Origin: Granulicella sp. S190
GTDB lineage: Bacteria; Acidobacteriota; Terriglobia; Terriglobales; Acidobacteriaceae
NCBI RefSeq assembly: GCF_009766095.1
Contig: NZ_LMUD01000009.1
Location: forward strand, 1 to 64,000
DNA: 64,000 nucleotides
Direction: 5' to 3'
Under the pieces are notes generated by a model. That model did no database searches and was not told the origin of the DNA. It saw nothing but the letters and a program-made list of their open reading frames with translations. The position numbers and the translations under genes were made by a program. The number at the start of each line of letters is the position of its first letter. Position 1 is the first letter of the stretch. This document shows, piece by piece, positions 1 through 64,000 of this stretch.

Positions 1-712
1 ATCGTTCCACCGCCTCTTCCGGCGTCTCCACCGGCGATGCCAACATGAATCCCAGCGGATGAAACAGCCGCATCTTCGCCTGAGCCAGCGTGCCTGCAAA
101 TGCCCTGCGCACCGCACCGCCAAGGTCCGCCTCCAGCATCACGGCTAGTCGCACCATCTCCACGGGAGCGGCAGCAGCGACAGCAATCGCCTCTTCCACC
201 AGACTCTGCTTCACCCCGATCCTCATATCGCCAAGCATCAGCTTCAGCAGGTACTTCGCCTCGAGCGGCGTTGCTCTTCGCAGCAGGCCTTCCACCAAAC
301 CCGCACGAATCGCAGTTGTCTTTGCCACTGCCATCGCAGCAAACGCCTCTGTTACTTCTGCCAGCGTCAGCTCCGACATCCTCCCAGCCCCCGCTGTAAT
401 CAAGAGATCGTAGGCTGCGGCGCCCATGTCACCATGCCGTCGATAGGCCAGTGTCATTGCCTGGTCGCTGGCTCCGCTGACTGCCAACAGAGCCTTCGAT
501 AACAACGCTCCACCCGCATTCAACTTTCGCGAATCGGACTCCGCAAATGGCGTTCCCGCGACATAAAGCGCGAACCACCCTGCGTCTTCGCTCTCAGGGG
601 TAGCCGCGTACACCGCAGAGATGGCCTTCGCAATCGCCGCGCGCTTCTTCAGCTTCCCTGTCTCCCCGGCAAGCTCCTCGGCCAACTCTGCGACCGCGGC
701 AAATAGTGCCAT
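1..712 (-). CDS. ATP-dependent DNA ligase, N-terminal part (runs off the left edge)
   Basis: The minus strand is open from an ATG at 712 to the window edge, about 237 codons. The translation begins MALFAAVAELAEEL and contains KYLLKLMLGDMRIGVKQ and then MRLFHPLGFMLASPVE. These match the N-terminal domain (DNA_ligase_A_N) of archaeal and bacterial ATP-dependent ligases, which precedes the adenylation domain. The adenylation-domain lysine motif (KxDG) would lie beyond the edge and cannot be seen. The family seals nicks in DNA using ATP, and bacterial copies are accessory to NAD-dependent LigA. The gene starts 24 bp after the stop of the epoxide-hydrolase-like gene, so the two may be cotranscribed. 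The family call is firm; the role in the cell is inferred. Confidence 0.85.
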   Translation of the reverse strand, partial: MALFAAVAELAEELAGETGKLKKRAAIAKAISAVYAATPESEDAGWFALYVAGTPFAESDSRKLNAGGALLSKALLAVSGASDQAMTLAYRRHGDMGAAAYDLLITAGAGRMSELTLAEVTEAFAAMAVAKTTAIRAGLVEGLLRRATPLEAKYLLKLMLGDMRIGVKQSLVEEAIAVAAAAPVEMVRLAVMLEADLGGAVRRAFAGTLAQAKMRLFHPLGFMLASPVETPEEAVER

Positions 713-736
713 ACCCTGAACTCCTTGCGCCAAAAC

Positions 737-1633
737 TTATCGCGATGCTTTCTCCTGCAGGTGAAGAACGATGGCATCCGCCACCCGATCCGGTGATTCG
801 CGATGGGGAAAATGGCCCACACCATCCAGCAACATGCGACGATACCCAGCCATGAAGTACCGCTCCTTTCCCTCCGATTGGCTGGGGGCATCGCACCGAT
901 CGTCCGCTCCCTGGATCATCAAGGTTGGGATAGACACACGTTCTATCGCTTCGAGCTTTCGTTGGTGGTCGTCGTAACGCGCATCCCAAGCCTCGCCTTT
1001 CATCCAGCGCGAGCGGTAAGAGTTCAACGTGATGGGGACCCAGTCAGGATTCAAAAAGCTTTGGGCCGTTCTCGAAAACTCAGCCTCATCGAACCATCCA
1101 GACGGGCTCCACGTGTCCCATTGAATGCGCGCAAACCCGCACGGATCCTCCTGTACCTTTTCCGCTCCCCCCTCGATGCACTGAAACCACTGATACCAGA
1201 AGCGCCGTGATTGCTCGAACGACGGCACATGAAAGCGACCGCCAGGCTGATATGCCAGCGCTAAAGCAGATATCGTCGTAATCCGCTCCGGAAAAAGCGC
1301 CGCCATCGTATACGCCGCTCTTGCGCCCCAGTCATGTCCCACTACAGCGAAACGGTCGATCCCAAGTCCATCGGCGAGATCGAGCGCATCCTGCGCCAGC
1401 GCCACCCCTGCACCGACTCGCGGCGTCTCTTCAGACAAGAACCTGGTCTGTCCAGAGCCTCGGATATATGGAATCACCGTCCGCCAACCCTCCGTCTGCA
1501 GCCTGGCTGCGAGGTGTTCCCAGCCGCGCGGGGCGTCCGGCCACCCATGAAGCAGAAGCACCGCGGGACTATGAATAGAACCACCGTCCTCGAAGGCGAT
1601 CTCCAGTAACTCTGTCCTGATCTTCTTTAGCAT
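737..1633 (-). CDS. alpha/beta hydrolase, epoxide-hydrolase type
   Basis: This 298-residue protein has an alpha/beta hydrolase fold. The oxyanion motif HGWPD is at residues 29-33 and the nucleophile elbow GHDWGA puts Asp at residue 101. An Asp nucleophile is typical of epoxide hydrolases and haloalkane dehalogenases rather than esterases. A late acid lies in QGADDRCD and the catalytic His is at about residue 274 (GVGHFPHRE). No signal peptide is seen, so it is probably cytoplasmic. The natural substrate cannot be read from sequence. It lies upstream of the ligase gene on the same strand, and the shared transcript is inferred from the 24-bp gap. Confidence 0.85.
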   Translation of the reverse strand: MLKKIRTELLEIAFEDGGSIHSPAVLLLHGWPDAPRGWEHLAARLQTEGWRTVIPYIRGSGQTRFLSEETPRVGAGVALAQDALDLADGLGIDRFAVVGHDWGARAAYTMAALFPERITTISALALAYQPGGRFHVPSFEQSRRFWYQWFQCIEGGAEKVQEDPCGFARIQWDTWSPSGWFDEAEFSRTAQSFLNPDWVPITLNSYRSRWMKGEAWDARYDDHQRKLEAIERVSIPTLMIQGADDRCDAPSQSEGKERYFMAGYRRMLLDGVGHFPHRESPDRVADAIVLHLQEKASR

Positions 1634-1888
1634 GAACCCTTATCCTCGTCCCACGTCTGATTCGGCCAACTAATATGCCGCTGATTCCTCCCCAGTAAAG
1701 ATGCAAAAAAGAGGCTCGCTGCACCTAACCCGGAAGGAGTAACATCTAACTAGATATGAATGCAGTCGCAAAGCCGGTGTCTTCCCCCCGCGTGATCGAG
1801 TCGCCCGACCGTCACGACTTTGCCTAGCTGCGCCTTCTCGGTTCCTTTTCCTTATCCCTATAATCCCTTTTCTCTCAATGGAGTAGCT

Positions 1889-2965
<1,077 letters not shown>

Positions 2966-3253
2966 CGCGCTTGCCCATATATTCCCCTAAAAACTCGACT
3001 CTAGGGCCGTCAGTGTTTCTTGCACTGTGGCCTCGACGATCGCAATATTGATGCGGCCATGCGCTTCAACTCCTTCCCTCTGCTGTCGAAGTAAAAGCGC
3101 CATAGCAAAGCCGCCCAATTTGGAACCGTCATCCTTTTCCGTGTTGATGTTCAAACGAAAGATCCGTTTTCATCTAAAGCTTTTTTGCGGGATGACGATG
3201 CAAGAAGCAACTGTCACGCGAAGTATCCGCAGACATCTACGAAAGGGAACCAC

Positions 3254-3727
3254 ATGAGCTTGTCAGTCCTAACGCCTGTTCCGCAGAGCTCCAGCAACGA
3301 TCTTTTCAACGAGCTCGCCCAACTCAAGAACTCCAAAACCACTACCAACCCCACAACACAGGCCTCAACAACCCAGGCTTCCGACAACTCCAACCCCAAT
3401 AGCACCAGCAGCAGCTCTTCCGGCAATGCACTTTCGACCGACCTGGCCGCGCTGCTCAAGGCTCTGGGCTCCAACGATGTAAACAGCGCCAAGGCAGCAC
3501 TCACTAAGGTAGAGAACGATTTGAAGGCCCAGAACTCTTCTTCCCCGTCTTCCTCATCGACCGGGAGCACCTCCGACTCGCAGTCCTCCAACCCGCTCGA
3601 TAAGTTGCTCAACCAGCTCGGCTCCGATCTAAACTCCGGCAACACCACGGATGCTCTATCAGATCTCACCAACTTTCTCGTCAACAGCGGGCAAACCTCG
3701 GGCTCTGCTGTAAACGTAAACGCCTGA
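3254..3727 (+). CDS. Ser/Asn/Thr-rich low-complexity protein
   Basis: This 157-residue protein has no family I recognise. The start at 3254 is chosen over the upstream in-frame ATG at 3185 because GAAAGGGAA precedes it. Residues about 28-60 and 92-118 are runs of Ser, Thr and Asn. Between them are leucine-rich amphipathic stretches (STDLAALLKALGSNDVNSAK and a similar DKLLNQLGSDLNSG), which look like two related helical units. No signal peptide or membrane segment is visible. A strong terminator follows directly, so it is probably a single-gene transcript end. Its function is unknown. Confidence 0.6.
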   Translation: MSLSVLTPVPQSSSNDLFNELAQLKNSKTTTNPTTQASTTQASDNSNPNSTSSSSSGNALSTDLAALLKALGSNDVNSAKAALTKVENDLKAQNSSSPSSSSTGSTSDSQSSNPLDKLLNQLGSDLNSGNTTDALSDLTNFLVNSGQTSGSAVNVNA

Positions 3728-3749
3728 TCCGCCGCCGTATCTCAATACA

Positions 3750-3806
3750 CCCATCTTCACACACATCTATTCCACGTGAATCTACGTGAAGATGGGCTTT
3801 CTTTTT
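3750..3806 (+). terminator. Rho-independent terminator after the Ser/Asn-rich gene
   Basis: An 11-bp perfect stem, CCCATCTTCAC (3750-3760) with GTGAAGATGGG (3786-3796), encloses a 25-base loop. It is followed by a T-rich tract (CTTTCTTTTT). It lies 22 bases after the stop codon. Confidence 0.8.
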
Positions 3807-3938
3807 CGAACGGCGTTCGGCGAACTCTCCGATACCAGGTTCCGCTTCTATAACTCGCGCTCCCCTGTCCTGACCTGTGAATTGTCACCAATCTCATCCA
3901 TAGGCGACAATTCGTACTCAGAACCAATGGAGCAGTAA

Positions 3939-4790
3939 ATGACCTCGAGTCCGGCCTTCCGTATCCGTCTGCTACACAAGTGTTCTCTTCTCACCGCCCT
4001 TCTGAACATCCTCTTCACGCCTCTCCTGCACGCCCAGCCCGACATCAGAACTCCACCCCTCAACGGCATCGCCCACGTCTCTCTTCGCGTCCACAGTCTT
4101 GACGCCTCTGTCGCCTTCTACGAGAAGCTCGGCTTCGAACGAGCCTTCGATCTTCGTAAAGACAATGTTCCCTATAGATCATTCTTCAAGATCAACGACG
4201 TCCAGTTCATCGAACTTACCCCCGCAGTTGCCACCGATACCGACACCGGCTCCTCGCGCCTCTGCTTCGAGGCCGTTGATCTGCAGGCGCTCAATGATAA
4301 CTACTCGAGCCACGGCCTCACCCCAACTCCCACCGGAAAGACCGAGCCGGGCAACCTTCACTTCTTCATAGCCGGTCCAGCCCAATCCTCAGGCGCCCAG
4401 ATCATCGAATACACCCAGTACATGCCCGGCTCGCTGCACCGCGAAGACGAGGGGAAACATCTTGGCCCCGACCGCATCGCCGAGAAGTTGATTGGGATGT
4501 CGCTGCCGATGGCCGACCCTGCTGCGGCCCGCGACTTTTATATCAACCAGCTCAACTTCAAGCCCATCGCCAACGACCCGATGAGTCTCCATATGCCCGG
4601 CGAGAGCGGCCAGGAGATTGAGATTCTTCCTGGGACCCCAGGCAGTCACGCCCGCATCACCCTTGAGTCAAACAGCCTTAGCAAAGCCGCGCGCCACCTC
4701 CACAAAGAGGGCATCTTCGCCCTCAAGAATGGCAATACCCTCAGCATCATCGACCCAGACGGCAACCTGCTCCTCCTTGAGACCCGCTAG
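3939..4790 (+). CDS. secreted VOC (glyoxalase-fold) family protein
   Basis: This 283-residue protein has an N-terminal hydrophobic signal (LLTALLNILFTPLLHAQ) predicted to be cleaved after about residue 31. Two vicinal-oxygen-chelate modules follow. The first begins NGIAHVSLRVHSLDASVAFYEKLGF, cut here to its key residues H, Y and G. The second is around MADPAAARDFYINQLNF. VOC proteins bind a metal and small substrates in glyoxalases, dioxygenases and resistance proteins; the reaction here is not predictable. Export to the periplasm is inferred from the signal. It is followed after 47 bp by another secreted protein on the same strand. Confidence 0.8.
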   Translation: MTSSPAFRIRLLHKCSLLTALLNILFTPLLHAQPDIRTPPLNGIAHVSLRVHSLDASVAFYEKLGFERAFDLRKDNVPYRSFFKINDVQFIELTPAVATDTDTGSSRLCFEAVDLQALNDNYSSHGLTPTPTGKTEPGNLHFFIAGPAQSSGAQIIEYTQYMPGSLHREDEGKHLGPDRIAEKLIGMSLPMADPAAARDFYINQLNFKPIANDPMSLHMPGESGQEIEILPGTPGSHARITLESNSLSKAARHLHKEGIFALKNGNTLSIIDPDGNLLLLETR

Positions 4791-4837
4791 GAAACTTGCT
4801 AGCGAACTAATCTGCAGCGCCGAACGTAGAGTCGTTC

Positions 4838-5647
4838 ATGAGCCTCGCTTCACACCTAAGACGCACCTCATTCTTATGCCTTCTGGGAGGTTTTGCTACG
4901 GTAACTGTGCAAGGCCAGCACCCAGACCCGGCGCTTGAACAGATTCTTACGCGCGTGGAAGCGAACACCGACCGGTACAAGGCCTCCGTACCCAGTTTTT
5001 TCTGCGACGAACACATCGTCTCGCAGGAACTCCACGATGGCAGCGTGAAGCACGAGACCACGATCGAGGCGCTCTTCCGTGTCACGCGATCCTCGTCTCC
5101 TCTCCAAACCCTTGAAGAGTCGCGCGAGGTCAGCACGATCAATGGCAGACCGTCGGGCGGTAAAAAACTAGACATGCCGATCTCGTTCAGCGGAGGTTTT
5201 AGCAGAGCACTCACAAAGTTCCTCTCCGCAGAACACCGTCAGTGTTTCAACTACGATCCCGATCCTTCGTCCTTACCTCCGGGTACCGAAGCATTTACCT
5301 TCACCGCAAACGAAGGCGCTTCCGGACAGCCTGGCTGCTCTTCCATCCAGGCCGGCACCACAGGCAAATTCGTCATCGACTCGTCAACCTGGCAGGTTAC
5401 GCACATCGAACGCACCGTCCCTCACCCCATTGGCAAGGACAGCGCCGTTCGTGGGACTGCCTCGGTCGACTTTGCCCCCGTCACTCTCAATGGAAAAACA
5501 TTCTGGCTCCCATTGACTGTGACAGCCTTCACCACCGAGACGTCCAGGACGAATGCCTTTCGCTTCACGGCGACATACGCCAACTATCATCGCTTCGCCG
5601 CCACTTCGAGCATCGTCCCAAACGCAGCAGACCCCACTCCGCCGTAG
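4838..5647 (+). CDS. secreted protein of unknown function
   Basis: The 269-residue product begins with a signal peptide (SFLCLLGGFATVTVQGQ, cleavage near residue 26). The mature part has Cys in FFCDEH, RQCFNY and PGCSSI, and repeated beta-strand-like segments such as GKFVIDSSTWQVTHIER. The pattern resembles acidobacterial periplasmic proteins with a lipoprotein-localisation-like beta sheet, but I do not recognise a named family. It is on the same strand as the VOC gene and 47 bp downstream, so they may be cotranscribed. No catalytic motif is visible. Confidence 0.65.
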   Translation: MSLASHLRRTSFLCLLGGFATVTVQGQHPDPALEQILTRVEANTDRYKASVPSFFCDEHIVSQELHDGSVKHETTIEALFRVTRSSSPLQTLEESREVSTINGRPSGGKKLDMPISFSGGFSRALTKFLSAEHRQCFNYDPDPSSLPPGTEAFTFTANEGASGQPGCSSIQAGTTGKFVIDSSTWQVTHIERTVPHPIGKDSAVRGTASVDFAPVTLNGKTFWLPLTVTAFTTETSRTNAFRFTATYANYHRFAATSSIVPNAADPTPP

Positions 5648-5669
5648 AAGAGCAATCTCATCCCTGGGA

Positions 5670-6464
5670 TCAAACCTGCGAGTAAGCCGTTGGGCTCAAG
5701 ATCAGATTCGAAATGTTACTCACAATCTCTTCGTAGCCATATCGCGGCGAGCTCTTCAGCTTGATCCACTCAGGATCCGCACGGAACTTGTCCCACTTCG
5801 CGTTGAGGTCCGTCAGATCGGCAAAGCCCAGCATGTAGGTGAGGTTCGGCATGCGTGGACCGATCAGAGTATCGCTATAGAAGATCTGGCTGAAACCCGC
5901 CCGCTGAAAGATGTCAAACTCACCGTGATGAAACATCTCCACCTTGCGAACATGCGCCTGGCTGCTGGGGCTCTCGTAGGTCCGCAGCTGGAAGATTCTC
6001 TTGCCATGCTCTGCCGTTGCGGCTGGCAGCGTCAACTTCGGCCAACCCTCGAACGCCACATGGAGCGAGCTATCGATGCGTTGAAAGGCAGGGGCCGTTG
6101 CAGGAGCACTCCAGAAGGCTGCAGCAGCTTTCTGGAACTGCTCATCATGCGCAAGCTGTAGCTCCGCAGAGACAAGCGTGTCGAGTTTCGCGCACGGCAG
6201 CAAAAGATATAACGTCGGCGTATCCGGTCCGATGTCGAGATGAAAAGCCCCGACCGGCGCAATACCCATCCGGTTGAGCGCAGGAATCAACGCATTCGCC
6301 AGATAATCTTCTGTGAGCTTGACCTGTGGTCCGGTCTGCAGGTGATACCTGCGAATCTCGTAGTACTCACGTGGGCGGCCCGCAGAAGATTGAGCCTGCG
6401 ACTGATTTGCTAAAGCCAATACGGAGGTTGCCATCGATGCGCTCAAGAAGTCACGCCTTTCCAT
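5670..6464 (-). CDS. NIPSNAP family protein with Tat-type signal
   Basis: A start at 6464 gives MERRDFLSASMATS, a twin-arginine-like export signal. GGGAGGATTT lies just upstream, which favours it over the longer reading frame. The mature 264-residue protein has two ferredoxin-like halves, beginning YYEIRRYHLQTG and IFQLRTYESPS. This is the usual duplicated NIPSNAP (dimeric alpha-beta barrel) layout. The molecular role of bacterial NIPSNAP proteins is not established. It converges with the upstream plus-strand gene, the stops being 22 bp apart, and is probably exported folded. Confidence 0.75.
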   Translation of the reverse strand: MERRDFLSASMATSVLALANQSQAQSSAGRPREYYEIRRYHLQTGPQVKLTEDYLANALIPALNRMGIAPVGAFHLDIGPDTPTLYLLLPCAKLDTLVSAELQLAHDEQFQKAAAAFWSAPATAPAFQRIDSSLHVAFEGWPKLTLPAATAEHGKRIFQLRTYESPSSQAHVRKVEMFHHGEFDIFQRAGFSQIFYSDTLIGPRMPNLTYMLGFADLTDLNAKWDKFRADPEWIKLKSSPRYGYEEIVSNISNLILSPTAYSQV

Positions 6465-6565
6465 AAATCCTCCCGGTACGAACAAGCCGTCCTGCTGATA
6501 CAGGATCGAATCTACAAAGAGGATACAGCTTTCGTCGCATGGCCTTATGACAGCGGGAATCTCTC

Positions 6566-7666
6566 TTACTTGGCCGAGGGAAAAGGTTGTGGTGGAGCTT
6601 TCATCAGCTCGACGAAGAGCTTATAGAACCGTGGAAGATCCAGATCCTTCTGGACGTGGACCAACTGCACATCCAGCGCAGGCTTGCTCTCCGCAGTCCA
6701 CGAAAGCGTATCTCCATAGAACGGGCCGCGGCTAAGATCCACATCGAGGTACAACTTTTCTTCCTTGGTGATGATTGCAGGATCAAGCCACGCTGCGGCC
6801 GCAAGCTCGTCCCATAGATAGTAGAACTCGCCCGTATAGGCGGCAAGATACTTCGCAGCCGGATAAGGAGACCGTGCAATCTCATCAAGCATCAACTTCG
6901 TAAACCTGGTCTTGACCGAGATATCGACCGTAGTCAGATCGATGCGAGGCCAGTGGGCGCGAAGCGTAATGTGTGCGGCCTCAGGATCGAACCAGAAGTT
7001 GAACTCATGGCGTGGATTGTTGACGAACTCAGGGTCGCCGGTCTGCGGGCTCAGGCTGCCTCCCATGATCACGATGCCCTGTGCAAACTCCGCGAAGTGC
7101 GAGTCGATCGAGAGCGCCAACGCGATGTTCGTGAGCGGGCCTGCGGCATAGATGGTGACCTGGTGCGGATGCGCATGCACCTGCCGGATCAGAAAATGCG
7201 CTGCATCCTCTAATGACGGCTTCAGCACCGGCTCACCCTCATCAAGCTTAGGAATGACGTATGGCCCGTGATAAGGCTGGCGGCTCGTCTTCGCAGCGAG
7301 ATCGCCCCACGCGCCATACCAGGGAAAGGTGCCATAGAGCTGCTCCTGGATCTTCGACTCTTCCTCCGTTCGAACCAGAGGAAAGACCGCTCCCGGCACG
7401 ACGGAAACATCCGGCCGATGAATCAGCTCAAGCATCCGCAGCGTGTGCTGCACCTCCTCCGGCTCCCAGGCATTGCCGCTCACCATCGTGATTCCCAGCA
7501 CCTCTACCTCCGGAGACTGTAGCAGCACCATCATCGCCATCTGGTTGGAGCCGCCAGGACCGGAGCCATCCTGATCGATGACGACCATACGTTTACCCTG
7601 AGCGGCTAAAGGGAGTGTCATCAAAGCGCAGAGAAGCACGAAGAGGAGCGGAGCAGATTTTCGCAT
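6566..7666 (-). CDS. secreted nucleoside-hydrolase-fold protein with variant metal motif
   Basis: This 366-residue protein starts MRKSAPLLFVLLCALMTLPLAAQG, an apparent signal peptide. A GTG nine bases upstream is an alternative start. The fold is that of inosine-uridine preferring nucleoside hydrolases: N-terminal DQDGSG with Asp31 and Asp33, a central IYAAGPLTNIALAL, and a late WDELAAAAWLDP. The usual N-terminal signature DTDxGxDD is altered: the Asp pair is replaced by Ser-Asn (GGSNQMAM), and the late His-Asp pair is Trp-Asp. The first Asp of the calcium site is kept. Either an unusual N-ribohydrolase or a non-catalytic relative is possible. Confidence 0.75.
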   Translation of the reverse strand: MRKSAPLLFVLLCALMTLPLAAQGKRMVVIDQDGSGPGGSNQMAMMVLLQSPEVEVLGITMVSGNAWEPEEVQHTLRMLELIHRPDVSVVPGAVFPLVRTEEESKIQEQLYGTFPWYGAWGDLAAKTSRQPYHGPYVIPKLDEGEPVLKPSLEDAAHFLIRQVHAHPHQVTIYAAGPLTNIALALSIDSHFAEFAQGIVIMGGSLSPQTGDPEFVNNPRHEFNFWFDPEAAHITLRAHWPRIDLTTVDISVKTRFTKLMLDEIARSPYPAAKYLAAYTGEFYYLWDELAAAAWLDPAIITKEEKLYLDVDLSRGPFYGDTLSWTAESKPALDVQLVHVQKDLDLPRFYKLFVELMKAPPQPFPSAK

Positions 7667-7753
7667 CGTCAGCACAGATTACCAGCCACCCCTGATCCAG
7701 GATCGTCAAAACAAGATGCTGGCACGCGCGACTGCCGTTATGCTTAAACCAAC

Positions 7754-8353
7754 ATGCGCCAACTCCAGCTTTGCCTGCTGCTTCCCCTTATACTTCTCTT
7801 CTCTGCGACTCAGGCAGCCTCTGCGATCGAGGTAAAGGTCTCCGCACAGGCGCTGGAACAAACTCTCCGCGCGCAGCTTTTCAACGGCCCCGAGGGGCGC
7901 TACTACATCCGTGGCGATGCCAACTCGCCCTGCTTTGTCTACGCTGAATCGCCGCACGTCACCTTCGTGCAGGACCGCATCGTCGTCCACGTTCATGCAA
8001 AATCGAAGCTCGGCACCTCCGTTCGGGGCACCTGCCTCGGCGTCTCGCTGACCACGGACACAGACGTCTCACTGATTCCCGAAGCCGAAGAGGAGAGCAT
8101 CGGTTTTCGTGACGCGCGGATCGAACGGCTCAGTGAGTCCCGTGAGCTGAACTTTATCCTCGCGCCCTTCCTCAGCCACAAAGTCCCAGCGCAGATGAAG
8201 GTCAACGCTGCAATCCTTATGCGGCAGCTTCTGAGCCGCTCCACCGAAACTACCGGTTACTCCCTCTCGCTCGACTCACTGAAGCTGCACTCGCTCCTCG
8301 TCGAAGGGGAGTCTCTCGTGATGGACGCCGACGCAAACCTCAAGGTTAACTAG
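7754..8353 (+). CDS. secreted protein of unknown function
   Basis: This 199-residue protein has a clear signal peptide (LCLLLPLILLFSATQAASA, cleavage near residue 24). The mature protein alternates beta-like segments, including IEVKVSAQALEQTLRAQLF and DRIVVHVHAKSKLG. This layout is reminiscent of lipid-binding or chaperone-like SMP/BPI-type periplasmic proteins, but no signature allows assignment. Two Cys residues (SPCFVY, GTCLGV) could form a disulfide. It stands alone between two minus-strand genes and converges on the papain-like candidate 12 bp downstream. Confidence 0.6.
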   Translation: MRQLQLCLLLPLILLFSATQAASAIEVKVSAQALEQTLRAQLFNGPEGRYYIRGDANSPCFVYAESPHVTFVQDRIVVHVHAKSKLGTSVRGTCLGVSLTTDTDVSLIPEAEEESIGFRDARIERLSESRELNFILAPFLSHKVPAQMKVNAAILMRQLLSRSTETTGYSLSLDSLKLHSLLVEGESLVMDADANLKVN

Positions 8354-8365
8354 CCTTTCAGCCAG

Positions 8366-9397
8366 CTACTGTGGGGTAGCCGGAATAGGTTCCGCTGCAG
8401 GTGGAGGCATCGGATGGCGAACCTCGACCGCTCCCGGAACGGGAGTGGCGCCCGTCATCGTCGTGGGTTCTCCAGGTATCACCTCAACCGCAGCATCCTT
8501 GGGAGCCTTGAAGCGACCATCTGTGAGGTAAGCCACCACGAAGCCCGCTGCAACCTCCGGACTCAAGACTGCCAGCGGCACAACATACTTCTTTGACTTC
8601 ACGACGGATTCCAGGACTCCATCGATGGGATGGCTCCGCTTGATGCTCCCCGGCACCTGCGGAATCATAAAGGTAGAAAACTCCAGGTCAGGATGCCGAT
8701 CCGCATACTTGGTCAATGAGCGTGCAACCTGCTTCGGTGTCGTGATTCCCAGGTCGACAAAGAAGTTTCGGTGCACGCTGTGCGGATAGTACACATTGAT
8801 CAAGGTTCGCGAGAAGTCAGCGCAGTTGTGAAACAGCAGATTGAAGTGCCCGTTGTTTCGGTTGTCGTTAAACCGGTTCATAAACTGCTCGTCTTCATCC
8901 GCCGTCGTAGCGACCTGAAAGCCGTAGATTCTGCGGTCATACGACGCACCCACAAGCTGCGTCCACTCCCCGCCGGGAGCTTCACCAGCCTTCTTTCCCT
9001 GAGCAACATCAGGTGCGAACGCAAGCAGATGATCTCGCCTGTACTGATCGCGCAGAGTCGCCTCCACCGCTGCATCCGCAGTCTTCGGAATATCTTCCAC
9101 GCGCTCCACCGCGTAGAGATACGGTACCAGCGGGATCGCCAGCCAGTCGTAACCATCTATCTTGTGATAACGGCTGATGACCGCGCCGGGCTCTCCTGGA
9201 CGACAAGGCCGTAGATGCGTAGGCGAGTCAGCGCAGATGTGATTCAGGTAGATCGCCGCATGTCCCGTGGGATTAAACGCCCCGAACTCGCCATAGGGCT
9301 CCTCCATCAACAGAGCAGCGTCAGCCCGAGCCCTCGCGCAGCCCAGTGCCGAGGCCAGGATCACCAGCGCTGTCGCTGCGACACAACTCTTTCTCAT
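8366..9397 (-). CDS. secreted protein with possible permuted papain-like (NlpC/LRAT-like) active site
   Basis: The start at 9397 is chosen because GGAGAGG precedes it and the product then begins with a signal peptide (MRKSCVAATALVILASALGC). The longer frame from 9508 lacks these features. The 343-residue protein contains GHAAIYL with His46 and later FHNCADF with Cys192. A GHxxIYL strand followed by an HNCxxF helix is the arrangement of permuted papain-fold hydrolases such as LRAT/YiiX-like and DUF4105-like proteins. The Cys20 region could alternatively be a lipobox (ASALGC). The C-terminus is Pro-rich. Activity is inferred only. Confidence 0.6.
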   Translation of the reverse strand: MRKSCVAATALVILASALGCARARADAALLMEEPYGEFGAFNPTGHAAIYLNHICADSPTHLRPCRPGEPGAVISRYHKIDGYDWLAIPLVPYLYAVERVEDIPKTADAAVEATLRDQYRRDHLLAFAPDVAQGKKAGEAPGGEWTQLVGASYDRRIYGFQVATTADEDEQFMNRFNDNRNNGHFNLLFHNCADFSRTLINVYYPHSVHRNFFVDLGITTPKQVARSLTKYADRHPDLEFSTFMIPQVPGSIKRSHPIDGVLESVVKSKKYVVPLAVLSPEVAAGFVVAYLTDGRFKAPKDAAVEVIPGEPTTMTGATPVPGAVEVRHPMPPPAAEPIPATPQ

Positions 9398-9532
9398 TCC
9401 AAACCTCTCCGCGGAAGATGCACACCGATTCCTGGATATGCTGACACCTATTTTCGCAGATAGGTTGCGCCCCTTCTCGCATTTTGGCGGCGAAGACTTT
9501 AGGTCCAAACACGCTGAAGAGTTGCATCTAGT

Positions 9533-12500
9533 CTAGAAAGACACGCGAGCTCCAAACTGGAACTGCCGCGGATCGGACGAAGCTGTCGGCGTACCCGCCG
9601 CGGTATAAAGCAGGTTCACATCCAGGGTGTTGTTTTTATTGATCAAGTTGAAGATATCCGCCGTCACCTGCAGGGCGACCTCGTGAGAGAACGTAAATGC
9701 CTTCGCAAAACGCAGATCCGTAAAGACCGTATAAGGCTTGACCCCAACATTGCGCCCAAGATTGCCGGCGTAGTAGCTGCTCGCCGGCCCAGCATCGGCA
9801 GGCGCGTCAGCGTAGCAGGGCAGATTAAATGCGCCGGTCGGAGAGTACTTTGATAGCACCGGAGCCGTGCCACAGCTTGTAGTTCCGCTGCCGGGTGCAA
9901 CCGCGTTGGGACGATCCGTAAGCGGATCGAAGTCGAAGTTCGTATCGCTGCCGGTCAGGATATTGAACGGCCGTCCTGAAGAGATCTCAAAGATCGGTGC
10001 CACGGTAAAACCGGAGAACGCGGTAGGAAAGAAGCCCGACCCACCGAGGCGTCCGGAGTTATAGACGCCGGAGAGCACCAGCCGATGGCGCTGGTCGAAG
10101 CTCGACGTACTCCGCTCAGCATTCGGCGCAAAGTTACTCTGAGGCGCATCCGACGTGGAGACAACATCCGTCGAATCGTCGATCGCATGCGACCAGGTGT
10201 AGCTCACCAGGAACTCGTAGTTCGTCGTAAATCGCTTCTTCAGATTGACGCTCAAAGCGTTGTAGCTCGAGGTTCCCGTTGTCAGGTTAGGCGTCATATC
10301 GCCAAAAGGAATAGGAATCCCCACGCCCAGGCCGTCCGACGCCGCAATCTCGCTCGCCAGCGCGACGCACTGACCACCGCCCACAGCTGGATTCGCTAGG
10401 AAACTCGCCAGTGACGTATTCAGGCCGGACTTCCTGAAAAAGTTCAGAAGCGCCGGCGTGACGAAAGGGCCAGTCGGACCAACTCCGCAAGGATTGACCC
10501 CAGCCGCCGTGCCCACCGTAAGCGGATTCGACGTTGGGCTTGCAGTCCCAGGCGCTGCCGTACCAGCCTTTACCGCGTTTACCGCGTTCCTCCAGTTGGC
10601 GGTCAGCAGCTGCGGATTGACCGGGTTCACATTGATGGGACGATTCAGATGCCGTCCTCCTGTCGAGTTGAACGCGACGTTCAACGACATATCGCGGCCA
10701 AGATCCTTCTCGACTCCGAAAGACATCTGCTGCACATAAGGCGTGACGTAGTGCAGGTCCGCAGGTAGTCCCGAAGGAAGAATCGCCAGCGGGAATCCAG
10801 CAGTCAGAAAGTTTTGATTGACGAAGACCGAGTTCGAGTTGTCGGGATCGAATCGCTGCTGACTCGCAATGTAGTTCACCCCGGCAGCACTCGCTCCCAG
10901 ACAGTTCGCGTTGCCCAGCGATCCCTGAAATGCATTCGTAGCATTAAGATTTAGAGGGCTCGCTGCGGCATTCGGACTTAGCACACTGCATGGAGAGCCA
11001 CCGCCAAGGATGACAAGCGGAACCTTGGTCGAGTTGAAGCTGGTCGACTGCGACTCCAGGTTGCCGGGCGCGCGATCATAGAAGAGTCCGTAGTTTGCGC
11101 GAATCACCGTCTTCGCATCGCCCCGAACGTCATACGCAATCCCTATACGCGGAGCAAAGTTGGTATCCTGCAGACGAATCCCCTCGCGAATCCCGTATAT
11201 TCTCTCAGCCTCGGTCGTATTCGCGTTCAGACCAAGCTGTGTCGGAAAGGCCTCGATGTCATAGCGAATCCCAAGGTTCAAGGTCAGCCTGCTGGTCGCG
11301 CGCCAGCTGTCCTGCAAGAACCCTCCGAGCGTCTTCAGATCGTATTTGTAGGTCGTCTGTCCAATTCCCTGCGCGAACGACTGCGGAATTCCAAGCCCAT
11401 AAGCCTGTACGGCCGAGAATCCTGGCAGGCCCTCAAGTTGGGAAGAGACATCGGTAGCGTTCAGCGCCGCGAACGTATAGTCGCCGCCACCATAGAGCTG
11501 CCCTTGAAGCAGGTTGATCGGAATGTAACGTAGATCGACACCCACCTTGACGGTGTGGCCGCCGCGTGTGATTGTGAAGTTGTCCTGCAGTTGGTTCTGG
11601 TTCTCAATCCGGTCTACGACTGAAAAGGGAGTCTTGCCGAAGTAAGCATAGCCCGGAATATTGACTGCAGTATTGCTGCCACCAGGTGCGTCGGTATTGG
11701 CAAAACGAACTGGATGCCGCGCGTACTGAAAGCGCAGGTCGTTCACCTTGTTGTTCCCGATCAGGACCGTATACTGCCCCGCGATGGCGACATCGTGCAG
11801 CCTCTGCGTGGCAGTGCGCGAGAAGGAGTTCTCCCCGATATTCTGATTCGCCGCGCTCTCTTCGATCCCCGTGATGTAACTGGGGCTGACGCTGGCATGC
11901 AGGGCCAGCTGCTGATTACTCGTCAGCTTATGATCGATCCGCAGCGAGTACACCTCGGTCTTCTCCGAGATGGGAAAGTTTCCGATCAGGCTGTTGAGTG
12001 CGGTAAAAGACGCGGGCGTCAGCTGGCCTGAGGTGGCGAAGTTCTTCGGCCCAATCGCCGTCTGCAGGAACGCAGGATTCTGTCCCGTGGTCGCCAGCGA
12101 CGAGCCAGAGCCCACCAGCGCGATGTACTGCTGAATTCCAGGCGTGTTGGCCGGAACAGCGGCATTCTGCAGAAACGCCTGTTGCTCCGGGGTGCCTTGA
12201 ATCGTCAGAGCGCCTCCCGGAACTCCATAGAACCGGCTGACGTCGATGTTCGTCAGTCCAAAGTTATTCGCCCCAATGTCTGAAAAGCCAGTCTCCTGGC
12301 GCCGCGTAATCTCGGTCGAGAAGAAGTAGAACGTCTTATCCGGAACGATCGCGCCGCCGATGGTAAACCCGGCCTGCACGCGCGTATACGCAGGCTGATC
12401 GACCGTAGAAAAGGGGTTCGTAGCCTGGATGTAGCGGTTACGCAAAAACCCAAAGGCGCTTGCGTGGGTCTTATTTGTTCCTGATTTCGTTACGATATTC

Positions 12501-13228
12501 ACCACGCCGCCAGACGCCCTGCCGTACTCCGCCGCAAAGCCATTCGTGATGATCTGGAACTCCTGCACCGCGTCCTGCGAAACCGTCGACCGCGTTCCCC
12601 CCGAGATGTAGTCCCCGGCATCCGCGCCATCCACGTTGATCGAGTTAGACCGCGCCCGAACGCCCCCGAAGTTCAACCCCGAAGTAGGAATCGCCCCCAC
12701 CGAAGGCGCAGCGTCCCGCGCAATCTGCGAGTTGGTAAGCGTGAAGTTGATGTAGTTGCGGCCGTTCGTCGGCAGGTTATCGATGCGCAGCTGATCGACC
12801 GTGGTCGACTGCGAACTCCGCTGCGTCTCGATGATATCGGCGCCCGAACTCACCGTCACGATCTGCGTCGTCCCGACCGACAGTGAGAGCGGAAGCTCAC
12901 CCTGTTCGCCCGTCGTCAGAATCACATTCCTGCTGACGTACGTGTTGAATCCCGTAGCCGTAGCCTTCACGGTATAGGTCCCCGGAGGCAGCAGCAGCAG
13001 ACGATAGTTTCCCTGCGCATCCGAGGTCGTCGCTCGGGAGAAGCCCTTGGACTCATCCGTGATCGCCACCGCGGCATTCGGAATCACCGCCCCGGTTTGA
13101 TCGTGAACTGTCCCATTGAGCTGAGCCGTAGAGATGTTCTGAGCCCGAACGCCGGTGGAGACGCACACCAGGAGAGGAACAGCGGCCAGAGCGTTAAACC
13201 AGAAAAGCCGCGACTTGACGTTGAACAT
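9533..13228 (-). CDS. TonB-dependent receptor with carboxypeptidase-regulatory-like domain (Oar-like)
   Basis: This 1231-residue outer-membrane protein starts at 13228 after GGGAG. The order is: signal peptide (about 1-30, ending STGVRAQ), a carboxypeptidase-regulatory-like Ig domain (about 33-115, with LNGTVHDQTGAVIPNAAV), a plug domain (about 125-245, with VQEFQIITNGFAAEYGRASGG), and a long beta barrel ending in FQFGARVSF with the terminal Phe expected of barrels. Families like this are greatly expanded in Acidobacteriota and are thought to import polymers or peptides. The substrate is not predictable. No SusD-like partner is adjacent, and it appears monocistronic. Confidence 0.93.
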   Translation of the reverse strand: MFNVKSRLFWFNALAAVPLLVCVSTGVRAQNISTAQLNGTVHDQTGAVIPNAAVAITDESKGFSRATTSDAQGNYRLLLLPPGTYTVKATATGFNTYVSRNVILTTGEQGELPLSLSVGTTQIVTVSSGADIIETQRSSQSTTVDQLRIDNLPTNGRNYINFTLTNSQIARDAAPSVGAIPTSGLNFGGVRARSNSINVDGADAGDYISGGTRSTVSQDAVQEFQIITNGFAAEYGRASGGVVNIVTKSGTNKTHASAFGFLRNRYIQATNPFSTVDQPAYTRVQAGFTIGGAIVPDKTFYFFSTEITRRQETGFSDIGANNFGLTNIDVSRFYGVPGGALTIQGTPEQQAFLQNAAVPANTPGIQQYIALVGSGSSLATTGQNPAFLQTAIGPKNFATSGQLTPASFTALNSLIGNFPISEKTEVYSLRIDHKLTSNQQLALHASVSPSYITGIEESAANQNIGENSFSRTATQRLHDVAIAGQYTVLIGNNKVNDLRFQYARHPVRFANTDAPGGSNTAVNIPGYAYFGKTPFSVVDRIENQNQLQDNFTITRGGHTVKVGVDLRYIPINLLQGQLYGGGDYTFAALNATDVSSQLEGLPGFSAVQAYGLGIPQSFAQGIGQTTYKYDLKTLGGFLQDSWRATSRLTLNLGIRYDIEAFPTQLGLNANTTEAERIYGIREGIRLQDTNFAPRIGIAYDVRGDAKTVIRANYGLFYDRAPGNLESQSTSFNSTKVPLVILGGGSPCSVLSPNAAASPLNLNATNAFQGSLGNANCLGASAAGVNYIASQQRFDPDNSNSVFVNQNFLTAGFPLAILPSGLPADLHYVTPYVQQMSFGVEKDLGRDMSLNVAFNSTGGRHLNRPINVNPVNPQLLTANWRNAVNAVKAGTAAPGTASPTSNPLTVGTAAGVNPCGVGPTGPFVTPALLNFFRKSGLNTSLASFLANPAVGGGQCVALASEIAASDGLGVGIPIPFGDMTPNLTTGTSSYNALSVNLKKRFTTNYEFLVSYTWSHAIDDSTDVVSTSDAPQSNFAPNAERSTSSFDQRHRLVLSGVYNSGRLGGSGFFPTAFSGFTVAPIFEISSGRPFNILTGSDTNFDFDPLTDRPNAVAPGSGTTSCGTAPVLSKYSPTGAFNLPCYADAPADAGPASSYYAGNLGRNVGVKPYTVFTDLRFAKAFTFSHEVALQVTADIFNLINKNNTLDVNLLYTAAGTPTASSDPRQFQFGARVSF

Positions 13229-13396
13229 GCGTGTTGCTCCCGTGATGTCAGCGGACTCCGAGCCTCTTGGCGACGGCCCAACCGACAACTTTGATGACGC
13301 GATGTTCTACATGAATGACCATTCAGTACGCAAGAGTAAACCGGAAGCGGAGAATTTGATTCAGCAATTCCCTTGTAGCCGCCGCCCGATGGCCTC

Positions 13397-14167
13397 TTAT
13401 TTTGTGGGTTTTAGGCGCGCCGCGCTCTTCTTCGCCGTCATTACTAACCGCCCGGCTTTGCCCCTGCTCGAATTGGAGAGCATTTCCGTCCCAGTAAGGC
13501 AGAGATCCAGCAGAGGGCACTCGCGACACCTGGGATTGTTCTTCGGACATAGCTGCTGGCCGTGAATCTTGATCAGCGAATGATGTTCATCCAGCATCTC
13601 GGCAGACCATTTCACCGGCGCCATCTCCATCAACCGGTTCTCCGTCTCCCGGGCATCCGCGCTCCGCCCCACCAGGCCCAGCCGCTGGGTCACGCGAAGA
13701 TGGTGGCTGTCGACACAGATGGCACGCCGTCGCAGCGTGCTGAAGTTCACCACCGCTGCGCTGGTCTTCACGCCAACTCCGTCGAAGCGCTCCAGCCACG
13801 AACGAATCTTGTCCGTGCGATAGGCCTTCAGAAAATCCAGCGAAAGCGAGCCGCAGCGCTGCGTAATCTGCTCCAGCGCCCGTTTCAGGTTTACCGCCTT
13901 AGGCTCAGGAAAGGTTACGGCGCGAATCGCATCTTCGATCTCAGCAATTGAAGCATCACGAACGTTCTCCCAGCCTCTAAAGCGATCCTCGAGGTGCCGT
14001 GTTACCGCCACCGAGATCTCCGTCTTTGTGCGCGACGAGAGCAGCGAGTAGATGAACTGCTTCAGCGGATCCCACACCTCACGCTCCGGAGACTGGCCGT
14101 AGTAGGCCAGCAGCCGGCGATGAATCTCCTCAAGACGAGTATCGGGAAACAAAGGCGCGGCCAGCAT
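13397..14167 (-). CDS. endonuclease III-type DNA glycosylase (HhH-GPD, 4Fe-4S)
   Basis: This 256-residue protein begins at the ATG at 14167; a GTG one codon upstream is also possible. It has the helix-hairpin-helix FDGVGVKTSAAVV with the catalytic Lys, the catalytic Asp in CVDSHHLRV, and a C-terminal cluster CPKNNPRCRECPLLDLC (C-x6-C-x2-C-x5-C) binding 4Fe-4S. This is the endonuclease III layout for removing oxidised pyrimidines by base excision. A Lys/Arg-rich tail of about 35 residues follows the cluster. It is more divergent than canonical Nth, so no symbol is assigned. It lies 20 bp after the isoaspartyl peptidase gene and is probably cotranscribed. Confidence 0.85.
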   Translation of the reverse strand: MLAAPLFPDTRLEEIHRRLLAYYGQSPEREVWDPLKQFIYSLLSSRTKTEISVAVTRHLEDRFRGWENVRDASIAEIEDAIRAVTFPEPKAVNLKRALEQITQRCGSLSLDFLKAYRTDKIRSWLERFDGVGVKTSAAVVNFSTLRRRAICVDSHHLRVTQRLGLVGRSADARETENRLMEMAPVKWSAEMLDEHHSLIKIHGQQLCPKNNPRCRECPLLDLCLTGTEMLSNSSRGKAGRLVMTAKKSAARLKPTK

Positions 14168-14187
14168 CACCAGTCAATTTTATAGAT

Positions 14188-15108
14188 TCAGGCCTCGTTG
14201 CGAGTGACGCCCACCTGTCTCCCTGCAGGCGTCTGCAGACCCCACGCCATGCGCGGCGTATTGTGCGCCATCCCCACGCGGCCATCCGGCCCCAATAGGA
14301 TGATCCCGCCGTGTCCGCCCAGCCGATTAAACAGATAAGCAATGGCTTCGTGCGCAGCCTCGTCGGGGCTAGCCCCAGCCGCAACCCGATCCACGGCCCA
14401 CTTTCCCAGCACCAACTTCATAATCGGCTCGCCCCACCCCGTCAAAGACACCGCAGCCGAAAGATTATCCGCATAGCAGCCGCAGCCGATCAGCGACGAG
14501 TCGCCAACCCTCCCCGGAGCCTTGTTCAACGTCCCGCCCGTACTGGTTCCCGCGGCAATATTTCCATGTACATCGAGCGCCACCGCCCCCACCGTGTCAT
14601 GCGACTCAAGGCTTCCGGAGAAAGTCTCATCGGGTAGCCCGGCAAGCTCATCCGCCTGCGCCTTGTAGAGCCTCTCCTGCTCGCGCCGCACCACCAACTC
14701 CATGTTGTCGCACAGCTCCATGCCATGCTGGCGCGCAAACCTCTCCGCTCCCGTCCCGACAAAGTACACATGCGGCGACTTGTCCAGCACCAGCCGCGCC
14801 GCGCGAATCGGATTTCGCAGCCGCTCCACGCACGCCACTCCCCCCGTACGCAGATTCTCCCCGTTCATCAGCAGGGCATCCATCTGCACCCGCCCATCCT
14901 GCGTCAAAAAGGATCCGCGCCCGGCGTCGAAGGTCTCGTCATCTTCCATCACTGCAACCGCAGCCTCAACCGCATCCACCGCGCTGGCCCCTCGTTCCAG
15001 CAGCGCATATCCTGCAGCCAGCGCATTCGCGATGCCGGCTTCATGGGCGGCGATGGCATCGTCGGGCATCGCCCACGCACCACCGTGAATCAGGAGAACA
15101 GGTTGCAT
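14188..15108 (-). CDS. isoaspartyl peptidase / plant-type L-asparaginase (Ntn hydrolase)
   Basis: This product is a precursor that cleaves itself before a Thr to create the N-terminal nucleophile. The start at 15108 is preferred to 15114 because AGGGA is then six bases upstream. The sequence opens with VLLIHGGAW, carries the nucleophile in SHDTVGAVAL (Thr at about 172), and has GxxNKAPGRVGDSS substrate-binding and GHGGIIL segments. All are typical of IaaA/type III asparaginases, which remove isoaspartyl dipeptides or asparagine. No signal peptide is visible. The endonuclease III-type gene follows 20 bp downstream. Confidence 0.9.
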   Translation of the reverse strand: MQPVLLIHGGAWAMPDDAIAAHEAGIANALAAGYALLERGASAVDAVEAAVAVMEDDETFDAGRGSFLTQDGRVQMDALLMNGENLRTGGVACVERLRNPIRAARLVLDKSPHVYFVGTGAERFARQHGMELCDNMELVVRREQERLYKAQADELAGLPDETFSGSLESHDTVGAVALDVHGNIAAGTSTGGTLNKAPGRVGDSSLIGCGCYADNLSAAVSLTGWGEPIMKLVLGKWAVDRVAAGASPDEAAHEAIAYLFNRLGGHGGIILLGPDGRVGMAHNTPRMAWGLQTPAGRQVGVTRNEA

Positions 15109-15288
15109 CTTCATTCCCTATCGAGTCTACGGGAACCTCTGGCTTCCACCAACCGCACTACCAACGCTGCACCGCCATGAATTAACAAAACTATTCGCAC
15201 GCTCACTGCATCTCACCTCTGCTTGAGTTCGTCTTATGCAGCAAACTTCTAGACAAGCCCATCAGCGTGGGTAGATCCGAGGAAACAA

Positions 15289-17025
15289 ATGTCAAAGACC
15301 ATCGCGGAACTTATGGTCGAGAGTCTTAAAAACGCTGGAGTCAAGCGGGTCTACGGCCTGCCGGGCGACACTCTCAACGGCTTTACCGACGCCCTACGCA
15401 AAGATGGCACCATCGAGTGGGTCCACGTCCGCAATGAGGAGGCTGCCGCCTTCGCCGCCGGGGCCGACGCACACCTCACCGGCACCCTCGCCGTCTGCGC
15501 TGCGAGCTGCGGCCCCGGCAACCTGCACCTCATCAACGGCCTCTTCGACTGCCATCGAAGCCGGGTTCCCGTCCTCGCCATCGCAGCGCACATCCCCAGC
15601 GTCGAGATCGGCTCCAACTACTTCCAGGAGACCCACCCCCAGAACCTCTTCAAAGAGTGCAGCGACTACTGCGAGATGGTCGGAATCCCCGAACAGATGC
15701 CGCGCCTGCTCGAAATCGCCATGCGCACCGCCATCAACCTCTCCGGCGTCGCCGTCCTCGTCATGCCGGGCGACGTGCTCCTTCACAACGCGCCCGATGA
15801 TCGCAGTGTCCTCCCGGTCAAAAAAGCCCAGCCCATCATCCGCCCCAACGACGATGAGCTGCGCGAAGCAGCCGCAATCCTGAACGCCGGAAAAAAAATC
15901 ACCATCCTCGGAGGGGCCGGCTGCAAAGACGCGCACGCTGAGATCCTCTCCACCGCCGACGCTCTCAAGTCCCCCATCGTCCACGCTCTCCGTGGCAAGG
16001 AGTTCCTCGAGTTCGACAATCCCTTCGACGTCGGCCTTACCGGCCTCATCGGCTTCAGCTCCGGCTACCATGCCATGGAAGACTGCGATGTCCTGTTGAT
16101 GCTCGGCACCGACTTTCCTTACACCCAGTTCTTCCCCAGCCATGCCAAGGTCATCCAGGTCGACCTCCGCGGCAACAACATCGGACGCCGCACCAAGGTT
16201 GACCTCGGCCTCGTCGGCTCCATCAAAGACACGCTCTCCGCGCTGCTTCCCCTCCTCGAAACCAAAGCCGACCACACCCACCTCGACGCCCGAACAAAGG
16301 ACTACAAGAAGGTACGCGAGGGCCTGGAAGAACTCGCCGGAGCAGATAACAACAAGACTCCCATCCATCCCCAGTACGTCGCGCGCCTCATCGATGAGCT
16401 CGCCGCAGACGACGCCATCTTCACCTGCGACGTCGGCACACCCACCGTCTGGGCTGCGCGTTATCTCACCATGAACGGCAGCCGCCGTCTCCTCGGCTCC
16501 TTCAACCACGGATCCATGGCCTGCGCCGTCCCCCAGTCCATCGGTGCGCAGTGCGCCTTTCCCGATCGCCAGGTCGTCACACTCTCCGGCGACGGCGGCC
16601 TCGCCATGATGCTCGGCGATCTTCTCACCCTTCGCCAGCTCAAGCTGCCGGTCAAGATCGTCGTCTTCAACAATGGCGCCCTCGCCTTCGTCGAACTGGA
16701 GATGAAATCCCTCGGCATCGTCACCTACGCCACCGACCTCGACAACCCTAACTTCGCCGCCGTCGCCAACGCCATCGGCATCCACGGCATTCGCATCGAG
16801 CAGCCCAACGATCTCGAGTCCGCCATGCGAACCGCCTTCGCAACACCAGGCCCCGCACTCGTTGAGGTGATGGTGAATCGCCAGGAGCTCTCCATGCCGC
16901 CGCACATCAGCTTTGCGCAAGCCAAAGGCTTCTCACTCTGGGCAGCAAAGAGCATCCTCAGTGGACGCGGCGACGAGATCATCGACCTCGCGAAGACCAA
17001 CGTCCTTCAGCGCATCTTGTCATAA
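15289..17025 (+). CDS. poxB: ThDP-dependent pyruvate dehydrogenase (quinone) / pyruvate oxidase type
   Basis: This 578-residue protein has the three-domain ThDP enzyme layout. The N-terminal domain has YGLPGDTLNGF and the catalytic Glu region RNEEAAAFAAGAD. The central FAD-type domain contains ILGGAGCKDAH. The C-terminal ThDP motif is GDGGLAMMLGDL through NNGALAF. Overall similarity in memory is closest to PoxB, which oxidises pyruvate to acetate and CO2 and passes electrons to quinone at the membrane. Acetolactate-synthase-like paralogues share the fold, so the substrate assignment is moderately certain. GAGGAAAC is the ribosome site. It appears to be a single gene. Confidence 0.82.
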   Translation: MSKTIAELMVESLKNAGVKRVYGLPGDTLNGFTDALRKDGTIEWVHVRNEEAAAFAAGADAHLTGTLAVCAASCGPGNLHLINGLFDCHRSRVPVLAIAAHIPSVEIGSNYFQETHPQNLFKECSDYCEMVGIPEQMPRLLEIAMRTAINLSGVAVLVMPGDVLLHNAPDDRSVLPVKKAQPIIRPNDDELREAAAILNAGKKITILGGAGCKDAHAEILSTADALKSPIVHALRGKEFLEFDNPFDVGLTGLIGFSSGYHAMEDCDVLLMLGTDFPYTQFFPSHAKVIQVDLRGNNIGRRTKVDLGLVGSIKDTLSALLPLLETKADHTHLDARTKDYKKVREGLEELAGADNNKTPIHPQYVARLIDELAADDAIFTCDVGTPTVWAARYLTMNGSRRLLGSFNHGSMACAVPQSIGAQCAFPDRQVVTLSGDGGLAMMLGDLLTLRQLKLPVKIVVFNNGALAFVELEMKSLGIVTYATDLDNPNFAAVANAIGIHGIRIEQPNDLESAMRTAFATPGPALVEVMVNRQELSMPPHISFAQAKGFSLWAAKSILSGRGDEIIDLAKTNVLQRILS

Positions 17026-17048
17026 GATCTCAGCCCACTCGCCAGCGG

Positions 17049-17693
17049 CTACTTCGCCTGTGCGATCAGCTTCCTGCGCTCGGTCTCAAGGTACGTATAC
17101 CGTATCCGGTGGATCACCGTCAGCGTCGCAAACAGCGCCAGCACCCACAGCGCCGGAGCCATCACGCCCCATCGGTTGCACAGCGCACCCAGGATCACGC
17201 AAACAATACGCTCCGGCCGCTCCATGAAACCAACTTTGCACGTTCCAATCAGCGCCTCGGCCCGTGCGCGGGTATAGCTCACCATCACACACGCTGTCAT
17301 CACGAACGCCACCAGCCCCACATAAAACAGCCGGTTGCCGCGCGCGTAGTAGATCAGCAATCCAAAGAAGATCGCGACATCCGAGTAGCGGTCCATCACC
17401 GAATCGAAGAACGCGCCGAACACCGACACCTGGTTCGTCTTCCGCGCCACGCGCCCATCGACCATATCGAAGACGCCCGCCCCAATAATGATCAACCCCG
17501 CGTACATAAACATGCGGTTCGCGTTACTAGGCCGCGCAAATCCAAAAAAGCAGGCGGCAATAATGTTGATTACCAATCCAATGAAGGTCAAGGCATTAGG
17601 GGAGATACGGGTCAGCGCAAGGCCGTTCACGATCTTCTGCAGCAACCACCCGCTGCCTTTGCCGAATGCGCTTGTCCAGGTCAAAAAACTCAT
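17049..17693 (-). CDS. CDP-alcohol phosphatidyltransferase family membrane protein
   Basis: This 214-residue protein with about five or six membrane segments contains the family signature DGxxAR-x8-Gxx-xD-xxxD, read here as MVDGRVARK, then FGAFFDSVMDRYSD. These Asp residues bind the metal and CDP-diacylglycerol. The enzymes join a CDP-alcohol to an alcohol acceptor in phospholipid synthesis (PgsA, PssA or phosphatidylinositol-phosphate type). The acceptor here is not clear. It converges on poxB with 23 bp between stop codons. Confidence 0.85.
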   Translation of the reverse strand: MSFLTWTSAFGKGSGWLLQKIVNGLALTRISPNALTFIGLVINIIAACFFGFARPSNANRMFMYAGLIIIGAGVFDMVDGRVARKTNQVSVFGAFFDSVMDRYSDVAIFFGLLIYYARGNRLFYVGLVAFVMTACVMVSYTRARAEALIGTCKVGFMERPERIVCVILGALCNRWGVMAPALWVLALFATLTVIHRIRYTYLETERRKLIAQAK

Positions 17694-17791
17694 CCTCCGG
17701 GGAAAAGCCCGTTTTTTACCGCTTCCCGTTTTTACCGTTCCTTGTTATCACATCGCCAGCATGGCACGACGTGTGCTCCGCATGGGAAAAT

Positions 17792-18271
17792 CTACTCTTC
17801 CGCAGGGGCATCGTGAATCGTCAGCAGCTTGAGAATCTCAAGTTCGCGCTTGCCGTTCGGCGTAACCACCGTAGCGCTATCGCCAACCTGTTTGCCCAGC
17901 AACGCTCGACCGATCGGTGAGGTCGTCGAGATAAGCCCTTTGGACACATCGGACTCTTCGCTCGTCACCAGCTGATACTTGATCTCTTCATCCTTGCTGG
18001 AGTCGAAGACCGTCACGCGCGAGCCAAACCCAACCTTGTCATTGGGAATATTGACCAGGTTCACCATGGCCAGCTCGCCCATCCGCTTCTTCAACTGGCC
18101 CAGACGGGCGTTGACGAAGACCTGCCGCTGTTTGGCCATGTGGTACTCGGCGTTTTCACTCAAGTCGCCCAGTGCGACGGCTTTCTTGATCTCCGCAGGG
18201 AGTTCGGTGGTCAGTTCGTGCTCCAACAACTTGATCTCTTCTGCGAGCCTCTTTTTTACTTGTTCTGGCAT
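17792..18271 (-). CDS. greA: transcription elongation factor GreA
   Basis: The 159-residue product rescues backtracked RNA polymerase by promoting transcript cleavage. A start at 18271 (MPEQVKKRLAEEIKLLEHEL) with GGAAGG upstream gives the normal GreA length; a 175-residue reading from 18319 is less likely. The coiled-coil tip carries GDLSENAEYHMAKQRQ with the catalytic acidic residues (D and E). The C-terminal FKBP-like domain contains SPIGRALLGKQVGD. It is divergent from mltG, with about 290 bp between their starts. Confidence 0.95.
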   Translation of the reverse strand: MPEQVKKRLAEEIKLLEHELTTELPAEIKKAVALGDLSENAEYHMAKQRQVFVNARLGQLKKRMGELAMVNLVNIPNDKVGFGSRVTVFDSSKDEEIKYQLVTSEESDVSKGLISTTSPIGRALLGKQVGDSATVVTPNGKRELEILKLLTIHDAPAEE

Positions 18272-18559
18272 GGGGCCTTCCGGATGATACTGGCGAGCGC
18301 GCAACCCTTCGCGCGGCAACGCATTGTGGTCAAAACTCGATTATACGATGCCGCCCGAGCAAAACCACCTGGGAGAGTCCACTCACCCAGGTCGAGACAC
18401 CGGTAACCTTATCTTTCGAGCGATGACGTCTAGTCACGAACTTGAGTCCGCCAGTCGAAAGGCCGCCGCGCCGCCGTAAAATGAGAGCGGACGCCGTGCG
18501 CTGAAGCAAGCCTGGCCACCCCTGAAATCCTGAGCCCTAAGCCCAAACGGAGGCACGCA

Positions 18560-19567
18560 TTGAAGTTTCTCGGTACCCTTCTGCTGCTTCTGCTCCTCGC
18601 CGCAGCCATAGCGGCCGGCTTCCTCTACCTCCCCTACGGCCCCTCCACCGAGACCTTCCTCGACATCGCCCCAGGCACCGGAACTGAATCCATCGCCACC
18701 CAGTTGGAGCATAGCGGCCTCATCAGCAGCCGTTATGGCTTCTATCTCCTCCGTCTCAAGCGAGGCGGTATCCTCAAGGCCGGCGAGTACCGCTTCGACC
18801 ACAAGGCCCCCATGACCGAGGTCTACGAGCGCCTGGTCCACGGCGATGTCTTCACCCGCGCCCTCACCATCCCCGAAGGCTTCAACATCTTCGATATCGC
18901 CCAGGCAGTCGAGGCCGCCGGCTTCGGCCCACACGACGCCTTCCTCGCCGCCGAACGCCAGCACACCGAACTCATCGCCGCCTGGAACACCGAAGGCCCG
19001 CCCCCCGCGTCGCTTGAGGGCTACCTGTTCCCCGACACCTACCACTTCTCCCGCCACGCCACCCCGGTCCAGATCCTCTCCGCGATGACCCGCCGCTTCC
19101 ACCAGGTGGCCTCTCAGATTGGCCTCACCAGCGATGTGCCCCAAACCCTCATCATGGCCTCGCTCGTCGAGAAAGAGGTGAGTCAGGACGCCGAACGGCC
19201 CCTCGTAGCGGGCGTCTTCGTCAATCGGCTGGCCAAAAACATCCCCCTTGCGACCGACCCCACCGTCATCTACGCGGCTCTGCTCGACGGACGCTGGCGC
19301 GGCACCATCTATGCCTCGGACCTCCAGTCGCCCTCACCCTACAACACCTACAAACACGCTGGTTTGCCGCCGGGCCCCATCGCCAACCCCGGCCTCGCGG
19401 CTCTGCGAGCCGCCATGCGCCCCGCTCGCACTGACTACCTCTACTTCGTCAGCGACGCCTCCGGCCATACCCGCTTCTCTGCCACCCTCCAGGAGCACGC
19501 CCAGCAGGTCCAGGCCTACCGCCAGGCACAGAAGACCCAGCATCCCGCAGCCGCGGTTACCCCTTAG
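18560..19567 (+). CDS. mltG: endolytic murein transglycosylase MltG (YceG-like)
   Basis: This 335-residue inner-membrane protein has an N-terminal transmembrane segment (FLGTLLLLLLLAAAIAAGFLY). The catalytic domain carries EGYLFPDTY and SLVEKEV with the catalytic Glu at 204, followed by the DP-VIYA segment. MltG cleaves nascent peptidoglycan glycan strands and is thought to set their length. The start is TTG at 18560, supported by GGAGG about six bases upstream; no in-frame ATG fits the N-terminal membrane segment better. A lipoprotein gene follows after 129 bp on the same strand. Confidence 0.93.
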   Translation: MKFLGTLLLLLLLAAAIAAGFLYLPYGPSTETFLDIAPGTGTESIATQLEHSGLISSRYGFYLLRLKRGGILKAGEYRFDHKAPMTEVYERLVHGDVFTRALTIPEGFNIFDIAQAVEAAGFGPHDAFLAAERQHTELIAAWNTEGPPPASLEGYLFPDTYHFSRHATPVQILSAMTRRFHQVASQIGLTSDVPQTLIMASLVEKEVSQDAERPLVAGVFVNRLAKNIPLATDPTVIYAALLDGRWRGTIYASDLQSPSPYNTYKHAGLPPGPIANPGLAALRAAMRPARTDYLYFVSDASGHTRFSATLQEHAQQVQAYRQAQKTQHPAAAVTP

Positions 19568-19696
19568 GCAACTGCCGTTTAGCCATCGATTTTCAGAAGC
19601 GCATCGGAACCTGCCAACATCCAACACGTATACGAAATAGTTGAAAGTTGCCGCGTTACGGCCTGAGTACAAGGAACCGAGCCGGGAAAGATATAC

Positions 19697-20596
19697 TTGA
19701 AGTTTGTGTTCATGAGGATACGACAGGCGGTGGCGGTAGGAATCATTGGGCTGGCTCCGGCATTGACCGGCTGCCTGACCCACACCCGCATCGTTCCCAA
19801 GACGCGGCCCGCCGACGTCGTCCTTAACGCCGAACTGACCCAACTCCTCAAGGACGTCGATACTCGCTTCGATGCCGTTCAAACCATGAATGCGAGCGTA
19901 GAGATCGTCGCCACCACTGGTGGCGGCAGGCAGGGCAAAGAGACCCAGTACCCCAGCTTCAGCGGCTACATCTTCCTCAGAAAGCCGCAGGATCTCCGCG
20001 TTCTCCTCCGCGTCCCCTTTCTGGGCTCTGTCGCGCTCGATATGGTCAGCGACGGCAAGACCTGGAAGCTCTGGGTCCCCAGAAAAAACCTTGCAATGAC
20101 CGGCACCAACGAGGTCACGAAACCCTCCGCCAATGGGCTTGAGAATCTCCGCCCCATCGTCTTCTTCGACTCTCTCCTCATCCATGGTTTAGGTCCCGAC
20201 CAGATTGTCTCCCTCACCCAGGACACACGGGTCATAGCGAACGAGAAAAACAGCAAAGACCTCATCGAAGAGCCGGACTACGACCTCGAGTTCCTAGCCC
20301 AGCCGCAGGGCCAGACCGCCCATACTGTTCGCGTCATCCACATCAGTCGCGGCAATCTGCTGCCCTATCAGCAGGACATCTACGGCCCCGACGGTACCGT
20401 CGTCACCCGCGCCTTCTACAGCAACTACCAGAAGTTCGGCGATACGCCGTTCCCCATGAAGATCGAGATTCGCCGCCCCCAGGACCAGTACATCCTGACC
20501 CTCACCATCACCAAGCTCACCCTCAACCAGAAGCTCGAAGACGATCAGTTCGAACTCAAGATCCCCGACACCGTCCCCATCAAAAAGATGGATTAG
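19697..20596 (+). CDS. lipoprotein of LolA/LolB-like fold (DUF4292-like)
   Basis: This 299-residue protein has a lipobox (ALTGC, Cys near residue 26), so it is probably an outer- or inner-membrane lipoprotein. The mature part has repeated strands, such as FSGYIFLRKPQDLRVLLRVP and ALDMVSDGKTWKLWVPR, which resemble the half-barrel of LolA/LolB and DUF4292 proteins that carry lipids or lipoproteins. The start is TTG at 19697 with GGGAAAG upstream; an ATG at 19712 is an alternative and would leave a shorter signal. It follows mltG and is bounded downstream by a GTGGTG repeat element. Confidence 0.65.
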   Translation: MKFVFMRIRQAVAVGIIGLAPALTGCLTHTRIVPKTRPADVVLNAELTQLLKDVDTRFDAVQTMNASVEIVATTGGGRQGKETQYPSFSGYIFLRKPQDLRVLLRVPFLGSVALDMVSDGKTWKLWVPRKNLAMTGTNEVTKPSANGLENLRPIVFFDSLLIHGLGPDQIVSLTQDTRVIANEKNSKDLIEEPDYDLEFLAQPQGQTAHTVRVIHISRGNLLPYQQDIYGPDGTVVTRAFYSNYQKFGDTPFPMKIEIRRPQDQYILTLTITKLTLNQKLEDDQFELKIPDTVPIKKMD

Positions 20597-20602
20597 AGTT
20601 GT

Positions 20603-20778
20603 ACTTTTTTTCGGGCGTGGCCGGTAGAGGTTTTTACAGGGGTTTTTGCAGAAAACACGTGTTTTGACATGGTGTTTTGGTGGTGTAGATGTGGTGGAAT
20701 GCGTGGTAGATGTGGTGTCTTAGCAACCACTTTTTGGACGACGAAAGATACGCCACGCTTTTCAACTATTTTTTTTCG
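20603..20778 (+). repeat. GTGGTG-rich intergenic element, copy 1
   Basis: This gap between two convergent genes begins with a T tract. It contains CATGGTGTTTTGGTGGTG (20669-20686), several further GTGG units, then an A/C segment with ACGAAAGATACGCCA, and ends in a TTTCAACTATTTTTTTT tract. The same order of parts appears at 33601-33782 and 55342-55535, always on the plus strand. No ORF of note lies in it. The family and its function are not known to me. Confidence 0.75.
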
Positions 20779-20783
20779 TGCGG

Positions 20784-21833
20784 CTAGAGTCCGGCGCGCT
20801 CGGCGTGCACCGCGATCGCCTCGTTGATCTCAAGCGCGAGCGCCAGTGCATCCCTTCCATCCTCACCCGAGACCACAGGCCGCGTGCGCGTGCGCACAGC
20901 CTGCAGAAACGCCTCGATCTCCAGCCGCAGAGGCTCACCCAGCTCCACCGCGACCTTCTTCAACGACAAGCCCGCCGACGGATGTCCGCCCGCCTGCTGC
21001 GCCCTCTCGGCCATCGCAGCGAGCATCGCAGGATCCATCCCCGCAGCCGCCGTCACGTCGATCATCAACAGATCCTGACGCGCAAAGTCGAGCGAAAGAT
21101 ACTGATACGGCTGAAAGAATCGCAGCTTCCTCACCCGTTCGGTACTCACGCGGCTGGCCGTGAAGTTGGCGATGCAGCCGTTCTCGAACTCCACCCTTAC
21201 ATTCGCAATATCCACCTTGCGCGAGAGCACCGGCAGGCCCACCGCCCGCACCTCGCGCACCGGCGAAGCCACGAGGCTCAACACAATATCGAGGTCATGG
21301 ATCATCAGATCCAGCACCACATCCACATCCAGCGAACGCGCCGTAAAGATGCTGAGCCGGTGCGCCTCAAAGAACATCGGCTTATTCAGATGCTGCCGCG
21401 CCGCGGTGACCGCAGGGTTGAACCGTTCCAGGTGGCCCACCTGCACGATGCGCTCGTGCTTCCGGGCAAGCTCAAGAATCAAGTCAGCATCCGCAAGACT
21501 TGCAGCCAGCGGCTTCTCGATCAACACATCGACCCCGGCCGCAAGCAACGCCGCCGCCGCAGAGGCATGATGCACCGTAGGCACGCAGACCGACGCCGCA
21601 TCCAGTTGTCCAACCGCAGACAGGCAAGCCTCGATCGTCTCGAACCCCGGCACACTGAACTTTTCAGCAGCCGCAGCTACAGCAGCAGCATCGCGATCGA
21701 CAACCCCAACAAGCTCGACCGCCTGCCCAGCCTGCTCAAGCTCCTTCAGCACGCGCAGATGATTCCGTCCAAAGGCGCCGGCCCCCACCACCGCCACGCG
21801 CAGCGACTGCGTCCGTGCCTCTTCCTGTGCCAC
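20784..21833 (-). CDS. Gfo/Idh/MocA family NAD(P)-dependent oxidoreductase
   Basis: This 349-residue protein starts with GTG at 21833, overlapping the preceding stop codon (TAGTG), so translation is coupled. The Rossmann motif VAVVGAGAFGRNH is near residue 12 and the family signature EKPLA follows at about 110. VGHLERFNP and a DLMIHDLDI segment resemble the dehydrogenases that act on UDP-sugars, such as GnnA-like enzymes in lipid A synthesis. The product reaction is inferred only. The small upstream gene is in the same operon; a GTGGTG element lies just downstream. Confidence 0.85.
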   Translation of the reverse strand: MAQEEARTQSLRVAVVGAGAFGRNHLRVLKELEQAGQAVELVGVVDRDAAAVAAAAEKFSVPGFETIEACLSAVGQLDAASVCVPTVHHASAAAALLAAGVDVLIEKPLAASLADADLILELARKHERIVQVGHLERFNPAVTAARQHLNKPMFFEAHRLSIFTARSLDVDVVLDLMIHDLDIVLSLVASPVREVRAVGLPVLSRKVDIANVRVEFENGCIANFTASRVSTERVRKLRFFQPYQYLSLDFARQDLLMIDVTAAAGMDPAMLAAMAERAQQAGGHPSAGLSLKKVAVELGEPLRLEIEAFLQAVRTRTRPVVSGEDGRDALALALEINEAIAVHAERAGL

Positions 21834-22045
21834 TACTTCTTTGCGACCGGAGCCTCGACCGCCTCACGGCAGCGGGCATACAGCTCCAGCAGATGCGTTA
21901 CCTGGTCCTCAGCCTTCGGCGAAGTCGGCAGGCCGAACCCGGTGGAACCGGTAGATTTGCTTCCGACATTGGCCTGTGAAGCAACGAACTTGAGTAGATC
22001 GAGCGCGATGTCTTCCGTACGGCGCGCTGCGGTATTGGATTCCAT
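21833..22045 (-). CDS. small conserved-looking protein coupled to the oxidoreductase
   Basis: This 70-residue product begins MESNTAARRTEDIALDLLKFVASQ after a GAGAGGAA ribosome site. It has no signal or membrane segment; the ends are helical and the middle is Gly/Ser/Thr-rich. Its stop codon shares one base with the GTG start of the oxidoreductase gene, strong evidence that both are real and cotranslated. The function is unknown. Confidence 0.7.
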   Translation of the reverse strand: MESNTAARRTEDIALDLLKFVASQANVGSKSTGSTGFGLPTSPKAEDQVTHLLELYARCREAVEAPVAKK

Positions 22046-22174
22046 GAAGTGATTCCTCTCGTTTCTCTTAGCCTGATGTTAACGGCCCGCAGGCCATGCA
22101 CGCAAATGCCGCCCCATCCGCTTCAACACCTCCCCATCGAAACACCAGCCACCCAACACCTCACTTCGGGCGGT

Positions 22175-22200
22175 GCCGTCTTCGCCTTCGTAAAGACGGC
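22175..22200. other. isolated hairpin in divergent intergenic region
   Basis: An 8-bp perfect inverted repeat, GCCGTCTT (22175-22182) with AAGACGGC (22193-22200), has a 10-base loop. It lies in the 245-bp gap between divergent genes. No T tract follows, so it is more likely a regulatory or chance structure than a terminator. Confidence 0.3.
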
Positions 22201-22290
22201 CTTCGGGCTCCGACGCGAGAGCTTCGCTAACCGTCGAACTCTGCAACAGGGTTAGACTGCTCTCACAACTACGAACCGACGGAGACCCGA

Positions 22291-23106
22291 GTGGCAGTCT
22301 GTGATGACGATCTAACCCAGTTCGAAGCAGAAGGCGCCGCGCCTCTGCCAACCCCCGATGATCAGGGTTACGTCGACAATGAAGGAGCTCTCATCTGGTT
22401 CTCCACCTATGGCTCCGGCACGCCTGTCATCCTGCTTCACGGCGGCTTCGGCCACAGCGGCAACTGGGGATACCAGGTTCCCGAACTCGTCAGCGCAGGC
22501 CATCGTGTCATCCTCATCGACAGCCGTGGACACGGCCGCAGCACACGCGACGCACGCCCCTACACGTACGAGCTCATGGCCTCCGACGTCCTCGCAGTCA
22601 TGGATACGCTCTACGTCGAAAAGGCCGTGATGATCGGCTGGAGCGATGGCGCATGCATCGCCCTCATCCTCGCAGCCCAGCACCCACACCGCGTCGCCGG
22701 CGCATTCTTCTTCGGCTGCAACATGGACCCCAGCGGTCTGAAGCATCTGGCACAGCCCACTCCAATCCTCATACGCTGCTTCTCTCGACACGCCAAAGAC
22801 TACGAGCAGCTCTCAGCCACGCCAGATGACTTCCACGCCTTCGTGGCCGCCGTTCGCATTATGATGACCACGCAGCCCAACTACTCCGCGCACGACCTCT
22901 CCCGCGTCAGCGTCCCCGTCCTCATCGTGCAGGCCGAGCACGACGAACTCATCAAGCTAGAACACGCTGAATATCTGGCTGAAAACATCCCGGACGCAAA
23001 GCTCCTCCTGCTGAAAGACGTCAGCCACTTCGCGCCATTGCAGCGGCCACGTATCTTCAACGCAGCCGCACTCGCCTTCATCGACGAGGTTCTTCCCGAA
23101 GACTAA
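22291..23106 (+). CDS. alpha/beta hydrolase
   Basis: The 271-residue protein starts with GTG at 22291, six bases after GGAG. It has the oxyanion motif HGGFGHSG near residue 50, the nucleophile elbow GWSDGA with Ser118, an acid in QAEHDELI, and a His in DVSHFAPLQ. It resembles non-specific esterase or hydrolase members of the BioH/lactonase class. No signal peptide is seen; the substrate is unknown. Its last four bases overlap the end of the convergent alr gene. Confidence 0.82.
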   Translation: MAVCDDDLTQFEAEGAAPLPTPDDQGYVDNEGALIWFSTYGSGTPVILLHGGFGHSGNWGYQVPELVSAGHRVILIDSRGHGRSTRDARPYTYELMASDVLAVMDTLYVEKAVMIGWSDGACIALILAAQHPHRVAGAFFFGCNMDPSGLKHLAQPTPILIRCFSRHAKDYEQLSATPDDFHAFVAAVRIMMTTQPNYSAHDLSRVSVPVLIVQAEHDELIKLEHAEYLAENIPDAKLLLLKDVSHFAPLQRPRIFNAAALAFIDEVLPED

Positions 23107-24302
23107 CCCGCTCGCACTCCACAGCGATGCCCCGCCTGCACGCCGCAGAGAATCTCATACGCAATCGTGCCTGCAAGCCGAGCATGATCGTCCGCCGTCA
23201 CTCCGTCGCCCAGCACCACAGCCTCGTCACCCAGCGCCACCTCTCCAACTCCCGTCACATCTACGATCGTCAGATTCATCGACACGCGACCCACAATCGC
23301 CGCGCGCTGCCCTTTGACCATCGCCCACCCCCCCTGCCGCGCATTGGAGGCAGAGAGCTCCCTCCGCAAACCATCTGCATATCCCACCGAAAGCAGCGCA
23401 AGCCGCATCTTTCGGTCCGCAGTAAAGATCCCGTTATAACCCACGGTGTCGCCCGCCTCGATCTCGCGCAGCCCGATCACCCGCGTCTTCCATGTCATCA
23501 CCGGCTGCAACGTCTGCCGCACCGCGTTCCTTCCGTTGCCCTCAATCGGCAGGCAGTAGCCATAGAGCGCAATCCCGGTCCTCACCATCGGCTTCGCACC
23601 CACGCCCTCCGCCAGCGCACGCAACCACGCCACGTTCCCCTCATTCGAAGGATTGTCGACGGTCGACGAGTTCCCGGCATGGACCCACTCGGGATGCAGT
23701 CCCGCTCCTGCAATCGCAGTCATCGCCTGCTCGAACCTCTTCCGTTGCATCGCAGTCTGCACTGAGGCCGCAACCTCCGACGAGGCAAAGTGCGTCATCA
23801 CGCCCTCGATCCGCACTCCGGCCTGATCCTTCGCCCACGCCAGAAGCGCGTCCAACTCCGGGCCGGGCGTCACTCCCTGCCGCGCCATCCCCGTATCAAC
23901 CTCCAGGTGGACCGGCATCGCCTCATCCCCATAACGGGCCGCCGCGTCGGCGAGCCACTCCATCTGCTCCCGCTGCCACACCACCGGCGTCAGGCCGCAG
24001 CGAATCATATCCTCGCAGTCCTCCCGCAGAAGACCGGACATCACCAGAATCCTGGGCTGGCGCTCGTGCACAATCCCAGCCGCAGCCAACGCCTCGCGTA
24101 CCGCGACCCCCTCAGTGACATCCGTGACGCCCAGCCACTCTGCACCCGCGCGCGCCAGCACCGGAGCGCAAATCGCCGCCCCATGCCCGTAAGCATTGGC
24201 CTTCACCACCGCGAGCACAGCAACCCCGCCTCCAGCCGCACTCTGCAGCAGCCTGTAGTTGCCCGTCAGCCGCTCTTCGGAAACCTCCACCCAGCTCTTC
24301 AC
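23103..24302 (-). CDS. alr: alanine racemase
   Basis: This 399-residue PLP enzyme interconverts L- and D-alanine for peptidoglycan. The PLP lysine is in AVVKANAYGHG (Lys34), and the second catalytic base Tyr is in DTVGYNGIF. Substrate-binding segments VHLEVDTGMARQG and HAGNSS are present. Length is at the upper end for Alr (usually about 360-390). It is convergent with the alpha/beta hydrolase gene (stops overlap) and divergent from the SGNH lipoprotein gene. Confidence 0.95.
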   Translation of the reverse strand: MKSWVEVSEERLTGNYRLLQSAAGGGVAVLAVVKANAYGHGAAICAPVLARAGAEWLGVTDVTEGVAVREALAAAGIVHERQPRILVMSGLLREDCEDMIRCGLTPVVWQREQMEWLADAAARYGDEAMPVHLEVDTGMARQGVTPGPELDALLAWAKDQAGVRIEGVMTHFASSEVAASVQTAMQRKRFEQAMTAIAGAGLHPEWVHAGNSSTVDNPSNEGNVAWLRALAEGVGAKPMVRTGIALYGYCLPIEGNGRNAVRQTLQPVMTWKTRVIGLREIEAGDTVGYNGIFTADRKMRLALLSVGYADGLRRELSASNARQGGWAMVKGQRAAIVGRVSMNLTIVDVTGVGEVALGDEAVVLGDGVTADDHARLAGTIAYEILCGVQAGHRCGVRAG

Positions 24303-24464
24303 ATCACTATCCTATCCGCGCAGGCACGCCACGCAGATAGCTCCGCAAATACCTCTTATTCCCCATCGCACCCCGAGTGTGATACAAAGCCACGTCTGAA
24401 GAAAGCACACGTGCCGCGACTCCACCCGGGGTGCGCGTCGTTACCAAGGGGTTCGTCCGTCGCC

Positions 24465-25814
24465 ATGAAAATGAATACTCGTTCAGTCCTGCTCCACTCC
24501 AGCCTCGTCGCCGCCCTCGGCCTCCTCGTCGCAGGCTGCTCCAGCGGTAGCAGCTCCAACCCGCTCGCAGACCTGCAGGCCGCGCAGGCCAAGAACGTCG
24601 GCAACTTCTCGAACACTGTCTTTCTCGGCGACTCCCTCACCGCCGGCTTCCAGAGCGGCTCCCTCCTCGATACCACCCAGGTACACGGGTGGGCGCCAGT
24701 CCTCGCCACTCAGGCTGGCTTCAACATCGTGCAGCCGCTGATCGCCTTCCCCGGCGCACCCAACGTCCTGCAGCTGGTCTCGCCCGGGCCTCCGCCGGTC
24801 ATCACTACCGCCCCCGGCACCACCACCGGCCGCGACAACTTTGCCACCCAGGTCACCGACCTTGCCGTCCCCGGAGCGCTGCTCAACGACGTGATGAACA
24901 CTGTCCCATTGGTCAATCCCGCCCCCGGCCAGCAGCAGCTCAACCAGCTCGTCCTCGGCTTCCCCGGTCTAGGCTACGGACAGGCCTACAGCCAGGCCAC
25001 CTTCGCCGTGAAGGCCCAGCCCACCACCATCTTCCTCTGGATCGGAAACAACGACGCCCTCGTCGCCGACGAGACCGGCATGCCTAGCAGCATGACCTCG
25101 GTCGCCAACTTCACCTCGCAGTACCAGGCCCTCATCACCCAACTCACCACCATGACCCCCGCGCACCTGATCATCGCCAACATCCCCGACGTCACCAAGG
25201 TCCCCTATCTCACCCCCGCAGCTCTCGTCCTCGGCGAGGTCTCCGCCGAAACCGGCCTCCCCGCCGCCGAACTCAGCGCCATCCTCGGCATAGTACCCGG
25301 CGACCTCGTCAACCCCACCGGCACCGCCGAAATTCCCCTCATCCTGGGAGGCATCCAGAAGGGTCCAATCGACGACGCAGGCGTCCTCTCCGCCGCCGAA
25401 GTCGTCGCCGTCCAGGCCCAGGTCACCGCTTTCAACGGCGTCATCGCCGCGCAGGCCAAGGCCGCCAACGCCACCCTCGTCGACATCAACGCCCTCTTCA
25501 ACCAGGTCACCACCAACGGTCTCACCATCAACGGATTCACCGGCACCTCAAGCTTCCTCGGCGGCTTCTTCGCACTCGACGGCATCCACCCCACCAACAC
25601 CGGTTATGCAGTCGTCGCCAACACCTTCATCGACGCCATAAACGCCGGAACCACCACCACCAAGATCGCCGACATCCCACTAGGACCCATCGCAGCTGCC
25701 GACCCGTTCTGGCCGCCAAACCTCGCCGCGCAGTTCGCCCCCACCGCCCGCCCCAGAATCATGCCCTCCAACGCAGGAAACCACATCGCCTCTCTGTTAC
25801 GCCCAAAGAACTAA
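24465..25814 (+). CDS. SGNH/GDSL hydrolase-type lipoprotein
   Basis: Starting at ATG 24465, the 449-residue product has a lipobox (LLVAGCSS, Cys25). It carries GDSL block I as FLGDSLTAGF with Ser57, a Gly/Asn block in WIGNNDAL, and block V as DGIHPTNTGY with the catalytic Asp and His. These are the four landmarks of SGNH esterases and acyl hydrolases. Third codon positions are almost all C. The ribosome site is not well placed (AAGGGG 13 bases upstream), so a different start is possible. It probably acts on lipids or acylated carbohydrates outside the cytoplasm; the substrate is unknown. Confidence 0.85.
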   Translation: MKMNTRSVLLHSSLVAALGLLVAGCSSGSSSNPLADLQAAQAKNVGNFSNTVFLGDSLTAGFQSGSLLDTTQVHGWAPVLATQAGFNIVQPLIAFPGAPNVLQLVSPGPPPVITTAPGTTTGRDNFATQVTDLAVPGALLNDVMNTVPLVNPAPGQQQLNQLVLGFPGLGYGQAYSQATFAVKAQPTTIFLWIGNNDALVADETGMPSSMTSVANFTSQYQALITQLTTMTPAHLIIANIPDVTKVPYLTPAALVLGEVSAETGLPAAELSAILGIVPGDLVNPTGTAEIPLILGGIQKGPIDDAGVLSAAEVVAVQAQVTAFNGVIAAQAKAANATLVDINALFNQVTTNGLTINGFTGTSSFLGGFFALDGIHPTNTGYAVVANTFIDAINAGTTTTKIADIPLGPIAAADPFWPPNLAAQFAPTARPRIMPSNAGNHIASLLRPKN

Positions 25815-25902
25815 ACCCGGCTGCAGTGATCTGCTGCTGGCTCGTACCTTTTTGCTGGCACTCTCGTGCCAATAGGCCGCTGAATCGTCTAACTTAGACG
25901 CG

Positions 25903-26961
25903 ATGAAGTCCACGATCCGCAAATCCATTGCTCTCGTCGGTGTTTGGAGTTGCGCTGCGTTTGCGCAGACGACGCTGCATACCACGACGACCCTTGTGGT
26001 TGTGCCGACGCTGGTGCAGACCCCGGACAAAGATCTGGTGTTCTCGCTTCAGGCCGAGGATTTTGTGCTGACCGACGAGGGAGTGCCTCAGAAGGTGACG
26101 CTGGAAGAGGAGGCAAAACGGCCTCTGTCACTGGTGGTGCTGATCCAGACGGGTGGGGATGCGCGCGGGCAGTTCCCGAGTTATGCCCATCTCGACACCA
26201 TGATTGCTGAGCTGCTTGGCGAGGCTCCGAACGAGGTGTCGATCGTGAACTTCGACAGCCAGCCGGAGGCCGCCTCTCCTTTTACGACAAACGTTGCGGA
26301 ATGGGCCGATGCGATCGATCATCCTGATGCGGGGGATCGAGGGGCGGCGATCTTCGACGGCCTGGCGTATGGGATCGACCTACTTCAGAAGCGGCCTGCG
26401 GGGAATCGTCGTGCGATTCTTCTGGTCAGCCAGGAGCACGATGTGGGGAGCAAGACGAGCCTAAAGGAAATTGTGCGGGAGCTGGGTGAAACCAACACTG
26501 CGATCTACAGCGTGACGTTTTCGGCGGAGAAGACTGCGGCGCGAGAGGCCTTCAAGAATCCGGGGCCTTCAAATAGACCGATTATTGTTGGAAATGTAAC
26601 GCCACCTACAGTTGGAACTTACCCGAAAGGCGGAGACACGGGAAGCCCCGCGGAGTTGAAGGCGTACTTCAACCTGAGCGAGCCTCTGCGTTTGATCCTC
26701 GGTGCGATGAGCAAGAACACGTCGGCAGAGGTTGCGACGTTGTCCGGTGGCGAGTGGAGCAGCTTCGATAACGCGCAGGAGTTGACGCAGGATCTTGGCG
26801 TTCTGACGAATCATCTTCACAACAGCTATGTGTTGAGTTTTACGCCGACCTCTTCGGAACCTGGGTTGCATACGATCAAGGTTCGGCTGGCTCATCATCC
26901 GAAGCTGCTGGTGTCGGCACGGAGCAACTATTGGGCTTCTGGGCCGTCGACTCAGAGATGA
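25903..26961 (+). CDS. acidobacterial VWFA-related secreted protein
   Basis: This 352-residue protein has a short signal peptide (SIALVGVWSCAAFAQ). An N-terminal strand set (LVVVPTLVQ, DFVLTDEGVPQKV) is followed by a von Willebrand A-like domain (SLVVLIQTGGDARG, then LLVSQEHDVGS). This two-part form matches the acidobacterial VWFA-related family (TIGR03436 in memory). The MIDAS motif DxSxS is degenerate (IQTGGD), so metal binding is doubtful. Its codon use, rich in G-ending codons, differs sharply from the C-ending SGNH gene just upstream. Its role is unknown and probably extracytoplasmic. Confidence 0.82.
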   Translation: MKSTIRKSIALVGVWSCAAFAQTTLHTTTTLVVVPTLVQTPDKDLVFSLQAEDFVLTDEGVPQKVTLEEEAKRPLSLVVLIQTGGDARGQFPSYAHLDTMIAELLGEAPNEVSIVNFDSQPEAASPFTTNVAEWADAIDHPDAGDRGAAIFDGLAYGIDLLQKRPAGNRRAILLVSQEHDVGSKTSLKEIVRELGETNTAIYSVTFSAEKTAAREAFKNPGPSNRPIIVGNVTPPTVGTYPKGGDTGSPAELKAYFNLSEPLRLILGAMSKNTSAEVATLSGGEWSSFDNAQELTQDLGVLTNHLHNSYVLSFTPTSSEPGLHTIKVRLAHHPKLLVSARSNYWASGPSTQR

Positions 26962-27013
26962 CAAACCATCGTCGCCACAGAAAGCTCGAAGACTACCGCC
27001 GCACACGGGACGA

Positions 27014-28195
27014 TTAAGGCCGCACTGGATGGACCGGAGTAATCCGTCCATCCCGCAGAGCAAACAGCTCACCCCGCCACACCACCGTATCTCCCGCGAA
27101 GCTCCACGCCCAGAATCCCAGTCCGAAGAAGTCCCGCACAGGCAGCAGCCACAGGTCGCGCAGCACCTGCTCATCGCGCAGCACACCCACACCTACCGAA
27201 AGCGCTACCGCCACCCGCGCCAGCAGCACCACGCTCAACAGCGAAAAGCTCCACAGCGCGAACCCGCTCGCGACACACGTCATCACTGCCCACGGCACCG
27301 CATACGTCACGCCCAGCCCCAGGTATCCCAGCTTGCGCGAGTCCCGCGTCGACCGCGACCACCGCAGCTGATGATCCTTGAAGCCGCCGTAGTGATACTC
27401 CGGCACCGTCGTCTCCACCACCTCGTTCGAAAGCTCCACGCGATATCCCGCCGCAGCAATTCGCGCGCCCATCTCGTAGTCATCGGCCAGATACTCCGTC
27501 AACGGCTCCAGCCCTCCCACCTTCGCCAACACGCTCTTGCTGGTCGCCAGCGTCGAACCCAGCCCGAACCGAATCCCGCCCTCCAGCTTCCTCGCCGTCA
27601 GCACTCCCGGCAGAAAGTCCGTCGAGATCCCCAGCGCCTCCAGCCGCGACCACACCGTCCTCCCCGCTCCGCCTTCCGTCGTGCGCCCAATGTAAGGAGC
27701 CGTCACCATCCCCACCTTCGCATCCGAAAAACACTGCATCACCCGCGCCAGGTACAGCGGAGACACCCGAATATCGCTGTCATTAATCACCACATACTCA
27801 TAGCGAGCCTCGCGCAGCATCTGCACCAGGTTGCTCACCTTGCCGGACGTACCCAGCCGCTCCGGACACTCCATCAATCGGATCGCGCACCCTGGAAACT
27901 CCGCCTTTAGCCGCTCGATCTCGCCCACCGCCGGATCGTTCAAGCTGCCCACGCCGAAGATAATCTCGAACTTGCCGGAGTATTGCTGACGGCAGTGGCT
28001 CACAAGCCCCGCATACATGCGCTGGTCCACGCCCTTCACCGGCTTCAGAATCGTCACATCCGGCGTGTACCCCACCTCCACGCTCTTTCGCCGCCAGTAG
28101 TGCGCAAAGTCCCGCGCTCCCCACAGCGCCAGCAGCGAATAGGCGAGCCCCGCAAGGGTCAGCAGTGTTGTGATCGCCTCAATGGTTGTGGCCAT
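27014..28195 (-). CDS. hpnI: HpnI-like hopanoid glycosyltransferase (GT2/GT21)
   Basis: This 393-residue membrane glycosyltransferase has an N-terminal transmembrane segment and several C-terminal ones. The motifs are VTILKPVKG (near residue 45), the metal-binding NDSDIRV, DDYEMGARI and LRWSRSTR, in the order of ceramide-glucosyltransferase-like enzymes. Bacterial members include HpnI, which adds N-acetylglucosamine to bacteriohopanetetrol. HpnI fits best but a sphingolipid role cannot be excluded. A GTG one codon upstream (28198) is an alternative start. Other hopanoid genes are not adjacent. Confidence 0.78.
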   Translation of the reverse strand: MATTIEAITTLLTLAGLAYSLLALWGARDFAHYWRRKSVEVGYTPDVTILKPVKGVDQRMYAGLVSHCRQQYSGKFEIIFGVGSLNDPAVGEIERLKAEFPGCAIRLMECPERLGTSGKVSNLVQMLREARYEYVVINDSDIRVSPLYLARVMQCFSDAKVGMVTAPYIGRTTEGGAGRTVWSRLEALGISTDFLPGVLTARKLEGGIRFGLGSTLATSKSVLAKVGGLEPLTEYLADDYEMGARIAAAGYRVELSNEVVETTVPEYHYGGFKDHQLRWSRSTRDSRKLGYLGLGVTYAVPWAVMTCVASGFALWSFSLLSVVLLARVAVALSVGVGVLRDEQVLRDLWLLPVRDFFGLGFWAWSFAGDTVVWRGELFALRDGRITPVHPVRP

Positions 28196-28287
28196 CACAC
28201 TAGTCTATCGGCACTCGTTGGTCGAAATCATCTTCCTCGCGACCAGCGGGAGCGCCGACCGAAGGGATATACCCGTCACGAAGTGAC

Positions 28288-29535
28288 CTACTCATAGCGC
28301 AGCGCTTCAATCGGGTTCAGATTCGCAGCCTTCCACGCCGGATAAATCCCGAACACCAGCCCAATTCCACAGGAGCAGAGAAACGCCGTCAGCACCCATC
28401 CCGCCGACACCGACGACGACAAAATGTACTTCAAGCCAAACGCCAGAATGCTCCCCAGCATGATCCCGATCAACCCGCCCAGCGCGCACAGCGTGATCGC
28501 TTCCAGGGTGAACTGCATCAGGATAATCCGCTTGGTCGCCCCTATCGCCTTGCGCACGCCGATCTCGCGCGTCCGCTCCGTCACGCTCACCAGCATGATG
28601 TTCATCACGCCCACGCCGCCCACCATCAGGCCCACCGCGGACAGTCCGAACATCAGCAAAAACAGGCTTCCCGTAATCTGATTCCACAGCCGCGTAATCG
28701 AGTCCGCTCCAAAGATCGCGAAGTTGTCGTCCGCCTCGTTATGCACCTTCCGCCGCCGCCGCAACAGGTCCGTCATCTCATCGATCACCAGCGCCTTGTT
28801 CTTCTGGTCGTCGAACTTCACACTCACCCAGTAGTCCAGCACCTCGGGATGCAGCTTATGAAACGTCGTGATCGGAAAGTAGGCGAAGTTATCCTGGGGG
28901 TTCTTCCCCCCGCCGAACGCAGCCTTCTGCTTCTCGAGCGTCCCCACCACCGTGAAGGTCAGGCCCTCGATCTGAACCTCTTTGCCGATCGGATCCTGTT
29001 CGCCAAAGAGATCCTCCGCCGTGTCATGCCCCAGCACCGTCACGTCTGCGGTACGATCCTGGTCTCCCTGGTTGAAGTAGCGCCCCTGGTGAATGTCCCA
29101 GTCATACACATCCTTCGACGAAGCCGTGTCCCCCTCCAGCGAGACGCTCTCCACCTTGTGCGTCCCCCACTTCGCGGTCACACTTCCGGCGTTGAACTGA
29201 AAGTTCTGATACCGCAGCGAAGGCGAAACGCCCAGCACGTGCGGTAGCTGCGCCAGCGCATCCGCGTCCTCCATCGTCAACTGCTTCCGCGTCAGCATCT
29301 CGGTGGTAGGACGAACCCCGATCACGGGAAAGCGAAACACCCACAGAACATTGGTGCCCATCGCCTCCACCATGCCGGAGACCTGGCTGTTCAATCCGTT
29401 AATCACCGAAGAGATCGTGATCACCGTCATCACGCCGATCACGATGCCGAGAATCGTCAGGCCCGAGCGCAGCTTGTTCGCGCGCAGTGTATCCAGCGCC
29501 ATCCTTACCGCTTCTTTCTGATCGCTGATGTTCAT
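28288..29535 (-). CDS. MacB-type ABC transporter permease (second of a tandem pair)
   Basis: This 415-residue protein has four membrane segments. The first is near residues 24-48 (LRSGLTILGIVIGVMTV), and the C-terminal FtsX-type block contains GVGVMNIMLVSVTERTREIGVRKAIGA. A large periplasmic MacB_PCD region lies between them. MacB-type proteins are mechanotransmitters that move substrates in the periplasm rather than across the inner membrane. It follows the related permease by 34 bp; no ATP-binding subunit is adjacent. The substrate is unknown. Confidence 0.88.
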   Translation of the reverse strand: MNISDQKEAVRMALDTLRANKLRSGLTILGIVIGVMTVITISSVINGLNSQVSGMVEAMGTNVLWVFRFPVIGVRPTTEMLTRKQLTMEDADALAQLPHVLGVSPSLRYQNFQFNAGSVTAKWGTHKVESVSLEGDTASSKDVYDWDIHQGRYFNQGDQDRTADVTVLGHDTAEDLFGEQDPIGKEVQIEGLTFTVVGTLEKQKAAFGGGKNPQDNFAYFPITTFHKLHPEVLDYWVSVKFDDQKNKALVIDEMTDLLRRRRKVHNEADDNFAIFGADSITRLWNQITGSLFLLMFGLSAVGLMVGGVGVMNIMLVSVTERTREIGVRKAIGATKRIILMQFTLEAITLCALGGLIGIMLGSILAFGLKYILSSSVSAGWVLTAFLCSCGIGLVFGIYPAWKAANLNPIEALRYE

Positions 29536-29569
29536 CGAAGCCTCCTAAGCATCGGGCCGAAGTTTCTAC

Positions 29570-30796
29570 CTATGTATCTGCGCGCAGCGCGACGATCGGA
29601 TCCAGCTCCGCAGCCTTGCGCGCCGGATACACCCCAAAGAAAATCCCTGTACTGGTCGCGACCAGCAGCCCGGCAAAGATGCTCCAGATTGCAATCGACG
29701 AGGGAAATCCAAGCAGCAGCGTCACCACCTGCGCCACGGCCATTCCCCCGATGACACCAATCAGTCCGCCCACCAGCGCCATCGACGCGGACTCGATCAG
29801 GAACTGTGTCAGGATATCTCCGCGCTTTGCCCCCAGCGCCTTCCGCACCCCAATCTCGCGCGTCCGCTCCGTCACGCTCACCAGCATGATGTTCATAATC
29901 ACAATGCCGCCCACCACCAGCGAGATCCCCGCGATCGCAACCGCCACCGCCTCGAACCCCGAGCTGATGCTCTTCCACAACCCGACAAACGTATCGCTCG
30001 TCTCCAGCGTAAAGCTGTCATCCTCACCCGGCCTGTCATGCCGGCCCGAACGCATCAACTGGCGCGCCTCGTCGCTGGCCGTCTCCAGAGCCTGCGCGCC
30101 GGCGCCCGCCTTCGCATAGATCGTCAGCGTCTTCGCCGTGCCATAGGTCTTCTGGAACGTCGACAGCGGCACCGCAACCCAGTTGTCCTGGCTCTGCCCC
30201 AGCGTCTTTCCCTGCTTTTCACCCAGCCCGATGATCGTGTACGGCACACCGTCCACCCGAATCTCTTTCCCAATCGGATCGTCGCCGCCCAGCAGGTTCT
30301 CCTGGATATCGGAGCCGATCAGCGCAACATGCGAGGCGTGGTCATCGTCGGTAGGGGTAAAGCCGCGCCCCTGCACGATGTTCAGGTTCTGCATCTCGGG
30401 CATCGACCACGTGTTGCCCCGAATCACCGTATCCGTACTCGACTGCGTCCCATAGACAATCTTGCCGGTCGAGGTCTGTTGCGCCCCGACATCGGAGCAG
30501 TGCTTGCAATTGGCAGCGATATTCTCGTAATCGGGCAGCAGGATGTTCTTGCGCTTCTGAAACTGGCGGTACTCGTCGTAGCTGGTGATGATCTGAGGCT
30601 GCTTGCTGATGGTGAACACATCGGCGCCGTACTTGTTCACTTTGCTCGCAACATACACGTTCGCGCCGTTCACCAGCGTTACCACCGCAATCACGCTGGC
30701 CACGCCAATCACCACGCCGAGCAGCGTCAGAATCGAACGCAGCTTGTTCGCCCATAACGACTGCAGCGCAATCTTGATCGCTTCCTTGAACTCCAT
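29570..30796 (-). CDS. MacB-type ABC transporter permease (first of a tandem pair)
   Basis: This 408-residue paralogue of the next gene has the same order: transmembrane segment (LRSILTLLGVVIGVASVI), MacB_PCD periplasmic domain, then three C-terminal segments with IVIMNIMLVSVTERTREIGVRKALGA. It lies 34 bp upstream of its paralogue, so the two are probably one operon and may form a heterodimer. An ATPase must come from elsewhere, since the next upstream DNA holds only a gene remnant and a serine hydrolase. Confidence 0.88.
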   Translation of the reverse strand: MEFKEAIKIALQSLWANKLRSILTLLGVVIGVASVIAVVTLVNGANVYVASKVNKYGADVFTISKQPQIITSYDEYRQFQKRKNILLPDYENIAANCKHCSDVGAQQTSTGKIVYGTQSSTDTVIRGNTWSMPEMQNLNIVQGRGFTPTDDDHASHVALIGSDIQENLLGGDDPIGKEIRVDGVPYTIIGLGEKQGKTLGQSQDNWVAVPLSTFQKTYGTAKTLTIYAKAGAGAQALETASDEARQLMRSGRHDRPGEDDSFTLETSDTFVGLWKSISSGFEAVAVAIAGISLVVGGIVIMNIMLVSVTERTREIGVRKALGAKRGDILTQFLIESASMALVGGLIGVIGGMAVAQVVTLLLGFPSSIAIWSIFAGLLVATSTGIFFGVYPARKAAELDPIVALRADT

Positions 30797-30873
30797 CGGC
30801 CTTGCCTACCTTAGGTACGCTTGAGAGTACCAGCGGAACGGCCGCAAAGCGAGACTCAAGCTGGTCCAGGCTA

Positions 30874-31134
30874 GTCTTCGATACGCATTCCAGAGAAGAT
30901 TTGTTCACACGACCCGACGAGATCGCAACCGTCGAAGGCTCTAGCAGATTAACTCCCGGACTTCAGGCCGCTGACATTTTGGCGTGGGGAATCAATCGCC
31001 AGAATACCGCCAATGAAGGAAAGGACGGGATAGCCCTTGCTTATATTCTTCGGCAGATCATACGTTGCACATGGAAAGAATTCGATGAAGCGGCTCTCCT
31101 AAAAGAGGCTTACCTAGTCAAGGCAATTACCTGA
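30874..31134 (+). pseudogene. remnant of a DUF3800-like protein, C-terminal part only
   Basis: On the plus strand, this frame reads a segment with PGLQAADILAWGINRQ. That is the conserved end of DUF3800 proteins, in which GLQ-AD-A is the hallmark. Nothing matching the N-terminal DUF3800 part lies upstream, where the permease gene begins on the other strand. The frame ends at a TGA at 31132-31134. It is best read as a fragment left after deletion or rearrangement; DUF3800 genes are often linked to mobile elements. Confidence 0.5.
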
Positions 31135-31214
31135 TGCTCGCGCGGCACCTGCATGGTGAGCCAAGGCGCAGACTTTTCACACCCGTCAACGCGTGATACT
31201 TTACGGCCCATCCT

Positions 31215-32510
31215 TCAGCGGGACGATCCGCAGTCTCCCGGCGCTTCTCTAGAAGCACGCGTAACCGTGCCTGTACTCACCAGGGCATCGATGGTTTTCG
31301 GCAACACCGTCAACGGGAAAGTGCTTTGGTGAACGTTGCTGTTGGCCACCATCGTGAGCACAACGTCATATTGCGGCCAGTAGGTAAACACCACCCGATC
31401 CGCGTACGTCTCGCCTTCGTAGTACCAAATCAAACCCTTGAACTGGCTCAATGAATAATTCTGGTCCAGGCCGAGCCCAAAGCCCTGGGGACAGGCGGCG
31501 TTCGTGACCGGAATCGGAAGCCCGGTCGCGGTCGATACCAAACTCTGCATTTCCTCTAGCTGGGCCTGCGGCATCACGCGTCCCGCAAACAATGCTCGAT
31601 ACCATAGTGCGAGATCGCCCATGTTCGAGATGATGCCTCCCGCAGGGCCAGCCCACGACATGTTTTCTGCGCGCACATCTTTCCCAATATGTGGGGCAAG
31701 CGGGCTAGTTGGGGGCGGCGTGTAGTCCGGCGGCCTACACCCTGTTTGATAGGTAAGACAACTTGGGTCATTAAAAAATCCCGCCGGCATGCGTTCAAGC
31801 ACGAAGCGCGGCGTTTCCCCGTAGTAATAGTAGGTGTTCGTCAGGTTCAGAGGTTTCAGTATCATCTTTTCCAGCGCCTCCTTATACGGCACCCCTGACG
31901 CCTTCTCAATGATCAGGTCGGCGAGAAAATAGCCCGTGTTGGTGTAAGACCAGCCGGTGATCGGCACATAGTTGGGCAGCTGCACCCCATCGTCCGGATT
32001 CACGGAAGCGATCAGTTCTCTGGGCGTGAACTGATAGTGCAGATCGAGCAGCTTCTCCGCGACTGTCACCGTTGAGTCGTAATCCGGAATGTGACTCGTC
32101 ATATTCAGCAACTGCCGGATAGTGATGGACTTCCATGCCGTGTATTCCGGAAGCCAATCGCCCACCGTTTGATCAATGTTGAGCTTGCCCTCAGCTTCCA
32201 ATTTGAGGATGAGTGCAGCCGTGAAACTCTTGGTGTTGCTGCCGATCTGGAACAGCGAGTCGGGCGTCATCGGCCGTGGATGCGGCAAGCCATCGTTCCC
32301 GGCGGACACTGAGATGACCTGCCGACCATTATCCAAGCTGACCTGCATCTGAATTCCGGTAATCTTTTCCGTTTGGCCTTGCTGTGCGAGGTAATCGTCG
32401 ATGATCTGTTGCAACTGCGTGGTCACCGGCTCATCTGATGCCCATGCCGGCGCGCAGCAAATGCTGCCGGCAATCAAGAGCACACCGATACTCATTGTCT
32501 TATGGCGCAT
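31215..32510 (-). CDS. secreted class C beta-lactamase-type serine hydrolase
   Basis: A start at 32510 is supported by GGGGAGAG upstream and gives a signal peptide (IGVLLIAGSICCAPAWASD). The 431-residue product carries SxxK as SNTK (Ser91, Lys94) and the YxN motif as YTN (Tyr189 to Asn191). The third motif (HxG/KTG) is degenerate, perhaps YYEGE. Relatives are D-amino-acid peptidases, esterases and class C beta-lactamases. Without a clean third motif, a peptidase or esterase role is more likely than resistance. A DUF3800 remnant lies downstream. Confidence 0.85.
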   Translation of the reverse strand: MRHKTMSIGVLLIAGSICCAPAWASDEPVTTQLQQIIDDYLAQQGQTEKITGIQMQVSLDNGRQVISVSAGNDGLPHPRPMTPDSLFQIGSNTKSFTAALILKLEAEGKLNIDQTVGDWLPEYTAWKSITIRQLLNMTSHIPDYDSTVTVAEKLLDLHYQFTPRELIASVNPDDGVQLPNYVPITGWSYTNTGYFLADLIIEKASGVPYKEALEKMILKPLNLTNTYYYYGETPRFVLERMPAGFFNDPSCLTYQTGCRPPDYTPPPTSPLAPHIGKDVRAENMSWAGPAGGIISNMGDLALWYRALFAGRVMPQAQLEEMQSLVSTATGLPIPVTNAACPQGFGLGLDQNYSLSQFKGLIWYYEGETYADRVVFTYWPQYDVVLTMVANSNVHQSTFPLTVLPKTIDALVSTGTVTRASREAPGDCGSSR

Positions 32511-33063
32511 GTCAACTCTCCCCAATTGCGGGTTTTGCCGCTGATGATCTTTAATGCAGATCGAAGGATGCTGCAGGAAAAACTTCGTTTCCTGGCAGCC
32601 GGTCGGAACTTGTACATTCACTTGAACAATCGTTGCGTGCCTGACAGATGGTGGTGCGATTGTAAGCGTTTTTCGCGGCTCGCGAACCCTATCATTATTG
32701 CAATTTGGTAACCAGTCCGCGCGAATAGCAAGAGGGCGATATCACTTTTACGATTACGAGGATTCATGGCAATTGGATGCCTCGCCGCTCTTTCGATCAC
32801 GAATTGGATGGCCAAAGCTCGACGCATCGTCGGATTTCGGGAACCCGAGGCACTCTTTCCTTCAGGCTGACCCCGACATTCTGCCCGTCGGGAGTTGTTC
32901 CTGATTTGCCAAGAGGAACGAGATTTGATCTGCCCGGCTTCGGCTTACCGGCGGCCAGTCAGGACGGTCGTTGTGTCCGCCAAGCAGCTCAACTTGCCCT
33001 CCCCCTAAGCCCTCCAGTGCCTGAGGAAGTTACCTAAAAGCTGACCCACACCCAAACAACCGC
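32511..33063. other. 553-bp gap without a recognised gene
   Basis: Between the serine hydrolase start and the rnpB promoter I see no ORF with a sensible start, codon pattern or family motif on either strand. The left part should carry the serine hydrolase promoter. Short plus-strand frames such as 32777-33037 are Pro/Arg-rich and look like noise. Confidence 0.5.
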
Positions 33064-33072
33064 TGCGATACA
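33064..33072 (+). promoter_or_regulatory. candidate extended -10 promoter for rnpB
   Basis: TGC followed by GATACA (33067-33072) fits an extended -10 element. It would start transcription about 10 bases later, at the 5' end of the rnpB P1 helix (33082). No good -35 element lies 17 bases upstream (ACCCAC). Confidence 0.4.
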
Positions 33073-33081
33073 CTTGAAACT

Positions 33082-33553
33082 GCAGGCGGCTGGATGATCG
33101 CTGCCGCTCGGGCCGCAAGGCGTTGAGCGGGGGAGGAAAGTCCGAACTCCGCAGGGCAGTGTGCCGGATAACGTCCGGGACGGAGGCTTCAAGGCCTCTG
33201 GACGGCAAGTGCAACAGAGAACGAACCGCCTCAAACTGGTGACTCACTTCGGTGAGTCCGCAAGCGGTTTGAGGTAAGGGTGAAAAGGTGCGGTAAGAGC
33301 GCACCGCGCGGCCAGTAATGGACGCGGCAGGGTAAACCCCACACGGAGCAAGACCAAATAGGCAGGGATCTTGCCGCTTCTCTTCAGGCGGCAGGAGCGT
33401 ATCGGCCCGATGCGCCCAGGCGGAGAGACCCGAATCTGGCGAGTTTGCCAGCAAGGGAGCCGAAACTTGCGGGTAGGTTGCTAAAGCGCCGCAGTAATGC
33501 GTCGCGTAGAGGAATGATCGTCTAAAACAGAATTCGGCTTACGGGCCGTCTGC
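33082..33553 (+). ncRNA. rnpB: RNase P RNA (bacterial type A)
   Basis: The catalytic RNA of RNase P removes tRNA 5' leaders. The 5' conserved block GAGGAAAGTCCGAACTCC is at about 33124-33141. CAGAGA, GGTAAACCCC and GGAGCAAGACCAAATAGG come later. The 3' block AGAATTCGGCTTACGGG is present. Ends are set by the P1 helix: GCAGGCGGCT (33082-33091) pairs with GGCCGTCTGC (33544-33553) over ten base pairs with two G-U pairs. At about 470 nt it is longer than the E. coli RNA; the extra length may lie in the peripheral helix around GCCTCAAACTGG...GGTTTGAGG. Confidence 0.95.
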
Positions 33554-33561
33554 AAACCTAT

Positions 33562-33606
33562 GGCCTCGAAATCGCTCAAACGGTTTCGGGGCCGTCTCAC
33601 TTTTTT
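33562..33606 (+). terminator. Rho-independent terminator of rnpB
   Basis: GGCCTCGAAATCG (33562-33574) pairs with CGGTTTCGGGGCC (33581-33593) over 13 positions, two of them G-U pairs. A T tract begins at 33601. It sits nine bases after the rnpB P1 helix. Confidence 0.8.
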
Positions 33607-33782
33607 GTGTATTTTTTGGCTGTGGTGAAGGGGTGTTTTTGCTGGGGTTTTCGCGAATTATGGTTGCGTAACGTGGTGTTTTGGATGGTGAAACGTGGTG
33701 ACGTTGTGGTGTTTTGCGTGGCTGGAAGAGCACGCTTTTTGGGCGACGAAAAATACGCCAACTTTTGAAGTTTATTTTTTAG
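33601..33782 (+). repeat. GTGGTG-rich intergenic element, copy 2
   Basis: The parts are in the same order as copy 1: T tracts, GGGTTTT, ACGTGGTGTTTTGGATGGTG (33671-33690), GTGGTG units, GCTTTTTGGGCGACGAAAAATACGCCA split over 33734-33760, then a TTTATTTTTT end. Its last bases form the stop codon of convergent ruvA, and its first T tract is shared with the rnpB terminator. Confidence 0.75.
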
Positions 33783-34378
33783 CGGATGGCGGCCATGGCG
33801 GCGCGGAAGAGAGTTTCGAAGTCCTGGGCGGCGTTGGGGTCCTTGGTGATGGCGGTTTCGATTGCTTTCTGGGCGATGGGGCGGGGGTAGCCGAGGTTGA
33901 CCAGGGCGGAGAGGGCGTCGTCGCCTGCTGGGCCGTGGTGTGGGCCTCCGGTGGTTGTGGGGATGGCCGTGGCGAGGTCGTCGAGTTTGTCTTTCAGTTC
34001 GAGGACTACGCGCTCGGCGGTCTTTTTGCCGATGCCGGGGATGCGGGTGAGGGTGGCGTGGTCGCCGGAGCGGATGGCGGTGATGAGGCGACTGGCGTCG
34101 ATGCCGCTGAGGACCGTGATGGCGAGCTTGGGGCCGATGCCGGAGATGGTGAGGAGCTTTTCGAAGAGGCGCTTCTCCTGGGTTTCGGAGAAGCCGAAGA
34201 GGGCGATCTGGTCTTCGCGGACGTGGGTGTGGATGTGAAGCGTGGCTTCAGTGCCTTCGCTGGGCAGGGCGGAGAACGTGGCGACGCTGATGGTGACGTC
34301 GTAGCCCACGCCGGCGCACTCGAGGATGGCTTGATTGGGAGACTTTGAGAGGAGGCGTCCGCGAAGGTGGGCGATCAT
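33779..34378 (-). CDS. ruvA: Holliday junction DNA helicase subunit RuvA
   Basis: This 199-residue protein forms the tetramer that binds Holliday junctions and loads RuvB. It begins MIAHLRGRLLSK, and contains LLTISGIGPKLA and RIPGIGKKTAERVV, the two helix-hairpin-helix motifs of domain II. The C-terminal domain III (ALVNLGYP) contacts RuvB. Length is normal. ruvB and ruvC are not adjacent here. Its stop codon lies inside GTGGTG element copy 2. Confidence 0.97.
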   Translation of the reverse strand: MIAHLRGRLLSKSPNQAILECAGVGYDVTISVATFSALPSEGTEATLHIHTHVREDQIALFGFSETQEKRLFEKLLTISGIGPKLAITVLSGIDASRLITAIRSGDHATLTRIPGIGKKTAERVVLELKDKLDDLATAIPTTTGGPHHGPAGDDALSALVNLGYPRPIAQKAIETAITKDPNAAQDFETLFRAAMAAIR

Positions 34379-34444
34379 GCTGTTGGTGATTGTAGCGTGT
34401 TGGTTTTGGAGTTGTTTGTTGGCGCTGCATTAGCATGTTGGCTT

Positions 34445-35095
34445 ATGAAGACTTCCTCTGTGCGGCGTTTCGCGATGGTCTGTCTACCATTGTTGGTTTT
34501 GGTGGTTTGTCGTTTGCGTAGCGATGCTCAGGAGAAAGGGGAGCCGGGGAAGTTCGACTTCTATCTAATGAATCTTGCGTGGGGGCCTGAGTTTTGTTCG
34601 GTTCCGGGAGCGGGGGCAGAGTGTAAAGCGCCTCGAGGATTTGTGCTGCATGGGTTGTGGCCGCAGAACTACGACGGCTCTTATCCGGTGAACTGTGGTG
34701 AGAGACCAGGGCCGGCGCGACCCGAGCTGAATTTAGATATCACTCCTGACCTTCCGCTGCTGGATCATGAGTGGAAGAAGCATGGGACTTGCACAACGAT
34801 GTCGCCGGAGGAATTCTTCGGGTTGGAGCATCAGGCATTTCATTCGGTGAGGATTCCGAAGAAGCTGCGTGACCTGAAGCATGAGGAGCCGTTAAGGCCG
34901 AAAGATATCCTCCACTTGTTTGCGAAGGCGAATCCTTCGTTTCCGCAGGGGAGCATTGTTGTGAGCTGTGAGAAGGAGCGGTTGACGGCGGTTGAGGTTT
35001 GTCTAGCGAAGGATGGGCTGTTGCCGATCTCTTGCCAGGGTCTACGGGGGTGTGATGCAGAGGCGATCCAAATTTCTCCAGCTCTGACGAGATAG
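34445..35095 (+). CDS. secreted ribonuclease T2 family protein
   Basis: Starting at 34445, the 216-residue product has a signal peptide (FAMVCLPLLVLVVCRLRSDAQ). It carries both T2 active-site segments: CAS I as GFVLHGLWPQ (His69) and CAS II as HEWKKHGTC (Glu109, His113), with Cys residues for the usual disulfides. RNase T2 enzymes degrade RNA without base specificity in the periplasm or outside. No ribosome site is obvious at this start; a longer frame from 34367 overlaps the ruvA start region and is less likely. Confidence 0.9.
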   Translation: MKTSSVRRFAMVCLPLLVLVVCRLRSDAQEKGEPGKFDFYLMNLAWGPEFCSVPGAGAECKAPRGFVLHGLWPQNYDGSYPVNCGERPGPARPELNLDITPDLPLLDHEWKKHGTCTTMSPEEFFGLEHQAFHSVRIPKKLRDLKHEEPLRPKDILHLFAKANPSFPQGSIVVSCEKERLTAVEVCLAKDGLLPISCQGLRGCDAEAIQISPALTR

Positions 35096-35165
35096 TGAAC
35101 AGGCTGTAGGAGTCTGACTAGTTCGTTGACGAAATGTTTTCTCTTCTCACTACATGACTGCAAAC

Positions 35166-35193
35166 GCAGATCCCTACGGGATGACAACAAAAG
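35166..35193. repeat. REP-like palindromic element, copy A
   Basis: The core ATCCCTACGGGAT (35170-35182) is an inverted repeat with a 3-base loop, flanked by GCAG and GACAACAAAAG. The same 23-base block is at 62261-62283. About 40 bases further on, GTTGCCGTTG appears; its complement follows the block in copy B. It lies between convergent genes. Confidence 0.7.
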
Positions 35194-35240
35194 AACAAAC
35201 AACAGTGCAGCAAGACCGCGGTTGCCGTTGTTTTGAGAGG

Positions 35241-36263
35241 CTATAGGGTTTGCAGGTAGTTTAGGAGGTTTTTGAAGTAGAAGGCCTGGTCGTCCCACAT
35301 GCAGAGGTGGCTGCCGTCGGGGCAGATGAAGGAGGATGCGTTGGGCATGAGGGTGGCCATCTTCGTCATGTCCTTGGGGTCCATCTCGTCGTAGCGTGCG
35401 CCGATGGTGAGGGCCTTGGTCTTGATCTCGTGCAGGCGGTCCCAGCGTTCCCAGTCTTTGAGGTTGCCGGTGACGACGAACTCGCTGACACCCTGCATCT
35501 GGTTGTAGATCTTTTGATTGGAGTGGCGGAAGGCGCGGTCGACGGGCTCGGGCCAGGGCTTGGTTCGGCAGATCATCTGGGGGTAGAGCTCCGTCATCAT
35601 GATCTTTTCGTATTCGGGGGAGTCGTAGGCGTTCTTTGCTTCGAGTGCTTCCAAGGTCCTGAGAGAAGCGGGGGAGAGAAGCTGGTGCTTCAGTCTGGCG
35701 GTGCGTTTGAGATAAGACTGCGTGCCGGCGGTCATGTTTGAGATGACGAGGCCTTTGAGGTGCTGCTGATAGTTGAGGGCGTATTCGATGGCGAGGATGC
35801 CGCCCCAGGAGTGGCCATAGAGGACGAATTGATCGAGCCCGAGGCCGCGACGCACCTCTTCGACCTCTTCGGTGTAGCGGGCGAGTGTCCAGAGGGAGGG
35901 GTCGTCGGGCTGGTCGGAGTTGTTGCAGCCGAGTTGGTCGTAGTAGTAGATCTCGATGCCCGCGTCGGGCAGGAAGGACTCCATCGCTTCGAGATACTCG
36001 TGACTGAAGCCGGGGCCGCCGTGGAGGAGCAAGACCTTGGTGGAGCCGCTGCCGAGCCGCTTGGTCCAAACCTTGTACTTGCCCTGGACGACAGGCAGCA
36101 TACGGATTCCTGCAGTGCGAATGCCCTGCGGATTCAGAGTATCTCTAGGCGGGGCGGTGTAGCGAGACAACTGCGGATTGGAGACAGATGCAAGGGCTTT
36201 ATTGCCAGTCGCGGTGGCGAGTACCGATGCAGCGGTTGAAGCCAGGAAACTACGACGATTCAC
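35241..36263 (-). CDS. proline iminopeptidase-like alpha/beta hydrolase with Tat signal
   Basis: This 340-residue protein has an N-terminal MNRRSFLAST twin-arginine-type signal. The motifs are HGGPGFSHEY (from residue 81), the nucleophile elbow YGHSWGG with Ser152, a later acidic segment, and His in DGSHLCMWDD. HGGPG plus GHSWGG is the pattern of the proline iminopeptidase family, which removes N-terminal proline. A periplasmic location fits uptake of peptides. The exact substrate is inferred. It converges on the RNase T2 gene, with a REP-like element between. Confidence 0.85.
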   Translation of the reverse strand: MNRRSFLASTAASVLATATGNKALASVSNPQLSRYTAPPRDTLNPQGIRTAGIRMLPVVQGKYKVWTKRLGSGSTKVLLLHGGPGFSHEYLEAMESFLPDAGIEIYYYDQLGCNNSDQPDDPSLWTLARYTEEVEEVRRGLGLDQFVLYGHSWGGILAIEYALNYQQHLKGLVISNMTAGTQSYLKRTARLKHQLLSPASLRTLEALEAKNAYDSPEYEKIMMTELYPQMICRTKPWPEPVDRAFRHSNQKIYNQMQGVSEFVVTGNLKDWERWDRLHEIKTKALTIGARYDEMDPKDMTKMATLMPNASSFICPDGSHLCMWDDQAFYFKNLLNYLQTL

Positions 36264-36423
36264 GAACGCCCCTTGAGTTGATGTCGCGGGTTGATTTGGT
36301 GCGATTCAACGGTTCTTGTTTGAGATGATATCGAAAGTAAGAGTGGGTTAGACGGGCTCTGTTCTCGGAGGTGGTTTCGGTACGATAGAGTTGTGTGCTC
36401 GAGATGGTGAGAGAAAAGAAGAT

Positions 36424-37695
36424 ATGAAGGCAGAACGTAGCAAGGTTACGATTGGGGTTTGCGGGGGGATTGCGGCTTACAAGTCTGTGGAGCTGGTGCG
36501 GCTGCTGCAGGATGCGGGGTATGACCCGCATGTGGTGATGACGGCAGCGGCGGAGGAGTTTGTGAGGCCGTTGACGTTTGCAGCGATCTCGGGTCATAAG
36601 GTGATCACTTCGCTGTGGAGCGAGGAGGCGGGGACGGGTTCGGTAGAGGAAGACCCAACGGGGGAGCACAGCAGCGTGGAGCATATACAGGCAGCGCAGT
36701 CGACGAGGCTGCTGGTGGTGGCTCCGGCGACAGCAAATATGCTGGCGAAGTTTGCTCATGGACTGGCTGATGACTTTCTTTCGACGATGTACCTGGCGAC
36801 GACGGCTCCGGTGATTGTGGCTCCGGCGATGAATGTAAAGATGTGGGAGCATCCGGCGATGCAGGCGAATGTGGCCACTCTGCGGGCGCGTGGAGTGAAG
36901 GTGATTGAGCCAGGGAGTGGATATCTGGCGTGCGGGATGGTGGGGGGTGGCCGGCTGGCTGAGCCTACCGCCATTGTGGCTGCGGTGACCGAGATCCTGG
37001 CTGAAACCTCGAGCGATGAGCAAGGAGAAGGCCGGGATTTTGGCGGCGAAACCGTGATGGTGACTGCCGGAGGGACGCGGGAGGCCATCGACCCGGTGCG
37101 GTATATCGGGAACCGGTCGAGCGGGCGGATGGGGTATGCCGTGGCCGAGGCAGCGAGGCGACGTGGTGCACGAGTGGTGCTGATTAGTGCGCCTACCGGG
37201 CTGGCCTGCCCTGCGGGGGTTGAGAGGGTGGACGTAGTAAGCGCGGAGGAGATGCGCACGGCTGTGCTGGCTCGGCTCGGAGAGGCGAGCGTGGTGGTGA
37301 TGGCAGCGGCGGTGAGTGACTACCGCGTCAAGACCGTCGCGACACAGAAGATGAAGCGTGAGGGCTCACCGGCTGTGTCGCTGGAGCTGGAGTCTACTGC
37401 AGATATTCTGCGCGAGGTGGTGGCGCGGCGTGCGGCTGGAACTCTAGTGGTGGGTTTTGCGGCGGAGACCGAAGATGTTGTCGCGAACGGGCGCGCCAAG
37501 CTGCAGCGGAAGGGCGTGGATGCGGTGGTGGTGAACGATGTGTCGAAGGATGGCATTGGCTTCGATTCGGAGCGGAATGCGGGGAGTTTTTTGACGAAGG
37601 ATACTGCGATCGAGCTTCCGGTACAGAGCAAGGCAAAGATGTCTGAGCGAATTCTGGATGAGGTGCTGAAGCTGCGGGTTGGGGCTTTACGCTAA
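36424..37695 (+). CDS. coaBC: bifunctional phosphopantothenoylcysteine decarboxylase / phosphopantothenate-cysteine ligase
   Basis: This 423-residue fusion makes 4'-phosphopantetheine precursors in CoA synthesis. The N-terminal CoaC flavin domain has VCGGIAAYKSVELVR, PAMNVKMWEHP and the active-site Cys in GYLACGMVGGGR. The C-terminal CoaB domain begins VTAGGTREAIDPVRYIGNRS. The start at 36424 is preferred to 36391 because GAGAAAAGAAG lies just upstream and the protein then starts at the CoaC fold. Codons end mostly in G, unlike mltG or poxB. Confidence 0.95.
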   Translation: MKAERSKVTIGVCGGIAAYKSVELVRLLQDAGYDPHVVMTAAAEEFVRPLTFAAISGHKVITSLWSEEAGTGSVEEDPTGEHSSVEHIQAAQSTRLLVVAPATANMLAKFAHGLADDFLSTMYLATTAPVIVAPAMNVKMWEHPAMQANVATLRARGVKVIEPGSGYLACGMVGGGRLAEPTAIVAAVTEILAETSSDEQGEGRDFGGETVMVTAGGTREAIDPVRYIGNRSSGRMGYAVAEAARRRGARVVLISAPTGLACPAGVERVDVVSAEEMRTAVLARLGEASVVVMAAAVSDYRVKTVATQKMKREGSPAVSLELESTADILREVVARRAAGTLVVGFAAETEDVVANGRAKLQRKGVDAVVVNDVSKDGIGFDSERNAGSFLTKDTAIELPVQSKAKMSERILDEVLKLRVGALR

Positions 37696-37799
37696 GGATG
37701 AAGCGATGGTGCGAGTTTTTCGGAGGGCATGACGCTCTTTGCGGCACAATTCGCGGCTGTGACTGCACCAAGACGGCTGAACTAGTAAACTAACGGCAC

Positions 37800-38447
37800 A
37801 TGAGTTTCCGCAAAACAGTTCTCCTTCTAGCCACCCTTGCCGTAGCCACTACCGTCTCCGCCCGCGCCCAGGTTGGCGTCTATGGCATGTTCACCGTGAA
37901 CAGGCTTAGCAACATTGCCTCTTCTCCGGAACAGAACCCGAATGTGACCAGCACTCGCACCAACTCGGTGGATCCGCTGGGAGGTACGGGCGGTATTTAC
38001 TACGACTTTTTAAAGCTCGGACCGATCAAGCTGGGAGCCGACCTGCGAGGCAGCATCCTGACAACCAAGCGGGGAGGCTACGAGAGCTTCAACGGCGGGG
38101 GCGCGCGGATCTATTCAACGCTGGGCGGAGTCCGGGCGGTGTTTAAAACTCCTTTTGCCCCTTTGAAGCCTTACGTTCAGGGGTCGGTTGGACTTGGCCG
38201 CTCTGATTATGGCTTGCTGTATACCGAGGCTGGAGTGACGGATAACGGTATCGTAGGAAACAGTCCGATCCTGCGGAATAATTTCGAGTACGAGGGGATT
38301 GCCGGGCTGGATATCAAACTGCTGCCGATCCTTGACTATCGGGTGGTTGAGCTGGGATACGGCGGGCTGGATCCGTTCGGCACAAACAGTCATAACTACC
38401 CGATCAAACAGGTAAGCATGGGGTTCGTCTTTCACCTTCCGTTCTAG
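37800..38447 (+). CDS. small outer-membrane beta-barrel protein
   Basis: This 215-residue protein has a signal peptide (TVLLLATLAVATTVSARAQ). The mature part alternates aromatic and glycine-rich strands (GGIYYDFLKLG, IKLGADLRGSIL, KPYVQGSVGLGRSDYG) and ends in FVFHLPF with a terminal Phe. This is the pattern of OmpA/OprF-type or OmpW-like eight-stranded barrels. No ligand or specific family can be named. It is 57 bp upstream of nadD on the same strand. Confidence 0.75.
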   Translation: MSFRKTVLLLATLAVATTVSARAQVGVYGMFTVNRLSNIASSPEQNPNVTSTRTNSVDPLGGTGGIYYDFLKLGPIKLGADLRGSILTTKRGGYESFNGGGARIYSTLGGVRAVFKTPFAPLKPYVQGSVGLGRSDYGLLYTEAGVTDNGIVGNSPILRNNFEYEGIAGLDIKLLPILDYRVVELGYGGLDPFGTNSHNYPIKQVSMGFVFHLPF

Positions 38448-38504
38448 GAGTAGCTCTCCGCTCCTGAACCTCCATTCCAGAGCAATGGCTCGTGAGGGAT
38501 AACC

Positions 38505-39128
38505 ATGCGCGTTGCACTCTTCGGTGGTAGCTTCGACCCGCCGCATCACGGTCATCTCGCCATTGCCGCGGCTGCTGCCGATGCATTTCGCATGGATACA
38601 GTCCTGTTCGCGCCAGCTGGCCGCCAGCCTCTGAAGCTTAAGAACACGTCCACCAAGTTTGAAGACCGGCTCGCGATGGTGAGGCTGGCATGTCTGGAGG
38701 ACCCCAGGTTTATTGCCTCGGAGGTGGATGCGCCGCGCTCAGACGGCACGCCGAACTACACCGTCGAGACGCTGAACGAGTTGAAGCTGAAGATGCCGCA
38801 GGCAGAGCTGTTCAATCTCGCAGGAGCGGACAGCTTCCTGAACCTGCCGCATTGGCGTGAGCCTGAGCGTCTGCTGGAACTCGCCGAGTGGATTGTTGTT
38901 AGCCGGCCCGGATCACCGATTGCGAGCCTCTCTTCGCTGGGACTCAATGCCGCTCAGCAGAGCCGCATCCACTTGCTTGATAACGTCCATGAAGATATCG
39001 CCGCTACCGGACTTCGTGAGCGCTTAGAGGCGGGTGACCCTTGTGCTGACTTAATTGCGCTGCCAGTGCTGGACTACATACAGAACCATCATCTCTACAG
39101 GCAAGCCGGACCTTCACAGTTTTCCTAA
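38505..39128 (+). CDS. nadD: nicotinate-nucleotide adenylyltransferase
   Basis: This 207-residue protein transfers AMP from ATP to nicotinate mononucleotide in NAD synthesis. The nucleotide-binding start MRVALFGGSFDPPHHGHL has the conserved HxGH motif. The C-terminal ATGLRERLEAGDP corresponds to the SxTxxR ATP motif, with Ala for Ser. It ends in LDYIQNHHLY, typical of NadD. GAGGGATAACC is the ribosome site. In many bacteria nadD is followed by rsfS and rlmH; here a methyltransferase gene is inserted between. Confidence 0.94.
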   Translation: MRVALFGGSFDPPHHGHLAIAAAAADAFRMDTVLFAPAGRQPLKLKNTSTKFEDRLAMVRLACLEDPRFIASEVDAPRSDGTPNYTVETLNELKLKMPQAELFNLAGADSFLNLPHWREPERLLELAEWIVVSRPGSPIASLSSLGLNAAQQSRIHLLDNVHEDIAATGLRERLEAGDPCADLIALPVLDYIQNHHLYRQAGPSQFS

Positions 39129-39268
39129 TCTTGCCTCTCGCGAAACTTTCGTCCGATTCGAAACTTTCCCATTTGCGAGGCTGTCTGTACAGGTATTGCG
39201 TCTATCTGGTTCCCTACTTTGGTGAACCGAATCTCATTTAACCCTGCAATAGCTGGGACTTTATTTTT

Positions 39269-40663
39269 ATGACAGAACTTTTACCACCCTCTGCACTTCC
39301 GACCTTCCGCGATCCCGCCGGAAGCCTCGAGGTTCGCGCTGACGGCGCTTACCGGAGCCTTCGCGCTCCCTTCGATGCGGAGATTCTTGAGTTCCTGGCG
39401 ACGCCGCTTGCCTCGGAGCTGGTTTCACAGGGACGACTCGTGGCCAGCGAGGTGGTTTCGCCCGCGTCAGGCGAGACGCTCGTGCTACGCCACCCTCGGG
39501 TCTCGTTTCAGTCTTACCCCTGGGAGTGGAGTCCCGCGATGTGGCTCGCGGCGGCGGAGCTTACCTTGACCTTATGCAGTGATCTGGTGGAACAGGGTTG
39601 GCAGCTGAAGGACGCAACGCCGCTGAACGTACTCTTCCAAGGTGGTCGGCCGGTATTCGTCGATGTGCTCTCTATCGAGCGTAGAGACCTTCACCAACCC
39701 ATCTGGCTTGCCTACGGCCAGTTCGTCAGAACCTTTCTGTTGCCAATGCTGGCCTACTCCCGGCTGGGATGGCCGCTGCAGCTCTCTCTGACGCGCCGCG
39801 ATGGATATGAGCCGGAGGAGATTTACCCTAAGCTCTCCTGGAGCTCACGAGTGCAGCAGCCGGCTCTATCCTCTGTGACGCTTCCTTCGCTGCTGTCCAA
39901 GAGGGCAAAGACCCGCAGCGTTACAACGCGAGCGATCAAAGATACCGATCTTGCGAAACACATCTTGCTGAAGACGCTGAAGTCCTTGCTGTCTCAGATG
40001 CGTAAGGTGACACCTGCTCATAGCGCCTCTACCTGGTCGGACTACGCTGAGACCGCGACTCACTACAGCGATGAAGACCACACCCGCAAACGGAAGTTTG
40101 TGATGGAGACGCTAGGTAAAGCGCGGCCTTCGAAGGTACTTGATGTAGGGTGCAATACCGGGGTGTACTCGAACCTAGCCGCCGACGCAGGTGCAGAGGT
40201 AGTTTCGATCGATACTGATCTGCAAGCCGTCGACCGCCTGAGTACGAATCTGAAAGGAAAGGAAAAGAATATCCTTCCCCTTTTTGTGGATCTGGCGTAT
40301 CCCAGCCCCGCGACGGGATGGGAGAATCGCGAGAGTGCCTCCTTCCTGAGCCGGTGCGCCAGCCACTTCGATATGGTCATGATGCTCGCAGTGCTGCATC
40401 ACCTGCTGCTCCGCAACCAAATCCCGATGGATCGGATTGCGGCCTTATGCAGCGGGTTGACGACGCGCGACCTGATCGTGGAGTGGGTGCCGTCGACAGA
40501 TCCGAAGTTTCAGGAGCTGCTGCGAGGGCGCGAGGCGCTCTACGAGCACATCACTGAGGCTGCCTTTCGCGAGGCCTTCGGCGCCTACTTCACCATCTCG
40601 GACGAACTGACACTGGAGAATGGGCGCACAATGTTCTACCTGCAGAAAAGACTAGACGCCTAG
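39269..40663 (+). CDS. class I SAM-dependent methyltransferase with an N-terminal kinase-like region
   Basis: The 464-residue protein has a C-terminal SAM-binding domain with KVLDVGCNTGVYSNLA (motif I, about residue 290) and an Asp in SIDTD (motif II). Residues about 20-170 resemble a protein-kinase-like fold: LKDATPLNVLF gives Asp115 and Asn120, and VFVDVLS gives Asp132, in the spacing of a catalytic loop and metal-binding Asp. Lacking a Gly loop, the N-terminal part may be inactive. It sits between nadD and rsfS on the same strand, with 140 and 149 bp gaps. The target of methylation is unknown. Confidence 0.8.
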   Translation: MTELLPPSALPTFRDPAGSLEVRADGAYRSLRAPFDAEILEFLATPLASELVSQGRLVASEVVSPASGETLVLRHPRVSFQSYPWEWSPAMWLAAAELTLTLCSDLVEQGWQLKDATPLNVLFQGGRPVFVDVLSIERRDLHQPIWLAYGQFVRTFLLPMLAYSRLGWPLQLSLTRRDGYEPEEIYPKLSWSSRVQQPALSSVTLPSLLSKRAKTRSVTTRAIKDTDLAKHILLKTLKSLLSQMRKVTPAHSASTWSDYAETATHYSDEDHTRKRKFVMETLGKARPSKVLDVGCNTGVYSNLAADAGAEVVSIDTDLQAVDRLSTNLKGKEKNILPLFVDLAYPSPATGWENRESASFLSRCASHFDMVMMLAVLHHLLLRNQIPMDRIAALCSGLTTRDLIVEWVPSTDPKFQELLRGREALYEHITEAAFREAFGAYFTISDELTLENGRTMFYLQKRLDA

Positions 40664-40812
40664 CCGCGCATCCAAGATGTAGGGAGCCCGCGAGGATGAG
40701 TCTCTTCGTGGATCGGGTGCGGCGGAACAAGAGGCCAAGAAGTGGGCTACTTGCTCTGTAGACGCTGGCTTCCAAGGCCGCAACCCGTTACCATGGAAGT
40801 CCAAGGAGTCCC

Positions 40813-41370
40813 ATGCCCTCAATTGAAAGTAACCAGCTACTGCTTGCCGCAGCAGCAGCCTGCGAAGACAAAAAAGCTGAGGACATTCGCATCCTGGCAC
40901 TGGATCCCGCGGAGAGCGGGCTGACAGACTATTTCCTGATCTGCAACGGAACGAATGACCGGCAGAATGTCGCCATCACCGATGAGGTTGAGATCCGCCT
41001 GAAGCGTGAGTTTGGGGTCTATCCCAACTCCGTCGAGGGACGGCGGCAGGGAGAGTGGATCTTGATGGACTATGTCGACTTCATCGTCCATGTGTTTTCT
41101 GCCGAGAAGCGGGCGTTTTATGGACTGGAGCGGCTGAGAAAGTCTGCGACGACGATCAGCGTGGCAGACCTGAATGCAGAAGTGAGTGCAAGGATCAAGG
41201 AGAGCCGCGCAAAGAAGGCTCCGAAGAAAACGCCTGCCAAGGCAGCGGCAAAGAAGGCTGTGACAAAGAAGGTGGCAGCAAAAGTAGCATCACCCAAGAA
41301 GGCAAGCGTGAAAAAGAGTGTGGTGAAAAAAGCAGCAAAGACACCGGCTCCGAAAACGAAGAAGAAATAG
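40813..41370 (+). CDS. rsfS: ribosome silencing factor RsfS with Lys/Ala-rich tail
   Basis: Residues about 1-115 form the RsfS (Iojap) domain, with DYFLICNGTNDRQ, GEWILMDYVDFIVHVF and ER. It binds L14 and keeps the 50S subunit from joining in poor growth. Residues about 128-185 are a low-complexity tail of Lys, Ala and Pro (KKAPKKTPAKAAAKKA and so on) like histone H1, not usual for RsfS (normally about 105-120 residues). The tail may add rRNA or DNA binding. rlmH follows after 25 bp. Confidence 0.93.
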   Translation: MPSIESNQLLLAAAAACEDKKAEDIRILALDPAESGLTDYFLICNGTNDRQNVAITDEVEIRLKREFGVYPNSVEGRRQGEWILMDYVDFIVHVFSAEKRAFYGLERLRKSATTISVADLNAEVSARIKESRAKKAPKKTPAKAAAKKAVTKKVAAKVASPKKASVKKSVVKKAAKTPAPKTKKK

Positions 41371-41395
41371 GCAACAGAAAGTACCTGTAGCCAAA

Positions 41396-41851
41396 ATGAA
41401 AGTCTCTCTTACTTCGATTGCAGCGCGACAATCAAAGTCGATCCGGGATGGATGGTCTTCGATTCTGGAGAACTACACCTCCCGCATCTCTCACTACTAT
41501 CCCTTCGATTCCGAGCTCTTCGACTCAGAGCGCGGCTTTCTGGACTGGCTGGAGCGGCAGACGGGCCGGACTCCGGCTTATGTGGTGCTGCTGGATAGCC
41601 GTGGGCTACAGCTGGACTCGGAGGAGTTTGCCGGACGCATTGGACGGCTTCGGGACGAGGGGACGCAGCGGATTGTGTTCGCCATCGGTCCCGCGGATGG
41701 GTGGTCGGACGGGGCACGGAAGCGCGCGAATCTGCTTCTCTCCCTGGGGCGTATGACGCTGCCTCATCAACTGGCACGGGTGGTGCTGGCAGAGCAGGTT
41801 TATCGAGCTTGTACTATCCTGGCGGGCCATCCCTACCACTCCGGCCACTAA
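41396..41851 (+). CDS. rlmH: 23S rRNA (pseudouridine1915-N3)-methyltransferase
   Basis: This 151-residue SPOUT-class enzyme methylates pseudouridine 1915 in helix 69 of 23S rRNA. Diagnostic parts are the SAM-binding FAIGPADGW and the C-terminal LAEQVYRACTILAGHPYH. YVVLLDSRGLQLDSEEFA is also typical. Length is normal (about 155). It lies 25 bp after rsfS, the usual order, so the two are probably cotranscribed. Confidence 0.96.
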   Translation: MKVSLTSIAARQSKSIRDGWSSILENYTSRISHYYPFDSELFDSERGFLDWLERQTGRTPAYVVLLDSRGLQLDSEEFAGRIGRLRDEGTQRIVFAIGPADGWSDGARKRANLLLSLGRMTLPHQLARVVLAEQVYRACTILAGHPYHSGH

Positions 41852-41874
41852 ACTATTAGGAATTTGCGGCCGGG

Positions 41875-42210
41875 TCAGTCGTCGATTCGAGCGTCTTTGG
41901 CTTTACGCGGCTTGGAGGTCATGGTTTCGGCGACGCACTTGTCGCTGACGCGCTGCGGGTTCGCGCACTTGCCTGCCGCGGCGCGGGTGAACGCACGGTA
42001 GAGCCGATCCACGTCCACTTGCCCTTTGCGTCCCTGCGCCTCGAGCGCGGAGTGCATGGCGGAGAGAAGCTCCGACCTGAGTTCGTGGAAGATCCTGTCG
42101 ATGTAGATATACGGCAAATTTTCCTCCGCGGCCTTGTGTCTCACGATACATGGGTGCGGAGAGGACACGGCGGGGGCAGGTTCAGCCGCTCTGGCTGTTG
42201 TGCCTGACAT
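41875..42210 (-). CDS. hypothetical protein
   Basis: A start at 42210 gives 111 residues; a longer start at 42255 is also possible and would overlap the leader of the first small-peptide gene. No ribosome site is clear at either. The central part (YIYIDRIFHELRSELLSAMHSALEAQGRKG) looks helical and the C-terminus is Lys/Arg-rich. No family is recognised. It converges with rlmH, 23 bp apart, and is divergent from the peptide locus. Confidence 0.45.
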   Translation of the reverse strand: MSGTTARAAEPAPAVSSPHPCIVRHKAAEENLPYIYIDRIFHELRSELLSAMHSALEAQGRKGQVDVDRLYRAFTRAAAGKCANPQRVSDKCVAETMTSKPRKAKDARIDD

Positions 42211-42257
42211 GGGATGAAGGAGAGGTTTTGTCTTGAAAAATCTACAGGATGACATAA

Positions 42258-42295
42258 CCTGCGAGAGCGCATCTTTGCGCATAAGGAGTTTTACT
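42258..42295 (+). promoter_or_regulatory. leader of peptide gene 1 with hairpin and strong ribosome site
   Basis: CCTGCGAGAGCGCATCTTTG is followed by CGC and an AAGGAG ribosome site (42283-42288). GCGCA (42267-42271) and TGCGC (42276-42280) form a 5-bp stem with a 4-base loop. Nearly the same leader precedes peptide gene 2, so it was duplicated with the gene and is probably functional. Confidence 0.6.
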
Positions 42296-42463
42296 TTGAA
42301 CAGGTCGATCCGTAACCTCGCGCTCTCAGTCGCCGTCCTCTTCTCTACAACCGCTCCATTGTTTGCGAACATGACGGGCGGGAATCCACATCCTCAGATT
42401 TCGTCGGCTGCTCTTTCGTTTGGCGATTATGCTGGCATCGTTATGTCCGTCTTCGGCCTGTAA
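42296..42463 (+). CDS. 55-residue secreted peptide, copy 1
   Basis: Starting with TTG at 42296, seven bases after AAGGAG, the product is 55 residues. It has a basic N-terminus (NRSIRN), a hydrophobic core (LALSVAVLFSTTAPLFA) and a likely signal-peptidase site near ANM. The mature peptide of about 30 residues reads MTGGNPHP, then LSFGDYAGIVMSVFGL. It is 38/55 identical to peptide 2, with conserved GG-PHP and GDYA-IV-SV-GL. A terminator lies 60 bp downstream, so it has its own transcript. I know of no named family. Confidence 0.75.
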   Translation: MNRSIRNLALSVAVLFSTTAPLFANMTGGNPHPQISSAALSFGDYAGIVMSVFGL

Positions 42464-42522
42464 AAATCACTACGGCCAAAGAGAAGAGAGACACAAAAGC
42501 ACTCCAGTATTAGAAAACTTGT

Positions 42523-42554
42523 GGCGGCGAGCCTTTGTGCTTCGCCGCCTTTTT
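42523..42554 (+). terminator. Rho-independent terminator after peptide gene 1
   Basis: GGCGGCGA (42523-42530) pairs perfectly with TCGCCGCC (42542-42549), followed by five T. It separates peptide gene 1 from peptide gene 2 and its downstream membrane genes. Confidence 0.8.
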
Positions 42555-42781
42555 CAGATGGCCGGTGTCTCCATCGAAAGCGCCCAGGTCTTTTCTTATA
42601 AGGCGAGTGCTTGATGCTCCTCTCGATGAGGATCTTCCGTTCTACTCTTGAGCACACTGAATTTACCTTGCCGGACGCCGATATAAGGGAACATGCGATT
42701 GTCGTCCATCCCACAATAGATAGAGCTTTTGTGGCATTTTCGTGCGTGTTTTTTACTCGAAAAGGGAGCAAAAGGCCTACG

Positions 42782-42819
42782 CTGTGAGAGCGCACCTTTG
42801 CGCCCATAGGAGCCTCCCC
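42782..42819 (+). promoter_or_regulatory. leader of peptide gene 2 with hairpin and ribosome site
   Basis: CTGTGAGAGCGCACCTTTGC is followed by GCC and ATAGGAG. GCGCA (42790-42794) and TGCGC (42799-42803) form the same 5-bp, 4-base-loop hairpin as in copy 1, with loop CCTT instead of TCTT. AGGAG lies seven bases before the ATG at 42820. Confidence 0.6.
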
Positions 42820-42987
42820 ATGAACAAGTCGATCCGTAATCTCGCGCTCACCGCCGCTGTCCTCTTCTCTACCGTTACCCCCATGTTCGCCAATATGTCT
42901 GGCGGTCTCCCACATCCTACGGTACTTTCCGTTTCTCTTTCCTTGGGTGATTACGCAAGTATCGTGCTATCCGTCTTAGGGCTGTAA
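42820..42987 (+). CDS. 55-residue secreted peptide, copy 2
   Basis: The ATG at 42820 gives MNKSIRNLALTAAVLFSTVTP, cut here, then MFANMSGG, LPHPTVLSVSL, SLGDYASIVLSVLGL. The signal-peptide-like first half is followed by a short mature part that shares GG-PHP and GDYA-IV-SV-GL with copy 1. Both are exactly 55 residues, and substitutions are conservative (K/R, T/S, V/I, L/F/M), which points to selection on the protein. It is 30 bp upstream of the 7-TM gene and probably in its operon. Its role is unknown; a signalling or membrane-active peptide is one possibility. Confidence 0.78.
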   Translation: MNKSIRNLALTAAVLFSTVTPMFANMSGGLPHPTVLSVSLSLGDYASIVLSVLGL

Positions 42988-43017
42988 GATCGTTCCGAAT
43001 ACGCCTTCGAGGCAGGA

Positions 43018-43794
43018 ATGAATTTCACGACGTTAGACAAAATCATATGGGCGGCAAACTTTATCGGGTTTGTCGCCCTACTGATCGTGCTGCTATGGCG
43101 ACGACGGTGGATCGGTTTCTCGATTTTCACCTGTTTTGTGGCGTTCATGACCTTTACTTCTATCGGAATGTTTCTAATCACGCATTACAGTTCAGCGAGA
43201 GTTTATCGATTTGGATATTGGTTCATCTACTACGGGGATGTTCTTTTCCAACTCGGCCTGATATTTGAGATTGCCCGAAATGTCTTGCGACCCACTGGCA
43301 CTTGGGTTCGCGATGCGCGCAGTTCGTTTGTGCTTGCCGGGATAGTAGGAACAGCAGTAGCTGTAGGACTCTGTCTAGCAATCAAGGCCCCACCGGGTTC
43401 AACTGCGGGGATCTGGGAGATTCGCGGAGATCTGTTTACGGCTCTATTGGATTGCGAGCTTTTTTTTGCGATGCTCTTTGCTTCGAACAGGTTAGGCTTG
43501 GAGTGGCGTAATCATGTTATGGCGCTGGCGCAAGGATTGACGGTTTGGGCGTTCGTTTCAGCAGTGAGCGACTTAGCCAGTATTTTCCTCGGCTGGACAC
43601 AGCAGTATCGAGTCGTTCAGCTTTTCCCGTCTTTTCTGTATGTTGCGGTGTTGCTGTATTGGATTTATGCGTTTTGGAAGCCGGAACGGGCTCGTGCGCC
43701 ACTTTCCGATGAGATGAAGAATTATCTCGTTGCGCTTCATAGCCGAGTGCAGTACGATCTTCAGCAGGTCACTCGCAGCCGAGATCAAGCGTAA
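43018..43794 (+). CDS. seven-transmembrane protein of unknown function
   Basis: The 258-residue product has about seven hydrophobic segments: near residues 9-28, 32-55, 64-86, 103-124, 140-160, 167-192 and 198-218. A soluble C-terminal tail of about 40 residues (PERARAPLSDEMKNYLVALHSRV, cut) follows. No enzymatic motif is visible; the layout recalls bacterial 7-TM sensing-type membrane proteins. GAGGCAGGA precedes the ATG at 43018. It lies 30 bp after peptide gene 2 and 5 bp before the next gene, so the three are probably cotranscribed. Confidence 0.75.
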   Translation: MNFTTLDKIIWAANFIGFVALLIVLLWRRRWIGFSIFTCFVAFMTFTSIGMFLITHYSSARVYRFGYWFIYYGDVLFQLGLIFEIARNVLRPTGTWVRDARSSFVLAGIVGTAVAVGLCLAIKAPPGSTAGIWEIRGDLFTALLDCELFFAMLFASNRLGLEWRNHVMALAQGLTVWAFVSAVSDLASIFLGWTQQYRVVQLFPSFLYVAVLLYWIYAFWKPERARAPLSDEMKNYLVALHSRVQYDLQQVTRSRDQA

Positions 43795-43799
43795 CCCCT

Positions 43800-44330
43800 A
43801 TGTTACCTATAGTCATTACCGCACTGGTTACTATTCTGTTAGGTTGTGCCCTTCTGCATTCCTATATAACGGCGAAACGTCTGGCCGCATGCACCTGGGA
43901 TGAGCTGGTAGCAAAGCTCCATCCTGTTGAGTCCAATGGCGTGATGACCGTGGCACTGAACCACCTTGTTCCAGAGAGAGATGCTCTCAACCTGGAACCG
44001 CAGAAGATGTGGATTCTGATGGGCGGTCTTGAAGGCGTGCAGCGGATGCGCGAGAACGGCCGGATCCTTGTCGCGCTTGCCTCCTACGTTGAACGGTGGA
44101 ACTTCGATGAAGGCATCATCATCGCCGAGCGTATGCGTCGCGATGGAATGCAACTGCGCCGCGCCGTGACCCGCATTATGCTGGCGACTTTCCTGGGCAG
44201 ACAGCGGATGCGTGTTCCGTTCTACCTGCAAGAAGTGGCCTCGTCGTATTACCTGATGCGTCAGCGGCTGTTGGTTCTGTATGAGACCAATCATGCCGGC
44301 CTCTACTCTCGTCTCGCCGAAGCGCTCTGA
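43800..44330 (+). CDS. membrane-anchored protein, partner of the 7-TM gene
   Basis: The 176-residue product has one N-terminal transmembrane segment (VITALVTILLGCALLHSYI), then an Arg/Leu-rich helical domain (EGVQRMRENGRILVALASYV and MRRDGMQLRRAVTRIMLATF). No family is recognised. It starts five bases after the 7-TM gene stop, strong evidence of a shared operon. The cytoplasmic helical domain could pass a signal or stabilise the 7-TM protein; this is inference. Confidence 0.7.
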   Translation: MLPIVITALVTILLGCALLHSYITAKRLAACTWDELVAKLHPVESNGVMTVALNHLVPERDALNLEPQKMWILMGGLEGVQRMRENGRILVALASYVERWNFDEGIIIAERMRRDGMQLRRAVTRIMLATFLGRQRMRVPFYLQEVASSYYLMRQRLLVLYETNHAGLYSRLAEAL

Positions 44331-44411
44331 GTCGAACTCAATCACCAACCCACCACGCATCCTGTTCAGTCGTTACAATGAATAGGGCCGTGGCCGAAAG
44401 GGTATGCAAGG

Positions 44412-45251
44412 ATGAGTTGGTTCAAGCGCGAAGATAACGAGATCGTAAACGACTCGGAGAAGACGGTTCGAACCGAAGGCCTGTGGATACGCTGCCCTGA
44501 CTGCGGCAAGATCCTATTCAAGGCTGAGCTTGAGGCTAACCAGCGGGTGTGCTGGCATTGTGGCCACCACTTTCGAATCGACGCCCGCACCCGAATCGAT
44601 AACCTTCTTGAACCGGGCTACGAACTGGTGGACCTGGAGCTTCGCTCAACCGATCCGCTGAACTTTACCGATCTGAAGCCCTACAAACGCCGACTTGCCG
44701 AGGCCCAGAAAAAGACTGGCCTGAACGACGCGATCATCAATGCTGTGGGGCAGCTTGGGACGCATAACGTCGTGTTGAGCGTGATGGAGTATGGGTTTAT
44801 CGGGGGAAGTATGGGCGCGGTTGTGGGGGAGACGATCGCACGCGCGGTGGATCGGTCGCTGGCCACGCGGCATCCGCTGATTATCGTTGCGGCCTCCGGG
44901 GGAGCGCGCATGATGGAGGGCATCGCTTCGCTGATGCAGCTGGCGAAGGTTTCGGCAGGCCTGGCGAGGATGGATGACGCAAAAATTCCTTATATCTCCG
45001 TGATGACGGATCCCACGACGGGTGGCGTCACCGCGAGTTTTGCGATGCTGGGAGACCTGAATATAGCGGAGCCCGGTGCACTGATTGGCTTTGCCGGTCC
45101 TCGGGTGATTGAACAGACGATACGGCAGAAGCTTCCGGAGGGCTTTCAGCGCTCTGAGTTTCTGCTGGAGCATGGGTTTCTCGATGCTATCGTCCCGCGC
45201 AAAGAGATGAAGCAGTACCTTTCTCAGGCGCTTAGCTGGATGGGTGCTTAG
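44412..45251 (+). CDS. accD: acetyl-CoA carboxylase carboxyltransferase subunit beta
   Basis: The 279-residue protein is the carboxyltransferase beta subunit that, with AccA, moves CO2 from biotin to acetyl-CoA for fatty-acid synthesis. An N-terminal zinc ribbon carries Cys28, Cys31, Cys47 and Cys50 (CPDC and CWHC). Acyl-CoA-binding segments include GGSMGAVVGE, ASGGARMMEG and PTTGGVTASFAMLGD. Length and order are normal. folC, a common neighbour of accD, is not present. Confidence 0.97.
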   Translation: MSWFKREDNEIVNDSEKTVRTEGLWIRCPDCGKILFKAELEANQRVCWHCGHHFRIDARTRIDNLLEPGYELVDLELRSTDPLNFTDLKPYKRRLAEAQKKTGLNDAIINAVGQLGTHNVVLSVMEYGFIGGSMGAVVGETIARAVDRSLATRHPLIIVAASGGARMMEGIASLMQLAKVSAGLARMDDAKIPYISVMTDPTTGGVTASFAMLGDLNIAEPGALIGFAGPRVIEQTIRQKLPEGFQRSEFLLEHGFLDAIVPRKEMKQYLSQALSWMGA

Positions 45252-45322
45252 AAGCTTCACCCGTAAGAAGATGCGAACAAGATCGTTCGCTCAGCGACAG
45301 TTGATGCCATTAAACTTTAGGG

Positions 45323-46180
45323 GTGCAATCAGCGAGTCCATCACGTACCGCACTTCGTGTAGCCCTTCGACGCGCGGCACACCAGCTCTATGACGCTAAG
45401 CCTCTCGTCTTTGAAGACCCTATCGCTGTTCCTATTCTAGGGAAGGACTACGCGGAGGATCTGAGCCGTACGCCGGGCCGCAGTCTCGGTGGAAAGGAGC
45501 GGCCGTTTTCTATTGGCTTGCGCGCCTTTCTTGTGGCACGCAGTCGCTACGCCGAAGACATTCTCGCTGGCGCTGTGGCCGCTGGTGTTCGACAGTATGT
45601 TTTGCTTGGCGCGGGCCTGGACACGTTCGCCCATCGCAATCCCTATCCTCAGCTTCACGTCTTCGAGGTGGATCATCCCGCAACGCAGCAGTGGAAGCAG
45701 GAGCTTATGGAAGGTGCCAGCCTGGCTACCCCGGAGAAGGTGGCCTATGTTCCGGTGAACTTCGAAGAGCAGTCACTCTCTACCCAACTACAGGCTGCCG
45801 GATTCGATTCGCTGGTGCCCACGGTCTTCGCATGGTTGGGAGTAGTCCCGTATCTTACGCTCGAGGCGTTTCGTGGCACGATTGCCTTTGTCTCCCGCCA
45901 GGCCGCCGGGAGTGCCGTGGTTCTGGACTACGCTCAACCTCGCTCTGTTCTGCCGTTCTTTGAACAACTGGCCCACGACTCGCTTGCTTCGCGAGTTCAA
46001 CAGGCTGGGGAGCCATTTCAGCTCTTCTTCACACCCGCTGAGATTGCGGGTGAGCTCAGGAACTTTCGCGCAATTGAAGATTTGGGTTCTACTGAGATCA
46101 ATACCCGCTACTTTACTGACCGCGCCGATTCGCTGAGGGTTCTGGGCAGCGCGGGCCGGCTGTTGAGTGCCTGGATTTAA
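45323..46180 (+). CDS. LCM-type class I SAM-dependent methyltransferase (TIGR00027-like)
   Basis: The 285-residue protein starts with GTG at 45323. It carries the motifs of the leucine carboxyl methyltransferase-like family: an N-terminal SRTALRVALRRAAH, RSRYAED, VLLGAGLDTFAHR as SAM-binding motif I, and VFEVDHPATQQWK as motif II. Family members include PpmT-like enzymes and polyketide-associated methyltransferases; the substrate is not predictable. A later VPTVFAWLGVVPYLT follows the usual LCM pattern. Confidence 0.85.
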   Translation: MQSASPSRTALRVALRRAAHQLYDAKPLVFEDPIAVPILGKDYAEDLSRTPGRSLGGKERPFSIGLRAFLVARSRYAEDILAGAVAAGVRQYVLLGAGLDTFAHRNPYPQLHVFEVDHPATQQWKQELMEGASLATPEKVAYVPVNFEEQSLSTQLQAAGFDSLVPTVFAWLGVVPYLTLEAFRGTIAFVSRQAAGSAVVLDYAQPRSVLPFFEQLAHDSLASRVQQAGEPFQLFFTPAEIAGELRNFRAIEDLGSTEINTRYFTDRADSLRVLGSAGRLLSAWI

Positions 46181-46271
46181 GCTCAACGCAAGTACAGTGC
46201 TTCAAACGAATGCTACCTTTGCTTTGCGGATCGTGATTCGCGAACTTTGAAATCTCCGGAGTAGGCAATTT

Positions 46272-46841
46272 ATGGCTAAAACGAATGGCATTATCACTCG
46301 CTGTTTGTGGGCGGATCATGACCCGTTGATGCGCGCTTATCACGATGAGGAGTGGGGAGTTCCAGAGCACGACAGCCGTGCGCTGTGGGAGGCGCTGATG
46401 CTAGACGGTTTTCAGGCTGGGCTCTCATGGATCACCGTACTGCGTAAGCGAGAGGCATTTCGAAAGGCCTTCCACAACTTCGATCCGAAGAAGGTGGCGC
46501 GCATGAAAGAGGTAGACATCGAACGGTTACTGCAGAATGAGGGCATCATTCGCTCACGTGCGAAGATTGAGGCGACGATCAACGGTGCACGTATCTACCA
46601 GGCTATGGACGATGCTGGAGAGGACTTCTCTGCTTACGTTTGGAATATAGCTGGTAATAAGCCGATTCAGAATCACGGACCGGTTCCGGCAAAGACTCCC
46701 CTTTCCGAGGAGATCTCTGCTGATTTGAAGAGGCGTGGTTTCAAGTTCGTCGGTCCCGTAATTGTGTACGCGTGGATGCAGGCTGTCGGTATGGTCAATG
46801 ACCACAGCCCCGATTGCTTTCGACGAAAAGCTGTTCACTAA
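46272..46841 (+). CDS. tag: DNA-3-methyladenine glycosylase I
   Basis: This 189-residue enzyme removes 3-methyladenine from DNA. Zinc ligands match Tag: Cys11 (RCLW), His24 (YHDEEWG), His178 and Cys182 (NDHSPDC). The active-site segment LDGFQAGLSWITVLRKRE is conserved. GGAGTAGGCAATTT is upstream. A strong terminator follows directly. Confidence 0.96.
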   Translation: MAKTNGIITRCLWADHDPLMRAYHDEEWGVPEHDSRALWEALMLDGFQAGLSWITVLRKREAFRKAFHNFDPKKVARMKEVDIERLLQNEGIIRSRAKIEATINGARIYQAMDDAGEDFSAYVWNIAGNKPIQNHGPVPAKTPLSEEISADLKRRGFKFVGPVIVYAWMQAVGMVNDHSPDCFRRKAVH

Positions 46842-46866
46842 GTTGACGACGAAAGACATCTTAAGC

Positions 46867-46900
46867 GACAACCCCCTCCTGGCGGAGGGGGTTGTCTTTT
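46867..46900 (+). terminator. Rho-independent terminator of tag (possibly bidirectional)
   Basis: GACAACCCCCTCC (46867-46879) pairs perfectly with GGAGGGGGTTGTC (46884-46896) across a TGGC loop, followed by TTTT. It sits between two convergent genes and may also stop transcription of the M28 peptidase gene from the other side. Confidence 0.9.
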
Positions 46901-46919
46901 GCCGTGGCGGCTTTGCGGG

Positions 46920-48698
46920 CTACTTCGCAGCAGCAGTCGCGTTAGGGTAGATTCCCGGAATGGGCACGGTCATCTGCTTCTCCAGCTCCGGATGCGGGAA
47001 CGGCTTACGCGGCATCATGGCTTCGCGTTCGCTGGTGTTGTAAAGGAAGATTGCCTCAACAACCGCAGCCTGCTCGAGGTCGAGCGCGTGGAGACGGTCG
47101 TAAGTGTCCATGTCGGAGTGATGGGTTCGCGTCTCGTAGTCCATGGGATCCTGGATGTACTGGAAGCCGGGTAGACCTACTGCATCGAAGGAGAGGTGAT
47201 CGGTGCCGCCGGTGTTTCGATAGGAGATTGTCGTCACACCGAGGTCGGCGAGCGGTGCGATCCACTGTTTGAAGATCGAAGCGATCGGCCAATTCTCCTG
47301 GGTGTAGATGCCGCGTACCTTACCGGTTCCGTTGTCGAGGTTGTAGTAGGCGTCCAAAGTCTCCCACTCCCTGGTGGTGGACAAAGCACCGTGCTGGCGC
47401 AAAAAGGACGGTGTACTCGCAGGTTCGGGAACTTTTGGTTCGGCAAAGGTGCCGAAGTGCTGTTTGACGTATCCCTGCGAGCCGAATAGACCTTGCTCTT
47501 CGCCAGACCAGAGCGCGATGCGAATAGTGCGTTTCGGCTTGATGCCCAGTGATTTCAGGATGCGAACGGCCTCCATCGCAACGATGGACCCTGCTCCGTT
47601 GTCGGTTGCACCGGTGCCGGAGATCCAGCTATCAAGATGCCCCCCGACCATGACGACCTGATCCTTTAACTTGGGATCGGTGCCGGGAATCTCCGCAACG
47701 GTATCGAAGCCATGCTCGTGGTCGCCGGTGAATTTGGTTTCGATGTTCAGCTCAAGCGAGACGAGAACGTGATTTTCAACCAAGCGAGCAAGGCGATTGT
47801 AGTGTTCAATCATCATGACGGCGTTGGGGATGGTGACTGCGTTTTCTTTCTTTTGCGCATCACGGGCGAGGTTCGCTCCGTTATCGTCGAAGATGATTCC
47901 AGTGCCGCCGCCACTGCCGCCGTCGCGGCTTGGGGTGAGGACAGCCAAGGATCCTTCTTCGGCCATCATCTTCAACGCGGCCTTGCGAATCTCAGCGATC
48001 TTCATACGATCGGCGAGAAACTTTGCGAATTCAGGAGAGCCGGGGGTAAAGCGACCACCACGCGACTCATAGGTTTCCATCTCTTTAAGTTCTGCGTCGG
48101 TGTAGCGCCGGAAGAGAGGCTCCGTGATGTCTGGAGTTGGCCGCGAGGCACCCAGCAGAACGATCTTTCCCTTCAGCGTTCCCTTATACTTTTCGAGATC
48201 GCCCATCTCCTGCACATTCATGTAGACCACTTCGCCGGTGACTGGACCATTTGTTGCCGGTGACCACGGCGCAGCCTGTGCCCACAGAGGTTCGGGATCG
48301 GGCGAGACCATCCGCACCCAGGTGTTGATCTGCTGCCAGCCCATGCCGAACTCGCCCCAGTCTTCCAAGTGCGCATTCTCGAGGCCGATCTTCGTCAGAG
48401 TGTCGCGAGTCCAGGCGTTGGCCTTTGCCATATTCGGCGAGCCGGTAAGACGCGGTCCGATTCCGTCGGCCAGGGCACCTCCAAACTCCATGACATGAGA
48501 GTGCTTAAAACCTTCCTCCCGGATGCGGGCATACATTGTCAGATCGATGTTCTCAGTGGTTGGCTGAGGGCCGTAGTAGGAGGGTGTCTCAGTCGCGGCC
48601 TCTTTGACTTTCTTATCGGCAGCTAGAGAAGAAACAGCCAGGCTGGCAGCGGCTGCCGTGTAGAAGCTCCAACGCACAAAGACACGAGCGAATGACAT
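46920..48698 (-). CDS. secreted M28 family zinc aminopeptidase
   Basis: The 592-residue protein has a signal peptide (WSFYTAAAASLAVSSLAAD). A PA domain lies between about residues 150 and 310, with the catalytic M28 domain after it. Zinc and catalytic residues are seen in GGHLDSW, GATDNGAGS, SGEEQGLFGS, YYNLDNGTG and THHSDMDT. M28 enzymes of this length are periplasmic or secreted aminopeptidases or glutamate carboxypeptidase-like. The ribosome site precedes 48698. It converges on tag across a strong terminator. Confidence 0.9.
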   Translation of the reverse strand: MSFARVFVRWSFYTAAAASLAVSSLAADKKVKEAATETPSYYGPQPTTENIDLTMYARIREEGFKHSHVMEFGGALADGIGPRLTGSPNMAKANAWTRDTLTKIGLENAHLEDWGEFGMGWQQINTWVRMVSPDPEPLWAQAAPWSPATNGPVTGEVVYMNVQEMGDLEKYKGTLKGKIVLLGASRPTPDITEPLFRRYTDAELKEMETYESRGGRFTPGSPEFAKFLADRMKIAEIRKAALKMMAEEGSLAVLTPSRDGGSGGGTGIIFDDNGANLARDAQKKENAVTIPNAVMMIEHYNRLARLVENHVLVSLELNIETKFTGDHEHGFDTVAEIPGTDPKLKDQVVMVGGHLDSWISGTGATDNGAGSIVAMEAVRILKSLGIKPKRTIRIALWSGEEQGLFGSQGYVKQHFGTFAEPKVPEPASTPSFLRQHGALSTTREWETLDAYYNLDNGTGKVRGIYTQENWPIASIFKQWIAPLADLGVTTISYRNTGGTDHLSFDAVGLPGFQYIQDPMDYETRTHHSDMDTYDRLHALDLEQAAVVEAIFLYNTSEREAMMPRKPFPHPELEKQMTVPIPGIYPNATAAAK

Positions 48699-48811
48699 AC
48701 TTGGTGGTCCTCCCGAAATTGTTTTGAGAGCGAAGAATAGCAGATATTACATACGAGACGAATGCTTTAAAGAACGTTCTATCCCTGCACTACACACTTT
48801 CAAGAGGGACT

Positions 48812-49129
48812 TCAGCTCTTGCGAAGCTGCCTGCGCACCCACAGAGTCCCCAGATAGAACAATGTCACCAATAGGACGAGCAGACCAACCGGAAGTCCGA
48901 CCCGCGTGTAAGTGAGCGAGAAGTCGACTGCATGCCGCGTTGTGGTGTTGTAGAAGAGGATGCCCACGATGGCGCAGAAGGTCGCCGCGAAGAAGGCCGC
49001 AAATCCCAATGCAAAGCTCATCAACAGGCTGGTGAACCAACCAAGGTCACCCAGAGGAATACCAAAGAGATAGCCGGCGCCAAAAGTTCGAGGCGAGGCC
49101 GTGCTTCCGTTCTGCGATGCTTGCTCCAT
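48812..49129 (-). CDS. small membrane protein
   Basis: The 105-residue product has a polar N-terminus (MEQASQNGSTAS), a Gly-rich turn (GYLFGIPLGDLGW) and two or three membrane segments: FTSLLMSFALGFAAFFAATFCAIVG (cut) and VGLPVGLLVLLVTLFYLG. It ends in RRQLRKS. No family is recognised. Its start is 19 bases from the start of the divergent gene at 49149, so the promoters must overlap coding sequence or the starts are mis-set. Confidence 0.6.
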   Translation of the reverse strand: MEQASQNGSTASPRTFGAGYLFGIPLGDLGWFTSLLMSFALGFAAFFAATFCAIVGILFYNTTTRHAVDFSLTYTRVGLPVGLLVLLVTLFYLGTLWVRRQLRKS

Positions 49130-49148
49130 ACCAGTAGAATACTGCTTT

Positions 49149-49919
49149 ATGGCAGAAGGTGTTCAAAGCGAGTTAGTCCAGGCCGCACAGGTGATCCGCG
49201 AAGCAGTGACGCGGCAGGCTCCGAATGGGATTCGTTACGCCGCGTTCGGCGATAACAATCTCGACGATCAAGACCTTGAGCGCATGGTTCAGGCCGTGCC
49301 GATCGGCATAGCGGGTGCGATTTCGCGCAAAACTTACTACTTTGTCCCGTTGGCATTGAGCGAGACAAGAGGAAGCGAAGCCACCATGGTTGCCCCGGCT
49401 TATACGCCCGAACTTGGCGACCAGGCGATCTGCCATCGCAACGTAACGCATGATGGGACAGAGGCGGTCTTTATCTCGACCCGCTTGCTGGGAGATCGCT
49501 TTGCGCTCGCTTTCGAGTTCTTTATCAACGTTGGCCATGCTTTTGTTGATGCGATCGGTGTTCCACAGACCTTTGACCAACTTGTCTGGGGACAAGCTCT
49601 CGCCGATGTCCGAGGGGAGACGAGCCAGGACGCCTGGGAGAACCGCGGTCTGGCTCTGGGGGGCAAGACGGAAAGAATCGACGGCAAACCGGTGATCGAC
49701 GAAAAGGCTAAAACTGCCTTTCTTGAGGCCGCCTTCTCTGACGCGGTCGCGATCTACCAGCTCTCGCTCTCAGTAGACTTCGACTACTCTGAACTTCGGG
49801 AGCGGGAGTACCCGCTGCTCGCTCCGTTGGCGCTTGCTGACCGGCTCCGCCTTGTAGCCCGACTGTTTCCTCCTAATCCCAGTTATGAGTTTTCGATTCG
49901 CTATCGTCGACGAGCCTGA
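49149..49919 (+). CDS. conserved-looking protein of unknown function
   Basis: The 256-residue protein (start MAEGVQSELVQAAQ) has no signal peptide or membrane segment. Recognisable features are a long ARRTAPEL-like middle with HRNVTHDGTEAVF, LSVDFDYSELRE and a C-terminal ALADRLRLVARLF. No family is known to me. The reading frame continues upstream to 49101, but that extension overlaps the opposite gene and adds Cys-rich residues unlikely in a cytoplasmic start. Function unknown. Confidence 0.55.
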   Translation: MAEGVQSELVQAAQVIREAVTRQAPNGIRYAAFGDNNLDDQDLERMVQAVPIGIAGAISRKTYYFVPLALSETRGSEATMVAPAYTPELGDQAICHRNVTHDGTEAVFISTRLLGDRFALAFEFFINVGHAFVDAIGVPQTFDQLVWGQALADVRGETSQDAWENRGLALGGKTERIDGKPVIDEKAKTAFLEAAFSDAVAIYQLSLSVDFDYSELREREYPLLAPLALADRLRLVARLFPPNPSYEFSIRYRRRA

Positions 49920-49983
49920 GTCTTCTATGGAGCGAGGCATATAATTTTGTCCGCGAAGCTCGAACGATGCTGGCGGAGACACG

Positions 49984-52068
49984 ATGCGTGCAATGCGCTT
50001 TTCGATTGCAGCCTGGATAATTCTCACTAGTGCTGTCTGGGGGCAATCGGCACCGGTGTTGCCAATGCCGTCAGGCTCGCTGAATCCAACAACTCCGCCG
50101 CCTGCGATGCGGCCCGCTGAACCGGTTTCGCCATCAGCTCCGCTTTATCGCGATCTCGACATGCTTCGACGCGACGGGTTCTCTACCGCAGAGAAAGCCA
50201 GCATCTCTCTCAAAATCGTCAATAAAGACGGTACGCCTGCCGACCTGCAGCGCACCGAGTATGAGCTGCTCGTGAACGGTACGCCACGTAAAGGCCGTCT
50301 GCACGCTCCTGGCGATTCGGATGCGAAGATTCTCCTTCCTCTCGTTCTTCTAGTCTTTCCGCCTAATCAGCCCATCGTTCATTCGATCGGTGTGCGTGAA
50401 GCTATCAAATACTTCACACAGCAACCCGAGGAGCTTTTACCGTGGCGAGTTGGGATCTTCGACTCAAATGCAAAGCTAACTGCCTTCACCGACGGTAGAT
50501 CTCAGCTGTTGCTTAATCTCAACCTTGTGGCGAATACAGTTGAGCCATTTGAGTATGCAGGCGATCAAATCCTTCCATCCAACCAACGATGGGATGGCAG
50601 TTGGATGACTAAGGCTGGCGAGGCTATCGCCATGATGCAGCGGTTTGACGGGCCGAAAGTCATCCTTGCAATGAACCCAGTTCGAGGGTCAATGTACGGC
50701 ATGAACGATCAAATCCTTGCTTATGGCGGACCCGACGCTTTGAAAGAGATTGCCAGACATGTCGGCGCGCACATCTACATTGCTAATGTTGGAGGACCCG
50801 ATGCTTTTGCCCCGTCTGGGGATGCCGCAGAGGACCGACCGGCACAGATCAATCTTCCCGGCACCAACGGCCCCAGGCTCGGCAGCGTGCCCTCCGGCAA
50901 CATGCGAGTGGATCCCGCGTTCAATAATGCCTTGAATGGCGCTGCAGCCAGCAACTCCGCGATGATGCTGGCTGCACAGGACACACAAGGCGGCTTCGCT
51001 AATTCGTTGAATGATCTAGCGGCAAAGATTCATCGTGATCTTGATGGTGCGTGGTCATTAGATTTCGATATGACGCCGCATGATCGCGATCTCGGCATCC
51101 CATCCGTTGTGATCAAACCGGCGAGCCAGAGTTTCCGCGTGGCCATTATGGACGTGATTCCGGTAGGTATCGCGTCAGAGGGAGACCAGGAGACTCTGTC
51201 GAAGGCACTGGTGGATAAGGTGCGAAAGGCTACTGAGCGGCGTATCACCTCGCCGGACTTTCGCATCACTCAGCACGTCGACTACTTCCCCGTGCGCTCG
51301 GGACTGAAGCCCGTGCTGCCAATGACTTCTCTCATTGAATGGACCGGCCCGGGACGTGGCCCCGATAAGCTGTTTACTGTCGAGTCCGTGGATGATCTCA
51401 CACTCTCAACCCCCGTTATGGAGCGGGCGGTCCAGGCGAGATGGGATGGGCACCGCCTCTCCTGGGAGAGGGACGGTCATCTCAATCCAGGACAGTACCT
51501 ATGGCGGATCTCTGTGCACGATGGGAACGGAAGAGTCTTCGCCTCCGCCGAGGAAAAGATCGCCGTGGATATTCCCCGGCAGACGGCCATTGAATACAGC
51601 AGCCTGATCATAGGGAAATCTTGCCGCGAACAACCTGCTTCGGTAGATGGTTTGCGAAGGAGGCATACCGATACCTCTGACGATACACAACTTCACCCCA
51701 CTGTTGATCCTATGCGTGCGATAGATTGCCGTATCAAGCCTGAGGCGTCAGACAGGTTTGCCTCCACCGACCGGCTTCATGCCTTTGTACGAATCTATCC
51801 TTCTGAAAAACTGGATAAACATGGGCCGGATAGCTGGACTGCGAAGTTTATTCTTCGATCCAATGTCAGTCCAATCACGGCTGAAAAGGAAACATCCTTC
51901 CGAGTGGACTCAGGCTCGGGTTATCTGGCTTACGTGGAGATGTCTTTGGACACACCGGGAATGGATCCAGGGATGTACACCTTGGACGTCGTGATGCATG
52001 GTCCGGGGATTCGCAGGGAATTGAAGGTATCCCGAGCTATCTCGATTCAGGCTGCGACTACTCCATAG
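49984..52068 (+). CDS. large secreted VWFA-related-type protein
   Basis: The 694-residue protein has a signal peptide (FSIAAWIILTSAVWGQ) and a Pro-rich linker. A von Willebrand A-like region follows (ILLPLVLLVFPPNQP, then KVILAMNPVRGSMYG), with a long C-terminal part of beta-sandwich type (RIYPSEKLDKH, LYLAYVEMSL). The first part resembles the acidobacterial VWFA-related family, without a clear MIDAS motif. GGAG lies before the ATG at 49984. The C-terminal half is unassigned. It may be a secreted adhesion or assembly protein; this is inference. Confidence 0.65.
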   Translation: MRAMRFSIAAWIILTSAVWGQSAPVLPMPSGSLNPTTPPPAMRPAEPVSPSAPLYRDLDMLRRDGFSTAEKASISLKIVNKDGTPADLQRTEYELLVNGTPRKGRLHAPGDSDAKILLPLVLLVFPPNQPIVHSIGVREAIKYFTQQPEELLPWRVGIFDSNAKLTAFTDGRSQLLLNLNLVANTVEPFEYAGDQILPSNQRWDGSWMTKAGEAIAMMQRFDGPKVILAMNPVRGSMYGMNDQILAYGGPDALKEIARHVGAHIYIANVGGPDAFAPSGDAAEDRPAQINLPGTNGPRLGSVPSGNMRVDPAFNNALNGAAASNSAMMLAAQDTQGGFANSLNDLAAKIHRDLDGAWSLDFDMTPHDRDLGIPSVVIKPASQSFRVAIMDVIPVGIASEGDQETLSKALVDKVRKATERRITSPDFRITQHVDYFPVRSGLKPVLPMTSLIEWTGPGRGPDKLFTVESVDDLTLSTPVMERAVQARWDGHRLSWERDGHLNPGQYLWRISVHDGNGRVFASAEEKIAVDIPRQTAIEYSSLIIGKSCREQPASVDGLRRRHTDTSDDTQLHPTVDPMRAIDCRIKPEASDRFASTDRLHAFVRIYPSEKLDKHGPDSWTAKFILRSNVSPITAEKETSFRVDSGSGYLAYVEMSLDTPGMDPGMYTLDVVMHGPGIRRELKVSRAISIQAATTP

Positions 52069-52187
52069 CTCCTTGTTCAGGAGTCACGTTGCAAGGTTGC
52101 GAAGACTCTTTTGTATTCTCTGGATGGCCCGTCATGAGACCGAATTGGGGGATGACTCATCTAAAGAATGTAACGCCGGAGATGCCG

Positions 52188-52634
52188 ATGCCTGTCATTC
52201 GAAGCTGCAAGCAATGTGGCCAAAAAAATCGTATTGCCGCTAATCACCTCTCTGATACTGGCCGTTGTGGCGCGTGCAAGAGCTCGTTGCCAGCTGTTGA
52301 CAGCCCCCTACAGGTGGACGCCACGCTCTTCGACGAGATTATTCAAAGTTCTCGTGTCCCCGTGCTGGTGGATTTCTGGGCCGAATGGTGCGGTCCTTGC
52401 CGTGCTGCGGCTCCCGAGGTCGAACGTACCGCGAGGGAGATGGCCGGGAGTGCCATAGTGCTGAAGGTTGATACTGACAAGGAGCAGCAACTGGCTGCGC
52501 GATACCAGGTTCGCGGCATCCCTAACTTCGCAGTCTTTTCCGCAGGGAAGCTTGTGAAGCAGCAGGCTGGCGTCGTTGGGCATGATGTGATGGAGACATG
52601 GCTGCGCTCAGCCGCACTTGCGGCCTCTGCCTGA
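52188..52634 (+). CDS. trxC: thioredoxin with N-terminal zinc ribbon (TrxC/Trx2 type)
   Basis: A start at 52188, six bases after GGAG, gives 148 residues. The N-terminal ribbon has Cys pairs in RSCKQCGQK and GRCGACKS. The thioredoxin fold follows with the active site WAEWCGPCRA and a cis-Pro segment RGIPNFAVF. A zinc ribbon plus WCGPC is the thioredoxin 2 layout, often tied to oxidative stress. The frame continues 99 bases upstream, but that extension lacks a good ribosome site. Confidence 0.85.
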   Translation: MPVIRSCKQCGQKNRIAANHLSDTGRCGACKSSLPAVDSPLQVDATLFDEIIQSSRVPVLVDFWAEWCGPCRAAAPEVERTAREMAGSAIVLKVDTDKEQQLAARYQVRGIPNFAVFSAGKLVKQQAGVVGHDVMETWLRSAALAASA

Positions 52635-52654
52635 GGGAATGATAAAGGCAGGTG

Positions 52655-52849
52655 CTATGTGTGGTGGTGAAAGCCGAGCGGACCTAACAGACCGAAGGTC
52701 TGTAGAAGCCAGATGATGACGGCGATGATCACCACGACACGGATGATCTGCTTTATGGTTCCGTCCATCGGAATGAGGCCGATCAAATAAAGCAGTAGGC
52801 CAACAACGATCAAAGTGACGATGACGCTGATAAGCACAGGCGTGAGCAT
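52655..52849 (-). CDS. small membrane protein (Thivi_2564-like)
   Basis: The 64-residue product has two hydrophobic segments, VLISVIVTLIVVGLLLYLIG and IIRVVVIIAVIIWLLQTF, split by IPMDGTIKQ, and ends GFHHHT. GGAAGAAG precedes the ATG at 52849. The form matches a widespread family of small membrane proteins of unknown function. It converges on the thioredoxin gene, 20 bp apart. Confidence 0.75.
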   Translation of the reverse strand: MLTPVLISVIVTLIVVGLLLYLIGLIPMDGTIKQIIRVVVIIAVIIWLLQTFGLLGPLGFHHHT

Positions 52850-53003
52850 AGAGCTTCTTCCTCTTCCCTAACAGAGCTGAATAGTGTGATGCGGAAGTGC
52901 CCTGTTTTGAAGAGGTGATCACTGAGAAAAGTAGATTTACTTTCGGATAATCTCTCCGAGTCTTCTCTGGCGGTTCGCAGGAAGACAATGGCCGTTCGGA
53001 TGA

Positions 53004-53213
53004 TTACCAGTCGCGACTGTGATGTGGAATCCGTCCGCAGTCACCTTCCGTAAGGTAGCAGCGAAGAATTCCAAAGAGCACCGTAGCTCCGGCCCCTATG
53101 ATCATGAAGAGGATTCCGGTAGTAATTCTTCCTGTGAAGTAGGGAAAGAGGAAGACAGCAACTCCTGCATACATCAGAATCGTCAGCACAATTCGTGTGA
53201 TGTTCTTATTCAT
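53004..53213 (-). CDS. small membrane protein
   Basis: The 69-residue product begins MNKNITRIVLTILMYAG and has two membrane segments (VLTILMYAGVAVFLFPYF and GILFMIIGAGATVLFGIL), then a Cys-containing tail CYLTEGDCGRIPHH. GAGGTAAAGG lies before the ATG at 53213. It is similar in size to the adjacent small membrane protein but not a clear paralogue. Function unknown. Confidence 0.65.
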   Translation of the reverse strand: MNKNITRIVLTILMYAGVAVFLFPYFTGRITTGILFMIIGAGATVLFGILRCYLTEGDCGRIPHHSRDW

Positions 53214-53382
53214 GCCTTTACCTCGGGATGCTAGTCAGAGATAGAATGACCGGCAGGTTTGAGCCCCCGTACGCGACGGTACTCGATATCCTACTCTGAC
53301 AAAATTAGCTTTCGCCAGATCTTTTGCTCTTTGGAGAGATCGCAAATCTCTGCAACTGTATTGACGAAACGAGTCGACGGCA

Positions 53383-53871
53383 CTATCCCGTAATAATGCC
53401 CAAGGCCAGAACAGCGCAGATGATCGCGCTCAAGTCTTCGGCAAGCGCCACTGGCCAGTCTTTGCCACCCAGCCACACAACGATCTCCCGCCGAATAAGA
53501 AAGCCTGCGAAGGCACCTACCAAGGCTCCCAGAACGCAAAGAATGACGGCTTCTACTCCTGATCCATCAAGGCCGGCAGCCACAATTGCACCAACTAAAC
53601 CAGCGAAGATCAGCCTTGCAATCAAGGGAAAGGGTGCAGTTCGGCTGGGTGTGTTCGGCAACTTATCGCCAATGTATTCACCTAGCGCAAGGATGGTGAA
53701 GACGATTGCGGTCACGAGTTTACCGCTCCAGGCTGCCCAGCTATCGTCGACCGAAAGATGGCCCGTGTAGGCGAACCAACTGAGGACTGCCATCGCAGTC
53801 ATCGTCCGAAGGCCGGTTACGAGGCCCAGCAGGGGGATGGCGATCAGCCAAGTCATCATTTGCATCGCCAT
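53383..53871 (-). CDS. DUF4126-type membrane protein
   Basis: The 162-residue product begins MAMQMMTWLIAIPLLGLVTGLRTMTAM, with the TGLRTMTA segment that marks DUF4126 proteins. Four membrane segments are visible (LLGLVTGL, AIVFTILALG, IFAGLVGAIVAAG, LGALVGAFAGFLI). DUF4126 has no established role. It is in a run of small membrane genes on the minus strand. Confidence 0.75.
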   Translation of the reverse strand: MAMQMMTWLIAIPLLGLVTGLRTMTAMAVLSWFAYTGHLSVDDSWAAWSGKLVTAIVFTILALGEYIGDKLPNTPSRTAPFPLIARLIFAGLVGAIVAAGLDGSGVEAVILCVLGALVGAFAGFLIRREIVVWLGGKDWPVALAEDLSAIICAVLALGIITG

Positions 53872-54045
53872 GATACTTCCCTTTCCTTCGAAGGTCAGGA
53901 GACGTCCGCAGAGACATGCGCTTATAGATTCGTCTGGACGCCCTGTCGCAAGGCTTTGGGTTTGTCTTTCCCCTTAAAAACTATACTGCGAATTGCTGGC
54001 CCCGCGAACAGTGGCCATGTCGTTAGCCGGTTGATGAAAGGAAGC

Positions 54046-55311
54046 TTATTCGAGTCGCAGCCAACTGTACAGAGGGAACTTCTCCGCCATCTCGAGTACC
54101 TGCGAGCGAATGTTGCTCAACTTTATGGGATCTCCGCGATGCTCCAGGGATTGAGCGATCCAGCCTGCAATGAGGCGCATCTCGGGCTCTTTCATGCCTC
54201 GCGTAGTCAGTGCGGGAGTTCCGATGCGGATGCCGCTGGGCTTCATGGGAGGGTTAGTGTCGTAGGGGATGGCGTTTTTGTTGACGGTGATTCCTGCCTC
54301 TCCCAGCGCATGTTCTGCTTCGGAGCCGAGTATTCCTTTCTGGAAGACATCGATGAGCATAACGTGGGTGTCGGTACCGCCGGAGATGATGCGATAACCC
54401 TCTGCAGCTATCGCTTCCGCAAGGACCTTTGCGTTGGTGACTACCTGTTTTGCGTAGGTCGCAAACTCCGGTGCCAGAGCCTCTTTGAAGGCCACTGCTT
54501 TGGCTGCGACGATGTGAATGAGTGGGCCGCCCTGCTGGCCGGGGAAGACGCTGCGATCGACACCTGCGGCAAACTCCTGATTGCAAAGGATCATACCGGC
54601 GCGCGGGCCACGCAGGGTTTTGTGGGTGGTGGTGGTGACGATGTGGGCGTGGGGGACGGGCGAGGGATGGGCTCCACCGGCGACGAGGCCAGCGAAGTGA
54701 GCCATATCGACCATGAAGTAGGCGCCTACTTTGTCGGCGATGGCGCGCATGCGGGGAAAGTCGAACTGGCGCGGGTAGGCGCTGCCTCCACCTACGATTA
54801 CCTTGGGTTTTTCGCGGATTGCGGTGGCTTCGAGTTCGTCGTAGTCAACGACTTCAGTATCTTTGCGGACTTGGTAGCCGACGATTCTGTAGAGTTTTCC
54901 TGAAAAATTGAGTTTGTGGCCGTGGGTGAGGTGACCGCCGTGGGCTAGATCGAGGCCGAGAATGCAGTCGCCGGGGCTGAGGATGGACATGTAGGCGGCG
55001 GCGTTGGCTTGCGAGCCAGAGTGGGGCTGGACATTGACGTGGTCAGCGCCGAAGAGCTGTTTGGCGCGGTCGCGGGCTATGTTTTCGACGACGTCGGCGT
55101 ACTCGCAGCCGCCGTAGTAGCGCTTGCCGGGGTATCCCTCTGCGTATTTGTTGGTGAATACGGTGCCTGCGGCCTCCAAGACGGCGCGGCTAACGAAGTT
55201 TTCGGAGGCGATCATCTCGAGGCCTTCGTGCTGGCGCTTTACTTCGTTTTCAATCTGGGCGGCTATTTCGGGGTCGGAGGCGGCCAGCGTGGCATTCAGG
55301 TCGATGGGCAT
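54046..55311 (-). CDS. glyA: serine hydroxymethyltransferase
   Basis: The 421-residue PLP enzyme converts serine and tetrahydrofolate to glycine and 5,10-methylene-THF. The PLP Lys lies in [15 protein letters not shown]. Conserved segments are [26 protein letters not shown] and [12 protein letters not shown]. Length is normal. The GTGGTG element copy 3 lies immediately upstream of its start, so it could influence expression. Confidence 0.97.
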
Positions 55312-55341
55312 ATGGCGCTATTTTATGTCACGGGTTTTGCA

Positions 55342-55535
55342 GTTTTTTTCCGGGATGGTGGTTCGGTGACGGTTTTGTGGATTTGCCGGGTTTTTGAGGG
55401 GTACTTTGGGAAAAAGAGGGTTTTCGGCATGGTGTTTTGATGGTGTGTTTGTGGTGGTGTGTGTGGCTGAGGTGGTTGCGAAACAACGTACTTTTGGGGG
55501 CTAAAAGTACGCCACAGTTTTCCACTTTATTTTGG
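55342..55535 (+). repeat. GTGGTG-rich intergenic element, copy 3
   Basis: Same order of parts: T tract, GGGTTTTTGAGGGG, CATGGTGTTTTGATGGTG (55429-55446), several GTGGTGG units, a hairpin, GTACGCCA, then CACTTTATTTTGGG. In this copy CGTACTTTT (55487-55495) and AAAAGTACG (55503-55511) form a perfect 9-bp stem. Unlike the other copies it lies at the 5' end of a gene (glyA). Confidence 0.75.
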
Positions 55536-55720
55536 GAATCGCCAGTTAGCGACGATGGCCTAGAACGATAAGGTTGCCCCATAAAATGCCATATTTGATG
55601 CATTCTGGCTTTGATTTCTAATTCGAACAAATAAGGTTTCCGGGCGGGCATCCATTCGTTTGCCGTTAGCGTTCTTACTATCAGCAAGCACAGAACAAGC
55701 AGCAACGGAAAGGATCACCC

Positions 55721-55840
55721 ATGCAGACCTTCTATGTAGGAATTGCGTTCTCGATGATGGTGATTCTCCCGCTTCTTGTCGCCAAGTGGAGCGGTACGCA
55801 GCGAGATGATTTCAGCTCTTTCGCGAGCAAGGATCGGTAG
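55721..55840 (+). CDS. 39-residue single-span membrane protein
   Basis: ATG at 55721, after GGAAAGGA, gives MQTFYVGIAFSMMVILPLLV, then AKWSGTQRDDFSSFASKDR and a stop. One hydrophobic segment is followed by a short polar tail. A strong terminator starts 27 bp after the stop. The ribosome site and terminator support a real small gene. Function unknown. Confidence 0.6.
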   Translation: MQTFYVGIAFSMMVILPLLVAKWSGTQRDDFSSFASKDR

Positions 55841-55866
55841 AGAGCTCAGCGGGATCTAGATTTTAG

Positions 55867-55917
55867 AAGAGCCACGGATGGGAGACGATGAGAGTCTCCA
55901 GTTCGTGGCTTTTCTCT
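55867..55917 (+). terminator. Rho-independent terminator after the 39-residue gene
   Basis: Nested stems: AGAGCCACG with CGTGGCTTT, and inside it GGAGAC with GTCTCC, then TTTTCTC. It is about 27 bp after the small gene's stop. Confidence 0.7.
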
Positions 55918-55961
55918 GTGCGTGTGTTTTTCAGGAGTTGGGATCTGCGCCAACGAACTGA

Positions 55962-57608
<1,647 letters not shown>

Positions 57609-57675
57609 AGGTGATGCGGTCAGCTTCAAGTCCGGGATAGCGAAGTTGCCGCAAACTCCGTTTATCGTGGGTTGT

Positions 57676-57855
57676 ATGAGCAAACTCGGCGGAATGACCG
57701 TCAACGAGCGTCTCTACTCGAGGAACCTAGTCGCGACCTGGGACGATGCTGTCCAGCGCAAAGATCGCGCGAAGATGATCACCCTACTTGGACAGGTCGA
57801 ATTGGGCGACCAAGCCGAAGTCATTGCCGATGCCGTCCTGCAGCGCAAGACGTAG
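57676..57855 (+). CDS. small protein of unknown function
   Basis: A start at 57676 gives 59 residues: MSKLGGMTVNERLYSRNLV, then ATWDDAVQRKDRAKMITLLG and an acidic end. MTVNERLY plus a helical AV-RRD-AMI-LL pattern recurs in short bacterial proteins of unknown role. No signal or membrane segment is visible. A GTG-like region overlaps upstream but adds no motif. Ribosome site weak. Confidence 0.55.
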   Translation: MSKLGGMTVNERLYSRNLVATWDDAVQRKDRAKMITLLGQVELGDQAEVIADAVLQRKT

Positions 57856-57901
57856 CCCAATTTCCGCAAATCCCGTTTTGCAAGAGCTAGCGCAGGGAAG
57901 G

Positions 57902-58333
57902 CTAGTAGGTAATCGTCGGCTTGACCGGTCGAGCTGTAAGCAGGACGTCTAAAGACGGGAGGATTTCGATCCTGGCATTGGTAGGTGCGTCCGTCTCGGT
58001 GCCGGAGATCAGATATGTATAGGTGACAGTGAAAGTGCCCGCTACCTGAGAGTCGAATTTCCATGTTCGTAGATTTTCGACTGTTGGCGATTCAAGTAGC
58101 CGCCGACCTGCAGGAGCATCAGGTTTTGGTAAGACACTAGTATTCACCACCGATCCGTTCTTGACGGTCACCTCTACGGTCACTTTGCCCGTCACATGTG
58201 CAGCCGCTGCGATCGGCGGGTATCGGGGCATCACGGCCTCTCGCAGGATCGGGGGCGCGGTCGTTGAGTTGGTCTGCCCAGGCATCTGCAGCGTGAAGAA
58301 GAAAGCAATCAAGCAGGCGATTGCGGTGCGCAT
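57902..58333 (-). CDS. secreted TonB C-terminal-domain protein
   Basis: The 143-residue protein has a signal peptide (IACLIAFFFTLQMPGQ) and then a TonB-type C-terminal domain: AVMPRYPPIAAAAHVTGKV, VEVTVKNGSVVNTSVL, and LRTWKFDSQVAGTFTVTYTY. It lacks the N-terminal membrane anchor of TonB itself, so it may be a periplasmic TonB-like protein or energy-transducer relative. Acidobacteriota have many such proteins. It faces the small gene at 57676. Confidence 0.75.
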   Translation of the reverse strand: MRTAIACLIAFFFTLQMPGQTNSTTAPPILREAVMPRYPPIAAAAHVTGKVTVEVTVKNGSVVNTSVLPKPDAPAGRRLLESPTVENLRTWKFDSQVAGTFTVTYTYLISGTETDAPTNARIEILPSLDVLLTARPVKPTITY

Positions 58334-58518
58334 CTCGCCATTCTAAAGACACTCCCGCAAAGTCGGGTTTTCGGCAACTTCGTCTGCTGATAAGCAGCTA
58401 GACCCTCGCGAATCCTTCGGTCCAAGAGTCTTCGTCCAAGGTTCGCGAGTAGATATGGAACCCCTCCGGGTAATCTCTAAAACTGGCCTGGCCATCCTTC
58501 CCAGGCCATCCTTAGCGT

Positions 58519-59103
58519 TCAGACGGCTGCACCAACCCCTGAGCTCCGGGACAACTTGCGGTGCATCAGGAAGCCGGCGATAAGAAAGTAAACTCCGCCA
58601 AAGACCGCGTAGCCTCCCAGATCTTTGATATGTGTCTTGTCGTGGAGCCCGCCCAGAGTGAAGGCCACACCTGCCGCAGTGGACTGTAGGCCGCTCAGGA
58701 TCATTGCCCACTGCCCGCCCATCTGTTTCCTGCGAGAGATGCCGACGGCAAGTTGCGCGAGTCCGGCAGCGAAGGCCCAAGCGCCGAAGGTGACGACGGC
58801 CTGCTGAGGAGACTTGAAGGCGGTCAGGGTTATCCCGATCGCTGCGAGGATTCCCAAGGCCGCGTTGACGTATTGCGCAGTGGGCGGGCCGGAGTTGGAG
58901 CGGGCGGAAGATCTCAGGTCGTAGACGGTGCATGCGACATCCCAGAGCGGGTAGAGGATAAGGAGACCAGCGGCCAATGCAGGATTGCTGGCTGCGGTTG
59001 CGATGACGATGCCTGCCCAGAGTAGTTGGACGGCGGTGCGAGTGAAGTAGAGGTTGCGCAACGAATGCGCTTGTATCTGTTCGTTTGAAGCGGTGGTGGC
59101 CAT
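58519..59103 (-). CDS. DUF308-like multi-span membrane protein
   Basis: The 194-residue protein has about six membrane segments (VQLLWAGIVIATA, LAAGLLILYPLWDVA, LGILAAIGITLTAF, VVTFGAWAFAAGLAQLAVG, ILSGLQSTAAGVAFTLGGL, VFGGVYFLIAGFL). This resembles DUF308/HdeD-type proteins in layout. An 18-bp near-palindromic operator lies just upstream of its AAAGGAG ribosome site, matching one upstream of the TetR gene. It is therefore the likely target of that regulator. Confidence 0.7.
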   Translation of the reverse strand: MATTASNEQIQAHSLRNLYFTRTAVQLLWAGIVIATAASNPALAAGLLILYPLWDVACTVYDLRSSARSNSGPPTAQYVNAALGILAAIGITLTAFKSPQQAVVTFGAWAFAAGLAQLAVGISRRKQMGGQWAMILSGLQSTAAGVAFTLGGLHDKTHIKDLGGYAVFGGVYFLIAGFLMHRKLSRSSGVGAAV

Positions 59104-59117
59104 GAGAGCTCCTTTAG

Positions 59118-59135
59118 CTATCTTCTAGTTGGTAG
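59118..59135. promoter_or_regulatory. putative TetR operator upstream of the DUF308-like gene
   Basis: The 18-mer matches the palindrome CTACCAACTAGTTGGTAG at 15 of 18 positions, with a perfect right half CTAGTTGGTAG. It overlaps the region just 5' of the ribosome site. A second site is at 59768-59785. Confidence 0.65.
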
Positions 59136-59175
59136 ATTGAATGGTGAATGAAAACCTGGCGAGCATTGCTGCCGG

Positions 59176-59757
59176 CTAGGACTTACGCAGAGAGATACGT
59201 TGTAGTGCGCTGGTGGTAACGGCCTGGAAGACATCGCAGCTTCCGAGAGCACGTGCGGACAACATGGCACCGTGGACGGTCGCCATGAACGTTTGTGCCT
59301 CGTCTTCAGGGGTCCCCTGAAGTTTGAGGGTGCGCTTCTCGACACCTGCTTCGAGAGTCTGGCGGATCCATTCGCTCAAGACCAGAAAGTATTCGTGGAC
59401 TTCCGCGCGCACTTCTTCGGGAAGACCTGGGAGCTCGGCTGCGAGCAGCGCGGCGATGCAGAACGGCTGGCTGTTGTCTCGAATGCATCCCTCCCAGTGC
59501 TGGACGTAGGCCTGGAGTCGCGCCAGGGGGTCGTCGGTTTTCTGTGTCAAGAACTGTGTCGCCTGCAGGAGCCCCTCTCGATGAGCTTTGAGGACGGCGA
59601 CAACCAAGTTCGCCTTCGTCGGAAAGTGATGATGAATACTGGCCTTCCGAATCTGGACTGCTTCAGCGATATCGGCGTAACTGAATCCTGCGTAGCCCAG
59701 ATTTGCGATCAGGGTCTTGGCGGTTTGGAGGATGCGATCTGCGGTTTCTCCTTGCAT
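59176..59757 (-). CDS. TetR/AcrR family transcriptional regulator
   Basis: The 193-residue protein (start MQGETADRILQTAK) has an N-terminal helix-turn-helix in YAGFSYADIAEAVQIRKASIHHHFPTK, cut, with the IHHHFP motif typical of TetR/AcrR. The C-terminal domain would bind an effector or dimerise. An operator-like palindrome lies 11 bp before its start and another before the DUF308-like gene, so autoregulation plus control of that gene is likely. The ligand is unknown. Confidence 0.87.
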   Translation of the reverse strand: MQGETADRILQTAKTLIANLGYAGFSYADIAEAVQIRKASIHHHFPTKANLVVAVLKAHREGLLQATQFLTQKTDDPLARLQAYVQHWEGCIRDNSQPFCIAALLAAELPGLPEEVRAEVHEYFLVLSEWIRQTLEAGVEKRTLKLQGTPEDEAQTFMATVHGAMLSARALGSCDVFQAVTTSALQRISLRKS

Positions 59758-59767
59758 GCCTATGAGA

Positions 59768-59785
59768 CTACCAACTAGTAGGACA
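59768..59785. promoter_or_regulatory. putative TetR operator upstream of its own gene
   Basis: CTACCAACTAGTAGGACA matches the consensus CTACCAACTAGTTGGTAG at 14 of 18 positions, with a perfect left half CTACCAACTAG. It lies 11 bp upstream of the regulator's ATG. Confidence 0.65.
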
Positions 59786-59871
59786 GGATGCAAAGATTTT
59801 GGTGCTGATTTGTAGCGTTGCGCTTTTCGCTTCGATTCGAGGCAAGAGCACCGTTTCGTGATTACCGATTA

Positions 59872-61119
59872 TTAGACTTTTGCGGTGATGTGCGATTTGA
59901 GGGCTGAGGCGGTTTTTGCCCGCGCGAGGTGCTTGAAGGATTTGTAGATGAAGGAGCCGAGGTACCAGCCGTCGATGTACTTGTAGGGGGTTTCGCCGGT
60001 GGTGTAGTGGCCGCAGGGCAGGACCTTGGAGACGTAGTCGATGTTGAGGGCGTTGAAGTTGGTGAGGACGTCGAGGGAGTACTTGAGCGGGAAGGTTAGG
60101 TCGTAGGTGGCGTGGACGACGAGGACCCGCTTGGGCTTTGCTGCGAAGCGGTCCATGTAGGACATGGGGCTGACGATGGAGAAGATCTCGCGGACCTGGT
60201 CCTGGGTGAGGCCGGACTGCTCGAAGGCGGCGCGGATGTGGCGGGTGCTTTGACCGGCCCAGACGACGTCTCCGAACCAGGTGGAGGCGTGGTTGAAGGC
60301 GCAGACTTGCAGGCGCTCGTCGAAGGCTGCAGCGATGAAGGCGTAGCAGCTGCCGAGGCTGGTGCCGAGGACGCCGAAGTGTTCGTAGCCTTGGGTTTCG
60401 AGCCAGTCGATGCAGCTGCGGATGTCGACTACAGCCTGACGGCAGGCTTCGGTGGTGCGGCCGACGTTGGAGCTGACGGCGTAGTCGGAGCGCTCGAGCT
60501 CTGCTGGGCGGCGGACGTCGTGGTAGGGCTTGGAGAGCCGCAGGCAGGAGATGCCGAAGCTGTTGAAGAGGGTGCAGAGGGCGTTGTGGGAGAAGGCGTC
60601 GGCGTTCCACTGGGGCATGACGATCATGGCCTGTTTCGGCTTTCCCTTTTGGGTGTCCGGATGGGCGGGGTACCAGCGGGCGTTGACGGTGTCGTTCTCC
60701 GGATAGAGGCTGCGGACCGGGGAGGTGAAGCGGAGGAAGTCGGCCTCTTCGATCTCTCCGGTTTCGGCCTGGCGGCGGAGCTCGGCGTCCTGCTCGAGGG
60801 TTTCGGGGCGGACGTTGGTGGGGTAGAGCTGGGGATGGCGGCGCTCGAGGCGGAAGTCGTTGGGGGTTTGGTAGCCAAAGAACTCGTCGGCACGGGCGAC
60901 GATGTCGCGGTTAACGGCGATCATGCGGTCGTAGCTGTCGGCCACGGGCGCGTCGGTGAGGTGCTGGTCTGGATTCGGGTCGGCGGAGGCAGCGAGGGGG
61001 CTGAAGTCTTTGAGCCAGTCAAAGCCCCACTCGAGGGGGCGAACGATTCGGTTGGTGTCGCGAGTGGTGAGCGCGGTCTCCCACGCATACATCCACTTCG
61101 CATAGAGCTTTGAGAACAT
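59872..61119 (-). CDS. ABHD18-like alpha/beta hydrolase
   Basis: From the ATG at 61119 the product is 415 residues. The nucleophile elbow is GTSLGSCYA with Ser254, an acid lies in HATYDLTFP and a His in PCGHYTTGE. A long N-terminal part precedes the fold (EWGFDWLKDF). The form resembles ABHD18/DUF2048-like proteins. No signal peptide is visible, and no ribosome site is clear at this start; the longer frame from 61284 gives an unlikely basic N-terminus. Substrate unknown. Confidence 0.75.
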   Translation of the reverse strand: MFSKLYAKWMYAWETALTTRDTNRIVRPLEWGFDWLKDFSPLAASADPNPDQHLTDAPVADSYDRMIAVNRDIVARADEFFGYQTPNDFRLERRHPQLYPTNVRPETLEQDAELRRQAETGEIEEADFLRFTSPVRSLYPENDTVNARWYPAHPDTQKGKPKQAMIVMPQWNADAFSHNALCTLFNSFGISCLRLSKPYHDVRRPAELERSDYAVSSNVGRTTEACRQAVVDIRSCIDWLETQGYEHFGVLGTSLGSCYAFIAAAFDERLQVCAFNHASTWFGDVVWAGQSTRHIRAAFEQSGLTQDQVREIFSIVSPMSYMDRFAAKPKRVLVVHATYDLTFPLKYSLDVLTNFNALNIDYVSKVLPCGHYTTGETPYKYIDGWYLGSFIYKSFKHLARAKTASALKSHITAKV

Positions 61120-61507
61120 TATGTACAAGTTTAGCAAGTTGGACGATATCCTCCTGCAGGTGGCATCGCCGTCGTGGGCTGGGCTCAGAAGATGACGGCT
61201 CGCGAGGTTTCGGTGGCGGCAGGCCCTAGGACGGATCGGAACCACTGTCTGTCGTGCTCCCAACCTGCTCCCAACCATCCACAAGGAGTGCTTTGGAGTG
61301 CCCAGAAGTGGAAAAGATTTGCCACTTTTGGGGGTTTGATTGGGGAATCGACGAGTGAAGGGAAATATTTTCTTAGTGGCGGCGTTGAAAACAAGGAGGC
61401 TAGTCGTTTGGGACGACTGGCAGCCGACTTGCTTCTATGCAAAACGTAGCATATCGACTGAAAAGTACATCTAACAAGACGTATATCAAGAGAAGAGGAG
61501 GCAACCC
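61120..61507. other. 388-bp gap with hairpins
   Basis: No gene is visible. CCCAGAAGTGG (61301-61311) pairs with CCACTTTTGGG (61322-61332) over 11 bp with one G-U pair. AGTCGT (about 61402) pairs with ACGACT. The latter lies in the probable 5' region of the gene at 61508, which has GAGGAGG before its ATG. Confidence 0.4.
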
Positions 61508-61786
61508 ATGGCGGCAATCACACTTTATACATGCCTTTGCGGAGTGCAGAAGAAGACGAGTAATCACTGGGTGTTGGCGAAGGTTAGTTCGCATGGCGTG
61601 ACGTTTATGCCGTGGGACGCGGAACTGGCGCGGAGCCGGGATATCGTCGTGCTTTGCGGCGAAGGCTGCGCGGCGTCGATGCTGAGCCGCTCGCTGGGCG
61701 ACTGGAAGAAGCCTGCAGTTGGCGTTACGTTGGTGGGATCGATCACCGATATCAGCGCAGAAGAGTACGAACTGGCAGTAGCGTAA
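61508..61786 (+). CDS. small protein of unknown function
   Basis: The 92-residue protein begins MAAITLYTCLCGVQKKTSNHW, with GAGGAGGCAACCC upstream. It contains a CLC pair and later VLCGEGCAAS, so it could bind a metal, and ends ITDISAEEYELAVA. No signal or membrane segment is visible. It is a compact protein of unknown family, preceded by hairpins in the leader. Confidence 0.6.
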   Translation: MAAITLYTCLCGVQKKTSNHWVLAKVSSHGVTFMPWDAELARSRDIVVLCGEGCAASMLSRSLGDWKKPAVGVTLVGSITDISAEEYELAVA

Positions 61787-61902
61787 GGCTGGCGCTCCCC
61801 ACAGGGCCGAACGAGGCGTTTCTGTGGGAATGCGGCTCTGAGATGGGGCTCGGAGCAGGATGCGTTTGAGTGTGTTCCTATGGGAGACGCCCAGGCTAAG
61901 AC

Positions 61903-62196
61903 TTATGGGGTGGTGGGCGTGACGCTTTCGACGATGACGCCTTCGGTTTCGAAGTGAGTGACGCGGTGGTTGGTGCTGTGGCCCATGTGGATGGCCTTTT
62001 TTAGAAGAGTGATGAGGGGACGAGAGGACTCCGGGAACCAGCGGTCGGAGGATTGGTCCCAGTCGACGGCGAGGTTATAGGTGGCGTCGCACTTGGGGCA
62101 GGTGAGAGGCGTTTCGAGCCAGCGCTGGAAGGAGCCTGTGGTGAGCTTGCGGACCGGGTCGGTGCCGGAGCGGATGGCTGCTATGCGGAGGTTCAT
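61903..62196 (-). CDS. small protein with CxxC zinc-type pair
   Basis: The 97-residue protein begins MNLRIAAIRSGTDPVRKL. It has LTCPKCDATYNLAVDWDQ, a single CxxC pair, so zinc binding would need a partner. The rest (LITLLKKAIHMGHSTNHRVTHFE) has several His residues. No family is recognised. A REP-like element lies about 65 bp upstream, in the gap before the XRE repressor. Confidence 0.5.
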   Translation of the reverse strand: MNLRIAAIRSGTDPVRKLTTGSFQRWLETPLTCPKCDATYNLAVDWDQSSDRWFPESSRPLITLLKKAIHMGHSTNHRVTHFETEGVIVESVTPTTP

Positions 62197-62260
62197 CGTC
62201 TAAGGACAGCGTAGCATTTTGGGTTGGGTGGGTGGGGTTGTAATGGCAAGGACGACAACT

Positions 62261-62288
62261 GCAGATCCCTACGGGATGACAACCAAAA
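62261..62288. repeat. REP-like palindromic element, copy B
   Basis: GCAGATCCCTACGGGATGAC (62261-62280) with AACCAAAAG after it repeats the block at 35166. It is followed by GGCAACGGCAACGGC, the reverse complement of a sequence trailing copy A. It lies between the small CxxC gene start and the repressor stop. Confidence 0.7.
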
Positions 62289-62375
62289 GGACAGGCAACG
62301 GCAACGGCGTGCTGCGCGCACGGCACGATCTGCCATCGAGGCTGACGCGCCTACGGCGCCTTTTGTGCTGCTGGT

Positions 62376-63095
62376 TTAAAGTTCGGAGAAGACCAGGCAG
62401 ATGCGGCCTACCAGGTAGTCGGCTGGCGACTCGTGGGTTGCCAGGGGTAGGAGCTGCACCGGGAAGTTGCGCGAGTAAGGGCGAAGGATAAGGCGGCCTT
62501 CGTCGAAGTCTACGAAGCGCAGCAGGAGCGCGGCACCGCAGCGGACGGCGTAGAGCGTGGGCTGATGGGCACGATAGGGTGCGAGCGAGTTGTAGTGACG
62601 GTCGAGGACGGCGATGGATCCGGGCGAGAGGACTGGATCCATGGCGGCGGACTGCTGTGCGTCGGCACGGATGGCGAGGAAGCGCTGCCAGCGGGCGTGT
62701 TTGGGAGAGGGGCGGGCGCGGTTGTCGTGCAGGCGAGAGGCAGAGACCTGAATAGTTTCGATGATGGCAGAGGGAAGGACGTGCGCATCGTCCATGGCGG
62801 AGGAGGGAGAGACGACGGGAATGATCTCTACGGGGTCGCTGTTTTCGGTGGGTCTGGGAGCGGGGATGGAAGCGGAGATCTCCAGGGGAAGGATCTGCTC
62901 GATGGAGAGTTTTTGCGAGGCGAGGACGCGGTCGAGACCTTCGAGGGAGAGAGCACGTTTCCGGTTGAGGAAGTTGGAGATGTGAGCCTGCTGAAAGCCT
63001 GCCTGATGGGCGAGACGGCTGCCGGTAAGGAGGCCTCGATCGATGCGTCGTTGGAGTTCGAGTCGTAGAAGTTCGTGGAGGTCTTGGAAGTTCAT
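62376..63095 (-). CDS. XRE-type repressor with degenerate S24 (LexA-like) domain
   Basis: The 239-residue protein has an N-terminal helix-turn-helix (residues about 24-66, with LTGSRLAHQAGFQQAHISNFL) and a C-terminal S24-like domain. In S24 peptidases a Ser precedes Met (GDSM) and a Lys acts as base. Here the Ser position is Ala151 (SAAMDPVL) and the Lys position is Arg193 (LLLRFVD). Self-cleavage is therefore unlikely. It is divergent from a strong promoter and has a palindromic operator upstream. It may be a repressor of the genes at 63566 onward; the trigger is unknown. Confidence 0.8.
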   Translation of the reverse strand: MNFQDLHELLRLELQRRIDRGLLTGSRLAHQAGFQQAHISNFLNRKRALSLEGLDRVLASQKLSIEQILPLEISASIPAPRPTENSDPVEIIPVVSPSSAMDDAHVLPSAIIETIQVSASRLHDNRARPSPKHARWQRFLAIRADAQQSAAMDPVLSPGSIAVLDRHYNSLAPYRAHQPTLYAVRCGAALLLRFVDFDEGRLILRPYSRNFPVQLLPLATHESPADYLVGRICLVFSEL

Positions 63096-63143
63096 GATGG
63101 AGGGTATCTCTCGGCGAACATATCATTGGGCATGGCGAATATA

Positions 63144-63160
63144 AAGCGAAATATTCGCTT
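63144..63160. promoter_or_regulatory. putative operator of the XRE-S24 repressor
   Basis: AAGCGAA-ATA-TTCGCTT is a perfect 7-bp inverted repeat with a 3-bp spacer. A second overlapping inverted repeat is formed by GCGAATAT (63135-63142) and ATATTCGC (63151-63158). Both lie between the repressor start (63095) and the promoter at 63237. Confidence 0.65.
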
Positions 63161-63236
63161 AGTGCAACAAGTTTCAGGGGCAACATACTGCTAACGAGGG
63201 ATATACGCGAATAGATTTCCTGAGGAAAAATTGGCG

Positions 63237-63265
63237 TTGACAGAGGTTTTGTCGAAAGCTATAAC
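63237..63265 (+). promoter_or_regulatory. strong sigma-70-type promoter
   Basis: TTGACA (63237-63242) and TATAAC (63260-63265) are separated by 17 bp. It points to the plus strand, away from the XRE repressor, and would start transcription near 63272. Confidence 0.8.
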
Positions 63266-63271
63266 CTTGAG

Positions 63272-63565
63272 ACTTTCCCAATACGGAAATCGAAACGGAG
63301 AGGGCGGCTGGTGGAGCTTCTTGCGAAGGCGACCGGGCCAAGTCCGCTTTGGAGACGTGGGGAGGGTGAAACAGGGTGATGGATTTTTCCCAAGGTGCAC
63401 ACCACATCGATGCAACCGAAGAGGAGGGTTGTCGCCTAACCGACGGAGCCAGGAGAGCGAAGCGGAGAGGTGAACGGCACTCCATAGCAACCTAAGCGAG
63501 CCCACTCGACTATTGAAAAACTCGAGGCTCGCCGGGGGATGAGTACGCCTTGAAAGGGAACAAAA
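63272..63565 (+). other. roughly 300-nt leader or noncoding RNA region
   Basis: Downstream of the strong promoter and before the GTG at 63566 I see no convincing ORF. The DNA is rich in purine blocks (GGAGAGG twice, GAGAGCGAAGCGGAGAGG) and ends with GAAAGGGAAC as the ribosome site. Its length and composition fit a structured leader or a small RNA, but I could not match a known family. Confidence 0.4.
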
Positions 63566-63793
63566 GTGAACTACTTGCGCGTTGATTTGAAAGTATGTGA
63601 AGGGTGCGGGGCGCTTTGGCTCCGTGCGGGCTCTGATGGTGTGTACTGCCGGGGATGCGCCGGGCGACTGGCGGAGTTTCCGGCACCGCGAGGCAAGCGT
63701 GCTGGAGGCAGGAAGCGCCAGCGGGTGTTGAGCGGGAGTATTCGCAGCGCAGGATGCACCGCAGCGGCAGGAGTAGCTGGAGGTGCGCGATGA
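63566..63793 (+). CDS. small zinc-ribbon protein
   Basis: GTG at 63566 gives 75 residues with CEGCGALWLRAGSDGVYCRGC, cut, a four-Cys ribbon, then a basic Lys/Arg-rich tail. It overlaps the next gene by four bases (ATGA), so the two are translationally coupled. No named family is recognised. A strong promoter and long leader lie upstream. Confidence 0.65.
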   Translation: MNYLRVDLKVCEGCGALWLRAGSDGVYCRGCAGRLAEFPAPRGKRAGGRKRQRVLSGSIRSAGCTAAAGVAGGAR

Positions 63794-64000
63794 GTGCAGC
63801 TCTGATGATTCTGCCGGTGGTGTGGGCTACGGCTTCGCCTTCGCGAGTGAAGACGCGGCCAGAGGAGATGGAACCGAAGACGACGGCTCCGGAGCTGGCG
63901 TTCTACCGAAAGTATACGGAGGGGATGCTGCGACGGTATGTGAGGCTGTCGATGGAGGCGGGAAGAGCGCCCTCGTTACTTGGCCGCGAGATGTTTCGCG
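63790..64000 (+). CDS. protein of unknown function, N-terminal part (runs off the right edge)
   Basis: The open frame from ATG 63790 reaches the edge (about 70 residues): a hydrophobic start MSAALMILPVVWATASPS, an acidic-basic linker, then FYRKYTEGMLRRYVRLSMEA, GRAPSLLGREMFR. The helical motif suggests nucleic-acid or protein binding, but the family is not identified. It overlaps the zinc-ribbon gene and is cut by the window. Confidence 0.5.
   Translation, partial: MSAALMILPVVWATASPSRVKTRPEEMEPKTTAPELAFYRKYTEGMLRRYVRLSMEAGRAPSLLGREMFR

Follow-up and report, generated by a model that had tools for sequence, protein, structure and literature searches.

What do two related, very short genes at the head of a cluster for a seven-transmembrane (7-TM) protein encode, and is the membrane protein a receptor or an exporter for their products? 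The question is raised by a locus of Granulicella sp. S190 (contig NZ_LMUD01000009.1), which lies in the 64,000-nucleotide stretch of DNA analysed here as a whole and hereafter called the window. A sequence-only reading had described two equally long (55-residue) peptides, identical at 38/55 residues and sharing the motifs GG-PHP and GDYA-IV-SV-GL, followed after 30 bp by a 7-TM gene and, 5 bp further, by a gene for a membrane-anchored partner. The listing of open reading frames, the identity count and the coordinates confirmed all of these claims (Table 1). The duplication is one of whole genes, not of units inside one precursor. The 10-residue core of peptide 1 is also found in a relative (L035), and that of peptide 2 is unlike the cores of relatives. 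A SPOUT methyltransferase gene lies upstream of the locus; downstream are a carboxyl-transferase gene (accD-like) and an LCM-family methyltransferase gene.

Table 1. Features of the peptide/7-TM locus, numbered from the first position of the window.
Feature	Position	Strand	Description
Leader of peptide 1	42255..42295	+	TAACCT (-10-like, inferred), GCGCA-loop-TGCGC hairpin 42267-42280, SD
Peptide 1	42296..42463	+	55 aa, TTG start; signal peptide, NMTGGNPHPQ core, hydrophobic tail
Hairpin with U run, resembling an intrinsic terminator, in the gap between peptides 1 and 2	42523..42554	+	From fold calculation
Leader of peptide 2	42778..42819	+	TACGCT, GCGCA-loop-TGCGC hairpin 42790-42803, SD
Peptide 2	42820..42987	+	55 aa, ATG start; core NMSGGLPHPT
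7-TM protein	43018..43794	+	258 aa; predicted N-out/C-in, predicted GPCR-like arrangement
Partner	43800..44330	+	176 aa; one predicted N-terminal TM helix and a helical cytosolic domain

We analysed whether the peptides are more than chance reading frames, and found that they are. Among six copies (the two of the window and four from named Edaphobacter contigs), pS was 0.16-0.62 and pN 0.02-0.20. In the five comparisons with L033, pN was 0.22-0.28 in the mature part and 0.00-0.11 in the signal part. A search of the own genome with the peptide gave the two window copies as the only convincing matches, with two more rows at E 0.7-0.8. Peptide 2 was matched in 20/299 genomes of the family at E<=0.1. 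Eleven of these matches are convincing: the own genome, six others of the genus, and G129, G099, G133 and G047, in which the match sits directly ahead of a 7-TM gene; the remaining nine were looked at only superficially. The window peptides had no Pfam match and a single NCBIfam match far under its cut-off. The pN/pS values, the matches within the genus and the rule for secreted upstream ORFs described below together mark the peptides as more than chance.

The two peptide genes had also been proposed to carry shared leaders and to be separated by a terminator. The terminator held as an RNA fold, a stem at 42523-42549 followed by UUUUU (-18.9 kcal/mol, z -2.7), though a consensus scan of 41800-44500 with a loop limit of 3-8 nt listed neither a terminator nor a promoter. 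The shared leaders held as well, with a hairpin before the SD in each and compensatory changes in relatives. The motif TA[CG]NCT, which was selected by eye, occurs 20-70 nt ahead of the start in 48/62 peptide leaders (shuffled rate 0.096), and in most it is followed by a GCGCA..TGCGC-type hairpin ahead of the SD. Covariation was assessed in 49 leaders, 48 picked for TAnnCT plus that of peptide 1. Five pairs of the six-pair helix showed changes on both sides. The paired cells (84%), the double-changed cells and the covariation score were higher than in any of 500 shuffles; the pair types were no more numerous than by chance, their number being reached in 137/500. A model of the leader found that of peptide 2 (E 3.6e-5) and that of peptide 1 (E 0.0097) in the own genome. 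We considered a wider hairpin regulon and rejected it, as the convincing matches there were limited to these two leaders; near three more (E 0.18-0.61) no signal-bearing ORF begins. Rfam gave no match at E<=1 in 41000-46000. We read the element as a promoter followed by a 5' RNA hairpin, an inference from sequence alone.

We then surveyed the distribution of the locus. The 7-TM protein, whose nearest named relatives are from Edaphobacter (best 82%), was found by single-sequence search in 193/299 genomes of the family at E<=1e-3. At E<=1e-5 a 27-row profile detected it in 179/200 genomes of the order, with at most 10 matches in any one genome. The 21 genomes without a match are seven of the own family, the 13 listed genomes of a sister family (f84), none of which had a profile match, and one unlisted genome; among the listed genomes of the genus in this sample, G652 alone lacked any 7-TM match. 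In a sample of the phylum 43/347 genomes were positive, 37 of them of the own family and six with weak matches elsewhere.

Neighbourhoods of loci L032-L130 were read by script and by eye. To count as a secreted upstream ORF, a frame had to have an SD, an n-region of net positive charge, a hydrophobic stretch, a cleavage-like site of small residues and a length of 30-430 aa, and to end between 200 bp upstream of the 7-TM start and 30 bp beyond it. This fixed rule was applied to 90 different 7-TM genes for which 350 bp or more of upstream DNA was available, and to 270 control ORFs, each 200 aa or longer, from the retrieved stretches. A short ORF with a Sec signal lay directly upstream of 76/90 7-TM genes versus 8/270 controls, and the motif G..[DN]P.P upstream of 47/90 versus 0/270. 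The controls omit hydrophobic proteins and include spurious antisense ORFs, and thus give a rough background only. Fourteen 7-TM genes failed the rule. Six of these have a peptide by eye, further up or narrowly failing (L037, L044, L084, L088, L092, L129); three have less than 600 bp of upstream DNA (L041, L125, L127); four have no convincing peptide (L103, L104, L115, L128), and L119 has a weak 39-aa candidate.

The order peptide, 7-TM, partner repeats across many genera, and both the adjacency of peptide and 7-TM genes and the signal half of the peptide are kept across the family; the window locus is one case of a family-wide module. Of 33 neighbourhoods compared, 31 held a linked member of the 7-TM family and 23 one of the partner family. 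The third commonest neighbour was an aldo/keto reductase (9/33, all within the L111-L130 group), followed by an ORF family without a Pfam match (6/33). No exporter, protease or modification enzyme was a widely shared neighbour in this set, and conserved extra neighbours as output genes were rejected, none being widely common; no output gene was found for the module. M13 peptidase genes adjoin the module in two loci (L045 and L046). A relative is present on two plasmid records, both of Acidisarcina polymorpha. Phage cargo was considered and discarded, as there was no match in phage records, nor in viral contigs, the latter searched via two short patterns. We found no description of such a module in the literature searched, a search that left out most subscription journals and most preprints.

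The relatives revealed a feature that could not be seen from the window. At least 25 upstream ORFs are multi-copy precursors, with 2 to 24 near-identical units. The precursor of ZG23-2 (L043) has ten VTGSDPMPKSKGGL units, that of Acidipila rosea (L038) seven FPMGTNPLPRV units, and others carry eleven GITGSDPRPPKSSVVVA units (L069), eleven FGPGGGMPSPIGQTGLIA units (L055), 24 EGPAGTVRNPWGSVA units (L080), 19 GPMTPAPTPPGPTFA units (L111) and 16 GPTLPMPNPKDIHFVAEN units (L129), with few variants among the units of these arrays. One precursor ORF is 408 aa long. Tandem peptide genes are found, besides the two of the window, in TAA 166 (L050; five), L070 and L086 (two each) and L076 (three, plus a fourth broken by an unread base). 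The repeat units are rich in Gly and Pro; in single-copy precursors the C-terminal tail is hydrophobic. The commonest core, G-x-[DN]-P-x-P, accounts for 46/62 hand-picked cores. The first Pro is present in 62/62 and the second in 60/62, partly because the cores were aligned on it. An Ala often directly precedes the first unit, at the signal-peptide junction, and later units as well (not in every array), which hints, by inference, at one kind of cut. Two of seven array precursors passed Pfam cut-offs, for PF17724 (L072) and PF12788 (L129); we take both to be repeat artefacts, without proof. As a name for the precursors PF17724 was set aside after searches of 11 genomes and 14 controls without a match, which does not show absence. 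Some cores (GPGDPSPIGH) may resemble plant CEP/CLE peptides, a likeness on which nothing here is built.

Could the short ORFs instead be non-coding artefacts, or leader ORFs that set expression of the 7-TM gene? In favour of a leader ORF, they are short, lie near the next gene and have a conserved hairpin ahead of the SD. However, for 25 precursors with 180 units pS exceeded pN in 25/25 (pooled pS 0.388, pN 0.0191, pN/pS 0.049), which indicates that the units are translated and under selection at the peptide level. Seeds were set by eye, as were the borders of the units (26 seeds, with L097 omitted as a single unit). Units were counted at >=60% identity to the seed, a looser criterion than near-exact motifs, which could conceal non-synonymous variants. 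The kept signal sequences, the 408-aa precursor and a pN well under pS in the window peptides also speak against this explanation; selection on the repeat units rules it out for practical purposes. The criteria of a multi-copy precursor, a signal peptide plus selected near-identical short units, are met in 25 relatives.

We next consider the 7-TM protein. An AF2 model (pLDDT 79.7, pTM 0.72) shows seven long helices and a C-terminal helix, and 38 residues follow TM7. In the window protein Lys and Arg occupy 12/122 inner versus 6/108 outer sites, so an N-out/C-in topology is likely. Over 62 loci variability is higher in the outer half of the bundle than in the inner (2.33 versus 1.81 bits, p 1e-5). 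Cytosolic loops 3 (1.18 bits) and 2 (1.37 bits) vary least; the C-terminal region, also cytosolic, does vary (2.35 bits). For pairs within the genus, pN of the outer half exceeded that of the inner half in 8/10, mostly by little. The 50 best rows of VIA-align are GPCRs or LYCHOS (48 by title; 6meo_B and 7f83_A are counted with them), with Z 10.9-13.9 over 177-204 residues; 13 of the 50 are LYCHOS entries, including the best (Z 13.9, rmsd 3.7, 191 residues). Foldseek gave nothing significant (best E 0.26, a cytochrome oxidase subunit, then rhodopsins and GPCRs). The Z list consists of re-ranked Foldseek candidates from a GPCR-rich PDB, and a Z near 13 can reflect an arrangement common to helical bundles. 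We speak here of a GPCR-like arrangement, not of membership of the GPCRs.

The earlier statement that no named family is known held for both membrane proteins in the family libraries searched. For the 7-TM protein no family was matched by more than 2/20 members of the closer alignment (A1, 20 rows) or 1/27 of the diverse one (A3, 27 rows), all weakly. The A1 matches were PF00689 in 1/20 members (1.3e-4) and PF12750 in two (best 0.011), with no 7tm Pfam family among the weak matches of these 20; no Pfam family was found for the 27 diverse members at E<=0.01, and Pfam scans gave no kinase family. A profile search of PDB chains with A1 found no chain at E<=1. The architecture of the module is named in none of the libraries searched.

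The sequence-only proposal, in which a secreted peptide has a receptor or exporter of its own in the membrane, was supported, and the choice between the two remains an inference. Instead of sensing the peptide, the 7-TM protein and its partner could serve to export, process or modify it. The adjacency of the genes, and the lack of an exporter or protease among widely shared neighbours, would fit. However, the precursors have Sec-type signals of their own, only M1, F37, Y63 and G173 are invariant in the wide alignment, which is no catalytic set, and the predicted arrangement is receptor-like (weakly so by Foldseek). We consider this explanation unlikely. A receptor is favoured because of the predicted N-out/C-in topology, the variable outer half, the predicted GPCR-like arrangement and the absence of an invariant catalytic set, although binding is not proven.

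We compared the divergence of the peptides with that of the 7-TM protein, using 13-residue cores picked by eye and aligned on P-x-P, from 62 loci (61 in a repeat, L052 being dropped as its string was not found). Core distance followed outer-half distance once inner-half distance was removed (partial r 0.413, p 0.0005; 0.416, p 0.001 in the repeat), in contrast to inner-half distance with the outer removed (0.057, p 0.16; 0.075, p 0.11). As a control, signal-peptide distance correlated too (outer 0.207, inner 0.276). With rate-matched sites the contrast shrank to 0.335 versus 0.234, both p 0.001. Peptide divergence, then, follows the outer half of the 7-TM protein more than the inner, less markedly once rates are matched.

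The partner is modelled by AF2 (pLDDT 87.6) as one TM helix and a helical cytosolic bundle. Its fold could not be identified, structural matches being to generic helical bundles only (Z up to 9.0); the family libraries gave no family and no TPR match, and a PDB sequence match to prolyl aminopeptidase (best E 0.067) was taken as chance. The partners of four Edaphobacter are 88-89% identical to that of the window, the L036 partner 68% and the remaining 14 rows 41-48%; the partner profile matches 9/31 relatives, all of the genus. Its pN was below that of the 7-TM protein in 10/10 pairs. A second 7-TM subfamily has a longer cytosolic tail and no partner. To this subfamily belongs another 7-TM gene of the own genome (C16, L131), which is preceded by three tandem small secreted ORFs ending CPPNDPNACG, and L134 and L146 likewise have three small secreted ORFs. 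Outside the family, L142-L144 have a 7-TM protein and a short partner and no evident peptide. With one subfamily lacking the partner and these loci showing no evident peptide, the ancestral 7-TM protein may sense something else.

A bacteriocin-like system, in which the peptides are secreted antagonists and the 7-TM protein, with its partner, the matching immunity protein, would also be compatible with peptide-specific pairing and diversification, and the hydrophobic C-terminal tails of single-copy precursors fit it. However, the units are rich in Gly and Pro and come in 2-24 near-identical copies, immunity would need neither the constrained cytosolic loops 2 and 3 nor the slower partner, and PADLOC gave no match for 7 proteins. 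This reading appears improbable.

On balance, and by a modest margin, we favour a peptide-signalling module of secreted ligands, dedicated 7-TM receptors and a cytosolic transducer, in which export, maturation, binding, signalling, intercellular action and output are all inferred, without expression data. The peptide gene would give a Sec-exported precursor, for which the signal sequence and its conservation are shown and export is not. Envelope proteases would shorten it to a small peptide, rich in Gly and Pro, whose core is G-x-[DN]-P-x-P, as inferred from the repeat units and the preceding Ala. The peptide may bind the outer face of the adjoining 7-TM protein, a putative standalone receptor with a GPCR-like helix arrangement, which would relay the signal, through cytosolic loops that are conserved, to the helical partner tethered in the membrane and on to an unknown target. 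Since different loci have different peptide/7-TM pairs, several channels per genome are possible; in G141 the four loci examined (L086, L091, L092, L096) have four different cores. In the window two peptides, each with a leader of its own, would serve a single 7-TM protein; the distal peptide keeps the core of a relative and the proximal one has changed.

Alternatively, the peptide could stay in the cell and report envelope secretion or protease activity to its own 7-TM protein. Sec signals reach the periplasm only, the units often follow Ala, as at signal-peptidase sites, and the M13 genes noted above would suit such periplasmic self-sensing. Alone, however, it leaves the diversification of the pairs and up to 10 paralogues per genome unexplained, and we think it unlikely. 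The signalling module can also be read more boldly, as a bacterial peptide-hormone system. It would consist of many orthogonal pairs, each joining a secreted precursor, often a multi-copy one, to a GPCR-like 7-TM receptor that stands alone and is dedicated to it, with a membrane-tethered helical transducer, and would have diversified across the Acidobacteriaceae much like eukaryotic pheromone or neuropeptide receptors. We offer this as a conjecture that, at present, falls slightly short of an even chance. If it is true, an abundant soil family communicates via peptide/7-TM pairs, bacteria possess a standalone GPCR-like peptide receptor, and the module supplies a set of natural ligand/receptor pairs. 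It is a directly testable system: short peptides can be synthesised, the candidate receptors beside them are known, and little work has been done on signalling in these organisms.

The module resembles several known systems in part. Agr/Com quorum sensing pairs a peptide with HPK10 receptor kinases. As there, a small peptide gene lies by the gene of a polytopic membrane protein and the pairs diversify; unlike AgrC-ComD, the 7-TM protein has no histidine kinase and the module no exporter as a shared neighbour, and its precursors carry a Sec-type signal, with repeated units at many loci. RRNPP systems, as is inferred for the module, export a propeptide by a Sec-type route, and its gene stands next to the receptor gene; the receptors there are cytosolic TPR regulators, whereas the neighbour here is a 7-TM membrane protein and the partner has no TPR match. 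Multi-core RiPP precursors carry several near-identical cores in one ribosomal precursor, as the arrays do, but the arrays have a Sec-type signal in place of a RiPP leader, and no widely shared modification enzyme was seen in the 33 neighbourhoods. With GPCRs the 7-TM protein shares, by prediction only, seven TM helices with the N terminus outside and the C terminus inside; it differs in having no sequence match to a 7tm family, and its partner is a helical membrane-anchored protein, no G protein by any match. Fungal mating pheromones of the alpha-factor type are made as secreted precursors with several peptide copies, and their receptor is a GPCR. The module differs from these in being bacterial, in having the 7-TM gene adjoin the peptide gene, and in unit borders that often carry Ala, with no dibasic pair in the arrays inspected. 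Like them, it combines a multi-copy secreted precursor with an N-out 7-TM protein as the candidate receptor. As a whole it has the look of signalling by hormone and receptor in a bacterial form that is so far undescribed.

The leaders of the peptide genes, both in the window and in L032-L106 (loci with relatives of the 7-TM gene), have in common TA[CG]NCT and a covarying hairpin, for which no Rfam match was found when window stretch 41000-46000 was searched. The possible divergent gene beside peptide 1 had no Pfam match; frames resembling it seem to be present upstream in Edaphobacter relatives as well.

Nine of the 33 neighbourhoods, all from L111-L130, include an aldo/keto reductase gene close to the module; its identity rests on a Pfam check of two of the nine loci.

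Coordinates of features at and around the module and its relatives
Feature	Location	Strand	Remark
Peptide-gene leaders	window 42255-42295 and 42778-42819		TA[CG]NCT and hairpin directly 5' of SD
Possible divergent gene, ~111 aa	window 41875-42210	minus	next to peptide 1
Three tandem small secreted ORFs (L131)	G000:C16:149522-150208		5' of second 7-TM gene
M13 (neprilysin-type) peptidase gene	L045:2565-4499		upstream of module
M13 (neprilysin-type) peptidase gene	L046:2434-4503		upstream of module
Aldo/keto reductase gene	L112:5330-6313		near module
Aldo/keto reductase gene	L126:1083-2084		near module

The second 7-TM locus of the window's genome (L131) has no partner gene, and a Cys pair is conserved among its small secreted ORFs. 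In other families of the phylum (L142-L144), a weakly related 7-TM gene is followed by a short membrane-anchored gene, with no secreted peptide evident beside the 7-TM gene. Module relatives, annotated as hypothetical proteins, are also held by Acidisarcina polymorpha plasmids pACPOL3 (L156) and pACPOL1 (L157); on pACPOL3 the opposite strand carries a sigma-70 region 4 gene in the upstream region.

Peptide cores such as GPGDPSPIGH (L042, L052) may resemble plant CEP/CLE peptide motifs.
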